From an uncultured Flavobacteriales bacterium (GTDB taxonomy: Bacteria; Bacteroidota; Bacteroidia; Palsa-965), in contig CAIQQJ010000070.1 in NCBI GenBank assembly GCA_903873905.1, positions 1 to 39,256 on the forward strand: DNA of 39,256 bases, written 5' to 3'. Position 1 is the first letter of the stretch. Each line of letters begins with the position of its first letter. The notes under the pieces were generated by a model, which was given only the letters and a program-made list of their open reading frames with translations, did no database searches and was not told the origin of the DNA. Both the position numbers and the translations under genes were made by a program. Shown one piece after another: positions 1-39,256 of the stretch.

Positions 1-1
1 C

Positions 2-133
2 ATTCGTGAACTCGCAAAAGAAATCCAAGGTGGTGGCGGCGGACAACCGTTCTTCGCAACATCAGGAGGTACGAATGTTGCTGGAATTGAGAAGGCTTTG
101 TCAAAGGCGAAAGATTTTCTAGCCACGAATTAA
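2..133 (+). CDS. alaS: Alanyl-tRNA synthetase, C-terminal end (partial)
   Basis: Only the last 43 codons are inside the window; the gene enters from the left edge in frame 2 and stops at TAA 131-133. The fragment contains the glycine-rich motif [14 protein letters not shown] followed by a short helix, which is the classic end of the DHHA1 domain of AlaRS, the C-terminal oligomerisation and tRNA-elbow-binding part of the enzyme. AlaRS charges tRNA-Ala in the cytoplasm. A stand-alone DHHA1-containing protein cannot be strictly excluded from so short a piece, but the motif and the immediate stop after it match AlaRS. The stop is followed directly by a CGCGGATT-type repeat. Confidence 0.88.
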
Positions 134-155
134 CGCGGATTAGCACGGATTAAAT
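132..155. repeat. Left CGCGGATT-type repeat flanking the GxxExxY gene
   Basis: The sequence CGCGGATTAGCACGGATTAA overlaps and follows the alaS stop codon. It is imperfectly inverted with respect to the repeat at 603-633, so the two bracket the GxxExxY gene. Related single copies lie at 3677-3704, 16350-16378 and 35615-35634. Confidence 0.75.
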
Positions 156-163
156 AATTCCAC

Positions 164-601
164 ATGGAAAATAATTATTTGGAAAGTGATTGGATTGTCG
201 CTGAAGAGAACCCAAAATATTCGAATGATTTTTTAGAGGATAAGGATCTTCCTTATAAAATCATTGGCATTTGTATGGATGTTCATCGCACACTGGGCCG
301 AGGATTTCGCGAAGTGGTTTACAAAGATGCCATTGAACTGGAATTAAAATGGAAGAACATTTCTTTTGAACGTGAAAAAAGATATACAATTGATTATAAG
401 GGAAACACTCTTCCTCATTCCTACAACGCTGACTTTGTAGTAGAAAACCAAATAATTCTTGAAGTAAAAGCACAAGTGGGAATTATTGAGGATCACTATT
501 CGCAAGTGATTAATTACCTTGCTGTTTCGAAATGCCCATTAGCATTAATCGTAAACTTCTCAGGAAAATCGTTAGAATACAAACGAATTATTCTCACCTA
601 A
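164..601 (+). CDS. GxxExxY family protein (PDDEXK_3-like)
   Basis: This 145-residue protein matches the GxxExxY family (PF13366/TIGR04256). The name-giving motif is G47-x-x-E50-x-x-Y53, preceded by a helix with HRTLGRGF. It is followed by a PD-(D/E)XK-like core: D90 in YNADF, then E100-V-K102 in ILEVKA, and Q114 in SQVINYL. The family is predicted to have a nuclease-like fold, but no reaction is established, so only a possible nucleic-acid role is inferred. It has no signal peptide or membrane segment. The gene stands alone between two inverted CGCGGATT-type repeats, an arrangement that suggests a mobile cassette. The start is the only upstream ATG before the VHRTLG helix. No clear promoter box was found. 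Confidence 0.85.
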   Translation: MENNYLESDWIVAEENPKYSNDFLEDKDLPYKIIGICMDVHRTLGRGFREVVYKDAIELELKWKNISFEREKRYTIDYKGNTLPHSYNADFVVENQIILEVKAQVGIIEDHYSQVINYLAVSKCPLALIVNFSGKSLEYKRIILT

Positions 602-602
602 A

Positions 603-633
603 ATAATCCGTGTAAATCCGCGCAAATCCGCGG
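603..633. repeat. Right TCCGCG-type repeat flanking the GxxExxY gene
   Basis: The stretch starts two bases after the GxxExxY stop region and reads ATCCGTGTAAATCCGCG followed by CAAATCCGCGG. It has three TCCGYG units. Its reverse complement aligns with the left repeat at 132-155, giving an imperfect inverted pair around the gene. Confidence 0.75.
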
Positions 634-635
634 CT

Positions 636-1235
636 TTATTTACAATTCAATCCCAAAAAACCAACCTTGTTCACTTTCGGTTTCTCACGGTTACTATACA
701 TCGCACGAATGGAATTTGCATAAACCTGAATGGTTCCACTTCCTGAATTTGTTCCAGCCTCATCTTTCCATTTGTAATTGACAGAAGTGATTTTTGAAGA
801 ATTATTTTCCGCCAAATAACAAACGAAATCGCCAATGGTAACGGAAATGATATCCACACAAAATTTCCCCGATTCATTGCTGATGTTTCCTTTCACACGA
901 GTATTGGCAAGATTCAAATCTGCAACAGTTGAAAATCCACCTGTAAGATCACCAACGGCAGAAATATAATTTTCAAGACCATCTGCTTCTTTTTTTAGGG
1001 CTTCCATTTTTTTTATTTCTGATTTGTCAATACCACCTTCATCCAAAGCATCTTGAATGGCACTGGCAATATTTTTCGCATCAACACTGCAGGAATCACA
1101 TTTCGGTTTGTTGAAAATATGCTGTTTGAAATCCGCCACCACCTTATCCAATTTCTTGTCGAAGTCAATTGAAGAATCGGTCAATGTCACGAAGGAGAAA
1201 AATGGAATGCATAAAATGAGGAATATTTTTTTCAT
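636..1235 (-). CDS. Secreted protein of unknown function
   Basis: I do not recognise this 199-residue protein. It begins MKKIFLILCIPFFSFV, a typical signal peptide without a lipobox cysteine, so it is probably periplasmic or exported. After the signal comes a charged helical stretch with a CxxC pair (KCDSCS, about residues 45-50), then a helical region (about 55-90), and then a beta-rich C-terminal half with two further cysteines before the terminal NCK. The start codon is the only one that places the signal peptide at the N-terminus. It is convergent with the GxxExxY gene, whose repeat abuts its stop. The 5' side faces a palindromic repeat (1287-1439), and no exact TAnnTTTG promoter was found. 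Confidence 0.7.
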   Translation of the reverse strand: MKKIFLILCIPFFSFVTLTDSSIDFDKKLDKVVADFKQHIFNKPKCDSCSVDAKNIASAIQDALDEGGIDKSEIKKMEALKKEADGLENYISAVGDLTGGFSTVADLNLANTRVKGNISNESGKFCVDIISVTIGDFVCYLAENNSSKITSVNYKWKDEAGTNSGSGTIQVYANSIRAMYSNREKPKVNKVGFLGLNCK

Positions 1236-1286
1236 GACGGCTTTAGTTTCTTTGGATTAATGATGTGCTAGTAAAATTATTTTTTT

Positions 1287-1439
1287 GCGTGAAGGATAGA
1301 AGTGGAAAGCCCGGAGTTTCTTTTTTTGTCAACCTTCGATACATCCCAACAATTCTGTTGGGACACTCAGTCTGACAAAAAAAGAAATGAGGACTTGGAA
1401 CGGATAGCCTGACCCCACAGTACTGTGGGGGGCACGCCC
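1287..1439 (-). repeat. Palindromic dispersed element, copy A (with nested palindromes)
   Basis: This is one of five copies of an element that, on the minus strand, begins GGGCGTGCC, contains GGTCAGGCTATCCGTTCCAAG and ends ATCCTTCACGC; the GCGTG/CACGC ends are inverted. Insert site 1 holds the palindrome CCACAGTACTGTGG. Insert site 2 holds a second inverted repeat with perfect 15-base arms (TTTCTTTTTTTGTCA and its complement), which in turn holds TCGATACAT, the palindrome CCCAACAATTCTGTTGGG and CTCAGTCTGACA. The element accounts for the apparent short ORF in this gap. Confidence 0.85.
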
Positions 1440-1513
1440 AAATATAAAAATTCTTTATCCTCAATCTCCAACAACACTACTACATTCGATATTCAAAAAT
1501 CAATTCCGAAGAC

Positions 1514-1978
1514 TCACAACGCAAGCAACACTCGCATAAGTTCCACCTCCACTTCATCCGTAAATTTTCCAACTCCTCTTTTCGAAATCAATTTGTAATC
1601 GGGATTCGGACGATAACGATTCACATCCGTTTCATTTTCATTCACCAAATAAATTCCAATGATATCTTCCTTCTCCACTTCTTCTCCTTCTGGAGAACGT
1701 CTGTCAACAATAAATACAAATCCATTCGGTTGCGCTGCCACTTCTGCAAGAACTTCCGGATCATTCAACATCAAATCGCGGACAATCTTATGCAAGACCA
1801 CCAAAAAATCGGCGTTGTAGGAAATGTTATCAGGACCGATTTCTTTTTCAGGATCAATCAATCGTCCCAGAAATAATTCCGAACGCGATTGTTGTTTCGC
1901 CAATTCCTCTTTCCCCAATGGAGAAAGAAGATGCAAAGTGTCTTTGGCGGATGGGATTTTATAGAGGTAACAATTCAT
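1514..1978 (-). CDS. Conserved-looking cytosolic protein of unknown function
   Basis: This 154-residue acidic protein has no signal peptide or membrane segment and is not recognised. The N-terminal part is mixed alpha/beta (MNCYLYKIPSAKDTLHLLSP). The middle is helical (VVLHKIVRDLMLNDPEVLAEVAA). The C-terminal half has a beta-strand with FVFIVDRR, an acidic loop and a final amphipathic helix (EVEVELMRVLLAL). Codon use resembles its neighbours and there is no frame disruption, so it looks like a real gene. Its start codon lies next to a palindromic repeat (1980-2054), so its leader and probably its ribosome-binding region are made of repeat sequence. Confidence 0.65.
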   Translation of the reverse strand: MNCYLYKIPSAKDTLHLLSPLGKEELAKQQSRSELFLGRLIDPEKEIGPDNISYNADFLVVLHKIVRDLMLNDPEVLAEVAAQPNGFVFIVDRRSPEGEEVEKEDIIGIYLVNENETDVNRYRPNPDYKLISKRGVGKFTDEVEVELMRVLLAL

Positions 1979-1979
1979 A

Positions 1980-2054
1980 CAGACTTCGATACATTTTTGT
2001 CAAGGAATATTTCCATTGCCAAAAATCTTTTCAGCGACAAAAATACTCAGTCTG
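1980..2054. repeat. Inverted repeat TTCGATACAT...ACTCAGTCTGAC next to a start codon
   Basis: The outer arms CAGACT (1980-1985) and AGTCTG (2049-2054) enclose the inner arms ATTTTTGTC and GACAAAAAT. The outer parts (CTTCGATACAT and ACTCAGTCTGACA) are shared with the nested insert in the element at 1287-1439, so this is a second member of that family. It ends two bases from the start codon (1976-1978) of the minus-strand gene 1514-1978. Confidence 0.75.
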
Positions 2055-2087
2055 ACAATTAATAACTGAATATTCAATTAATTTATT

Positions 2088-2128
2088 TCATAAAAAATAA
2101 AAACCCCAGCCATTACACCAGGGTTTTC
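2088..2128 (-). terminator. Rho-independent terminator after icd
   Basis: On the minus strand the stem AAAACCC pairs with GGGTTTT around a loop of about 15 bases and is followed by an interrupted T-run (TTTTTATTTTTT). It lies about 25 bases past the icd stop. Confidence 0.7.
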
Positions 2129-2151
2129 AATTCAAAATTTAGAATTCAAAA

Positions 2152-3384
2152 TTATAGCGAGAGTTTCTTCTTCAAATTTGTATCCAATGCATCCAAGAAA
2201 TCTTCTGTGTTGAGATAGTGTTCTCCCAATTTCACATTATTTCCGTGAACACAAATCGCCAAATCTTTTGTCATTTTTCCGCTCTCGATGGTTTCAACAC
2301 AAACTTCTTCCAATGCTTTTGTGAAACGAATCAAATCTGCATTGTTATCCAATTTGCCTCTGAATTCCAAACCGCGTGTCCATGCAAAAATACTTGCAAC
2401 AGGATTTGTAGAAGTTGGTTTTCCCGCTTGGTGATCGCGGAAGTGACGTGTTACTGTTCCGTGCGCCGCTTCTGCTTCCATTGTTTTTCCGTCTGGTGTA
2501 ACCAATACAGAAGTCATCATTCCCAATGAACCAAATCCTTGTGCAACTGAATCGGATTGAACATCGCCATCATAATTCTTGCAAGCCCATACAAATTCGC
2601 CGTGCCATTTCAATGCAGATGCAACCATATCATCAATCAAACGGTGTTCGTAAACAATTCCAGCCGCTTTATATTTCTCAACGTAATCTGCTTGATAAAT
2701 CTCTTCGAAAATATCCTTGAAACGACCATCGTATTTTTTCAGGATGGTATTTTTCGTTGACAAATACAAAGGCCATTTTTTATTCAATGCAACATTGAAA
2801 CACGCATGTGCAAATCCACGAATGGATTCATCCGTGTTATACATTGCCATCGCAACACCATCTCCTTGGTAATTATAAACTTCCCAAGTTGTTGCATCGC
2901 CACCACCTTCTGGTGCAAATGTCATTGTCAATTTTCCTTTTCCTTTGATCACCGCATCAGTTGCACGGTATTGATCGCCGAATGCATGACGACCAACAAT
3001 GATCGGCGCAGTCCAATTCGGAACCAAACGCGGAACATTTTTACAAACGATTGGCTCACGGAAAACAGTTCCATCCAGAATATTTCTGATGGTACCATTT
3101 GGCGATTTCCACATTTGTTTCAAACCGAATTCTTTTACACGCGCTTCATCGGGAGTGATGGTTGCGCATTTAATTCCAACAGAATATTTTTTAATCGCCT
3201 CAGCCGAATCAATCGTCACTTGATCATTCGTAGCATCACGATGTTCCATTCCTAAATCGTAATATTTTATATCGATTTCCAAATAAGGAAGAATCAATTT
3301 TTCTTTGATAAACCTCCAGATGACACGAGTCATTTCATCGCCGTCTAGTTCAACCACCGGGTTTGCAACTTTAATCTTGCTCAT
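2152..3384 (-). CDS. icd: NADP-dependent isocitrate dehydrogenase (eukaryote-like type)
   Basis: The protein oxidatively decarboxylates isocitrate to 2-oxoglutarate in the TCA cycle, making NADPH in the cytoplasm. At 410 residues it follows the homodimeric eukaryote-like subfamily rather than the E. coli Icd type. The substrate-binding arginines fall at R100 (SPNGTIR), R109 (GTVFRE) and R132 ([13 protein letters not shown]), the same numbers as in human IDH1. The metal-binding region is represented by [12 protein letters not shown], and the coenzyme loop by [14 protein letters not shown]. The gene is monocistronic, with a terminator downstream. A near-consensus -7 box (TAATATTG on the minus strand, 3411-3418) lies about 27 bases before the start. 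The start, [20 protein letters not shown], matches family N-termini. Confidence 0.97.
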
Positions 3385-3428
3385 AGAATTAGAATTTTAA
3401 TTTGGGAGAGCAATATTACAGAAAAATT

Positions 3429-3458
3429 GCCGATCTGATAATTGTCAATTGCCGATTG
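3429..3458. repeat. AATTGCCGAT-type short-period repeat
   Basis: The stretch GCCGATCTGATAATTGTCAA continues with TTGCCGATTG. It has loosely spaced 7-8 base units of the kind seen at 16409-16440, 32693-32718 and 35781-35814. In all four places it lies on the GGGCGTGCC side of the palindromic element. Confidence 0.6.
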
Positions 3459-3532
3459 AAGGGAATTCTCAACATGATATTGAACATTTTTTGAATGCAA
3501 ATTGTGATTTATGAAAATGATAAATATTATTT

Positions 3533-3629
3533 GGGCGTGCCCGCCACAGTACTGTGGGGTCGGGCTTTCCGTTCCAAGTCCTTCCCAACAATGCTGTTGG
3601 GATGGGCTTTCCTCTGCAATCCCTCACGC
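3533..3629 (+). repeat. Palindromic dispersed element, copy B
   Basis: The element reads GGGCGTGCC at its left end and ATCCCTCACGC at its right end. Insert site 1 holds CCACAGTACTGTGG and site 2 holds CCCAACAATGCTGTTGGG. The core GTCGGGCTTTCCGTTCCAAG is shared with the other copies. The last 16 bases (CTGCAATCCCTCACGC) recur exactly at 3705-3720, with 91 bases between repeat starts; between them lie CACGGAGGCACAGAG and TCTGCGTCAATCTGCG repeats. Apparent ORFs here are translations of the repeat. Confidence 0.87.
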
Positions 3630-3633
3630 GAAA

Positions 3634-3720
3634 AAAACCACGAAAACACGGAGGCACAGAGAAGGTTCTAGAATAAAATCTGCGTCAATCTGCGAAATCT
3701 GTGGCTGCAATCCCTCACGC
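3634..3720. repeat. CACGGAGGCACAGAG repeat, TCTGCG repeat and duplicated element end
   Basis: Three short repeat classes follow copy B in series. The first is ACCACGAAAACACGGAGG plus CACAGAG. The second is a TCTGCGTCAATCTGCG-type unit (3677-3704), related to the TCCGCG repeats around the GxxExxY gene. The third is a second copy of the element's terminal CTGCAATCCCTCACGC (3705-3720). Confidence 0.7.
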
Positions 3721-3727
3721 AAAAAAA

Positions 3728-3762
3728 GTCCCATGTCACTTGTCCCATGTCCCCCGTCACTT
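3728..3762 (+). repeat. Five GTCCCAT/GTCACTT heptamers abutting the pdhB promoter
   Basis: The units are GTCCCAT, GTCACTT, GTCCCAT, GTCCCCC and GTCACTT, in exact 7-base register. The array ends six bases before the -7 box of pdhB. Similar arrays occur at 32895-32964 and 35837-35877. Confidence 0.85.
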
Positions 3763-3767
3763 TTTAC

Positions 3768-3775
3768 TACCTTTG
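3768..3775 (+). promoter_or_regulatory. Bacteroidota -7 promoter box of pdhB
   Basis: TACCTTTG matches the TAnnTTTG consensus and lies 19 bases before the pdhB ATG. No convincing -33 TTTG was seen; that position falls inside the heptamer array. Confidence 0.7.
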
Positions 3776-3794
3776 TACTTCCAAAAAATCCGCC

Positions 3795-4775
3795 ATGAGA
3801 ATCATACAATATCGTGAAGCCTTACGTGAAGCAATGAGTGAAGAAATGCGTCGCGATGAAAAAGTTTTTTTGCTAGGTGAAGAAGTTGCTGAATACAACG
3901 GAGCTTATAAAGTCAGCCAAGGTATGCTCGCTGAATTCGGACCAAAACGTGTCATCGATACACCTATCGCAGAATTGGGTTTCACTGGAATCGCAGTTGG
4001 TGCCGCCATGAATGGCTTACGTCCAATTGTAGAATTCATGACCTTCAATTTTTCATTGGTGGCCATTGATCAAATCATCAATTCCGCAGCGAAAATGTAT
4101 GAAATGTCGGGCGGACAATTTAATATCCCAATGGTTTTCCGCGGTGCAACAGGAAACGCCGGACAACTCGGTGCACAACATTCACAAGCATTTGAAAGTT
4201 GGTACGCCAACTGTCCAGGATTAAAAGTGGTTGTGCCATCCAATCCTGCCGATGCAAAAGGACTTTTGAAAACCGCCATTCGCGATAACGATCCCGTAAT
4301 TTTCATGGAATCGGAATTGATGTATGGCGACAAAGGCGAAGTTCCCGAAAGCGAATATCTAATTCCAATCGGTGTTGCCGATGTGAAACGCACAGGAAAT
4401 GATGTAACCATTGTTTCCTTCGGAAAAATCATCAAGCACGCATATACAGCTGCTGATGAATTGGCAAAAGATGGAATCTCCTGTGAAATTATTGACTTGC
4501 GTTCTGTTCGTCCAATTGATTATCCAGCAATTATTCGTTCCGTTAAAAAAACAAATCGTCTCGTCATTCTCGAAGAAGCTTGGCCTCTAGCAAATATTTC
4601 CACCGACATCGCTTTCCACGTTCAGAAAAACGCATTTGATTATTTGGATGCGCCCATTCGTCGTGTGGTGAATGCCGATGTTCCGCTTGCATACGCGCCT
4701 TCACTCATTGAGGCAGCATTGCCAAATGCAGAAAAGTTGATTCGTGAAATCAAGGAAGTGATGTATATTTCTTGA
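3795..4775 (+). CDS. pdhB: Pyruvate dehydrogenase E1 component, beta subunit
   Basis: The product (326 residues) is the beta subunit of a thiamine-diphosphate-dependent 2-oxoacid dehydrogenase E1. It pairs with an alpha subunit to decarboxylate pyruvate and acetylate lipoyl-E2. Diagnostic segments are MRIIQYREALREAMSEEM, FLLGEEVAEYNGAYK (the conserved Glu near the ThDP aminopyrimidine), RVIDTPIAELGFTGIAVGAA, and the C-terminal transketolase domain with IIDLRSVRPID and EEAWPLANIS. An in-frame ATG at 3747 would add 16 residues encoded inside the heptamer repeat and the promoter, so ATG 3795 is chosen. The alpha and E2 genes are not adjacent. A branched-chain E1-beta is a less likely alternative. 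Confidence 0.93.
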   Translation: MRIIQYREALREAMSEEMRRDEKVFLLGEEVAEYNGAYKVSQGMLAEFGPKRVIDTPIAELGFTGIAVGAAMNGLRPIVEFMTFNFSLVAIDQIINSAAKMYEMSGGQFNIPMVFRGATGNAGQLGAQHSQAFESWYANCPGLKVVVPSNPADAKGLLKTAIRDNDPVIFMESELMYGDKGEVPESEYLIPIGVADVKRTGNDVTIVSFGKIIKHAYTAADELAKDGISCEIIDLRSVRPIDYPAIIRSVKKTNRLVILEEAWPLANISTDIAFHVQKNAFDYLDAPIRRVVNADVPLAYAPSLIEAALPNAEKLIREIKEVMYIS

Positions 4776-4974
4776 ATGAAAAAAGGGACTAGGGAGGTTA
4801 AAAGTTTTTTGAAACTAGAAAATAAGAAATTCCTCCCAATATACTTTTCCCGCTTCGCTCCTCAAGACACAAGTCCTCAGTCCCAAGTCCCTCTTCTGAA
4901 CGCGTAATGTTTTCCTAAAAGTCATTTGATTCCGATTTTTTTTGAGATATTTTTACTTCAATTAAATAGATCAC

Positions 4975-6009
4975 ATGAAAAAAATCTACTTCCTATTTCT
5001 GATTTCATTTTGCGCAAAAACTATATCCGCGCAAACGTATTATCCAATGTTGGATTCTGTGAATTCTTGGCATTATGTTTCCAATTGGATTGGTGTTCGT
5101 TTACAACCTACAACACAAACAGCGCTTTGCACCTACCCGCTTTCACCAGGTATGACTGCCTTTGAAGAATTTTCCACCCACGATTCAATCATCAATTCGC
5201 ACACTTACAAAACAATTGAAACAAGTTATGGTTGCATTGCAGGATTTATCAGAGAAGATACAGCTGCGCGCAAAATATATTTTCAGGATAATATCAGTTC
5301 TTCAGAAATCCTCTTGTATGATTTTTCAATGCTTGTTGGAAATACCATCGCAGTTAATTTCTTTAATAATTTTGGTTATTATACCAATGGAACCTACACA
5401 CTTGATTCCATTACAACAGTTCATGTTAGTGCTGGATGGAGAAGGGCTTTTCACCTGAATAACCATACAACAACAGGTTCACCAACATTAACTTGGATTG
5501 AAAGCGTTGGAAACCTCAACGATGCCTTGTATCCTTATTTTGAAAATCAGAATGGCAGCGGATGGTTCAACAGTTGTCCAGGAATACAACATCAATTTTT
5601 TCAATTCATGAGTTGTTTTGATCATCTCCAAAAAGTTTATTTCGACACTTGCGCCTTTCAGACAGCCATCAACTTCTCCAATTGCATCCAATACAGTGAT
5701 TCCTGTGATTACTGGAATATTTGTGGAGCAGTAAATGAATTATCCTCCGTTTCATCCATGAACATTTTCCCTAATCCATCCAACGGAAAAACCACCATCA
5801 GCATCGATGTAAAACAGAGCGACAAATTCGAAATTATTGTCACTGACGTTTCCGGCAAAAAAATAGTGAAGGAGATTTCTTTGGGAAGAATTTCAGAAGG
5901 GAAAAAAGATATCGAATTGGATTTTTCAGCTCTTGCAAATGGATTTTACTTATTGGAATGTCGAAGCGAAAATGGCTCCATTTTCAGGAAACTTTTGATT
6001 GAGCATTGA
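4975..6009 (+). CDS. T9SS-exported protein with C-terminal sorting domain
   Basis: This 344-residue protein begins with a signal peptide (MKKIYFLFLISFCAKTISAQ, cleavage near residue 19). It ends in a type A T9SS sorting domain (TIGR04183-like, about 259-344): NIFPNPSNGKTTISI, VTDVSGKKIV, LANGFYLLECRSENG and a basic tail RKLLIEH. Such cargo crosses the inner membrane by Sec and the outer membrane by the type IX system, where the domain is removed or anchored. The middle (20-258) is beta-rich with several aromatic residues and cysteines (for example WFNSCPG, SDSCDYWNICG) and is not recognised; it could be a surface adhesin or an enzyme. The gene is monocistronic, with a strong terminator downstream. 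Confidence 0.88.
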   Translation: MKKIYFLFLISFCAKTISAQTYYPMLDSVNSWHYVSNWIGVRLQPTTQTALCTYPLSPGMTAFEEFSTHDSIINSHTYKTIETSYGCIAGFIREDTAARKIYFQDNISSSEILLYDFSMLVGNTIAVNFFNNFGYYTNGTYTLDSITTVHVSAGWRRAFHLNNHTTTGSPTLTWIESVGNLNDALYPYFENQNGSGWFNSCPGIQHQFFQFMSCFDHLQKVYFDTCAFQTAINFSNCIQYSDSCDYWNICGAVNELSSVSSMNIFPNPSNGKTTISIDVKQSDKFEIIVTDVSGKKIVKEISLGRISEGKKDIELDFSALANGFYLLECRSENGSIFRKLLIEH

Positions 6010-6028
6010 CCTAAGAAATCCAGAATAA

Positions 6029-6060
6029 TGAAAGCACCCATAAAAAGGGTGCTTTTTTCA
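6029..6060 (+). terminator. Rho-independent terminator after the T9SS cargo gene
   Basis: The stem AAAGCACCC (6031-6039) pairs with GGGTGCTTT and runs into six T residues; the loop is about seven bases. It begins about 20 bases after the stop at 6009. Confidence 0.9.
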
Positions 6061-6105
6061 TTACAAAAGCCTGCCTCCAATTTCATTTTTCCAGTATTTT
6101 CTTCG

Positions 6106-6113
6106 TAAGTTTG
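6106..6113 (+). promoter_or_regulatory. Bacteroidota -7 promoter box of hppA
   Basis: TAAGTTTG exactly fits TAnnTTTG, 60 bases before the hppA start. The predicted leader contains a hairpin, ATCAAGC (6121-6127) with GCTTGAT (6145-6151), of unknown role. Confidence 0.65.
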
Positions 6114-6173
6114 CGCCCCAATCAAGCGAATAATTCACTTAATTGCTTGATCCTAAATGACTAACAACACTTT

Positions 6174-8642
6174 ATGAACGATTACATTCTTTACGCAGTC
6201 CCATGTTTTGGCGTGCTAGGACTTATCATTATGGCCCTTAAAGCGGCCTGGGTTTCAAAACAAGATGCTGGTGATGCAAACATGCAGGAACTCGCAGGTT
6301 ACATCGCCAAAGGAGCTATGGCTTTCTTAAAAGCGGAATGGCGAATTCTGAGCTTTTTCGTTTTAATTGCAGGAGCACTTCTTGCATGGAGCGGAACTGT
6401 TCATTCGTTCAATGGAATTGCAATTCATTCACATTGGTTAATTGCCGTTGCATTTGTAATTGGCGCCGTTTTTTCTGCCACTGCAGGATATATTGGAATG
6501 CGTGTTGCCACTCGTGCAAATGTTCGTACAACACAAGCTGCTCGTACAAGTCTTGCGCAAGCACTTAAAGTTTCTTTTACAGGTGGTACTGTAATGGGAC
6601 TTGGCGTTGCTGGTCTTGCCGTTTTCGGTCTTGGTGGATTATTCATTGTATTTTATAAATTGTTTGCACCTGCAACTGCAGGCATGTTACTCGACAAAGA
6701 GGGTTTAAAAACTGCCATAGAAGTTCTAACTGGATTTTCTCTTGGCGCTGAATCCATTGCATTGTTTGCACGTGTTGGTGGAGGTATTTATACCAAAGCT
6801 GCTGACGTTGGTGCTGATTTAGTTGGTAAAGTGGAAGCAGGAATTCCTGAAGATGATGTTCGTAATCCAGCAACCATTGCTGATAACGTAGGAGATAACG
6901 TAGGTGACGTTGCAGGTATGGGAGCCGATCTTTTCGGTTCTTATGTTGCAACCATCCTTGCAACTATGGTCCTTGGTCAGGAAATCGATGCTTCAGGCGA
7001 TAAATTCGGTGGGCTCTCTCCTATTCTTTTGCCAATGGTCATTGCAGGATTAGGTATTGTGTCTTCTATTCTCGGAACATTTTTTGTTCGCATCAAAGGA
7101 GAAAAAAGTTCTGTTCAAAATGCATTGAATCTTGGAAATTGGTCTTCCATTGTGCTCACTGCAATTTCTTCTTGGTTCCTTGTAAAATGGATGTTGCCAG
7201 AAAATTTATCACTTCGTGGATATGCATTCACAAGTACAAATGTTTTTATTGCAATCATTGTTGGACTTGTTGTCGGAACTTTAATGGCAATCATTACTGA
7301 ATATTATACAGCAATGGGCAAACGTCCTGTGCTTTCCATTATTCGTCAATCTGGAACAGGACACGCAACAAATATTATCGGCGGACTTTCCGTTGGTATG
7401 GAATCAACCGTTGCACCGATTCTTGTTCTTGCAGCAGGCATCATGACTTCTTATCACTTCGCAGGACTTTATGGAGTTGCAATTGCAGCGGCAGGAATGA
7501 TGGCAACAACAGCTATGCAATTAGCAATTGATGCTTTCGGACCGATTGCAGACAATGCAGGTGGTATTGCAGAAATGGCACAGCTTCCTCCAGAAGTTCG
7601 TGAGCGTACAGATAATTTGGATGCAGTAGGAAATACAACTGCAGCATCAGGAAAAGGATTTGCGATTGCATCTGCCGCGCTTACTTCACTTGCGCTTTTC
7701 GCAGCATTTGTTGGAGTTGCAGGAATTTCCGCTATCGATATTTATAAAGCGAATGTGCTTGCAGGATTATTTGTGGGTGCAATGATTCCATTTATTTTCT
7801 CTTCACTTTGTATTGCTGCCGTTGGACGTGCAGCGATGGATATGGTGAACGAAGTGCGTCGTCAGTTCCGAGAAATTCCAGGTATCATGGAATACAAAGC
7901 GAAACCTGAATATGAAAAATGTGTTGCGATTTCCACTAAAGCATCTATCCGTGAAATGATATTGCCAGGTGCAATTGCTTTGACCGTTCCAATTATTGTT
8001 GGATTCACATTCGGACCTGAAGTCCTTGGTGGATTATTAGCAGGTGTTACTGTATCTGGTGTATTAATGGGAATGTTCCAGAATAATGCAGGTGGTGCTT
8101 GGGACAATGCAAAAAAATCATTTGAAAAAGGCGCTGTTATAAATGGTGAAACTTTTTATAAAAAATCAGAACCACACAAAGCTTCTGTTACAGGAGATAC
8201 TGTTGGCGATCCTTTCAAAGATACTTCCGGTCCATCCATGAATATTCTGATTAAGTTGATGTCGATTGTTTCGCTTGTCATTGCTCCATATATCGCTGTT
8301 CAAAATGCAGATGCTTCCTGTAAAATGACAGGAGCTGAAGGTTGCAAACCAGGAATGGAAATGAAATGCGACATGAACAAGTGCATTAAAATGACACCGG
8401 AACAATGCGCTCATTATTGCGATTCAATGAAATGTTCACCGGAAGAAAAAGCAATGTGCGTAAAACATTGTAGCATGGAAGCAAACGGTTGCACAATGGG
8501 TTCAAATGGATCCTGCTCAGGTGATTCCGCTTCCTGCAAGGGAAACAGTTCATCCTGCATGCCAGGATGCGACAAGGGATGCAAAACAAAAGAAGAATGC
8601 CAAAAGAATTGCGGAGACAAATGTGCAGCTGGGCATAAATAG
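6174..8642 (+). CDS. hppA: Membrane-bound K+-dependent pyrophosphatase with Cys-rich C-terminal tail
   Basis: This integral membrane pump couples hydrolysis of pyrophosphate to ion export. The core (about 1-710) has the family's many TM helices and active-site motifs: [42 protein letters not shown] and [16 protein letters not shown]+ dependence is indicated by A490 and G493 in [10 protein letters not shown], where K+-independent enzymes have Lys and Thr. The TM6 glutamate used by Na+ pumps (GADLFE) is Gly here (G255). A glutamate instead lies in TM5 (E193, LGAES), resembling the Flavobacterium-type H+ pumps, so proton transport is inferred. The oddity is residues 711-822: a tail with 18 cysteines plus many Met, Lys and Gly residues, expected on the periplasmic side. 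The reading frame is continuous. Confidence 0.95.
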
Positions 8643-8670
8643 CCACTGATTAAAAATTACAACTATTTTA

Positions 8671-8705
8671 AAAAGGCTATCTCGATTGAGGTGGCCTTTT
8701 CTTTT
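8671..8705 (+). terminator. Rho-independent terminator after hppA
   Basis: The stem AAAAGGCTATCTC pairs, with two G-T wobbles, to GAGGTGGCCTTTT around loop GATT and is followed by CTTTT. It begins about 28 bases after the hppA stop. Confidence 0.8.
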
Positions 8706-8735
8706 GAGTTAATTCAATCTTTGTATTTTGCAGTC

Positions 8736-9290
8736 ATGTTGGAAATAAATTTCAATCCATTCCCGATTTTAAAAACTGAACGACTCACCTTGAGACAATA
8801 CCGTGAATCGGACAAGGGTGAAATGCACAAGATGCGTTCGGATCCGAAGCTCATGCATTTTGTTCCGAGACCAATGACTACTAGTGAAGAAGATGCGGCA
8901 GCGTTTATTACTTTGCTCAATGAAAGTGCTGCAAAGAATGAGTTTATCAATTGGGCTATCACATTTACAGGTGAAGATAAACTCATTGGAATGATCGGCC
9001 TTTTCAGAATGAATCTGGAACATTTCCGTACGGAGATCGGTTATATGTTGATGACCGAATATCATGGTAAACAAATCATGCAGGAAGCGATTGATGCTGC
9101 TGTGAAATATGCATTTGAAGAATTGAAATTCCATTCGTTGGAAGCGGTGATTTCTCCTGATAATATTCCATCACAAAAAACCATTGAGAAATGTGGCTTT
9201 GTGAGAGAGGCTTACTTCAAGGATTATGAATTTTACAAAGGGGCTTTTAAGGATATTTTGGTTTATTCTAAAATCACTACGCTAAAATAA
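8736..9290 (+). CDS. GNAT family N-acetyltransferase (RimJ/RimL-like)
   Basis: The product (184 residues) belongs to the Acetyltransf_3 branch of the GNAT superfamily, which moves an acetyl group from acetyl-CoA to an amine. The N-terminal strand FPILKTERLTLRQYRESDKGEM is typical. The middle has INWAITFTGEDKLIGMIGLFRM and EIGYMLMTEYHGKQIMQEAIDAAVKYAFEEL, and the C-terminal part HSLEAVISPDNIPSQKTIEKCGFV covers the acetyl-CoA site. RimJ/RimL-like enzymes modify ribosomal-protein N-termini, but this branch also acetylates small molecules, so the substrate is unknown. ATG 8736 is preferred; an upstream ATG at 8691 lies in the hppA terminator. A TATTTTG box sits at 8724-8730. The lipoprotein gene follows six bases after the stop. 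Confidence 0.9.
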   Translation: MLEINFNPFPILKTERLTLRQYRESDKGEMHKMRSDPKLMHFVPRPMTTSEEDAAAFITLLNESAAKNEFINWAITFTGEDKLIGMIGLFRMNLEHFRTEIGYMLMTEYHGKQIMQEAIDAAVKYAFEELKFHSLEAVISPDNIPSQKTIEKCGFVREAYFKDYEFYKGAFKDILVYSKITTLK

Positions 9291-9296
9291 ACTCGC

Positions 9297-9710
9297 ATGC
9301 AATTCAGATTTTCATTCTTTCTAATGATTTGCATTTTTTCTTCCTGTCTTGATTTGGATGAAGAGAAAAAAGAAAGAGAACGTTTGAACGGTCCTGATTC
9401 ATTGCAGAAAAAAGAAATATCACCGCTAGATACGGTGTTCATGATTCACATAAAGAATGACAAGGTTACTGTTACGGGTCTTGGCATTTGTACTTTTAAA
9501 TCATCTTGGCCAGAAGTTGACACTTTACTAGGCCAAGCACTTAAGAAAAAGCCGGGGGTGACAGTTTATATTGAAGAATTAGGATCTGATCCAAAAACGG
9601 TGGACACGGCGGAAGCAATTCTCATCCGATATAACATCAATGAGTATATGAGGTTTACGAATCCGAAGTATCCGGTGTATTCGAAGAAATTCATTGAACA
9701 GAAGAAATAG
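9297..9710 (+). CDS. Small lipoprotein of unknown function
   Basis: This 137-residue protein has a lipoprotein signal: a hydrophobic stretch ending IFSSC, with the lipidated cysteine at about residue 17, followed by a highly charged linker (LDLDEEKKERERLN). The folded part (about 48-137) carries VFMIHIKNDKVTVTGLGICTF and a beta-alpha-beta pattern near GVTVYIEELGSDPKTVDTAEAILIRYNI. This faintly resembles the periplasmic fold of ExbD-type proteins, but I would not assign it on this alone. It starts six bases after the acetyltransferase stop, so the two are probably cotranscribed. Likely location: inner face of the outer membrane. Confidence 0.75.
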   Translation: MQFRFSFFLMICIFSSCLDLDEEKKERERLNGPDSLQKKEISPLDTVFMIHIKNDKVTVTGLGICTFKSSWPEVDTLLGQALKKKPGVTVYIEELGSDPKTVDTAEAILIRYNINEYMRFTNPKYPVYSKKFIEQKK

Positions 9711-9728
9711 CAATTAAGTTTATTTTTT

Positions 9729-9787
9729 AAACCACATAAGGCACAATAGGTCATATTAGTTTTGCTTATGTGATTCTTTTGTGGTTT
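9729..9787. repeat. Inverted repeat ACCACATAAG...CTTATGTG...TGTGGTTT
   Basis: Two nested pairs are visible: AAACCACA (9729-9736) with TGTGGTTT (9780-9787), and CACATAAG with CTTATGTG (9765-9772). It follows the lipoprotein stop by about 18 bases and could act as a weak terminator. The rest of the gap to 9967 has a GC-richer palindromic patch near 9830-9850 and nothing else I recognise. Confidence 0.6.
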
Positions 9788-9931
9788 TATATTTTCTTTG
9801 AAACCGCAATGCTCTGAAATAGCCCAGATAGCAGCGAGCTCCGCCGAGCGAATAGCGGGTTGTGTGGTCATTAGAACTAATTATTCACTGCTCCCAAACA
9901 ATATCTTCCTGAAATTCTTCGTTTTTAAGAT

Positions 9932-9952
9932 ATACATAGGAGTTAGATGTAT
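9932..9952. promoter_or_regulatory. Candidate operator for the PadR regulator
   Basis: ATACAT, nine bases, ATGTAT: an inverted repeat just upstream of the -7 box of the padR-type gene. PadR proteins usually bind inverted ATGT/ACAT-type sites and often autoregulate. The assignment rests on position and symmetry only. Confidence 0.35.
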
Positions 9953-9967
9953 GTATGAAATAAAGTA

Positions 9968-9975
9968 TATATTTG
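9968..9975 (+). promoter_or_regulatory. -7 promoter box directly before the padR-type gene
   Basis: TATATTTG exactly fits TAnnTTTG and ends only four bases before the ATG at 9980, so the transcript is expected to be leaderless or nearly so. Confidence 0.65.
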
Positions 9976-9979
9976 TACT

Positions 9980-10318
9980 ATGTATTCATCAGAACTAATA
10001 AAAGGGACTTTAAAAACGATCATTTTAAAGTTGTTGTCGGATAACGGCAAGATGTACGGCTATGAAATTACCCAGAAGGTAAAGGAGCTTACAGATGGAA
10101 AAATTCAGTTGACAGAAGGCGCATTGTATCCTACACTGCATGCGTTGGAAGCCGATGGAATTTTGACCACCAATGCGGTGAATGTAGGAAACCGTATACG
10201 TAAGTATTACACCGTTACCAAAAGCGGTAAAAAAATGGCCAGTGAAAAAGTGAACGAGTTTCAGGATTTCATGAAGACCATGATTTTCCTGCTTGATCTG
10301 AAACTAAACATTGGATAG
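9980..10318 (+). CDS. PadR family transcriptional regulator
   Basis: This short PadR-type regulator (112 residues) consists of a winged-helix domain (about 10-85) and a short C-terminal dimerisation helix. Recognisable segments are LIKGTLKTIILKLLSDNGKMYGYEITQKVKELT, the recognition region GKIQLTEGALYPTLHALEADG, and the wing NRIRKYYTVTKSGKK. PadR proteins are usually repressors that respond to small ligands or stress and often control a membrane-protein partner. Here the next gene, one base downstream, encodes a membrane protein, so it is the likely partner and target. The start agrees with the family N-terminus (MYSxELIKGTLK). Confidence 0.95.
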   Translation: MYSSELIKGTLKTIILKLLSDNGKMYGYEITQKVKELTDGKIQLTEGALYPTLHALEADGILTTNAVNVGNRIRKYYTVTKSGKKMASEKVNEFQDFMKTMIFLLDLKLNIG

Positions 10319-10319
10319 C

Positions 10320-11555
10320 ATGTTTGTTTTAAGCGAACAACAAGTATCATTCATTCTCAATGACATTAGACGTAATGGCATTGAACTGGAAGAGCTGCAG
10401 CTCAACCTGCTTGATCACATTTGTTGCATTGTTGAAAATGAAATGCGTTCGGATCAAAACTTCGAAGAGTTTTACCGCAGCATCATTCCTAGATTTTTCA
10501 AAAGGGAGTTGCGTGAAATTCAGGAGGAGACTGATTTATTATTAACCTTCAAAAACTACTACACCATGAAAAAAGTAATGATCATAAGCGGAACAATTTC
10601 CGCAATAGCAGTTGTCTTTGGATCGATTTTTAAAATTCAACATTGGCCGGGTGCATCGGTGATGTTTTTACTCGCAGTTTTATTATTGAGTTTTGTTTTT
10701 CTTCCCCTATTATTCCTGATAAAGGCAAAAGAGGTGAAAGTGAAACAGCAGAAAATCACCTTGGGCATTGCAACAATTTTTGGAATAATAGTCAGCCTTG
10801 CCACCTTATTCAAAGTGATGCATTGGCCTTTTGCAAATATTCTGTGGCTCGTTTCATTGGGGATTTTATTTTTTCTCTTCCTTCCGATTTATTTTTTCGG
10901 TGGAATCAGAAATCCAGAAACAAAAATGAACACCATTGTTTCTACCATATTGATTCTTTTCGCTGGAGGAATGTTATTCTTGCTGACGAATTTGAAATCT
11001 GCTCGTCAATACAATTATCTGTATTTTTCTTCCACAGAAAATATTGGCAGGTCGTATGCGTTTGCAACGGAACAAAACAATTTGAAGATTGCCATTTATA
11101 CCAAGGATTCACTGAAATCAAAAACAGATTACAATGCACTGAAGAATTCCTGTGATGAATTGTGCAATAAAATTGAAGCGACGAAAAATCAGATCATTGA
11201 ATTTGCCTCTTCTGGACGCGACCCAAAACCGACTTTCGAAAATCTTTTGGCGGATTACGCAGGCAATTATGATTTGCCAACGAGTCAACTTTTTGGTGAG
11301 AATGAAGAGCCCAAAACTCAATTAGCTGAAATCAGGATTGGCATTGATAATTTGAAAAAATTAGTGAAAGAAAAATATGGGATTGAAAATATCTCCACAT
11401 TAAATACGGATGATGTCAATAAATATGGCAATGCGGATTTGGGAAAAACCACTTGGGAAAAAGGCGCATTCTTTCATGTTCCGTTTGAATTAGTGATGAT
11501 CAACCTTTCTCAATTGCAATTGGATATTCGAACGCTCGAGTCGAGTTGTCTATAA
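10320..11555 (+). CDS. Five-TM membrane protein with duplicated HWP motif (PadR partner)
   Basis: The product (411 residues) has a cytosolic helical N-terminal domain (1-84, with LLDHICCIVENEM). Five predicted TM helices follow (about 86-104, 114-133, 146-165, 174-193, 205-224), then a soluble C-terminal domain (225-411). Two internal repeats are visible: GSIFKIQHWPGASVMFLL and ATLFKVMHWPFANILWLV. The K-x-x-HWPGA motif resembles the N-terminal membrane region of the gliding/T9SS motor protein GldL, but length and domain order differ, so GldL itself is unlikely. Such proteins often follow PadR genes in Bacteroidota. ATG 10320 is chosen over an upstream in-frame TTG at 10311 that overlaps padR. 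Function is unknown. Confidence 0.85.
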   Translation: MFVLSEQQVSFILNDIRRNGIELEELQLNLLDHICCIVENEMRSDQNFEEFYRSIIPRFFKRELREIQEETDLLLTFKNYYTMKKVMIISGTISAIAVVFGSIFKIQHWPGASVMFLLAVLLLSFVFLPLLFLIKAKEVKVKQQKITLGIATIFGIIVSLATLFKVMHWPFANILWLVSLGILFFLFLPIYFFGGIRNPETKMNTIVSTILILFAGGMLFLLTNLKSARQYNYLYFSSTENIGRSYAFATEQNNLKIAIYTKDSLKSKTDYNALKNSCDELCNKIEATKNQIIEFASSGRDPKPTFENLLADYAGNYDLPTSQLFGENEEPKTQLAEIRIGIDNLKKLVKEKYGIENISTLNTDDVNKYGNADLGKTTWEKGAFFHVPFELVMINLSQLQLDIRTLESSCL

Positions 11556-11570
11556 AGTTTACTGAAAATT

Positions 11571-11605
11571 AAAAAAGCGATCTGAAAATTCAGATCGCTT
11601 TTTTT
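11571..11605. terminator. Bidirectional Rho-independent terminator
   Basis: A perfect 15-base stem (AAAAAAGCGATCTGA with its complement) closes a four-base loop, with A- and T-tracts on both sides. It serves both the convergent membrane-protein gene (plus) and the deoxynucleoside kinase gene (minus). Confidence 0.95.
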
Positions 11606-11624
11606 CAAGAAAATATTTCAGTAA

Positions 11625-12239
11625 TTAAAAAAGTCCGTTAATCTCGGCATCAATTTTATTGATGATTTCCCCAAGATGTTCAGGATTTTCATGGAATTTA
11701 TTTTCATCCACATCAATGATCATGATTTTCCCTGATTCATACGTGGAAATAAATGCTTCGTAGCGTTCGTTCAAACGTTTTAGATAATCAATGCGAATTG
11801 CATTTTCATAATCGCGACCACGTTTTTGGATTTGCGCTACCAAGGTTGGAACGGAAGCGCGCAAATAAATAATTAGATCGGGCGGAGCAACGAGTGATTC
11901 CATGAGTTTGAAAAGTGAAAAATAATTTTCAAAATCACGAGTCGTCATCAATCCCATAGAATGCAAATTGGGAGCGAAAATGTGCGCGTCTTCATAAATC
12001 GTGCGATCTTGGATGACGGCACGCCCCGAACTGCGAATGTCCTGAACCTGTGCGAATCGACTATTTAAAAAATAGATCTGAAGGTTAAATGACCAACGCT
12101 GCATGTCTTCGTAGAAATCGCTGAGATAAGGATTTTCGTCAGCATCTTCGTAATGCGCTTGCCATCCGTAATGTTTGGAGAGCAATGTTGTCAGAGTGGT
12201 TTTTCCGGAACCTATATTTCCGGCTATTGCAATATGCAT
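11625..12239 (-). CDS. Deoxynucleoside kinase
   Basis: This dNK family enzyme (PF01712, 204 residues) phosphorylates deoxynucleosides (typically dA, dG or dC) with ATP to salvage DNA precursors in the cytoplasm. The P-loop GNIGSGKTT is at residues 7-15, the substrate-binding acidic and aromatic residues are in HYEDADENPYLSDFYED, the DRS-equivalent motif is QDRTIYEDA, and the lid arginines are in QIQKRGRDYE. Length and motifs match bacterial dAK/dGK subunits; the exact base specificity cannot be read off. It is transcribed alone; the leader upstream (12242-12294) is rich in GT/CA dinucleotides. Confidence 0.93.
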   Translation of the reverse strand: MHIAIAGNIGSGKTTLTTLLSKHYGWQAHYEDADENPYLSDFYEDMQRWSFNLQIYFLNSRFAQVQDIRSSGRAVIQDRTIYEDAHIFAPNLHSMGLMTTRDFENYFSLFKLMESLVAPPDLIIYLRASVPTLVAQIQKRGRDYENAIRIDYLKRLNERYEAFISTYESGKIMIIDVDENKFHENPEHLGEIINKIDAEINGLF

Positions 12240-12241
12240 AA

Positions 12242-12294
12242 GTGTGTGTGTGTTATCTGAAAATGATCTGTGTGTGCAGTGCGTGTGTGTGGTG
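12242..12294. repeat. GT/CA dinucleotide-rich leader of the deoxynucleoside kinase gene
   Basis: Two runs of alternating GT (about 12242-12254 and 12269-12294) are separated by TATCTGAAAATGATC. On the minus strand this is a CA-rich 5' region just before the kinase start. A possible -7 box with one mismatch (TAATTTAG) lies at 12296-12303. Confidence 0.6.
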
Positions 12295-12414
12295 CTAAAT
12301 TAGGAATAATACGCTTGTGAACAATGTATTTTTCATTTGAAAATTCGAACAGTCAGAGATTGGAAGATTCGAGATAATAAAAACGATTATTGAATTCTCT
12401 AACATGCAAATTCC

Positions 12415-13683
12415 CTATATCATAATTTGATCCTCACCTGCAAGTTTTGTGTCAATTGCATCGCGTAATCCGTTTCCAAGCAACATGAAGGCCAGTACCA
12501 CAAACATGATTGCAATTCCAGGTAGAATAGCGAGGTAAGCGTCGCCAGTTAGAATATACCCTTTGTATTCACTGATCATCATTCCCCAAGAAGGCGTAGG
12601 CCGGCGCACGCCAATTCCCAAATAACTCAAACCCGCTTCAGTAAGAATGGCGGATGCGAAATTATTTGCAGAAATAACAATTACAGGACCCATCACATTG
12701 GGAAGAACGTGACGAATAATAATTCTCATGTTTGAAAATCCTAGGGCTCGCCCAGCTTCTACAAATTCCTTTTCTCGCACACTTAGGATTTGACCGCGCA
12801 CAACTCTGGCCGTTTCCACCCACATTGTTAACCCCACTGCAATAAAAATCGGAAAAATTCCTTTTCCAAGAACAAGTGTGATTGCAATCACCAATAACAA
12901 GGTTGGAATTGACCAAACCACGTTGATGAACCACATAATGACATCATCCACCCAGCCTCTGAAAAATCCTGAAATAGCACCCATTAAAATTCCAATCAAC
13001 AAGGAAATTGCAACAGAAACCAATCCAACAAAAAGAGAAATTCTGGTACCAATCATCAATCGACTAAGCAAATCACGACCGAAATGATCAGTTCCAAGAA
13101 CGAATCTTCTGGTACCGAGATTATCGAGGATTTCGGTACGCAATTCAATATTTGTTTTGTGAATTTTTCTCGCTTCACCGTAAGCATAAAAATCAATTGT
13201 TCCAAGAGCCGTATCATTGGCAATTGGGAAAGCAGGGTTTATTGGATAAACGGCATCTGCCAAATTGTAATGCCATATTTTCCCAGGTGTTGGTCCATCT
13301 GTAAATTCTTCCCACGCAATTTCATTTCCATCAAACCAATATTTCTTATAGGCGTGATATTCAAAGTCATTTGTTTGTCCAGAAAACATTTCTTGCAAGA
13401 AATTTGCATGATCAATTTCCACATTCTTGCGAAGCTTAATCAAATTGCATTTGAAACCTGGATGTCTAATTCCTATTTCATCAACATGCGTATCTGCATC
13501 AGGACTTGAGTCGGGTGTAATCAAATAACCAAGAATGGCAACGAAAATTGCGATGGTAATAATGCCAATACCCGCAATCGCCAATTTATCGCGGCGTAAA
13601 CGTTGCCATGCGAAATTAGCGAGGGAATAAGAACGTTCTTGCTCGTTTTTCTGCATTATTTTTTGCGCGTTCATGTTTTCCAA
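12415..13683 (-). CDS. ABC transporter permease, OppC/DppC type
   Basis: This inner-membrane permease (422 residues) belongs to a peptide/nickel-type ABC importer. An N-terminal OppC_N region (LANFAWQRLRRDKLAIAGIGIITIAIFVAILGYL) is followed by about 150 residues of periplasmic insert (about 57-205). Then comes the five-TM BPD_transp_1 domain beginning near LGTDHFGRDLLSRLMIGTRISL. The EAA loop that contacts the ATPase is EFVEAGRALGFSNMRIIIRHVLPNVMGP. The large insert makes it longer than enterobacterial OppC (about 300). No OppB, binding protein or ATPase gene is adjacent, so its partners must be elsewhere. The first 13 bases overlap the upstream glycosyltransferase gene, indicating cotranscription; a second start nine bases on is possible. 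Confidence 0.92.
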   Translation of the reverse strand: MENMNAQKIMQKNEQERSYSLANFAWQRLRRDKLAIAGIGIITIAIFVAILGYLITPDSSPDADTHVDEIGIRHPGFKCNLIKLRKNVEIDHANFLQEMFSGQTNDFEYHAYKKYWFDGNEIAWEEFTDGPTPGKIWHYNLADAVYPINPAFPIANDTALGTIDFYAYGEARKIHKTNIELRTEILDNLGTRRFVLGTDHFGRDLLSRLMIGTRISLFVGLVSVAISLLIGILMGAISGFFRGWVDDVIMWFINVVWSIPTLLLVIAITLVLGKGIFPIFIAVGLTMWVETARVVRGQILSVREKEFVEAGRALGFSNMRIIIRHVLPNVMGPVIVISANNFASAILTEAGLSYLGIGVRRPTPSWGMMISEYKGYILTGDAYLAILPGIAIMFVVLAFMLLGNGLRDAIDTKLAGEDQIMI

Positions 13684-14798
13684 TCACGGCCCTTCCAGCT
13701 GAAAGAACCGAATAATCTTGCTGTTGCCGCAATGATTGCAAGAAAAGGATAAAACAATTCTTCAAGTATCGAGAACAAAAGCAATCGGGGTTCCTGGAAA
13801 AACGGAACGGCTAAAGATAATAACAAAAGGTCAATCAACATCTTCAAACCAAATGCCCAAATAAAGGGTTCTGAAAATTCATGTTTCCATAAGGAAATGA
13901 GGCCTAAAAATACTATGCTAAAATTCGACAGAAATACCACAATCCCCGTTCCTGTTATCCAAATGGTTTTGTATGTCGAAAATTTAGAAATCCATCTGCT
14001 CCTTTGCTGAATGGCTTCCGAAAAACTCCTTGCTGGTGAAGTCAAAACAATTGCCTCCTGGTCATAAATAAATTTCAGTTTGCTGGGATAATTTTTCTGC
14101 GCCTTTAACATCAAGTGCATGTCGTCGCCAGAAGCAAATCCATCATTTTCATAGCCGCCACTTTCAAAGAAAAAGTCTTTTTTGTAGGCCAAATTTGCAC
14201 CACTACACATCAGGGGCAATCCCATTTTCATTGCTCCTGCAGAAATAATCTGAAGAACGATTTGTTCAATTTGGAAAAGTGATCGCATAATTCCATTGCC
14301 TTTTTTATAGGCAACAGGCCCTGCAATAAAAATAGCATGTTCGTCTTCATAAACTTCCACAATTTTTTTCAGCCATTTCGCAGGAATAATGCAATCGCCA
14401 TCTGTTGTTGCTATTAACTCACCAATAGCAGCATTTACACCAAGGGTCAGTGCCGATTTTTTTCCAATAGAATCAAGCGGACAATCAATAACTTTTAATT
14501 GAGAAAAATCTTTTGCAAATTGTTCCGCAATAATTTTCGTTTTATCTGTTGAATGATCATTGATCAAAATAATTTCAAATTTATCACTCGGATAATCTTG
14601 CATGGACAAACTTGTCAGACATTCCAAAATCGTATTTTCTTCATTTCGAACTGGAACAAGGATGGAAACAAAAGTTTTTGGTAAAAAATTAGTCGCCAAT
14701 TTTTTCTTCGCAAAAGCAAAAACAAAACCAGGTACAAGCACCGAAATTCCATATAGAAAAAGCAGTATTGAAAGAATTATGGAAATAATTTGAATCAT
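13671..14798 (-). CDS. Membrane-anchored family 2 glycosyltransferase
   Basis: This 375-residue enzyme has an N-terminal TM helix (about 5-30), a GT-A catalytic domain (about 42-265) and three or four TM helices near the C-terminus (about 280-365). Catalytic signatures are SILVPVRNEENTI, the nucleotide-sugar DXD in TTDGDC, the acceptor-site SGDDMHL and the QQRSRW motif of processive or membrane GT2 enzymes. The donor sugar and acceptor (lipid, polysaccharide or protein) are unknown. The gene overlaps the flippase-like gene upstream by four bases and oppC-like downstream by 13, so the three form one transcription unit. The neighbour of the LPG-synthase membrane-domain type points to envelope lipid or glycan metabolism. 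Confidence 0.92.
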   Translation of the reverse strand: MIQIISIILSILLFLYGISVLVPGFVFAFAKKKLATNFLPKTFVSILVPVRNEENTILECLTSLSMQDYPSDKFEIILINDHSTDKTKIIAEQFAKDFSQLKVIDCPLDSIGKKSALTLGVNAAIGELIATTDGDCIIPAKWLKKIVEVYEDEHAIFIAGPVAYKKGNGIMRSLFQIEQIVLQIISAGAMKMGLPLMCSGANLAYKKDFFFESGGYENDGFASGDDMHLMLKAQKNYPSKLKFIYDQEAIVLTSPARSFSEAIQQRSRWISKFSTYKTIWITGTGIVVFLSNFSIVFLGLISLWKHEFSEPFIWAFGLKMLIDLLLLSLAVPFFQEPRLLLFSILEELFYPFLAIIAATARLFGSFSWKGRDWKT

Positions 14799-15721
14799 TT
14801 TTCTTTCGCTAGAAATTTTAATCTGAAAACAAAAACACTTCCAATTAATGATGGCACAGCAACGTTAATTGTCCAGAGTGTAACTGCCGCTGTGAAAGCC
14901 AAATCAAATTCGGCTCCTCCATTTGAAAAAACAAAACCTGCAATTCCTCCACGAAGCAAAACTTCCGTGAACGAAAATGTCGGAATCATGGTCACTATAA
15001 AATAGGAAACGGAAATGCAAACAAGTGCCATTTTCCATTCAAGATTTGCACCTGTTAACATCAACACCAAAAGAAATTGAAAAACATAAATGGAATAACG
15101 TAGGATCGACAAAACTATAATCTGAAAAAACAATTTCCTTGGAAAAGTTCGCAGTGCTTCCATTTTAGTAGCCCAACGCAAAGGAATAATTCCAGGCACG
15201 AATGGTAAAATGAAAACAAGAATCGTTCCCGTCAACAAAAAAAACATTTCCGAATTGGACAACCCTGCCACCTCCGGATGAAGCATAAATCCTATTGCCC
15301 CTGCAACAACCGTCACCAACACCTGAGCGAAACTTGGAATAAAGGAAAGCAACAATAATTGCATCCGATCACCTTCTCTAACCATAAATATTTTTCCTGC
15401 AAATTCACCAATACGATTCGGAGTTGCAGTGCCAACGGTCACACCTGCAAGAACACCTTTAATGGATTCTTTCAAAGAAATGTTCACACTTCTACTTGCT
15501 GCAATTTTCCATTTCATCGATTCTATTAACCAGTTAATAGGCATCAACAAAACCACAGCAAAAAATAAAAATGGATGCTCCTCAAACGAAGAAAAAAATC
15601 TCGAAATTGAAAAATGAATATTGCCTTTCCCAAATAATCTCAACGCAATATAACCTGCCGCCAAAAAAACTATTGTTACCTTTAATGCAACGCCAAATTT
15701 ATTTTTGTGTTTCAAATTCAT
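14795..15721 (-). CDS. Lysylphosphatidylglycerol synthase TM region family / UPF0104 membrane protein
   Basis: This multi-spanning membrane protein (308 residues) has about seven or eight hydrophobic helices. The conserved block of the UPF0104/LPG_synthase_TM family is present: NWLIESMKWKIAASRSVNISLKESIKGVLAGVTVGTATPNRIGEFAGKIFMV. The soluble catalytic domain of MprF is absent, so it is not an aminoacyl-PG synthase. Such stand-alone membrane domains are thought to be lipid or glycolipid flippases; this role is inferred. The start at 15721 (MNLKHKNKFGVALKV) is chosen because farther-upstream starts would run into ruvC on the other strand. It overlaps the glycosyltransferase gene by four bases. 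Confidence 0.85.
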   Translation of the reverse strand: MNLKHKNKFGVALKVTIVFLAAGYIALRLFGKGNIHFSISRFFSSFEEHPFLFFAVVLLMPINWLIESMKWKIAASRSVNISLKESIKGVLAGVTVGTATPNRIGEFAGKIFMVREGDRMQLLLLSFIPSFAQVLVTVVAGAIGFMLHPEVAGLSNSEMFFLLTGTILVFILPFVPGIIPLRWATKMEALRTFPRKLFFQIIVLSILRYSIYVFQFLLVLMLTGANLEWKMALVCISVSYFIVTMIPTFSFTEVLLRGGIAGFVFSNGGAEFDLAFTAAVTLWTINVAVPSLIGSVFVFRLKFLAKEK

Positions 15722-15749
15722 ATTGTATTGGTAAATGTAATAAAACGCC

Positions 15750-16337
15750 GTGCAGCTTTCTCCTCCTGACCCTCGCAAAAACAAAGACAAAATCATTCTC
15801 GGAATTGACCCGGGCACAAACATCATGGGCTTTGGAATCATTAGCATCACCAAACAAAAAATGAAGTTGATTGATTTGGGTGTGGTACGTCTCGAAAAAA
15901 TAAAAGATCCTGCGCTGAAACTGAAAATGATTTTCGAAAAAACATTGGAATTGGTCGATCAACATTTGCCCGATGAATTCGCAATTGAAGCGCCCTTCTT
16001 CGGAAAAAACGTTCAGTCCATGCTCAAACTCGGTCGCGCGCAAGGTGTGGCTATTGCCTCCGCACTCAATCGCAGCGTTCCCATTTTCGAATACAGTCCG
16101 AAGAAAATAAAAATGTCTATCACAGGAAACGGAAATTCCTCGAAAGAACAAGTGGCCGCCATGTTGCAACAATTATTGGAAATAAAAAATCTCCCAAAAT
16201 ATCTCGACGCCACTGATGCTTTAGCTGTTGCTGTGTGTCATCATTTCCAAAATAACGGACCAACTGGTGCAACAAAAAAATACGGAAGTTGGAACACTTT
16301 CCTCTCCGAAAATCCCGATCGTTTAAAAAAGAAATAG
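15750..16337 (+). CDS. ruvC: Crossover junction endodeoxyribonuclease RuvC
   Basis: RuvC resolves Holliday junctions together with RuvAB during recombination. The 195-residue protein carries all four catalytic acids: D20 (LGIDPGT), E80 (AIEAPFF), D153 and D156 (LDATDALAVAVCHH), with spacings almost identical to E. coli D7, E66, D138 and D141. The start is GTG at 15750; an in-frame stop lies at 15741-15743 and no ATG is available before the GIDPGT strand, giving an N-terminal extension of about 13 residues. The start is only 28 bases from the divergent flippase-like gene. The C-terminal extension after HHFQNN is Lys-rich and atypical in length. Confidence 0.96.
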   Translation: MQLSPPDPRKNKDKIILGIDPGTNIMGFGIISITKQKMKLIDLGVVRLEKIKDPALKLKMIFEKTLELVDQHLPDEFAIEAPFFGKNVQSMLKLGRAQGVAIASALNRSVPIFEYSPKKIKMSITGNGNSSKEQVAAMLQQLLEIKNLPKYLDATDALAVAVCHHFQNNGPTGATKKYGSWNTFLSENPDRLKKK

Positions 16338-16349
16338 TCAACCAATAAT

Positions 16350-16440
16350 AGCTGCGAAATCCCCTGAATCTGCGAGTAATCTTTTTTTCCAAGCACCGAC
16401 ATTTTTTCATTGGTAATCGGTAATCCCGTAATTGGTAATC
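16350..16440. repeat. TCTGCG-type and GGTAATC short-period repeats
   Basis: Two repeat classes follow the ruvC stop. The first is GCTGCGAAATC...GAATCTGCGAG (16350-16378), akin to the TCCGCG repeats. The second is ATTGGTAATC GGTAATC CCGTA ATTGGTAATC (16409-16440). The palindromic element copy C begins four bases later. Confidence 0.65.
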
Positions 16441-16444
16441 ATTC

Positions 16445-16554
16445 GCGCGTGCCCTTCCTGCGTCAGGTCGGGCTATTCGCTACAAGTCCTCGCCAAGTTT
16501 ATTGCCAGAAAAATATTTGTTCCGCTGTGGGCTTTACGCTACTATCCCTCACGC
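16445..16554 (+). repeat. Palindromic dispersed element, copy C (divergent)
   Basis: The ends GCGCGTGCCC and ATCCCTCACGC and the core CAGGTCGGGCTATTCG...ACAAGTCCT are conserved. Site 1 has TTCCTGCGTCAGG instead of a full palindrome. Site 2 is replaced by A+T-rich sequence. It has drifted more than the other copies. It is followed by AAAACCACGAATTTC. Confidence 0.75.
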
Positions 16555-16598
16555 ATTTCAAAACCACGAATTTCATTGATAAAAACAACCAAAACTGA

Positions 16599-17003
16599 TT
16601 ACTGCAAACTCAAATAAGCACTTGCAATTTTCTTCGCCACAAATTCCAACTGCTCCTTCGAAGGTTGCATTTTTGATTTGGAAAAATTAATATCACCCAC
16701 ATGATTAATCGGAACAAGATGGATATGCGCATGTGGCACTTCAAGTCCAATTACTGCTACACCAATTCTTTTACACGTAATTACCTGCCGAATTGCATTC
16801 GCCACTTTTTTCGAAAAAAGCTGCAACTCAGAAAAAGAAGCATCATCCAAATCGAAAATATAGTCCACTTCTTTTTTTGGAACAACAAGCACATGACCCT
16901 CTACCAATGGCGAAACATCTAAAAATGCCAAACAGTTTTCTGTTTCAGCAACTTTGTACGAAGGAATTTCTCCAGAAACTATTTTAGAAAAAATGCTTGC
17001 CAT
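16599..17003 (-). CDS. HIT family nucleotide-binding hydrolase
   Basis: This histidine-triad protein (134 residues) belongs to the HINT/Fhit superfamily, which hydrolyses nucleotide phosphoramidates or dinucleotides such as AMP-lysine or Ap4A. The signatures are CLAFLDVSPLVEGHVLVVPKKEVDYIFDL in the middle and the triad VPHAHIHLVPIN near the C-terminus. N-terminal SIFSKIVSGEIPSYKVAE is typical of the HinT branch. The gene overlaps the greA stop by one base (TAATG) and so is cotranslated with greA, a common arrangement in Bacteroidota. The physiological substrate is unknown. Confidence 0.95.
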   Translation of the reverse strand: MASIFSKIVSGEIPSYKVAETENCLAFLDVSPLVEGHVLVVPKKEVDYIFDLDDASFSELQLFSKKVANAIRQVITCKRIGVAVIGLEVPHAHIHLVPINHVGDINFSKSKMQPSKEQLEFVAKKIASAYLSLQ

Positions 17004-17476
17004 TAACGTGAAATTTCAATCACTTCAAATTTCATTGCTCCTGATGGAACAATTACATCCGCCACATCTCCCACTTTTTTTCCTAACAAACCTTTTGAAA
17101 TTGGAGAATTTACAGAAAGACGGCCCGTTTTGAGATCTGCTTCCGTTTCAGGAACAAGTGTGTAAGTCATCTTCTGCCCTGTCTTCACATTCTTGATTGT
17201 GACTTTACAAAGGATCAGAACTTTATCAATATCAAGATTTGTTTCATCCACAATACGGGCATTATTCACCAGCTCCTGCATTTTGGAAATTTTCGCTTCC
17301 AATAACCCTTGCGCTTCTTTTGCTGCATCATATTCAGCATTTTCAGAAAGGTCTCCCTTATCACGTGCCTCCGCTATTTGTTTGGAAATACTTGTCCTTT
17401 CCTTTGTTTTTAGGAAATGCAATTCTTCTTGGAGCTTTTTGAGGCCTTCCTCTGTGAAATAAGTATACTGCGACAT
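17003..17476 (-). CDS. greA: Transcription elongation factor GreA
   Basis: GreA inserts its coiled-coil into the RNA polymerase secondary channel and stimulates cleavage of backtracked RNA. The 157-residue length matches the family. The N-terminal coiled-coil (about 1-75) has the acidic tip ARDKGDLSENAEYDAAKEAQ. The C-terminal FKBP-like domain (about 80-157) has VLILCKVTIKNVKTGQKMTYTLV, VNSPISKGLLGKKVGDVADV and the terminal KFEVIEIS. It is first in an operon with the HIT gene. The start MSQYTYFTEEGLKKLQEEL agrees with homologues. Confidence 0.97.
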   Translation of the reverse strand: MSQYTYFTEEGLKKLQEELHFLKTKERTSISKQIAEARDKGDLSENAEYDAAKEAQGLLEAKISKMQELVNNARIVDETNLDIDKVLILCKVTIKNVKTGQKMTYTLVPETEADLKTGRLSVNSPISKGLLGKKVGDVADVIVPSGAMKFEVIEISR

Positions 17477-17516
17477 GGCGCTGGTACTATTAGTTTGGAA
17501 TGTTCAGTGAAAATAG

Positions 17517-17560
17517 AAGGAGAATCCCGTATCAGCATTGCTGAAACGGGACTCTCCTTT
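17517..17560 (-). terminator. Terminator hairpin after the PorV-like gene
   Basis: AGGAGA, TCCCGT, TCAGC pairs (with single-base bulges) with GCTGA, ACGGGA, TCTCCT around a three-base loop. On the minus strand it is followed by CTTCTATTTT, a modest T-tract. It ends the PorV-like transcription unit before greA. Confidence 0.75.
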
Positions 17561-17595
17561 AAACAAAGGTAATAAAATCAGCCTTTCGGCAATAA

Positions 17596-18669
17596 TTAGA
17601 GATTAATTCGAGCTCCGAAACTATGAACTCCATTGAAAGGGTTCGTTGCTCTGTAAGAATAATCAACTGCAAATGTAGAACCACGCTTTCCAAATGGAAG
17701 TTCAATTGAAGCTCCAAAAGTTGGCCCTGTAAAAGCAGATGTTGTTTCAGTTTTAGAATTGATTCCTTGCTCGTAAACATAACCGCCACGAATCATGAAC
17801 ATCGATTTCCATGCATACTCAACACCAACACGAAACTCGTCTTTTGAGAATGAATTAGATGTGAATGTTCCGGCAGTTGTAATACGGTGATTCTTCATTG
17901 AAGTGCTGTCTTTTGAAAAATAGAAATCATAAGAGCCGCCAATGTTAATTAAAGTTGGAAGATCAAAATCAGCAGAACGTTGCTCGAGCGTCATTGCATA
18001 AACTCCAGAAGGTGCAACCCCTTTGAAAGAAAGCCCATCACCTGAAAAACGCATGCGAGGTCCCACATTACGAAGTGAAATACCAAACTTAACCTGGTCA
18101 TATTTTCCAGTTACATATTGGATTCCAGCATCAAGTGCTACGCCACGTGCAGCAACGTCAGCGATCGATTCAGAAATTGCTTTTACAACAAGCCCTCCAT
18201 AAATGCTTTGAGAAAAACCTTTGGCAAATGAAAGTCCAATGTTGGTATAAGTTGGATGGAAAGTTCCTATTCCTCCTTCAGGAAGATCGGTTGTGGTAAT
18301 ATCAATATCACCGAAATCCATTGACATAATACCTAGACCAATTGCGCCGGTTTCACCAACTCTTTGAGTAAAACCGAAAGAGTTAACGCCAATTCCTGTT
18401 CCTCCAAGCCAATTGGTATGGCAAAACATTAATTCAGTATGCTTGGTGAAAGCTAAACCGCCAACGTTCAAATACATGGCTTCAAGGCCATGAGTTCCTG
18501 CAGAATTAGCACCACCCCATCCAGAACTACGCGCAAACGGATTAATAAGAAGTTCCGTTGCACCAGCTTGTCCAGCTCGGTCTTTATTGCCTGCATTAGT
18601 GTTTGAAACACTTCCGAAAATTAATCCGGCTGTGAGAATCGGGACGAGAATTTTATTTTTTGCTTTCAT
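17596..18669 (-). CDS. PorV/PorQ family outer-membrane protein
   Basis: This 357-residue barrel has a signal peptide (MKAKNKILVPILTAGLIFGSVSNTNA) followed by a PorV/PorQ (UPF0164-like) sequence: GQAGATELLINPFARSSGWGGANSAGTHGLEAMYLNVGGLAFTKHTELMF at the N-terminus, then alternating strands and a C-terminus HSFGARINL. PorV and relatives are FadL-like barrels that take T9SS cargo from the SprA translocon or carry shuttles. It closes a three-gene minus-strand unit after a TonB receptor and a giant secreted protein, implying it serves that cargo. An upstream ATG adds 11 polar residues; the start at 18669 is preferred because it places the signal peptide at the N-terminus behind AGAAAGAAAAAATT. Confidence 0.88.
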   Translation of the reverse strand: MKAKNKILVPILTAGLIFGSVSNTNAGNKDRAGQAGATELLINPFARSSGWGGANSAGTHGLEAMYLNVGGLAFTKHTELMFCHTNWLGGTGIGVNSFGFTQRVGETGAIGLGIMSMDFGDIDITTTDLPEGGIGTFHPTYTNIGLSFAKGFSQSIYGGLVVKAISESIADVAARGVALDAGIQYVTGKYDQVKFGISLRNVGPRMRFSGDGLSFKGVAPSGVYAMTLEQRSADFDLPTLINIGGSYDFYFSKDSTSMKNHRITTAGTFTSNSFSKDEFRVGVEYAWKSMFMIRGGYVYEQGINSKTETTSAFTGPTFGASIELPFGKRGSTFAVDYSYRATNPFNGVHSFGARINL

Positions 18670-18717
18670 AATTTTTTCTTTCTGATGATTTGAAATTTTC
18701 ATGCAATGACAAATTGC

Positions 18718-21700
18718 TTAATAAGCATCAAGGTCAACAGGTCTAAGTACTCCAAAGAATTTGAGGATTTTTTCACCAACATTCGGAACTTCTACGTGAA
18801 CAATATAAAGTCCTGATGCAATTGGAATTCCTGCCTGATTTTTCAAATCCCAATCTAGTGAAGTAACTGGAGAATCCTTCGTCAGTTTTCTAATCAACGT
18901 TCCACTTACTGTATAAATTCGGATGGTACACTTCTCTGGAAGGTTGGTGAATTTGACTCGGTTATCAAGTTGGTTCTTCTCATATGCTGAATAGGCATAA
19001 TAAGGGTTTGGAACAACGTTGATCAAATCAAGTGCACTTACTGCTGAATTATTATCATTCAAACCAACTTTCAAATCATTTGTATTGAAGGCGTAGAATG
19101 GATTATTTCTGTTTTGCGGAACAAATGCAGTATCAGATGGAATCCATGGTAATGGAACCGCTGAAGTAGGAAGTATTCCAGTAAGTGCGCGTTTATAAGG
19201 ACGTGCAACACGAAGTCTAACTTTTACATCTGTAGGCAATGGATTTCCAGAATAATTGAAACTCCAATCTGCAAAATTCTGTGAAAGCTCTGGGATACTA
19301 ACCCACATTGCATCGCGCCACATTTCTGTACGCTCAACCTGAGCATTTGCTGCAGTATAACCTGCTGCTGGTGTTAAGAGTTTCATGATCATTTTTCCTG
19401 CATCATAAGCTGGAACATCTCTTAATTCACCATTCAAATATGGAATAGAATAGGCTGGATTACTAGGATAGCGAGCATTTCCATTGTGTCCGAAAACATA
19501 GATGAAATGTTGACCTCCAAATAATGGATCATAGAAGAAAGAACGCTCATTTGCTGTTGGATTCCAAAGCATATCACGCCCTCTTTCAGCAACTAGAGCC
19601 GAATTTTCTCCAAATGCCATATTTAAACGCTCTCCAGTTTCCACGTTAACAGCATAACCAGGGAACCAACTCATTCCAGTAGCATAATCATTGTTATCTG
19701 TAGATGGGAAATTGGCAACTCCGTATTTGTCAACAGAAGGCGAACTTCGTAGCATCATACAAGCAGCTCCACCAAAATTCAATGAAGAATTTGAACCTAT
19801 TTCAATTACAGGAACGCGAGACCATTTCGAACGATCATTAGTCAAAATGACATCTACACTAGCAATGTTTTCAATTTTATTTTGAAGCATTGTCACATTA
19901 GCCCAATAAGCCGGACCTGTTTGGGAACAAACTGTTGTAGATGCTGGATTAAGATTGTCCGAACAAAGACGATAAGGTCCCCATGTTCCACCTACAAGTT
20001 TTTCGTAATCACCATCTGCATCAATTGCAGTCACACTGCTATAACGATCGTCCCAAGCATAATTACATGGATCTCCTGGACTTAAAGATGCTTTGAAAAT
20101 GCCCGCACGAATCCAATTGCTTTCAGAATGGCTATCATCATCAACAACACCCGTCATCCAATTTTTTGTTGGATCAGCAAAGGTGATTGACGATTCCAAA
20201 GCGCCATTTTTGTCAGGATTAAGATTCAAACCAGGTGCTTGAACTGTTGCAATAGTTACAGAAAGACCTAGTTCAGGAATAATCTGCTCATTGGCATATA
20301 CGCTATAAATAGTAAGCGTTGTATCAGAGTTCCATGAACGCACAGTAGGTGAAAGCTCTTTTAGTGTCCATTTACATGTTCCTGCTAAAAGCGCTGCATT
20401 CGTTTTATTACTGTCAATTTCTATTGTGAAATTTCCTTCAGGAACATTAAGTGGGTCAATTACCTTGATATTCACTGGACCTCTTCCATTTTGATATTCA
20501 ATATTGTCAACACGTGCTGTTCCATTCCAGTCTGCAATATTACTTGCATTCCCTGAATTTGTAAATACAACAGGAGGCGCATAAGCAATTGCATTTTCTG
20601 AAGCTTCGGTCAAATCAATAATATTATTTCCATTTCCAGATCCTTCAATACGTGTAAGTTTTGGACCATTACCATATGCCGATTGCAAAAGCGTTCCACC
20701 TGCTTCAGGAGAAGGAATGTGAGGAATGCCAGTATATGGCTTCACATTACGACGACCTGCTAGGTAAGGCTTCTTCTGCCCAATGTTAGATGGAACAAGT
20801 GGCCTCAAAGTATCAAAAGAAACATCAGCATAAGTGAGGTAATTATTATATGCATAAGATAATGCAAGGAAATAATAAGTTTTATGGTTAATCAAACGAC
20901 GATCTCCAGTTGCAAATGCATCATCCGTTACGTTAAAGGAATGTGTTACTCCAGCATCTCCAGCTTCAATGGTCATGTCCTTAGGAACATCTGCATTCAA
21001 AGCCTGATCAAAATCGCGATTAACAAGATTTGAAACACCATTTCTCAAATCGCATTGACCAATAAGGCGAGCCTTATCCAAATTATAAAGATCCGCAGTA
21101 GTAACAGTTGCATCTTTTAATTGGAAAATCTGATAACCTTCATAATTATATGAAGTGTCAATGTTCGCCAAAGCTGGGGAAAGTGTGGCATAAACAATGG
21201 AAGGATCTCCTGCCGCGTAACGCTCAAGATAATTATTTGAGTTTGGTTTGTTTGTTAAATAAAGTACCAACTCTTTATCAAGTTCTTGAATTGTAATGTC
21301 TGGTGCATCAGGTCCATCAAGTGTGCGGAAACAATTATCAAACAAATGTTGTGCTTTATCATCTGTTGTACGCATAAGTGCTACAGATGCACTAGGTCCA
21401 CCATTTGCGGCACGCGCCCAAACTGCACCAACAGTAATGTAATTTACAGCACCAGGCTGCAAAGTAAATGGACCAGCTGATTGCATCATACGACGGTCAA
21501 ATGGAGTATTATGAACAGTCTCCTCACTCCAAGGTGCTTGAGCAATTCCACCGGTTCCAAAACCTGTTGGATCAGAATCACCAGGGAACATAAAGTCGCA
21601 TTTTACAGTTCCACCGTAAGCATTTCCATCATAAGTAAATGGAGAGCCATCTTTCCAGAAACCTGAAAGGTAATTGTAGTAATGCGAAGCATTCTCTGGA

Positions 21701-22884
21701 TTACCAATGATACTGAAGTCATTATTATAATAAACGAATTTCGACATAATGATTTCTTCACCAACTTCATCAGTGGTACCATCACGGTCATTATCAATTC
21801 CATCGCCTGGATCAGCAAGAGGTCCTTCGAAGAAATCCATACCTATTGCAGGAGGATTTGCGCCATATGTTCCAATGGTAGGAAGCGCACTTGCTCCATC
21901 ATTTGCATCACCATTATAGGTGTATCCAAGTCCGCGCTTTACATCACATCCAACATAGTCATCATCATAAGCACCTAGATCGGAATCTGTCCATTGTCCG
22001 AAATAAGTATTATTCATGGAAACAGTAGACCGATTGATAATTTTGTATTGATAGAAAGTCATGTTATTGATTTCGTCGTTAGTTGAGAACGCGAAAGCTT
22101 GTGCATGAATTTCAAGTCCGATGGCTGCTGCACCGGTTTCAGAGTGAATATTTCCTTTGTCGTTGAAAACCCACCACAGACATTGATCCCCGAACAATTG
22201 GAATTTTGAACATCCCAAACTTCCGTTCAAATCATAGGCAGGATAATCTCCCGCAGACCAACTGTAATATCCATCACCGTCAACATCCACGAACGGAGCC
22301 AGATAATGACCTTGCCCAAGAGTTGGATCACCATTTCCAGGCCAATTCTGAATTACAAGCGGAACTGAATAACCAGAAGGTGCAAGATTTTGAGTGTAGA
22401 GTGAAAAATCTTCTACATCTTTTCTTGTGATTTTCCAATGCTTATCAAAAGCTGTACATGTTGCTCCATCAATGGATACAGTTGAAGTATCTAAAGGACC
22501 AGGCCAGAAGTCATTACCTGTTTGACGATATGTCATTGCGGCAACTTTCAATTGTCCACCCGCATCAAGACCGCCAACCCAAAGGGCTCCAGCAAAAATG
22601 GAGTGAGCTCCACCTCCTTTAGGAACTTCATATTTAGCTGAAGTCAAATTCCACCACATATCACCACCAGACAAGATAGTAGTACGAACATTATTAATAT
22701 CCAAATCAGTTTTGGCTGAAGCCGGCGTGCAGGAAGAAGCCAACTGATCTTGCGTGTTGCCACGGTTATTGGCAGGGTTAGTCTGACGATGACCGGTTGC
22801 TCCGTTTTCCCGAGCGTTTGCAGAAATAGCAAAGAATAGGATTGCTGCAAGGGGCAGAGCGATAATTTGACGCTTGATTTTCAT
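18718..22884 (-). CDS. Giant secreted cell-surface protein with FlgD/T9SS-like C-terminal domain
   Basis: This 1388-residue exported protein begins with a signal peptide (cleavage near ISANA, about residue 24). Calcium-type aspartate loops are visible: DVDGDGYYSWSAGDYP (about 197-215), a thrombospondin type 3-like DGIDNDRDGTTDE (about 355-373) and AIDADGDYEK. The C-terminal 100 residues (LINVVPNPYYAYSAYE, VKFTNLPEKCTIRIYTVSGTLIRKL, GIPIASGLYIVHVEV) form a FlgD-Ig-like domain close to T9SS sorting domains. It is probably a surface structural or scaffold protein, possibly a partner of the TonB receptor. It starts 61 bases after the receptor stop, and the PorV-like gene follows 48 bases after its own stop. 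Its precise role is unknown. Confidence 0.88.
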   Translation of the reverse strand: MKIKRQIIALPLAAILFFAISANARENGATGHRQTNPANNRGNTQDQLASSCTPASAKTDLDINNVRTTILSGGDMWWNLTSAKYEVPKGGGAHSIFAGALWVGGLDAGGQLKVAAMTYRQTGNDFWPGPLDTSTVSIDGATCTAFDKHWKITRKDVEDFSLYTQNLAPSGYSVPLVIQNWPGNGDPTLGQGHYLAPFVDVDGDGYYSWSAGDYPAYDLNGSLGCSKFQLFGDQCLWWVFNDKGNIHSETGAAAIGLEIHAQAFAFSTNDEINNMTFYQYKIINRSTVSMNNTYFGQWTDSDLGAYDDDYVGCDVKRGLGYTYNGDANDGASALPTIGTYGANPPAIGMDFFEGPLADPGDGIDNDRDGTTDEVGEEIIMSKFVYYNNDFSIIGNPENASHYYNYLSGFWKDGSPFTYDGNAYGGTVKCDFMFPGDSDPTGFGTGGIAQAPWSEETVHNTPFDRRMMQSAGPFTLQPGAVNYITVGAVWARAANGGPSASVALMRTTDDKAQHLFDNCFRTLDGPDAPDITIQELDKELVLYLTNKPNSNNYLERYAAGDPSIVYATLSPALANIDTSYNYEGYQIFQLKDATVTTADLYNLDKARLIGQCDLRNGVSNLVNRDFDQALNADVPKDMTIEAGDAGVTHSFNVTDDAFATGDRRLINHKTYYFLALSYAYNNYLTYADVSFDTLRPLVPSNIGQKKPYLAGRRNVKPYTGIPHIPSPEAGGTLLQSAYGNGPKLTRIEGSGNGNNIIDLTEASENAIAYAPPVVFTNSGNASNIADWNGTARVDNIEYQNGRGPVNIKVIDPLNVPEGNFTIEIDSNKTNAALLAGTCKWTLKELSPTVRSWNSDTTLTIYSVYANEQIIPELGLSVTIATVQAPGLNLNPDKNGALESSITFADPTKNWMTGVVDDDSHSESNWIRAGIFKASLSPGDPCNYAWDDRYSSVTAIDADGDYEKLVGGTWGPYRLCSDNLNPASTTVCSQTGPAYWANVTMLQNKIENIASVDVILTNDRSKWSRVPVIEIGSNSSLNFGGAACMMLRSSPSVDKYGVANFPSTDNNDYATGMSWFPGYAVNVETGERLNMAFGENSALVAERGRDMLWNPTANERSFFYDPLFGGQHFIYVFGHNGNARYPSNPAYSIPYLNGELRDVPAYDAGKMIMKLLTPAAGYTAANAQVERTEMWRDAMWVSIPELSQNFADWSFNYSGNPLPTDVKVRLRVARPYKRALTGILPTSAVPLPWIPSDTAFVPQNRNNPFYAFNTNDLKVGLNDNNSAVSALDLINVVPNPYYAYSAYEKNQLDNRVKFTNLPEKCTIRIYTVSGTLIRKLTKDSPVTSLDWDLKNQAGIPIASGLYIVHVEVPNVGEKILKFFGVLRPVDLDAY

Positions 22885-22945
22885 TTTAATTCTTTTTGTT
22901 TTACAATTTTTCTTTTCTGTATTGGAAAAAAATCATGCCGTCTGA

Positions 22946-25900
22946 TTAAAAATCCAACATCACACCAATGCGGATACGACGTGGGATGCTATAGTTATTA
23001 GGATTATTAATTTTCACATTATAAAGATCACGGAAAGATTGTGAATCATTCTGAGCATTAATCAATGATTGCGTTTCAGCTGCGTTCAAATAACCATCGT
23101 CAGCAGCATTTCCTGTGTACTTGTAAACATTTTGAATGTTTTTTGTGTTAAGCACATTTAGAACCTGCAGATAAATATTCAAACTTGCCATTTTTTCAGG
23201 AGCTCCAGATGTTGGATTTCCTCCCCAATGAAGGTCAACATCTTTGTCAATTCGAAGATCCATACGAACCTGCCATGGTAGACGGGAACCATTAACTGAT
23301 CCCTGAAGATTTGAACGACTTGCAACACCAAACTGACCTTCCGGAGTAACATTGGATTGTTTTGTATAAGGTGTACCTGAACCTGCACGGAATACCATAT
23401 TTGCACCAACATTATCAAGAATACGCAACGAAGGACTCTGATTTGCTTTTGGATGCTTACGGGTCCAAACAGGTCCATGGTAATTTGCACCAGATCCGAA
23501 ACGGTAATCAACGTTGGCTACAACAGCATGGCGTTGATCGAAGTCAAGCGGAATAGTTGTACGAAGGTTTGGTTGTCCTGAAGAAATCAATGATGCTGCT
23601 TCACCTGCACCTGATCCTGTACCGTCAGCAAATTGAAGTGTGTAACTAGCCGTCAACTGAACACCACCTGTGCGACGAAGGTCATAAGCAACTGTGAAAC
23701 CTTTTGCAGTTCCAAAGTCAATATTTCCGTAGGTCAAGTAGTTAACTGGATAAGCATAATTCACAGCAACAACCTGAATCATGTTTCTGAATTCACGGTA
23801 GAAAGCAGAAAGCGTAATCGCAGAATTTTTCTTTGCGCTTAATGTTTGTGTGAAACCAAGTTCATAATCAGTTGTACGTTGTGGTTTCAAATCAGGATTA
23901 TTATTGAACAATCCAACGCGGTTTGCGATGTAGTAATACTGAATTGGATCTAAGCGGTAACCATCGGTTGGGCGTTGTGTCAATACATCATAATGTGCGA
24001 AGAAGTTAGCTTCTTCAGATATTGGGAACGCAAAAGCGATACGTGGCATGAAGTTCAGCTGTGGTTGATAATCCTTGAATGCTTTAGAACTCACAGATGT
24101 TTGAGAAGGATCGAGCAAGTAAGGTTTGATTTGTCCACCACCTGCATTTGCAATAAGTGCAGGATCTTGAATTTCATTTCCATGTGAATCATACCAAACA
24201 TTACCATTACGATATCCAGTAATAAAATTTGGAGTTGGATTTTGATCAACATAAACAACATAATCTTCACCCATGTTTGTAGGATGTGACCCAGATTGAT
24301 TGAGTGTTCCGTTGACCTCTTTTACAGTTAAGGCTTCATAGAAAAGATATTTGTCTTTCAAAACCTTTTGATTTGCATCGAATCGGTCAATTCGAAGACC
24401 TACGTTAAACTTGATGTCTTTAAAATCGAAATGATCTTGGATATAACCAGCCATGTAGATTGGACGGAATGCAGGTATTGTTCTGGCAAAATTTCCATTC
24501 GCATCAAGTTTGGTAAAGAAATCGTCAAATGAAGCTGTTCCATTTTGACGTTTTCCTGTATGATCATAACCAAAATAGCTTACGATATTGTTTCCATCAA
24601 GAAGCATATCATCAGCACTGAACATATCAAGCGTATAGAAATCTGGTCCGTATGAATCAATATCAATCCAATCAGTACTGTTAATTGGCATTCCAAGTTT
24701 TGCGCGAAGTTGTTTATCAAAATATTTTTGCTGATTGGCATCGTAATAACGATTGTAAAGGAAAGCATCGTAAGTACCAAAATTAACCTGTTGTGGATTT
24801 GCAAGATCCAATTGAGTAAGATGATAATTTGCAAGTTGACGCATGCGATCCCAAAGATTCAAAGGAGATAAGGCATAACCTCTTTCAGCTCTTTGTTCAA
24901 ATTCAAAACCAACTTGAATTGCATGATCCTTGATATCCGCAGAGAAACTGGTTGAAATCTGGAATTGTGTCTTATCATCGATACTATAACCATTATACTG
25001 ACGACCGGTATTGTACCAAATTGAATAAACGTTACCAGGACGATCGCCATTTAACAGACCAAGATTATTTTGAACTTCAGATCCGTTGATAACATTTCCA
25101 TTCAAGTTATCGAAAACGTAACTGGTATAATTGGATTCGAGTGGATTTGGAGAATCCACTGTATTTCCATTTACGTCAACATAAGTTGGAGTGAATGTTA
25201 GCGCAGAATCAGAATAAGCTGATTGAACAAAACCCAGCAATGTATCACCACCAATTATTACTGAACCAGGAGCGAATGTTCTAGTTTTATATTGATGGAA
25301 TGTTCCGATATGGCCATAATCGAAATACTTGTCTTTGTGTGTGTCATCTTGGGTAACCCTTTTGTATTTGGTATAACCAACCTGAAGAGTATAGAAAGCA
25401 TTCTTAATATTCGAGGTGGATTTTGCAGCACCTGCGCCTTGTGCACCAAAACGTTGTGTCAGTCGCGCATAAACCCGCCAAGTATTTTCATTTACCATTG
25501 GGTTATTGGAAGGGTTGTAAATCGCATATTCATAAACGTAGTCATGACGATTATTATAATCGATCGATCCTCCAACAGTAATATTTAAATTTTCAGTAGG
25601 CTTGAAATCTATTTTTGCATTCAAACGAAGTGTTCGTGAAGCTACATTCTGACGTGCCTTAATTTTTTCAAGTTGATCAGCATGGACAAATTCTGCATTA
25701 CGAACAAATCCTGCGCCATTTGGTGCTGGTCGAAGAGGATTAACCTCCAGATTATGTAAAGTTGAATCATTCAATTTATAAGTTCCAATAGCAGAAGGAT
25801 CAGGATCTTTTTCCATGCTACCTTCACCTGAAAGGATAAATCCTAGCACTGGGCGTTTTGTTGCACCTGTTGTATCAGCTGCATCTTTTTTCATCCAAAT

Positions 25901-26686
25901 TGGACCACCAACGCTAAAACCAACGAAGTTGTATCCGAATTTGTCAAGAACTTCGGAAGTAATTAATTCCACACCACCGAAATACTGACTTTGAGGTCCA
26001 CGTGTTGTAATATTAATAACTCCACCTGTTGCATCACCAAATTGAGCAGGAACACCACCCGTAATTACGGTTACTTGTTCAATGGATTGTTGAGGAAGAT
26101 TTGCAGAACCGATTACTCGTTGTCCATCAATAAAATAAGCTGTTCCTCCATCACGCATACCACGCATATTAAGGGCTGCGCCTTCATCCGCTTGATATAC
26201 ACCTGCTGTAGTTGAAGCAACGGAATTAATGTTTTTTGAAGGCATTGCAAGGAATTCCTCGCGAGTTACCGTTCCACCTGACTTTGTATCTGGATCAATA
26301 AGAGGCTCTCTGTATTCTACAATTTCAACTGTAGTCATCGTAACACTGGTTGCCGAAAGTTCGATTTGGTTTGCACCAATCAAATATGTTGTTTTCAAAT
26401 CGGAAACGATTACACCTTTTTGCTCTACAGATTGATATCCTGTATATTGAATTTTCACAATATAAACACCTGCAGCAAGTGGTTTTATTTGAAACTCTCC
26501 ATCAAGATCAGTTTGGGTACCTCCTGCGGTGACACCATTCATAGAAACAGTGACAACGGCAAAAGGAATTCCTTCGCGGGTAGCTTTATCAATAACTTTT
26601 CCTTTGATACCGCCACCGCTTTGAGCAGTAGAGACAGTAACACCAGCTAATAGGATAGCAAGAACAAAGTAGATTTTTCGCAGCAT
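22946..26686 (-). CDS. TonB-dependent receptor with CarboxypepD_reg-like domain
   Basis: This outer-membrane transporter has 1246 residues. Order: signal peptide (1-21), CarboxypepD_reg-like beta-sandwich (about 25-110, GGIKGKVIDKATREGIPFAVV...), a segment TVEIVEYREPLID that may hold the TonB box, the plug (about 140-245, with GVYQADEGAALNMRGMRDGGTAYFIDGQRV and GGVPAQFGDATGGVINI), then a large beta-barrel with long extracellular loops ending in IRIGVMLDF. It is larger than usual SusC-like receptors and no SusD gene follows; instead a giant secreted protein and a PorV-like barrel do. The substrate is unknown. An exact -7 box (26763-26770) lies about 77 bases upstream. Confidence 0.93.
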   Translation of the reverse strand: MLRKIYFVLAILLAGVTVSTAQSGGGIKGKVIDKATREGIPFAVVTVSMNGVTAGGTQTDLDGEFQIKPLAAGVYIVKIQYTGYQSVEQKGVIVSDLKTTYLIGANQIELSATSVTMTTVEIVEYREPLIDPDTKSGGTVTREEFLAMPSKNINSVASTTAGVYQADEGAALNMRGMRDGGTAYFIDGQRVIGSANLPQQSIEQVTVITGGVPAQFGDATGGVINITTRGPQSQYFGGVELITSEVLDKFGYNFVGFSVGGPIWMKKDAADTTGATKRPVLGFILSGEGSMEKDPDPSAIGTYKLNDSTLHNLEVNPLRPAPNGAGFVRNAEFVHADQLEKIKARQNVASRTLRLNAKIDFKPTENLNITVGGSIDYNNRHDYVYEYAIYNPSNNPMVNENTWRVYARLTQRFGAQGAGAAKSTSNIKNAFYTLQVGYTKYKRVTQDDTHKDKYFDYGHIGTFHQYKTRTFAPGSVIIGGDTLLGFVQSAYSDSALTFTPTYVDVNGNTVDSPNPLESNYTSYVFDNLNGNVINGSEVQNNLGLLNGDRPGNVYSIWYNTGRQYNGYSIDDKTQFQISTSFSADIKDHAIQVGFEFEQRAERGYALSPLNLWDRMRQLANYHLTQLDLANPQQVNFGTYDAFLYNRYYDANQQKYFDKQLRAKLGMPINSTDWIDIDSYGPDFYTLDMFSADDMLLDGNNIVSYFGYDHTGKRQNGTASFDDFFTKLDANGNFARTIPAFRPIYMAGYIQDHFDFKDIKFNVGLRIDRFDANQKVLKDKYLFYEALTVKEVNGTLNQSGSHPTNMGEDYVVYVDQNPTPNFITGYRNGNVWYDSHGNEIQDPALIANAGGGQIKPYLLDPSQTSVSSKAFKDYQPQLNFMPRIAFAFPISEEANFFAHYDVLTQRPTDGYRLDPIQYYYIANRVGLFNNNPDLKPQRTTDYELGFTQTLSAKKNSAITLSAFYREFRNMIQVVAVNYAYPVNYLTYGNIDFGTAKGFTVAYDLRRTGGVQLTASYTLQFADGTGSGAGEAASLISSGQPNLRTTIPLDFDQRHAVVANVDYRFGSGANYHGPVWTRKHPKANQSPSLRILDNVGANMVFRAGSGTPYTKQSNVTPEGQFGVASRSNLQGSVNGSRLPWQVRMDLRIDKDVDLHWGGNPTSGAPEKMASLNIYLQVLNVLNTKNIQNVYKYTGNAADDGYLNAAETQSLINAQNDSQSFRDLYNVKINNPNNYSIPRRIRIGVMLDF

Positions 26687-27154
26687 AATAATTCTGTTTC
26701 GTGATGTTGTATAGAACGAGCAATTTAGGTCGGTAAATATAGAAAGTTTTATTTCCGAATAGCAAATTTAGTTTTAACATAAATTTACATGTCCAAAAAC
26801 ACCTCTGAAGCACTGAAAATCAGCAACAGAGAAGGAAATTCCTTCCATAATTAACAATTTATTTCGAGCATAAACCCGCTGCGGGGGGATGTTGCAGCGG
26901 AGGCGATTTAATGTGGGATTATGTTGTCGCCATTCTGTTTCTCAGTTTTCGATCCTTTTGAGAATCTTAACTGAACACTTTTTTGCAGTTTTCCATGAAA
27001 TTTTGGAGAACTGTCGGGTTTTTGTTTTTGAAAAATTAAAGAACGATGAATAATCAAATATAGTCAAAGTGTTAAGAGATGCTAATGAAAAATCAGTCAA
27101 ATTAACTTGTGGCTAATAAGCGGCGATATTTGGTCGTAAGGAACCAATAAGTGG
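26687..27154. other. Intergenic region between the TonB-receptor gene and the basic-protein gene
   Basis: This gap of 468 bases holds the receptor promoter and two small inverted repeats: GAAGGAA-A-TTCCTTC (26831-26845) and CCGCTGC...GCAGCGG (26876-26900, not followed by a T-run). The rest is A+T-rich, with no ORF or RNA gene that I can support. Confidence 0.6.
26763..26770 (-). promoter_or_regulatory. -7 promoter box of the TonB-receptor cluster
   Basis: TAAATTTG on the minus strand exactly fits TAnnTTTG; a TTTG lies 23 bases further upstream. The predicted leader is about 70 bases. No further promoter was seen between the three genes. Confidence 0.65.
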
Positions 27155-27505
27155 TCAATGAAATATTTTGTGCCACCAGCGGACGAGAAAAGATTGCCCT
27201 TTATGATCATTATTATTCTGCGCTTTCTTCTCCGCTTTCTTCATTCTTTTGCGCGTTTTTTTAGTATTGTATTTTTTATTGTATTCTTTTTTTGATTCCG
27301 CATCGCTCATTTGCTGCTTGCGATTTTTCTTCCATGCAAGTTTTGCTTTTTTTCGATCGATCTTGCTATCAGGTGTCTTTGCTCCTTCTGTATTTCCTGT
27401 TGTACCGGAAGTTCCACCACCATCGGATTGAGCCATTACAAAAAGTGGCAAAAATGTACAGGCAACCAACAATGCCAAAACTCGTCTAATTTTATACTTG
27501 ATCAT
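27155..27505 (-). CDS. Small secreted lysine-rich protein
   Basis: This 116-residue protein has a signal peptide (MIKYKIRRVLALLVACTFLPLFVMAQ). A Gly/Thr-rich linker (SDGGGTSGTTGNTEG) follows, then a strongly basic, predicted helical region (about 45-105: DRKKAKLAWKKNRKQQ, KKYNTKKTRKRMKKAEKKA), and an aromatic end (FLVRWWHKIFH). I do not know a function; the composition suggests binding to envelope polyanions or nucleic acid after export, which is an inference. An exact -7 box (27511-27518, TAAATTTG on the minus strand) lies five bases before the start, so the mRNA is expected to be leaderless. It is divergent from the Rieske-like lipoprotein gene. Confidence 0.78.
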   Translation of the reverse strand: MIKYKIRRVLALLVACTFLPLFVMAQSDGGGTSGTTGNTEGAKTPDSKIDRKKAKLAWKKNRKQQMSDAESKKEYNKKYNTKKTRKRMKKAEKKAQNNNDHKGQSFLVRWWHKIFH

Positions 27506-27510
27506 GTTTA

Positions 27511-27518
27511 CAAATTTA
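27511..27518 (-). promoter_or_regulatory. -7 promoter box of the lysine-rich protein gene
   Basis: TAAATTTG on the minus strand, ending five bases before the start codon at 27505. Confidence 0.6.
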
Positions 27519-27559
27519 CGCTTTTAACCTCAAAATATGTGCCGCGACAAACAGTTTCC

Positions 27560-27567
27560 TAACTTTG
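27560..27567 (+). promoter_or_regulatory. -7 promoter box of the Rieske-like lipoprotein gene
   Basis: TAACTTTG exactly fits TAnnTTTG and ends four bases before the ATG at 27572, again predicting a leaderless or near-leaderless message. Confidence 0.6.
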
Positions 27568-27571
27568 ATTC

Positions 27572-27994
27572 ATGCGAGTATTGAAACCCATTTTATTTTT
27601 ATCGGCGATTCTTTTTTTTTCAACTTGCAAAAAAGAACACCAATATGTGCCGAACGTTTATATTAATCTCACGATTTATGTAAATGATCCGCAGAATATT
27701 GGCTTGACAACAGTTGGCGGATGGAAATATTATGACGGTGGCAATCGTGGAGTTGTGGTTTACAGAAAAGGCATTAATGAATTTGTTTCTTATGATCGAA
27801 CTTGCCCTTACAAACCGGAAGAGTCAACTTCATTTGTAAGCGTTGATACTACAAACAACATAATACTAAAAGATGTCAGTTGTTCTTCTCAATTCTTATT
27901 GAGTGACGGAAGTACAATTGCTGGGCCAGCAGTTATTCCATTGAGGCAATTCAAATGCACATTCGATGGAACAACTTTACGGGTGACAAACTGA
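27572..27994 (+). CDS. Rieske-fold-like lipoprotein lacking the histidine ligands
   Basis: This 140-residue lipoprotein has a lipobox ending FFST-C19. Residues 25-140 resemble a Rieske [2Fe-2S] domain: a central pair C78-P79-Y80 stands where Rieske proteins have CxH, and C104-S-S-Q107 where they have CxxH, followed by the typical end with GPAVIPLRQFKCTFDGTTLRV. The two cysteines are kept but both histidines are replaced, so a normal Rieske cluster is unlikely. Some other metal site, a disulfide or a purely structural role is possible. The gene is monocistronic, with its own -7 box and a bidirectional terminator. Assignment to the Rieske fold is by motif only. Confidence 0.72.
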   Translation: MRVLKPILFLSAILFFSTCKKEHQYVPNVYINLTIYVNDPQNIGLTTVGGWKYYDGGNRGVVVYRKGINEFVSYDRTCPYKPEESTSFVSVDTTNNIILKDVSCSSQFLLSDGSTIAGPAVIPLRQFKCTFDGTTLRVTN

Positions 27995-28043
27995 TTTATT
28001 AATCTAGTTATTCCCAATATCAATTGCATAAAAGTGATAATGT

Positions 28044-28080
28044 AAAAAGGAGATCTTAATGAATAAGATCTCCTTTTTTA
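28044..28080. terminator. Bidirectional terminator between the Rieske-like gene and ahcY
   Basis: A perfect stem, AAAAAGGAGATCTTA with TAAGATCTCCTTTTT, closes a five-base loop and is flanked by A- and T-runs. It serves both convergent genes. A short ATTGGAAATTGGTAATC repeat (28083-28100) follows and reaches the ahcY stop. Confidence 0.93.
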
Positions 28081-28099
28081 TCAATTGGAAATTGGTAAT

Positions 28100-29419
28100 C
28101 TAGTAACGATACTCATCTGTTTTATAAGGACCATCCACTTTTACACCAATGTAATCAGCTTGTTCTTTCGACAATACATCCAATTCCACTCCGACCTTTC
28201 CAAGGTGCAAGCGTGCAACTTTTTCATCAAGATGTTTTGGAAGTGTGTAAACTTTTTTCTCGTATTTGTCAGTATGCAACCACAACTCTAATTGAGCAAG
28301 TGTTTGGTTGGTGAATGAATTACTCATTACAAAAGATGGATGTCCTGTAGCACAACCCAAGTTTACTAAACGACCTTCGGCAAGGACAATAATGTCTTTT
28401 CCGTCGATTGTATATTTATCAACTTGTGGCTTGATAACATCTTTTGAATTGCCGTAATTTTTATTCAACCAAGCCATGTCGATTTCTGTATCGAAGTGGC
28501 CGATGTTACAAACGATTGCATTGTGCTTCATCGATTTGAAATGACGATCCACAACAATGTCCTTATTACCAGTGGTTGTTACAATAATGTCAGCAAGTTT
28601 TACTGCGTTATCCATTTTCATTACCTGATAACCATCCATTGCAGCTTGTAAAGCACAAATTGGATCGATTTCAGTCACGATAACACGAACATGTTGAGAG
28701 CTCAAGGATTGTGCAGAGCCTTTTCCAACATCACCATAACCAGCAACTACGGCAACTTTACCTGCAAGCATCAAATCAGTAGCACGACGAATTGCATCAA
28801 CCAATGATTCACGGCAACCATATTTATTATCGAATTTCGATTTGGTAACAGAATCATTGATGTTAATTGCAGGAACTAAAAGTGTTCCATTTTTCATACG
28901 CTCGTGTAAACGGTGAACGCCTGTTGTTGTTTCTTCAGAAAGTCCTTTGATTCCTTTTGCAAGTTCAGGGAATTTATCGAAAACTAGGTTGGTTAAATCA
29001 CCGCCGTCATCTAAAATCATGTTCAATGGTTTACGATCATCTCCGAACCAAAGAGTTTGTTCAATACACCAATCAAATTCTTCTGCACTCATTCCTTTCC
29101 AAGCGTAAACTTGAATTCCTGCAGCAGCAATTGCAGCAGCAGCATGATCTTGTGTAGAGAAAATGTTGCAAGAGGACCAGGTAACTTCAGCACCTAATTC
29201 AACTAATGTTTCAATGAGTACAGCAGTTTGAATAGTCATGTGAAGACAACCGGCAATACGGGCTCCCTTTAATGGCTTAGAACCACCGAATTCAGTACGT
29301 AAAGACATAAGCCCCGGCATTTCATCCTCAGCTAGTCTAATTTCTTTTCTTCCCCACTCAGCAAGGGCAATATCTTTGACTTTGTATTTCATTTGTTTTT
29401 CTGTAGTAACGTTGCTCAT
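28100..29419 (-). CDS. ahcY: Adenosylhomocysteinase
   Basis: The enzyme splits S-adenosylhomocysteine into homocysteine and adenosine in the cytoplasm, keeping SAM-dependent methylation running. The 439-residue sequence is typical: [46 protein letters not shown] near the N-terminus, the NAD-binding [39 protein letters not shown] with the catalytic lysine region, and the C-terminal [13 protein letters not shown] whose Lys and Tyr reach the partner's NAD. It is monocistronic. An exact -7 box (29443-29450) lies about 24 bases upstream. An internal start at [14 protein letters not shown] is possible but less likely. Confidence 0.98.
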
Positions 29420-29442
29420 TTTGAAAGTTTTAATTTGGACTG

Positions 29443-29450
29443 CAAAATTA
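29443..29450 (-). promoter_or_regulatory. -7 promoter box of ahcY
   Basis: TAATTTTG on the minus strand exactly fits TAnnTTTG, ending 23 bases before the ahcY start. Confidence 0.65.
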
Positions 29451-29539
29451 AGTAAAAGAGATGAGGGACGCGAGAATTGGGACGAGAAAAATAGCAGGTT
29501 GTTGGTTTTAGCGCGTATTTTTACAACAAATCACAACAA

Positions 29540-30175
29540 ATGCCACTGATTCACAAGAGAGAAATTTCACCAACAGCAACATTGGGAATTTGGGAAGTTT
29601 TGGAAACTGAGGCAGAACTGACGGGAAGTTATCCAGCCGATCATTTGGAATTGGAACAACTAAAATCCTTTTCTCATCCCTTTAGAAGAACACAATTTCT
29701 TGCCTCGCGCTTGTTGCTTCACACATTAATTCCAGGCTCAAAAATTATTTATGATGAAAATGGAAAGCCGTTTCCAGATAAAAAAAATATGCACATTTCA
29801 CTTTCGCATTCTGGAAAATTAATTGCGATGATGATCGATGAAAATAAATGTGGAATTGACATTGAAACCATTCGACCCAAAATTGAAAAAATTGCCGTTC
29901 GGTTTCTATCAGATGAAGAACTACCTTTTGCATTACAAGAACCTACAATCGAACGCTTACATGTTTATTGGTGCGTAAAAGAAGCCATTTATAAAGTTAA
30001 TGGCGAAAAGAATATTTCACTAAAAACAGATATATTTGTTCACCAGCTTAATCCCACTATATCAGGTATTACTAGCGCAACGCTTACAAAAAGTGGTAAA
30101 TCGTTTAGCATTAATGTTCACTACGAACGATTTCAGGATTGTATGCTTGCATGGACAGAGCAGCACGGGCAATGA
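29540..30175 (+). CDS. 4'-phosphopantetheinyl transferase superfamily protein
   Basis: The enzyme moves phosphopantetheine from CoA to a serine of acyl or peptidyl carrier proteins. The Sfp-like protein (211 residues) has HISLSHSGKLIAMMID, the metal-binding GIDIE (about 112-116) and WCVKEAIYKVNGE (W-x-x-KEA-x-x-K). Length fits the Sfp group rather than the trimeric AcpS group, so it may serve fatty-acid or secondary-metabolite carriers. It is the first gene of a five-gene operon; its stop overlaps the next start as ATGA (30172-30175). No exact -7 box was seen; TATTTTTA lies near 29516. The link to GGGP synthase downstream is not explained by a known pathway. Confidence 0.92.
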   Translation: MPLIHKREISPTATLGIWEVLETEAELTGSYPADHLELEQLKSFSHPFRRTQFLASRLLLHTLIPGSKIIYDENGKPFPDKKNMHISLSHSGKLIAMMIDENKCGIDIETIRPKIEKIAVRFLSDEELPFALQEPTIERLHVYWCVKEAIYKVNGEKNISLKTDIFVHQLNPTISGITSATLTKSGKSFSINVHYERFQDCMLAWTEQHGQ

Positions 30176-30915
30176 AAGCGATTTATGATTTGCTTCTCCA
30201 GCAACGCGCGCAAGGGAAAAAAAGCCTTGCCGTATTGATTGACCCCGACAAAATCGAAAAACTTTCTGAACTTCTTTCTCAAGCAAAACTTTTTCCACCC
30301 GATTTTTTCTTTGTAGGTGGAAGTCTCTTGAGCGAAGGAAAACTTGAAAAATGCATTCAGCAAATTCGTGCATCTTCTTCGCTTCCAATAATTTTATTTC
30401 CCGGAAATGAAATGCAGATTTCTTCAACGGCAGATGCGCTACTTTTACTTTCAGTAATCTCTGGCAGAAATCCCGAGTTGCTTATTGGCCGACACGTTGC
30501 TGCGGCAGGAATCATTCATAAAAGTGGCCTCGAAATAATTTCCACTGGATATATGCTTATTGAAAGTGGCGCTCCAACGGCAGTCAGTTATATCAGCAAT
30601 ACACAACCTATTCCGCGTGACAAAAAATCCATTGCGGCATTAACTGCATTGGCTGGTGAACAATTGGGAATGAAATTGATTTATCTGGAAGCGGGAAGCG
30701 GTGCAATGTTTCCTGTGCCAGTGGAAATGATTGAAACAGTGAGAAAAAATATCACAATTCCAATTATTACTGGAGGTGGAATAAAAACAAAATCTGAAAT
30801 AATAGAACGTTGTCGTGCAGGTGCTGATGTTATTGTAATTGGAAATGTTCTTGAAGAAAACCCTGTATTATTAAAGGAATTTTCAGGAGCACTTAATTCT
30901 TTAAATAAAGTATGA
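30172..30915 (+). CDS. Geranylgeranylglyceryl phosphate synthase family protein
   Basis: Members of this TIM-barrel family join an isoprenyl diphosphate to sn-glycerol-1-phosphate, the first committed step of archaeal ether lipids; some Bacteroidota homologues have the same activity. The 247-residue protein has LAVLIDPDK (metal-binding), DFFFVGGSLL, STGYMLIESG, the family signature YLEAGSGA, the phosphate-binding GGGIKTKSEI and GADVIVIGN. The start at 30172 (MKAIYDLLLQQ) gives ATGA overlap with the transferase gene; a farther-upstream start would overlap by more. PcrB (heptaprenyl version) is the alternative, but the sequence looks closer to the GGGP synthase group. Its physiological lipid product is not known from the sequence. 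Confidence 0.92.
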   Translation: MKAIYDLLLQQRAQGKKSLAVLIDPDKIEKLSELLSQAKLFPPDFFFVGGSLLSEGKLEKCIQQIRASSSLPIILFPGNEMQISSTADALLLLSVISGRNPELLIGRHVAAAGIIHKSGLEIISTGYMLIESGAPTAVSYISNTQPIPRDKKSIAALTALAGEQLGMKLIYLEAGSGAMFPVPVEMIETVRKNITIPIITGGGIKTKSEIIERCRAGADVIVIGNVLEENPVLLKEFSGALNSLNKV

Positions 30916-31541
30916 AAATAATTGTCATTTCCCCCTCTAAAACTTCCGAAACGGAAACAAAAACAGTTACACAATTGTTTGAGCACGGATTGGAAATTTT
31001 TCATTTACGGAAACCCTCCATGTCAACCAATGAAATGCGAGATTACCTGAATTCTATTCCCGCACATTTTCATAACCGAATAGTCATTCACAGTCACCAT
31101 GGGCTCGCAAAAAAATATAATTTGAAAGGAATTCATTTAACGCGCGAACACCTGAAACATAAAATCAGAAACTGGTTTCGATTGCGCATGATAAAAATGC
31201 GACATCCTGGAGTTATTGTTACAACTTCCTTTCACAAACTTTCTGGCATTTACCAAAACAATAAAAAATACGATTACGTTTTATTGGGAACAATATTCGA
31301 TGCGCTCAGTGAAAAATTCAATGCCGGGTATAATGAACACAGTTTGCGGGCGGCCATTGCAAAATCATGCACCCCAATAATTGCAAGGGGCGGAACAAAT
31401 TCAGGAAATGTGAAAACCTGTTTTGAACTCGGATTTTCAGGAATGATTTTTTACAGTGGAATTTGGAAAAAAGAAAAACCGCTGGAGGAATTCTGCAAAA
31501 TTGTGGAAGAATGCCTTGCATTGAAATCCACAAAGGCATGA
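30912..31541 (+). CDS. Thiamine phosphate synthase-like (ThiE/TenI family) protein
   Basis: This 209-residue TIM-barrel belongs to the TMP synthase family: MKIIVISPSKT, LEIFHLRKP (where ThiE has QLRxK), NRIVIHSHHGLAKKYNLKGIHLTREH, VTTSFHKLSGI, DYVLLGTIFDALS, and ARGGTNSGNVKTCFELGFSGMIFYSGIW. Several ThiE pyrophosphate and Mg ligands are altered, for example Gln to His in the first motif, so it may be a TenI-like protein or a paralogue without TMP synthase activity rather than a true ThiE. The start overlaps the upstream stop as ATGA (30912-30915), and its own stop overlaps the pnuC start as ATGA (31538-31541). Translational coupling is therefore likely. Confidence 0.85.
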   Translation: MKIIVISPSKTSETETKTVTQLFEHGLEIFHLRKPSMSTNEMRDYLNSIPAHFHNRIVIHSHHGLAKKYNLKGIHLTREHLKHKIRNWFRLRMIKMRHPGVIVTTSFHKLSGIYQNNKKYDYVLLGTIFDALSEKFNAGYNEHSLRAAIAKSCTPIIARGGTNSGNVKTCFELGFSGMIFYSGIWKKEKPLEEFCKIVEECLALKSTKA

Positions 31542-32155
31542 TTCTGGAAAACTTTTCAGAAACAATTCTTCAAGCAGCAAAATCCACTTCCGTGATGGAA
31601 TGGATTGCAATTATTACAGCTCTTCTTTATGTAATCCTTGCAGCCAAGGAAAATGTTTGGTGTTGGTTTTTCGGAATTATCAGTGCAGCAATTTATATTC
31701 TAATAAATTACAAAGCCAAACTCTATCTCGATTCCTGGCTGAGTTTGTATTATGTGCTCATTGGAATATACGGATGGTACGTTTGGATCAAGGGTGCCAC
31801 CAATAAAAATTCAGGAAGTGTTTTGCACCACTTGAAAATTTCCGGACTCGCCATTGCCCTGCTTGTCGGAATTACAGGAACATTTATTCTCGGAAAAATC
31901 GCACACGATCATACCGACTCTCCTGTCCCCTACTTTGATGCAGCATTAACTTCGTTTAGTTTGGTCGCAACCTATTTAACCACTCGAAAAATTCTTGAGA
32001 ATTGGATTTTCTGGATTGTCATTGACGCTGCTTATGTAATCATTTATTGGATGCGCGAACTACCCTCTACATCCATTCTCAATTTGATTTATACCTTCAT
32101 CGCAATTTACGGATTCATTAAATGGAGAAAAGCCCTGAAGTCATCCGCCGCATAG
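31538..32155 (+). CDS. pnuC: PnuC-family nicotinamide riboside or thiamine transporter
   Basis: This inner-membrane facilitator (205 residues) of the PnuC family has about seven TM helices. Signature segments are MEWIAIITALLYVILAAKENVWCWFFGIISAAIYILINYKAKLYLDSWLSLYYVLIGIYGWYVW and WIFWIVIDAAYVIIYW. PnuC carries nicotinamide riboside; the PnuT branch carries thiamine, and Bacteroidota PnuT genes commonly sit near TPP riboswitches and TonB receptors. Here a TPP riboswitch lies about 0.8 kb downstream, so thiamine is a real alternative. The start at 31538 is chosen for ATGA coupling to the ThiE-like gene. It overlaps the following kinase gene by 34 bases. Confidence 0.88.
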   Translation: MILENFSETILQAAKSTSVMEWIAIITALLYVILAAKENVWCWFFGIISAAIYILINYKAKLYLDSWLSLYYVLIGIYGWYVWIKGATNKNSGSVLHHLKISGLAIALLVGITGTFILGKIAHDHTDSPVPYFDAALTSFSLVATYLTTRKILENWIFWIVIDAAYVIIYWMRELPSTSILNLIYTFIAIYGFIKWRKALKSSAA

Positions 32156-32658
32156 CCATTCTTGGCGCAGAAAGCACTGGAAAAACCACACTGGCACGTT
32201 CACTGGCGTTGCATTTCCACACAACTTGGGTGTCAGAGTATGCACGCGAATACATGTCTGCGCACCCTGGTAATTATTCGGTTGAGGATATTATTGAAAT
32301 TCAAAAACACCAATTGCTAGAGGAAGAACGACTTTCCACTATCTCAAATCATTTTTTATTTACCGACACGGAATTCATCGTTGCGCAAGTGTGGTGTGAA
32401 GATGTTTTCGGATTCTCTCCCGATTGGATCAATCAGCAAGTAAAAGAACATCAGTATGATTTATACCTGTTGACTTCAAACGATCTTCCATGGGTTGCGG
32501 ATCCTGTCAGAGTAAATTCTCAACGAAGGGATTATTTTTTCAACTGGTACAAACGTGTCTTGGATGAAAATAATTTGAAGTATGAAATTATTTTTGGTAG
32601 ACATGAAGCACGCTTGTTGAATGGAATAAACGCCGTCAAGAAACATTTCGCAGAATAA
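32122..32658 (+). CDS. NadR-like P-loop kinase (AAA_28 family)
   Basis: This 178-residue cytosolic P-loop kinase resembles the C-terminal ribosylnicotinamide kinase domain of NadR. The Walker A is GAESTGKTT (15-23). The substrate region is WVSEYAREYMSAHPGNYSVEDI, the Walker B-like strand is FLFTDTEFIVAQVW, and the lid/sensor part is NSQRRDYFFNWYKRVLDE. NadR kinase phosphorylates imported nicotinamide riboside, trapping it as NMN, and pairing with PnuC is the classic salvage arrangement. Given the thiamine context next door, a thiamine kinase role is an alternative. The NMN adenylyltransferase and regulatory domains of full-length NadR are absent. It is the last gene of the operon. Confidence 0.88.
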   Translation: MEKSPEVIRRIAILGAESTGKTTLARSLALHFHTTWVSEYAREYMSAHPGNYSVEDIIEIQKHQLLEEERLSTISNHFLFTDTEFIVAQVWCEDVFGFSPDWINQQVKEHQYDLYLLTSNDLPWVADPVRVNSQRRDYFFNWYKRVLDENNLKYEIIFGRHEARLLNGINAVKKHFAE

Positions 32659-32692
32659 AAATAATTTCCTCCACAGAAGTCACTTTAGGAAA

Positions 32693-32718
32693 ATTTGGTA
32701 ATTGCCGATTTCCAATTA
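32693..32718. repeat. GGTAATTGCCGATT short-period repeat
   Basis: TTTGGTAATTGCCGATTTCC plus AATT, about 30 bases before copy D of the palindromic element; same class as 3429-3458 and 16409-16440. Confidence 0.6.
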
Positions 32719-32747
32719 AAAAAAAAATGCATGCCTCTTTATAATTA

Positions 32748-32861
32748 GGGCGTGCCCCTCCTACGTCGGGTCGGGCTATTCGTTCCAAGTCCTCTCCCAA
32801 CCCTCCCAACAGCATTGTTGGGATTGGGGGGATCCGGGCTTTCCTCTTCTATCCCTCACGC
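32748..32861 (+). repeat. Palindromic dispersed element, copy D
   Basis: Ends GGGCGTGCCCC and ATCCCTCACGC, core GGTCGGGCTATTCGTTCCAAG. Site 1 has CTCCTACGTCGGG. Site 2 holds CCCAACAGCATTGTTGGG plus flanking CCCTCCC and GGGGGGATCCGGG. Short ORFs here are repeat translations. Confidence 0.87.
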
Positions 32862-32873
32862 AAAAAGAAAAAT

Positions 32874-32964
32874 AAAAAAAGAATATCTCCCCTTGTCACA
32901 TGTCCCCTGTCCCCTAAAAAAAGAATATCTCCCCTTGTCACATGTCCCCTGTCCCTTGTCCCTT
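32874..32964 (+). repeat. 42-bp tandem duplication of GTCCC heptamers before the riboswitch promoter
   Basis: The unit is an A-run, GAATATCTCCCCTT and the heptamers GTCACAT, GTCCCCT, GTCCC(C/T)T. It is present twice with a 42-base period (32874-32915 and 32916-32957, differing only near the end), plus a final GTCCCTT to 32964. The array ends six bases before the -7 box. Confidence 0.88.
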
Positions 32965-32970
32965 TTTTTA

Positions 32971-32978
32971 TACATTTG
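32971..32978 (+). promoter_or_regulatory. -7 promoter box of the TPP-riboswitch transcript
   Basis: TACATTTG exactly fits TAnnTTTG; transcription would start near 32985, just before the riboswitch. Confidence 0.75.
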
Positions 32979-32985
32979 CACCGAT

Positions 32986-33099
32986 CCTCAAAGGGGTGTT
33001 CTGATTTTTTCAGGACTGAGAAAATACCCTGCGGAGACAGTATCTCAAAATGCTGTTAACCGCGCACCTGATCAAGGTAATTCTTGCGTAGGGAAATTG
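32986..33099 (+). promoter_or_regulatory. TPP riboswitch (THI element)
   Basis: All conserved blocks of the thiamine-pyrophosphate aptamer are present in order: GGGGTG (32993-32998), CTGAGA followed by AATACCC (33016-33029), GCACCTGATC with AAGGTAATTC (33064-33083), and GCGTAGGGAA (33086-33095). A candidate expression platform follows at 33101-33137: TTTACA with TGTAAA enclosing GGTGAAT with ATTCATC. No T-run follows, so control of translation start is more likely than termination, by inference. It lies directly upstream of the TonB-receptor start at 33156. Confidence 0.96.
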
Positions 33100-33155
33100 G
33101 TTTACATCAACAGGTGAATATTATTCATCATTGTAAATCGCAAAGGGAAATTAGA

Positions 33156-35543
33156 ATGAAAACTATTTTTAAATTTTTGGCTGCCATTATGGTTTTGCCG
33201 ATTCTTGCAGTTGCACAAAATGATGTGAGTGGAAAAATCACCGATGAAATTACTGGGAAAGAATTACCCTTTGTCGTTGTCAAATTAAATGGAACTTTTC
33301 GTGGCACCATTTCAGATGCGGATGGAAACTTCTCCATTAAAAATATTCTCGGAGAAAATTGCTGCTTGACATTCAGTTACGTCGGTTATGAAACCGATAC
33401 GGCATGCGTTTCGATTCCACATAAGGAAACTATAGCAGTGACATTAAAGCCTGGAAAAACATTGGAGGAAATTGTTGTTAATGGAACGCGCGCCAATGAA
33501 AATTCTGCAACAGCCTACACCACACTTTCAAAAGAAGATTTGCAAAAAAACAATTTTGGCCAAGATCTTCCCTACGTATTGGATCAACTTCCTTCCGTTG
33601 TAACGACTTCCGACGCAGGAACTGGTGTTGGCTACACCGGAATTCGCATTCGAGGATCCGACAACTCACGCGTGAATGTTACCATCAATGGAATTCCTGT
33701 CAATGATGCGGAATCGCAAGGAACGTATTGGGTGGATCTTCCCGATGTTGTTTCTTCCACTGACAATATTCAGGTGCAACGCGGTGCAGGAACTTCTACC
33801 AATGGCGCAGGTGCATTTGGAGGATCAATAAATATGCAAACGGATGGAGTGCAAACAAAACCATATGGAGAAATCATGAGTTCAGGTGGTTCGTTCAATA
33901 CCTTCCGCACCACCATGAAAGGTGGAACCGGATTATTAAATAACGGTTGGGCATTTGATGCTCGATTATCACGAATGAATTCCAATGGATATATTGATCG
34001 CGGTTCATCCGATTTGCGTTCTTGGTATTTATCGGGAGGGTGGTATGGAAAGAATGTTTCGGTCAAGGCAATTGCTTTTTCAGGAACCGAAAAAACATAT
34101 CAGTGTTGGTATGGCGTTCCTGAAGATTCCCTTAAAACCGGAAATCGCACGTTCAATGCCGCAGGGTTGTATTATGATGCAACTGGTGCGGTACATTATT
34201 ATGATAATGAAACCGACAATTACCAACAAGACTATTACCAACTGCATTGCCTCGCACGTGCAACGGATAACTGGACATTCAACGCCGCATTGCATGCAAC
34301 AAAAGGAAAAGGTTATTATGAAGAATTCCGTCAAGCCGATTTACTTTCCAGTTATGGTTTGGATACCGGAAGCGCTTCGACAGATTTAGTACGTCGTTTG
34401 TATTTGGACAATTGGTTTTACGGAATTACTTATGGCGCGCACTACGATAGTCATAAAAAAACAGAATTATTGATTGGAGGCGCTACAAACAATTATGAAG
34501 GACAACATTACAATGAAATTGTCTGGGCGCAACATTTGCCAGTAGGAACGCCAAGTGTTTATCGTTATGAATCGCAATACGCGCGCAAACTCGATGCGAA
34601 TATTTTTGCACGAATGAATTACCAGGCAACAGAAAAAATAAATCTTTTTGCCGACCTGCAATTCCGAATGGTGAATTATCATTTCACAGGACCTGATACC
34701 TTGGGAAATCTCTTGCCTTCTAATGCGAAATTGAATTTCTTCAATCCGAAAGCCGGTGCAACATTCCGTGTCAATGATAAAAACCAAGTTTACTATTCCT
34801 TCAGCACCGCGCATAAAGAACCGAATCGTGATGATTATGTGAATTCAAGCATCAACAGTCGTCCGCTTGCTGAAATTCTTTATGACAATGAAGCAGGATG
34901 GAAATTCAATAGCAACAAACTTCTAATTGGTGTGAACCTGTATTATATGAATTACATCAATCAACTTGTATTGACAGGGAAAGTAAATGATGTGGGTGCA
35001 TACACGCGCGTGAACGTTCCGAATTCATATCGTGCAGGAATAGAATTGGAAGCTGGGTATAAAATTTGCAAATCGCTTTCTTTTGCTGCGAATGCAACTT
35101 ACAGTCGGAACAAAATCAAAAACTATTTGGAATATTTGGATGATTATGATAATGGCGGACAAGTGATAAACATCTACACCAATACCGACATTGCCTTTTC
35201 ACCTTCCATTATTTCAGCCGCATCGCTCACTTACAAATGTGAAAAAGGTTTCAGCGCAACACTCACCGAAAAATATGTTGGCCAACAATATCTCGACAAT
35301 ACTTCAAGCGATTCGAGAAAGTTGGATGCTTATGCCATTACCAATTTACGATTGAGTTATGCTTTCAAACCCAAATTCTTCAAGGAAATCACAACATCCA
35401 TTCTCATCAATAATTTGTTCAACACAAAATATTCTTCCAATGGATATTCCTACGGATACATTTATGGCGGAACGCAATACTTCAATTATTTCTATCCCCA
35501 AGCAGGAATAAATATTTTGGGAATGATTGATTTGAAATTTTAG
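33156..35543 (+). CDS. TPP-riboswitch-controlled TonB-dependent receptor
   Basis: This outer-membrane receptor (795 residues) has a signal peptide (1-20, ending LAVAQ), a CarboxypepD_reg-like domain (about 23-105, GKITDEITGKELPFVVV to VTLKPGK), the plug (about 115-235, with GVGYTGIRIRGSDNSRVNVTINGIPVNDAESQGTYWVDLPD and GAGTSTNGAGAFGGSINMQT) and a C-terminal barrel ending QAGINILGMIDLKF. The TPP riboswitch in its leader makes uptake of thiamine, a thiamine phosphate or a precursor the likely role. An in-frame ATG at 33084 lies inside the aptamer; ATG 33156 is chosen because it begins the signal peptide, after AAAGGGAAATTAGA. Transcription appears monocistronic. Confidence 0.94.
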   Translation: MKTIFKFLAAIMVLPILAVAQNDVSGKITDEITGKELPFVVVKLNGTFRGTISDADGNFSIKNILGENCCLTFSYVGYETDTACVSIPHKETIAVTLKPGKTLEEIVVNGTRANENSATAYTTLSKEDLQKNNFGQDLPYVLDQLPSVVTTSDAGTGVGYTGIRIRGSDNSRVNVTINGIPVNDAESQGTYWVDLPDVVSSTDNIQVQRGAGTSTNGAGAFGGSINMQTDGVQTKPYGEIMSSGGSFNTFRTTMKGGTGLLNNGWAFDARLSRMNSNGYIDRGSSDLRSWYLSGGWYGKNVSVKAIAFSGTEKTYQCWYGVPEDSLKTGNRTFNAAGLYYDATGAVHYYDNETDNYQQDYYQLHCLARATDNWTFNAALHATKGKGYYEEFRQADLLSSYGLDTGSASTDLVRRLYLDNWFYGITYGAHYDSHKKTELLIGGATNNYEGQHYNEIVWAQHLPVGTPSVYRYESQYARKLDANIFARMNYQATEKINLFADLQFRMVNYHFTGPDTLGNLLPSNAKLNFFNPKAGATFRVNDKNQVYYSFSTAHKEPNRDDYVNSSINSRPLAEILYDNEAGWKFNSNKLLIGVNLYYMNYINQLVLTGKVNDVGAYTRVNVPNSYRAGIELEAGYKICKSLSFAANATYSRNKIKNYLEYLDDYDNGGQVINIYTNTDIAFSPSIISAASLTYKCEKGFSATLTEKYVGQQYLDNTSSDSRKLDAYAITNLRLSYAFKPKFFKEITTSILINNLFNTKYSSNGYSYGYIYGGTQYFNYFYPQAGINILGMIDLKF

Positions 35544-35546
35544 AGA

Positions 35547-35690
35547 TTGGTGATTGGTGATGAAGGAATGAAGTGATGAAGTGATTGGGTATTTGTTCAT
35601 TAAAACCACTCAAAAAATCCGTGTAATCCGCGGCGAAATAAGGGTGATTGGATTTTTTCTGTGTCGCTGTGACGCTGTGGTATTTTTATT
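35547..35690. repeat. GATTGGT/GATGAAG heptamers, TCCGTGTAATCCGCGG and CACAG-type repeats
   Basis: Repeat classes in series after the TonB-receptor stop. First, GATTGGTGATTGGTGATGAAG and GTGATGAAGTGATT (35547-35588). Second, AATCCGTGTAATCCGCGG (35615-35634), akin to the repeats around the GxxExxY gene. Third, CTGTGTCGCTGTGACGCTGTGG (about 35659-35680), complementary in kind to the CACGGAG/CACAG class at 3634. No gene is seen between 35544 and 35880. Confidence 0.7.
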
Positions 35691-35695
35691 TATTT

Positions 35696-35776
35696 GCGTG
35701 AGGGATTGAAGCAAGCTACCGTGTAGCGCGGAAAGCCCGACCCTCCCAACAATTCTGTTGGGATTGGGGGCACGCC
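35696..35776 (-). repeat. Palindromic dispersed element, copy E (short)
   Basis: On the minus strand it begins GGCGTGCCCCC and ends ATCCCTCACGC, with the core GGTCGGGCTTTCCG. Here CCCAACAGAATTGTTGGG occupies insert site 1 (site 2 in copies A, B, D), and site 2 has CGCTACACGGTAGC. It is the shortest copy (81 bp). Confidence 0.87.
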
Positions 35777-35780
35777 AAAA

Positions 35781-35814
35781 TGATTACAGATTATTCAATT
35801 ACCAATTACCGATT
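35781..35814. repeat. CAATTACC-type short-period repeat
   Basis: ATTCAATTACCAATTACCGA with 7-8 base units; its reverse complement is of the GGTAATTGGTAATT class. It again sits on the GGCGTGCC side of the palindromic element. Confidence 0.6.
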
Positions 35815-35836
35815 AAAAAAATATGGAAACCTACTC

Positions 35837-35877
35837 GTCCCTCGCCCTTGTCACCAGTCACCTGTCCCTTGTCACTT
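35837..35877 (+). repeat. GTCCCTT/GTCACCA heptamers at the 3' end of the LRR gene
   Basis: GTCCCTC, GCCCTT, GTCACCA, GTCACCT, GTCCCTT, GTCACTT: 7-base register apart from one shortened unit, ending three bases before the stop codon of the minus-strand LRR gene. Unlike the other two arrays it is not upstream of a start. Confidence 0.8.
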
Positions 35878-35880
35878 TTT

Positions 35881-36519
35881 TTATTGATTGCAATGACACG
35901 GCGCGTCCATATAAATCAAGGTATTCGGCAATAATTTGTGGAGTCGATCTTGCACGGAGTAATTGATGAGAATAACACGCAGATCCATTACTTTGAGATT
36001 ATCCGAAATGTCCTTTAATTCATCAGGGAAAATGCTGATGCTGTTGGACCACAAATCGAGGTATTTCAATTTTTTCAACTTACCAATTTGGGGAGGAAGC
36101 ATGGTCAGTTCATTCTGATTGATATCAAGTAACACCAAATTCTGACAATCGCCCAACTCACGAGGCAGCGCTTCAATTTTGTTTTTTGACAGGTGAAGCA
36201 CTTGCAAACTTTTCAATTTTCCCAATGAATCTGGGAATTCCGTGATTTGGTTTTTACTTAAATCCAAGTATTGAAGATTTGGAAAACTCCAAATTTCCTT
36301 TGGAAATTCCTTGTATTTCTCCTTACGCAAAACAAGTTTTACCACTTTTTCAGGCTCCCGCATAGCTGCCGCCAAATCGGTATAACCGATCATGGTATCG
36401 AGTGTGATGGAATCGCGAAGCGGATATAAATTATTTTGAATTCCCTCTTGCGCACGAAGTCGGTCAACGGAAGAAAACGTCAGCGTTAAGAGAAATAATA
36501 TTGAAAGGGAAAATCTCAT
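35881..36519 (-). CDS. Secreted leucine-rich repeat protein
   Basis: This 212-residue exported protein has a signal peptide (about 1-23, ending DRLRAQ) and five or six leucine-rich repeats of about 23 residues (about 75-190): LQYLDLSKNQITEFPDSLGKLKS, LQVLHLSKNKIEALPRELGDCQN, LVLLDINQNELTMLPPQIGKLKK, LKYLDLWSNSISIFPDEL. LRR arches bind proteins, and this one likely works in the envelope; the ligand is unknown. The C-terminus ends in MDAPCHCNQ with two cysteines. It starts immediately after the ribF stop (no gap), so it is cotranscribed with ribF, although no functional link is known. Confidence 0.88.
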   Translation of the reverse strand: MRFSLSILFLLTLTFSSVDRLRAQEGIQNNLYPLRDSITLDTMIGYTDLAAAMREPEKVVKLVLRKEKYKEFPKEIWSFPNLQYLDLSKNQITEFPDSLGKLKSLQVLHLSKNKIEALPRELGDCQNLVLLDINQNELTMLPPQIGKLKKLKYLDLWSNSISIFPDELKDISDNLKVMDLRVILINYSVQDRLHKLLPNTLIYMDAPCHCNQ

Positions 36520-37452
36520 TTAATAATCAGTTGTCAGTATTTTTTTTGTCTCTTCTCGATCCGCCAGCAATTGTTTTTTCAAGGATTCGATTCCATCAAA
36601 CTTCTGCTCATCGCGCAATCGTTTTGCAAACTCCAAGGTAAGGCTTTCACCGTAAAGATCGCCATTGAAATCAAGGATATTAACTTCTATTGTGCGTTCT
36701 TTTCCATTTACCGTCGGGCGCATTCCGATGTTGAGCATGCCTTTCATTTTTTCGTTTCCACGTTTCACCCAAACAGCATAAACACCGTCGCTTGGAATTA
36801 ATTTATAAAAATCATTCACCATCACATTCGCAGTTGGAAAATCAATTGAACGTCCAATCATTCGCCCTTTCACAACAGTTCCTGTCAACTGATAATTGTA
36901 TCCTAAAAATGACGCAGCAACTTCCACGTTTCCGCTCATTAATGCTTCTCGAATTCTGGTTGAACTCACACTGGTATTTTCCACTTCCTTCGCAGGAATT
37001 TCCTCCACATCAAATCCATAAATCGGACCAAACTTTTTCAAATGTTCGAATGTTCCTTCGCGATTATTCCCAAAATGATGATCATATCCAATCACCAATT
37101 TTTTGGTATGCAATTTTTCCACCAAAATTTTCGAAATGAATTCCTTGGAACTCAACAAGGAAAATTCCCGATCAAAAGGATGTACAATCAAATGATCAAT
37201 CCCCGCATTTTCCAACAATTGAATTTTCTCCTCGAGCGAATTCAACAACAAAGGTTTATAATCGGGAAATAAAACCATTCTCGGATGCGGAAAAAAGGTC
37301 AGCAACACCGTTTCACCATCACATTTTTTCGCCGTCTCTTTCAATCTTGAAAGAATCTGTTGATGTCCCAAATGCACGCCATCAAAAGTCCCCGTTGTAA
37401 CCACAGGATTGTTTGCTGCAATGAATTCATCAATATGCTTGTAAACTTTCAT
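36520..37452 (-). CDS. ribF: Bifunctional riboflavin kinase / FAD synthetase
   Basis: RibF converts riboflavin to FMN and then FAD. The 310-residue sequence has the N-terminal FAD synthetase domain (about 1-180) with the nucleotidyltransferase GTFDGVHLGHQ (HxGH), FFPHPRMVLFP, VIGYDHHFGNNREG and the SSTRIREAL motif, and the C-terminal kinase domain (about 185-305) with GRSIDFPTANV, GVYAVWV, MLNIGMRPTVNG and EVNILDFNGDLYG. The first gene of a two-gene unit, it has an exact -7 box (37463-37470) ten bases before the start. Confidence 0.97.
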   Translation of the reverse strand: MKVYKHIDEFIAANNPVVTTGTFDGVHLGHQQILSRLKETAKKCDGETVLLTFFPHPRMVLFPDYKPLLLNSLEEKIQLLENAGIDHLIVHPFDREFSLLSSKEFISKILVEKLHTKKLVIGYDHHFGNNREGTFEHLKKFGPIYGFDVEEIPAKEVENTSVSSTRIREALMSGNVEVAASFLGYNYQLTGTVVKGRMIGRSIDFPTANVMVNDFYKLIPSDGVYAVWVKRGNEKMKGMLNIGMRPTVNGKERTIEVNILDFNGDLYGESLTLEFAKRLRDEQKFDGIESLKKQLLADREETKKILTTDY

Positions 37453-37462
37453 AGAAGGATTG

Positions 37463-37470
37463 CAAATGTA
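37463..37470 (-). promoter_or_regulatory. -7 promoter box of ribF
   Basis: TACATTTG on the minus strand exactly fits TAnnTTTG; the leader would be only a few bases long. Confidence 0.65.
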
Positions 37471-37721
37471 GGAATAACACTATCGATTAGGAGCGGAACA
37501 AAAGGTTCAGTAAAGTTTCTTCTGTCCTGCCTTCCACTATTACTCCGCTTCCGTCAAAGGAAAATTTCATTAAAAATGACACCTAGTTGTGCCGGAATGC
37601 GGGGTAACCGTTTCAGTCAGGACTAGACAATTATCTTTCGATTCATCAAAAAACCAATCCAAAATTTCTCTTTCTTAGTTCATCGCATAAATACACCAAC
37701 TCGTCAACTATTTCCGCTTTT

Positions 37722-37760
37722 CATCAGCATATCGGCATATCAATACATCAGCACATCAAC
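37722..37760. repeat. CAGCATAT-type octamer repeat upstream of atpD
   Basis: CAT followed by the units CAGCATAT, CGGCATAT, CAATACAT, CAGCACAT, CAAC: degenerate units in 8-base register, ending 51 bases before the atpD -7 box. Confidence 0.75.
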
Positions 37761-37811
37761 TTTTTCTCCATAATTATTAACAAGTTGGAATCATTTCACT
37801 AATAAACTTGC

Positions 37812-37819
37812 TATTTTTG
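37812..37819 (+). promoter_or_regulatory. -7 promoter box of atpD
   Basis: TATTTTTG exactly fits TAnnTTTG, 31 bases before the start; a possible -33 TTGG lies at 37785-37788. Confidence 0.68.
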
Positions 37820-37832
37820 CACCGAAATTTAA

Positions 37833-39256
<1,424 letters not shown>

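Follow-up and report, generated by a model that had tools for sequence, protein, structure and literature searches.

A PnuC and NadR-type kinase gene cluster beside a TPP-riboswitch TonB receptor gene: a probable thiamine salvage locus in an uncultured Flavobacteriales bacterium

Introduction

A PnuC-family transporter gene followed by a NadR-type kinase gene suggests, by family name, salvage of nicotinamide riboside (NR) for NAD. On a 39,256-nucleotide contig of an uncultured Flavobacteriales bacterium (the window), such a pair lies next to a TonB-dependent receptor gene preceded by a thiamine pyrophosphate (TPP) riboswitch, which raises the question of whether the pair serves NAD or thiamine. 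According to the part of PMC5613172 available to us, Bacteroides possess a thiamine uptake system, OMthi-PnuT-Tnr3 (BT2390, BT2396, BT2397), in which PnuT's partner Tnr3 is termed a thiamine pyrophosphorylase. The original prediction for this locus had cited a PnuT with a thiamine kinase beside TPP-controlled receptors as known; the PnuT system does exist, but in that part of the paper its partner is Tnr3 and not a NadR-type kinase.

Results

Gene organization and the TPP riboswitch

Profile matches and coordinates bore out the predicted gene families and their order (Table 1). The GGGPS/PcrB-family gene starts with an ATG at 30172 overlapping the stop of the preceding gene, and its end overlaps the TenI-like start at 30912–30915. 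Between the TenI-like gene and pnuC, stop and start codons overlap in an ATGA (31538–31541), confirming the translational coupling proposed for this pair, and the kinase gene starts 34 nt inside pnuC. The receptor gene follows pnuC and the kinase gene on the same strand, also as predicted.

Table 1. Features of the cluster in the window.
Feature	Coordinates	Strand	Supporting matches and remarks
4'-phosphopantetheinyl transferase-like gene	29540..30175	+	PF01648, 5.7e-10; opens a run of five tightly packed genes
GGGPS/PcrB-family gene	30172..30915	+	PF01884, 5.8e-39; NCBIfam NF003198 over cut-off
TenI/ThiE-like gene, B. theta 3CEU type	30912..31541	+	PF02581 TMP-TENI, E 1.1e-16
PnuC-family inner-membrane transporter, proposed thiamine transporter (PnuT-like)	31538..32155	+	PF04973 NMN_transporter, 8.8e-53
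NadR-type kinase, proposed thiamine kinase	32122..32658	+	PF13521 AAA_28, 7e-31
TPP riboswitch, long inserted arm	32984..33111	+	RF00059, 39.2 bits, E 4.1e-6 (search of a 701-base stretch)
TonB-dependent receptor, OMthi type	33156..35543	+	PF00593, PF07715, PF13715

A default Rfam scan of the window listed nothing, the riboswitch score lying under the RF00059 gathering score of 54.3. Model R1, built from 21 riboswitches with the window's own included, scored the element at 65.8 bits, and in the RF00059 alignments its core is intact beside the long inserted arm (CUGAGA, ACCUGAUC, GGUAAU, GCGUAGGGA). The riboswitch sits between the kinase and receptor genes and precedes the receptor only. The element lies 3' of the originally listed TenI-like, pnuC and kinase genes, and riboswitch control of pnuC and the kinase gene in the window was rejected from this position. 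A related locus, L133, has the order TPP–PnuC–kinase–TPP–receptor, with a riboswitch directly before pnuC–kinase; overall, a riboswitch lies within 10 kb of 28 of 77 kinase genes. An OMthi-type TonB receptor behind a TPP riboswitch, a feature of the OMthi-PnuT-Tnr3 system, is present in the window. This receptor is 43% identical to that of locus L080 and 39% to that of L052, both TonB–PnuC–TPK loci with the order TPP–receptor–PnuC–TPK, where TPK is thiamine pyrophosphokinase.

Thiamine and NAD genes of the host

In the host's own genome, neither TPK (PF04263) nor ThiC was found, and the search for ThiE returned a single PF02581 protein that was not ThiE-grade; ThiL and NadA are present. The genome was also searched for a second transporter–kinase pair and holds one PnuC and one kinase of NadR type. 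The host is apparently unable to make thiamine. Elsewhere in the genus, PnuC and the kinase occur in three genomes that lack ThiC and ThiE, whereas the one genome with ThiC and ThiE has neither PnuC nor the kinase.

The gene originally called ThiE-like does not encode a ThiE: its match is not ThiE-grade and, at the positions that we take to be the ThiE active site in 1xi3, residues are replaced (Q by H31, N/D by H60, D by H80, and others). The best solved relative of the protein is 3CEU of B. theta (2.8e-22), with which it has H31, K34, H60, S106 and W185 in common; all five are also identical in 18 of 18 linked homologues. The structure is presumably the product of the B. theta tenI that the available part of PMC5613172 places in a biosynthesis operon, whereas the window gene is linked to pnuC in an apparent auxotroph, and the TenI-like gene stays beside pnuC in several families. 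Salvage of HMP is unlikely because the search of the genome turned up no ThiE.

Relationships of the kinase and the transporter

The kinase comprises 178 aa with a kinase domain only, lacking the NMN adenylyltransferase domain, and matches NCBIfam nadR_NMN_Atrans at 8e-33, below that model's curated cut-off. Its predicted model (pLDDT 94.8) has a ribosylnicotinamide kinase fold with a Walker A motif, and the nearest solved structures are all NadR (Z 20.9–23.3). In the motif W-x-x-D-[PG]-x-R, P versus G separates most kinase rows, which mostly carry DP and not the NadR-like DG. As a rule for kinase type this residue code was rejected, with G found in L133, L051 and L104, in the first of these despite the riboswitch directly before its pnuC–kinase pair. 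In the kinase tree, NadR rows join three kinases of family f52 (SH-aLRT 91), a grouping that may explain why f52 genomes also carry TPK.

The PnuC tree places the window transporter with kinase-linked PnuCs and the TPK-linked PnuCs elsewhere, its deep branches being weak (AU 0.149 for one NR clade). PnuCs of E. coli and N. mucosa together with four NadR-linked PnuCs form two groups (98/92; 88/91), and the window PnuC belongs to neither. Firm grouping with NR-specific PnuC did not occur, nor did grouping with TPK-linked PnuC, and the tree argues only against close kinship with NadR-linked PnuC. The binding-site residues, to which the original prediction had also looked for the substrate, proved uninformative: they are common to NR-type and TPK-linked PnuC, the conserved aromatic site included.

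Phyletic distribution of the kinase

We examined 149 genomes of the class and 274 further genomes of the phylum. In the class sample, 96 of 149 genomes lack ThiE; among these, 22 have TPK, 69 have the kinase, none has both and 5 have neither. The kinase occurs in 77 of 149 class genomes overall and in 8 of the 75 with ThiE or TPK (Fisher 7e-27 for kinase presence against absence of ThiE and TPK, with kinship ignored). The phylum sample contains 39 genomes of 274 without ThiE and TPK, and every one of them has a NadR-type kinase: 34 have the kinase and 5 a protein of NadR length, which on reading proved to be the kinase alone in one case and full NadR in four. The kinase was present in 18 of the remaining 235 genomes.

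Read from tallies without a species tree, the direction was the same within families f1, f2, f12, f20, f35, f42, f52 and f82; f27 and f49 each contain one genome without ThiE, TPK and kinase. Genomes of f52 often hold the kinase alongside TPK: the class sample has 2 such genomes among 149, and the phylum sample 12 among 274, of which 3 lack ThiE. ThiL is not specific to the kinase route, since it is present in 148 of 149 class genomes, those with TPK included. NadA served as a control and had no relation to the kinase: it occurs in 48 of 77 genomes with the kinase and in 51 of 72 that lack it (p 0.30). On this result, the idea that NAD auxotrophy drives kinase presence was rejected.

Discussion

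The cluster is most probably a locus for salvage of thiamine (vitamin B1), a variant of OMthi-PnuT-Tnr3 with a NadR-family kinase ahead of ThiL. Its gene families, coupling, riboswitch, receptor kinship and phyletic complementarity were obtained directly by calculation. In the proposed route, the TonB receptor would pass thiamine across the outer membrane, its expression presumably set by the TPP riboswitch; the PnuC-family protein, acting as PnuT, would move thiamine across the inner membrane; the kinase would trap it as thiamine monophosphate (TMP); and ThiL would convert TMP to TPP. We infer thiamine as the cargo of the transporter, and thiamine and TMP as substrate and product of the kinase. 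The phyletic pattern and the riboswitch and receptor context support the predicted action of both proteins on thiamine, along a path from outer membrane to cytoplasm.

The window and OMthi-PnuT-Tnr3 have in common a related TonB receptor behind a TPP riboswitch, a PnuC-family transporter and a kinase gene adjoining that of the transporter. The window differs in having a NadR-type kinase where a pyrophosphokinase (PF04263) is expected, pnuC and kinase genes upstream of the riboswitch, a TenI-like gene coupled to pnuC and a host apparently unable to make thiamine; the kinase would replace the thiamine pyrophosphokinase (Tnr3/TPK) of Bacteroides.

NAD salvage, in which PnuC would import NR, the kinase would make NMN and the TPP-controlled receptor would be a neighbour with a different role, appears unlikely. 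It draws on the families to which the proteins are assigned (PF04973; TIGR01528, over its cut-off; NadR-type kinase), on a kinase fold nearest to NadR, on the conserved aromatic site of PnuC and on the lack of a riboswitch before pnuC in the window. Against these stand a kinase without the NMN adenylyltransferase domain, a PnuC outside the NR-type groups, and linkage to a TPP riboswitch and an OMthi (B1) receptor. Furthermore, the genome has NadA, of which kinase presence is independent, the kinase tracks the lack of both ThiE and TPK in the class and phylum samples alike, and three genomes (G014, G130, G145) keep a separate PnuC–NadR pair in addition to their NadR-type kinase. The comparative evidence favours thiamine over NAD.

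Quite unlikely, too, is another B1-related substrate or product (a precursor, breakdown product or phosphate of thiamine, or TPP made in one step) with involvement of the TenI-like protein: the gene's coupling and persistent adjacency to pnuC would fit, and phyletic data cannot tell TMP from TPP, but NadR-type kinases transfer a single phosphate, and the genome search yielded no genuine ThiE that could join HMP-PP to thiazole phosphate. The available part of PMC5613172 names YjbQ as an alternative.

Beyond thiamine salvage at this locus, the same B1 route seems to operate in many related bacteria unable to make thiamine. It is likely that this widespread AAA_28/NadR-kinase branch supplies the missing thiamine kinase in Bacteroidota-type bacteria auxotrophic for thiamine, replacing TPK non-orthologously and feeding ThiL. 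The literature available to us, in part as excerpts, contained no statement that a NadR-type kinase serves thiamine, and an earlier mention may exist. If the proposal is true, the "nicotinamide riboside transporter and kinase" genes in about half of the sampled class genomes would be B1 salvage genes, which would correct a systematic reading of such genes as NAD (vitamin B3) salvage. It would also close a gap in the B1 metabolism of a large part of the class, given the 77 kinase carriers among 149 genomes, and would change which bacteria are predicted to rely on dissolved thiamine.

Thiamine gene content and distribution of the kinase

The source genome (3.93 Mb in 181 contigs, the window being one contig of 39,256 bases) encodes ThiL and NadA and gave no match to ThiC or thiamine pyrophosphokinase (TPK); its single PF02581 protein is the window's TenI/ThiE-like protein, which is not a ThiE. 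Since ThiL is present without ThiE and TPK, the missing step is that of a thiamine kinase. We tested this gap as a prediction in a class sample of 149 genomes, and then in a second sample of 274 further genomes of the phylum, none of them shared. Among the 96 class genomes without ThiE, 22 carried TPK, 69 the NadR-type kinase, none both, and five neither (G024, of 0.5 Mb, G033, G092, G097 and G123); the kinase was found in 8 of the 75 genomes with ThiE or TPK. In the second sample, all 39 genomes without ThiE and TPK had a NadR-type kinase (34 scored as kinase, 5 as NadR-length); the kinase was found in 18 of the remaining 235. Three of the five NadR-length ORFs showed a clear NMNAT motif on reading and a fourth (L147) had a degenerate N-terminal part, while the last (L148) looks like the kinase alone within an over-long ORF; a NadR-like form only, which counts against the pattern, was present in 4 of the 39.

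The kinase and NadA showed no association in the class sample: NadA occurs in 48 of the 77 genomes with the kinase and in 51 of the 72 without it (p = 0.30, kinship not corrected). The original prediction that PnuC and the kinase could act on thiamine rather than in NAD metabolism is strengthened: the kinase follows the absence of ThiE and TPK in two samples, and does not follow NadA in the first. Within the window's genus, PnuC and the kinase are present in the three sampled genomes that lack both ThiC and ThiE, and neither is present in the one that has both. Three genomes (G014, G130, G145) possess this kinase together with a separate PnuC-NadR pair, which would be expected if the two had different functions. 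The complementarity has exceptions: family f52 combines TPK and kinase in 2 of 149 class and 12 of 274 second-sample genomes (3 of these 12 lacking ThiE), and ThiE is retained beside the kinase in several genomes of f38 and f52. ThiL, present in 148 of 149 class genomes, those with TPK included, fits the kinase route but is not specific to it.

Kinase and transporter

The PDB structures closest to the AlphaFold model of the kinase (pLDDT 94.8) are without exception NadR (Z 20.9-23.3); nucleotide and nucleoside kinases come next (Z ≤16.8). In the W-x-x-D-G-x-R motif, the glycine is present in all eight NadR rows; the same position is proline in 46 of 62 class-sample kinase rows, with exceptions. 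The kinase tree places the kinases of f52 close to NadR (SH-aLRT 91). They are often fused to DUF4301, and many more f52 ORFs, 721-800 aa long, point to such a fusion as well.

The original prediction had asked where the transporter falls among PnuC proteins. In a tree of 108 PnuCs, the E. coli protein clusters with three of the four NadR-linked PnuCs (98/92), and the fourth is grouped with that of N. mucosa, on long branches (88/91). The window PnuC lies outside both NR-type groups, in a set of 7 rows (95/91) with kinase-linked PnuCs from its own family and from others; TPK-linked PnuCs stand apart from all of these. Forcing the six NR-type rows into one clade was not rejected (p-AU 0.149). 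By this tree, the window PnuC is unlikely to be a close relative of the NR-type PnuCs, but its placement does not prove a PnuT. The aromatic site W156, W159, D163 (N. mucosa W182, W185, N189) is identical in NR-type and TPK-linked kinds and tells neither way.

Conservation of gene order

Neighbourhoods of 105 pnuC genes were taken from the class genomes with a match (103/149) and, with the window, gave 106 loci, whose gene content was scored by HMMs built in this analysis. pnuC is followed by a kinase without recognised NMNAT in 62 loci, full NadR (NMNAT and kinase) in 4, TPK in 3 and none of these in 37. The order ahcY-PPT-GGGPS-(TenI)-pnuC-kinase-[TPP]-receptor was found again in several families. 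A covariance model trained on 21 riboswitches, the window's among them, detected 32, spread over 31 of the 106 loci. In 21 loci the kinase is combined with a riboswitch and an OMthi-type receptor. Riboswitches lie within 10 kb of at least 28 of 77 kinase genes, and within 2.5 kb of at least 23. Two loci (L052, L080) have the order TPP-receptor-PnuC-TPK, matching that known from gut Bacteroidetes; in L149, L150 and L151 the kinase lies upstream of a TPP-receptor unit, and no pnuC was found in the fetched stretches.

From a scan of a contig database, the best 80 of 570 relatives were retained. Among these 80, which include Pontibacter, Hymenobacter, Algoriphagus, Pedobacter, Mucilaginibacter and Sphingobacterium, pnuC is directly 5' of the kinase in 59, an OMthi-type receptor lies within 5 kb in 30, a riboswitch is present in 32 and NMNAT is fused to the kinase in 5.

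Features of the window and of related loci (L numbers, pnuC/kinase neighbourhoods of relatives; f numbers, families)
Feature	Location	Strand	Remarks
TPP riboswitch	window 32984-33111	+	RF00059, 39.2 bits, E 4.1e-6; gathering score 54.3
TonB receptor	window 33156-35543	+	3' of TPP riboswitch
Flavo-1 RNA match, sub-threshold	window 32765-32866	-	30.3 bits, gathering 42, E 2.3e-4; between kinase and riboswitch
Second TonB receptor, unrelated	window 22946-26686	-	similar distance from pnuC in f1, f20, f33
Kinase-DUF4301 fusion	L076:7769-9889		PF14134, 4e-201
Kinase-DUF4301 fusion	L102:7886-10000		
Kinase and aldose 1-epimerase domain	L071:5663-7108		one protein
Kinase adjoining aldose 1-epimerase gene	L185:5530-6405		Pontibacter
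Kinase and GNAT domain, fused	L139:7721-8707		
Tandem TPP riboswitches	L175:5527-5774		ahead of a single receptor
Two TPP riboswitches	L133:6876-8262		one before pnuC, one before receptor; order TPP-PnuC-kinase-TPP-receptor
Short-chain fatty acid transporter and Nramp-like genes	L136:8176-10825		separate kinase from riboswitch
TPP-controlled PnuC, then 357-373 aa protein (f38)	L059:6955-8764		357-373 aa protein without Pfam match
Same	L087:5753-7765		
Same	L110:5910-10326		
TonB receptor, PnuC, full NadR, consecutive	L101:4900-8561		without TPP riboswitch

The window locus and its riboswitch

The window carries five same-direction genes, overlapping or nearly so, encoding PPT-like, GGGPS/PcrB, TenI/ThiE-like, PnuC-family and NadR-type kinase proteins. 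About 325 nt separate the kinase from the TPP riboswitch, which a default Rfam scan of the window did not list; it has intact core motifs and a long inserted arm, and riboswitches of 134-154 nt occupy the equivalent place in three of four sampled same-family relatives (L056, L084, L131). The receptor does lie downstream of pnuC-kinase on the same strand, as originally noted; the riboswitch is upstream of the receptor only. A TAnnTTTG box, the Bacteroidota promoter form, lies at 32971 and may serve as a promoter for the receptor itself, although the + strand of the window holds 17 of these boxes and none here has a -33 element within range. Short direct repeats occupy the same gap as the Flavo-1 match.

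The gene described originally as ThiE-like does overlap pnuC but is not a genuine ThiE. Its closest solved structure is 3CEU, a B. theta protein. H31, K34, H60, S106 and W185, common to 3CEU, are invariant in 18 cluster-linked homologues, in which the ThiE site residues and TenI histidine are not conserved. This subfamily (window 30912-31541) adjoins pnuC-kinase in 18 loci, in hosts apparently unable to make thiamine.

The receptor and the proposed uptake system

The window receptor shares 43% and 39% identity with those of the two TonB-PnuC-TPK loci, versus 30% with that of NadR-linked L101; the remaining TonB receptors in these loci align with it over short parts only. The L101 row is itself a candidate outer-membrane route for nicotinamide riboside. 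In B. theta, the thiamine requirement rose about tenfold when OMthi or pnuT was deleted along with the biosynthesis operon (PMC5613172).

Overall, there is strong comparative support for the window locus as a variant of the known thiamine uptake system OMthi-PnuT-Tnr3 of Bacteroides, in which this NadR-family kinase would probably be a new thiamine kinase.
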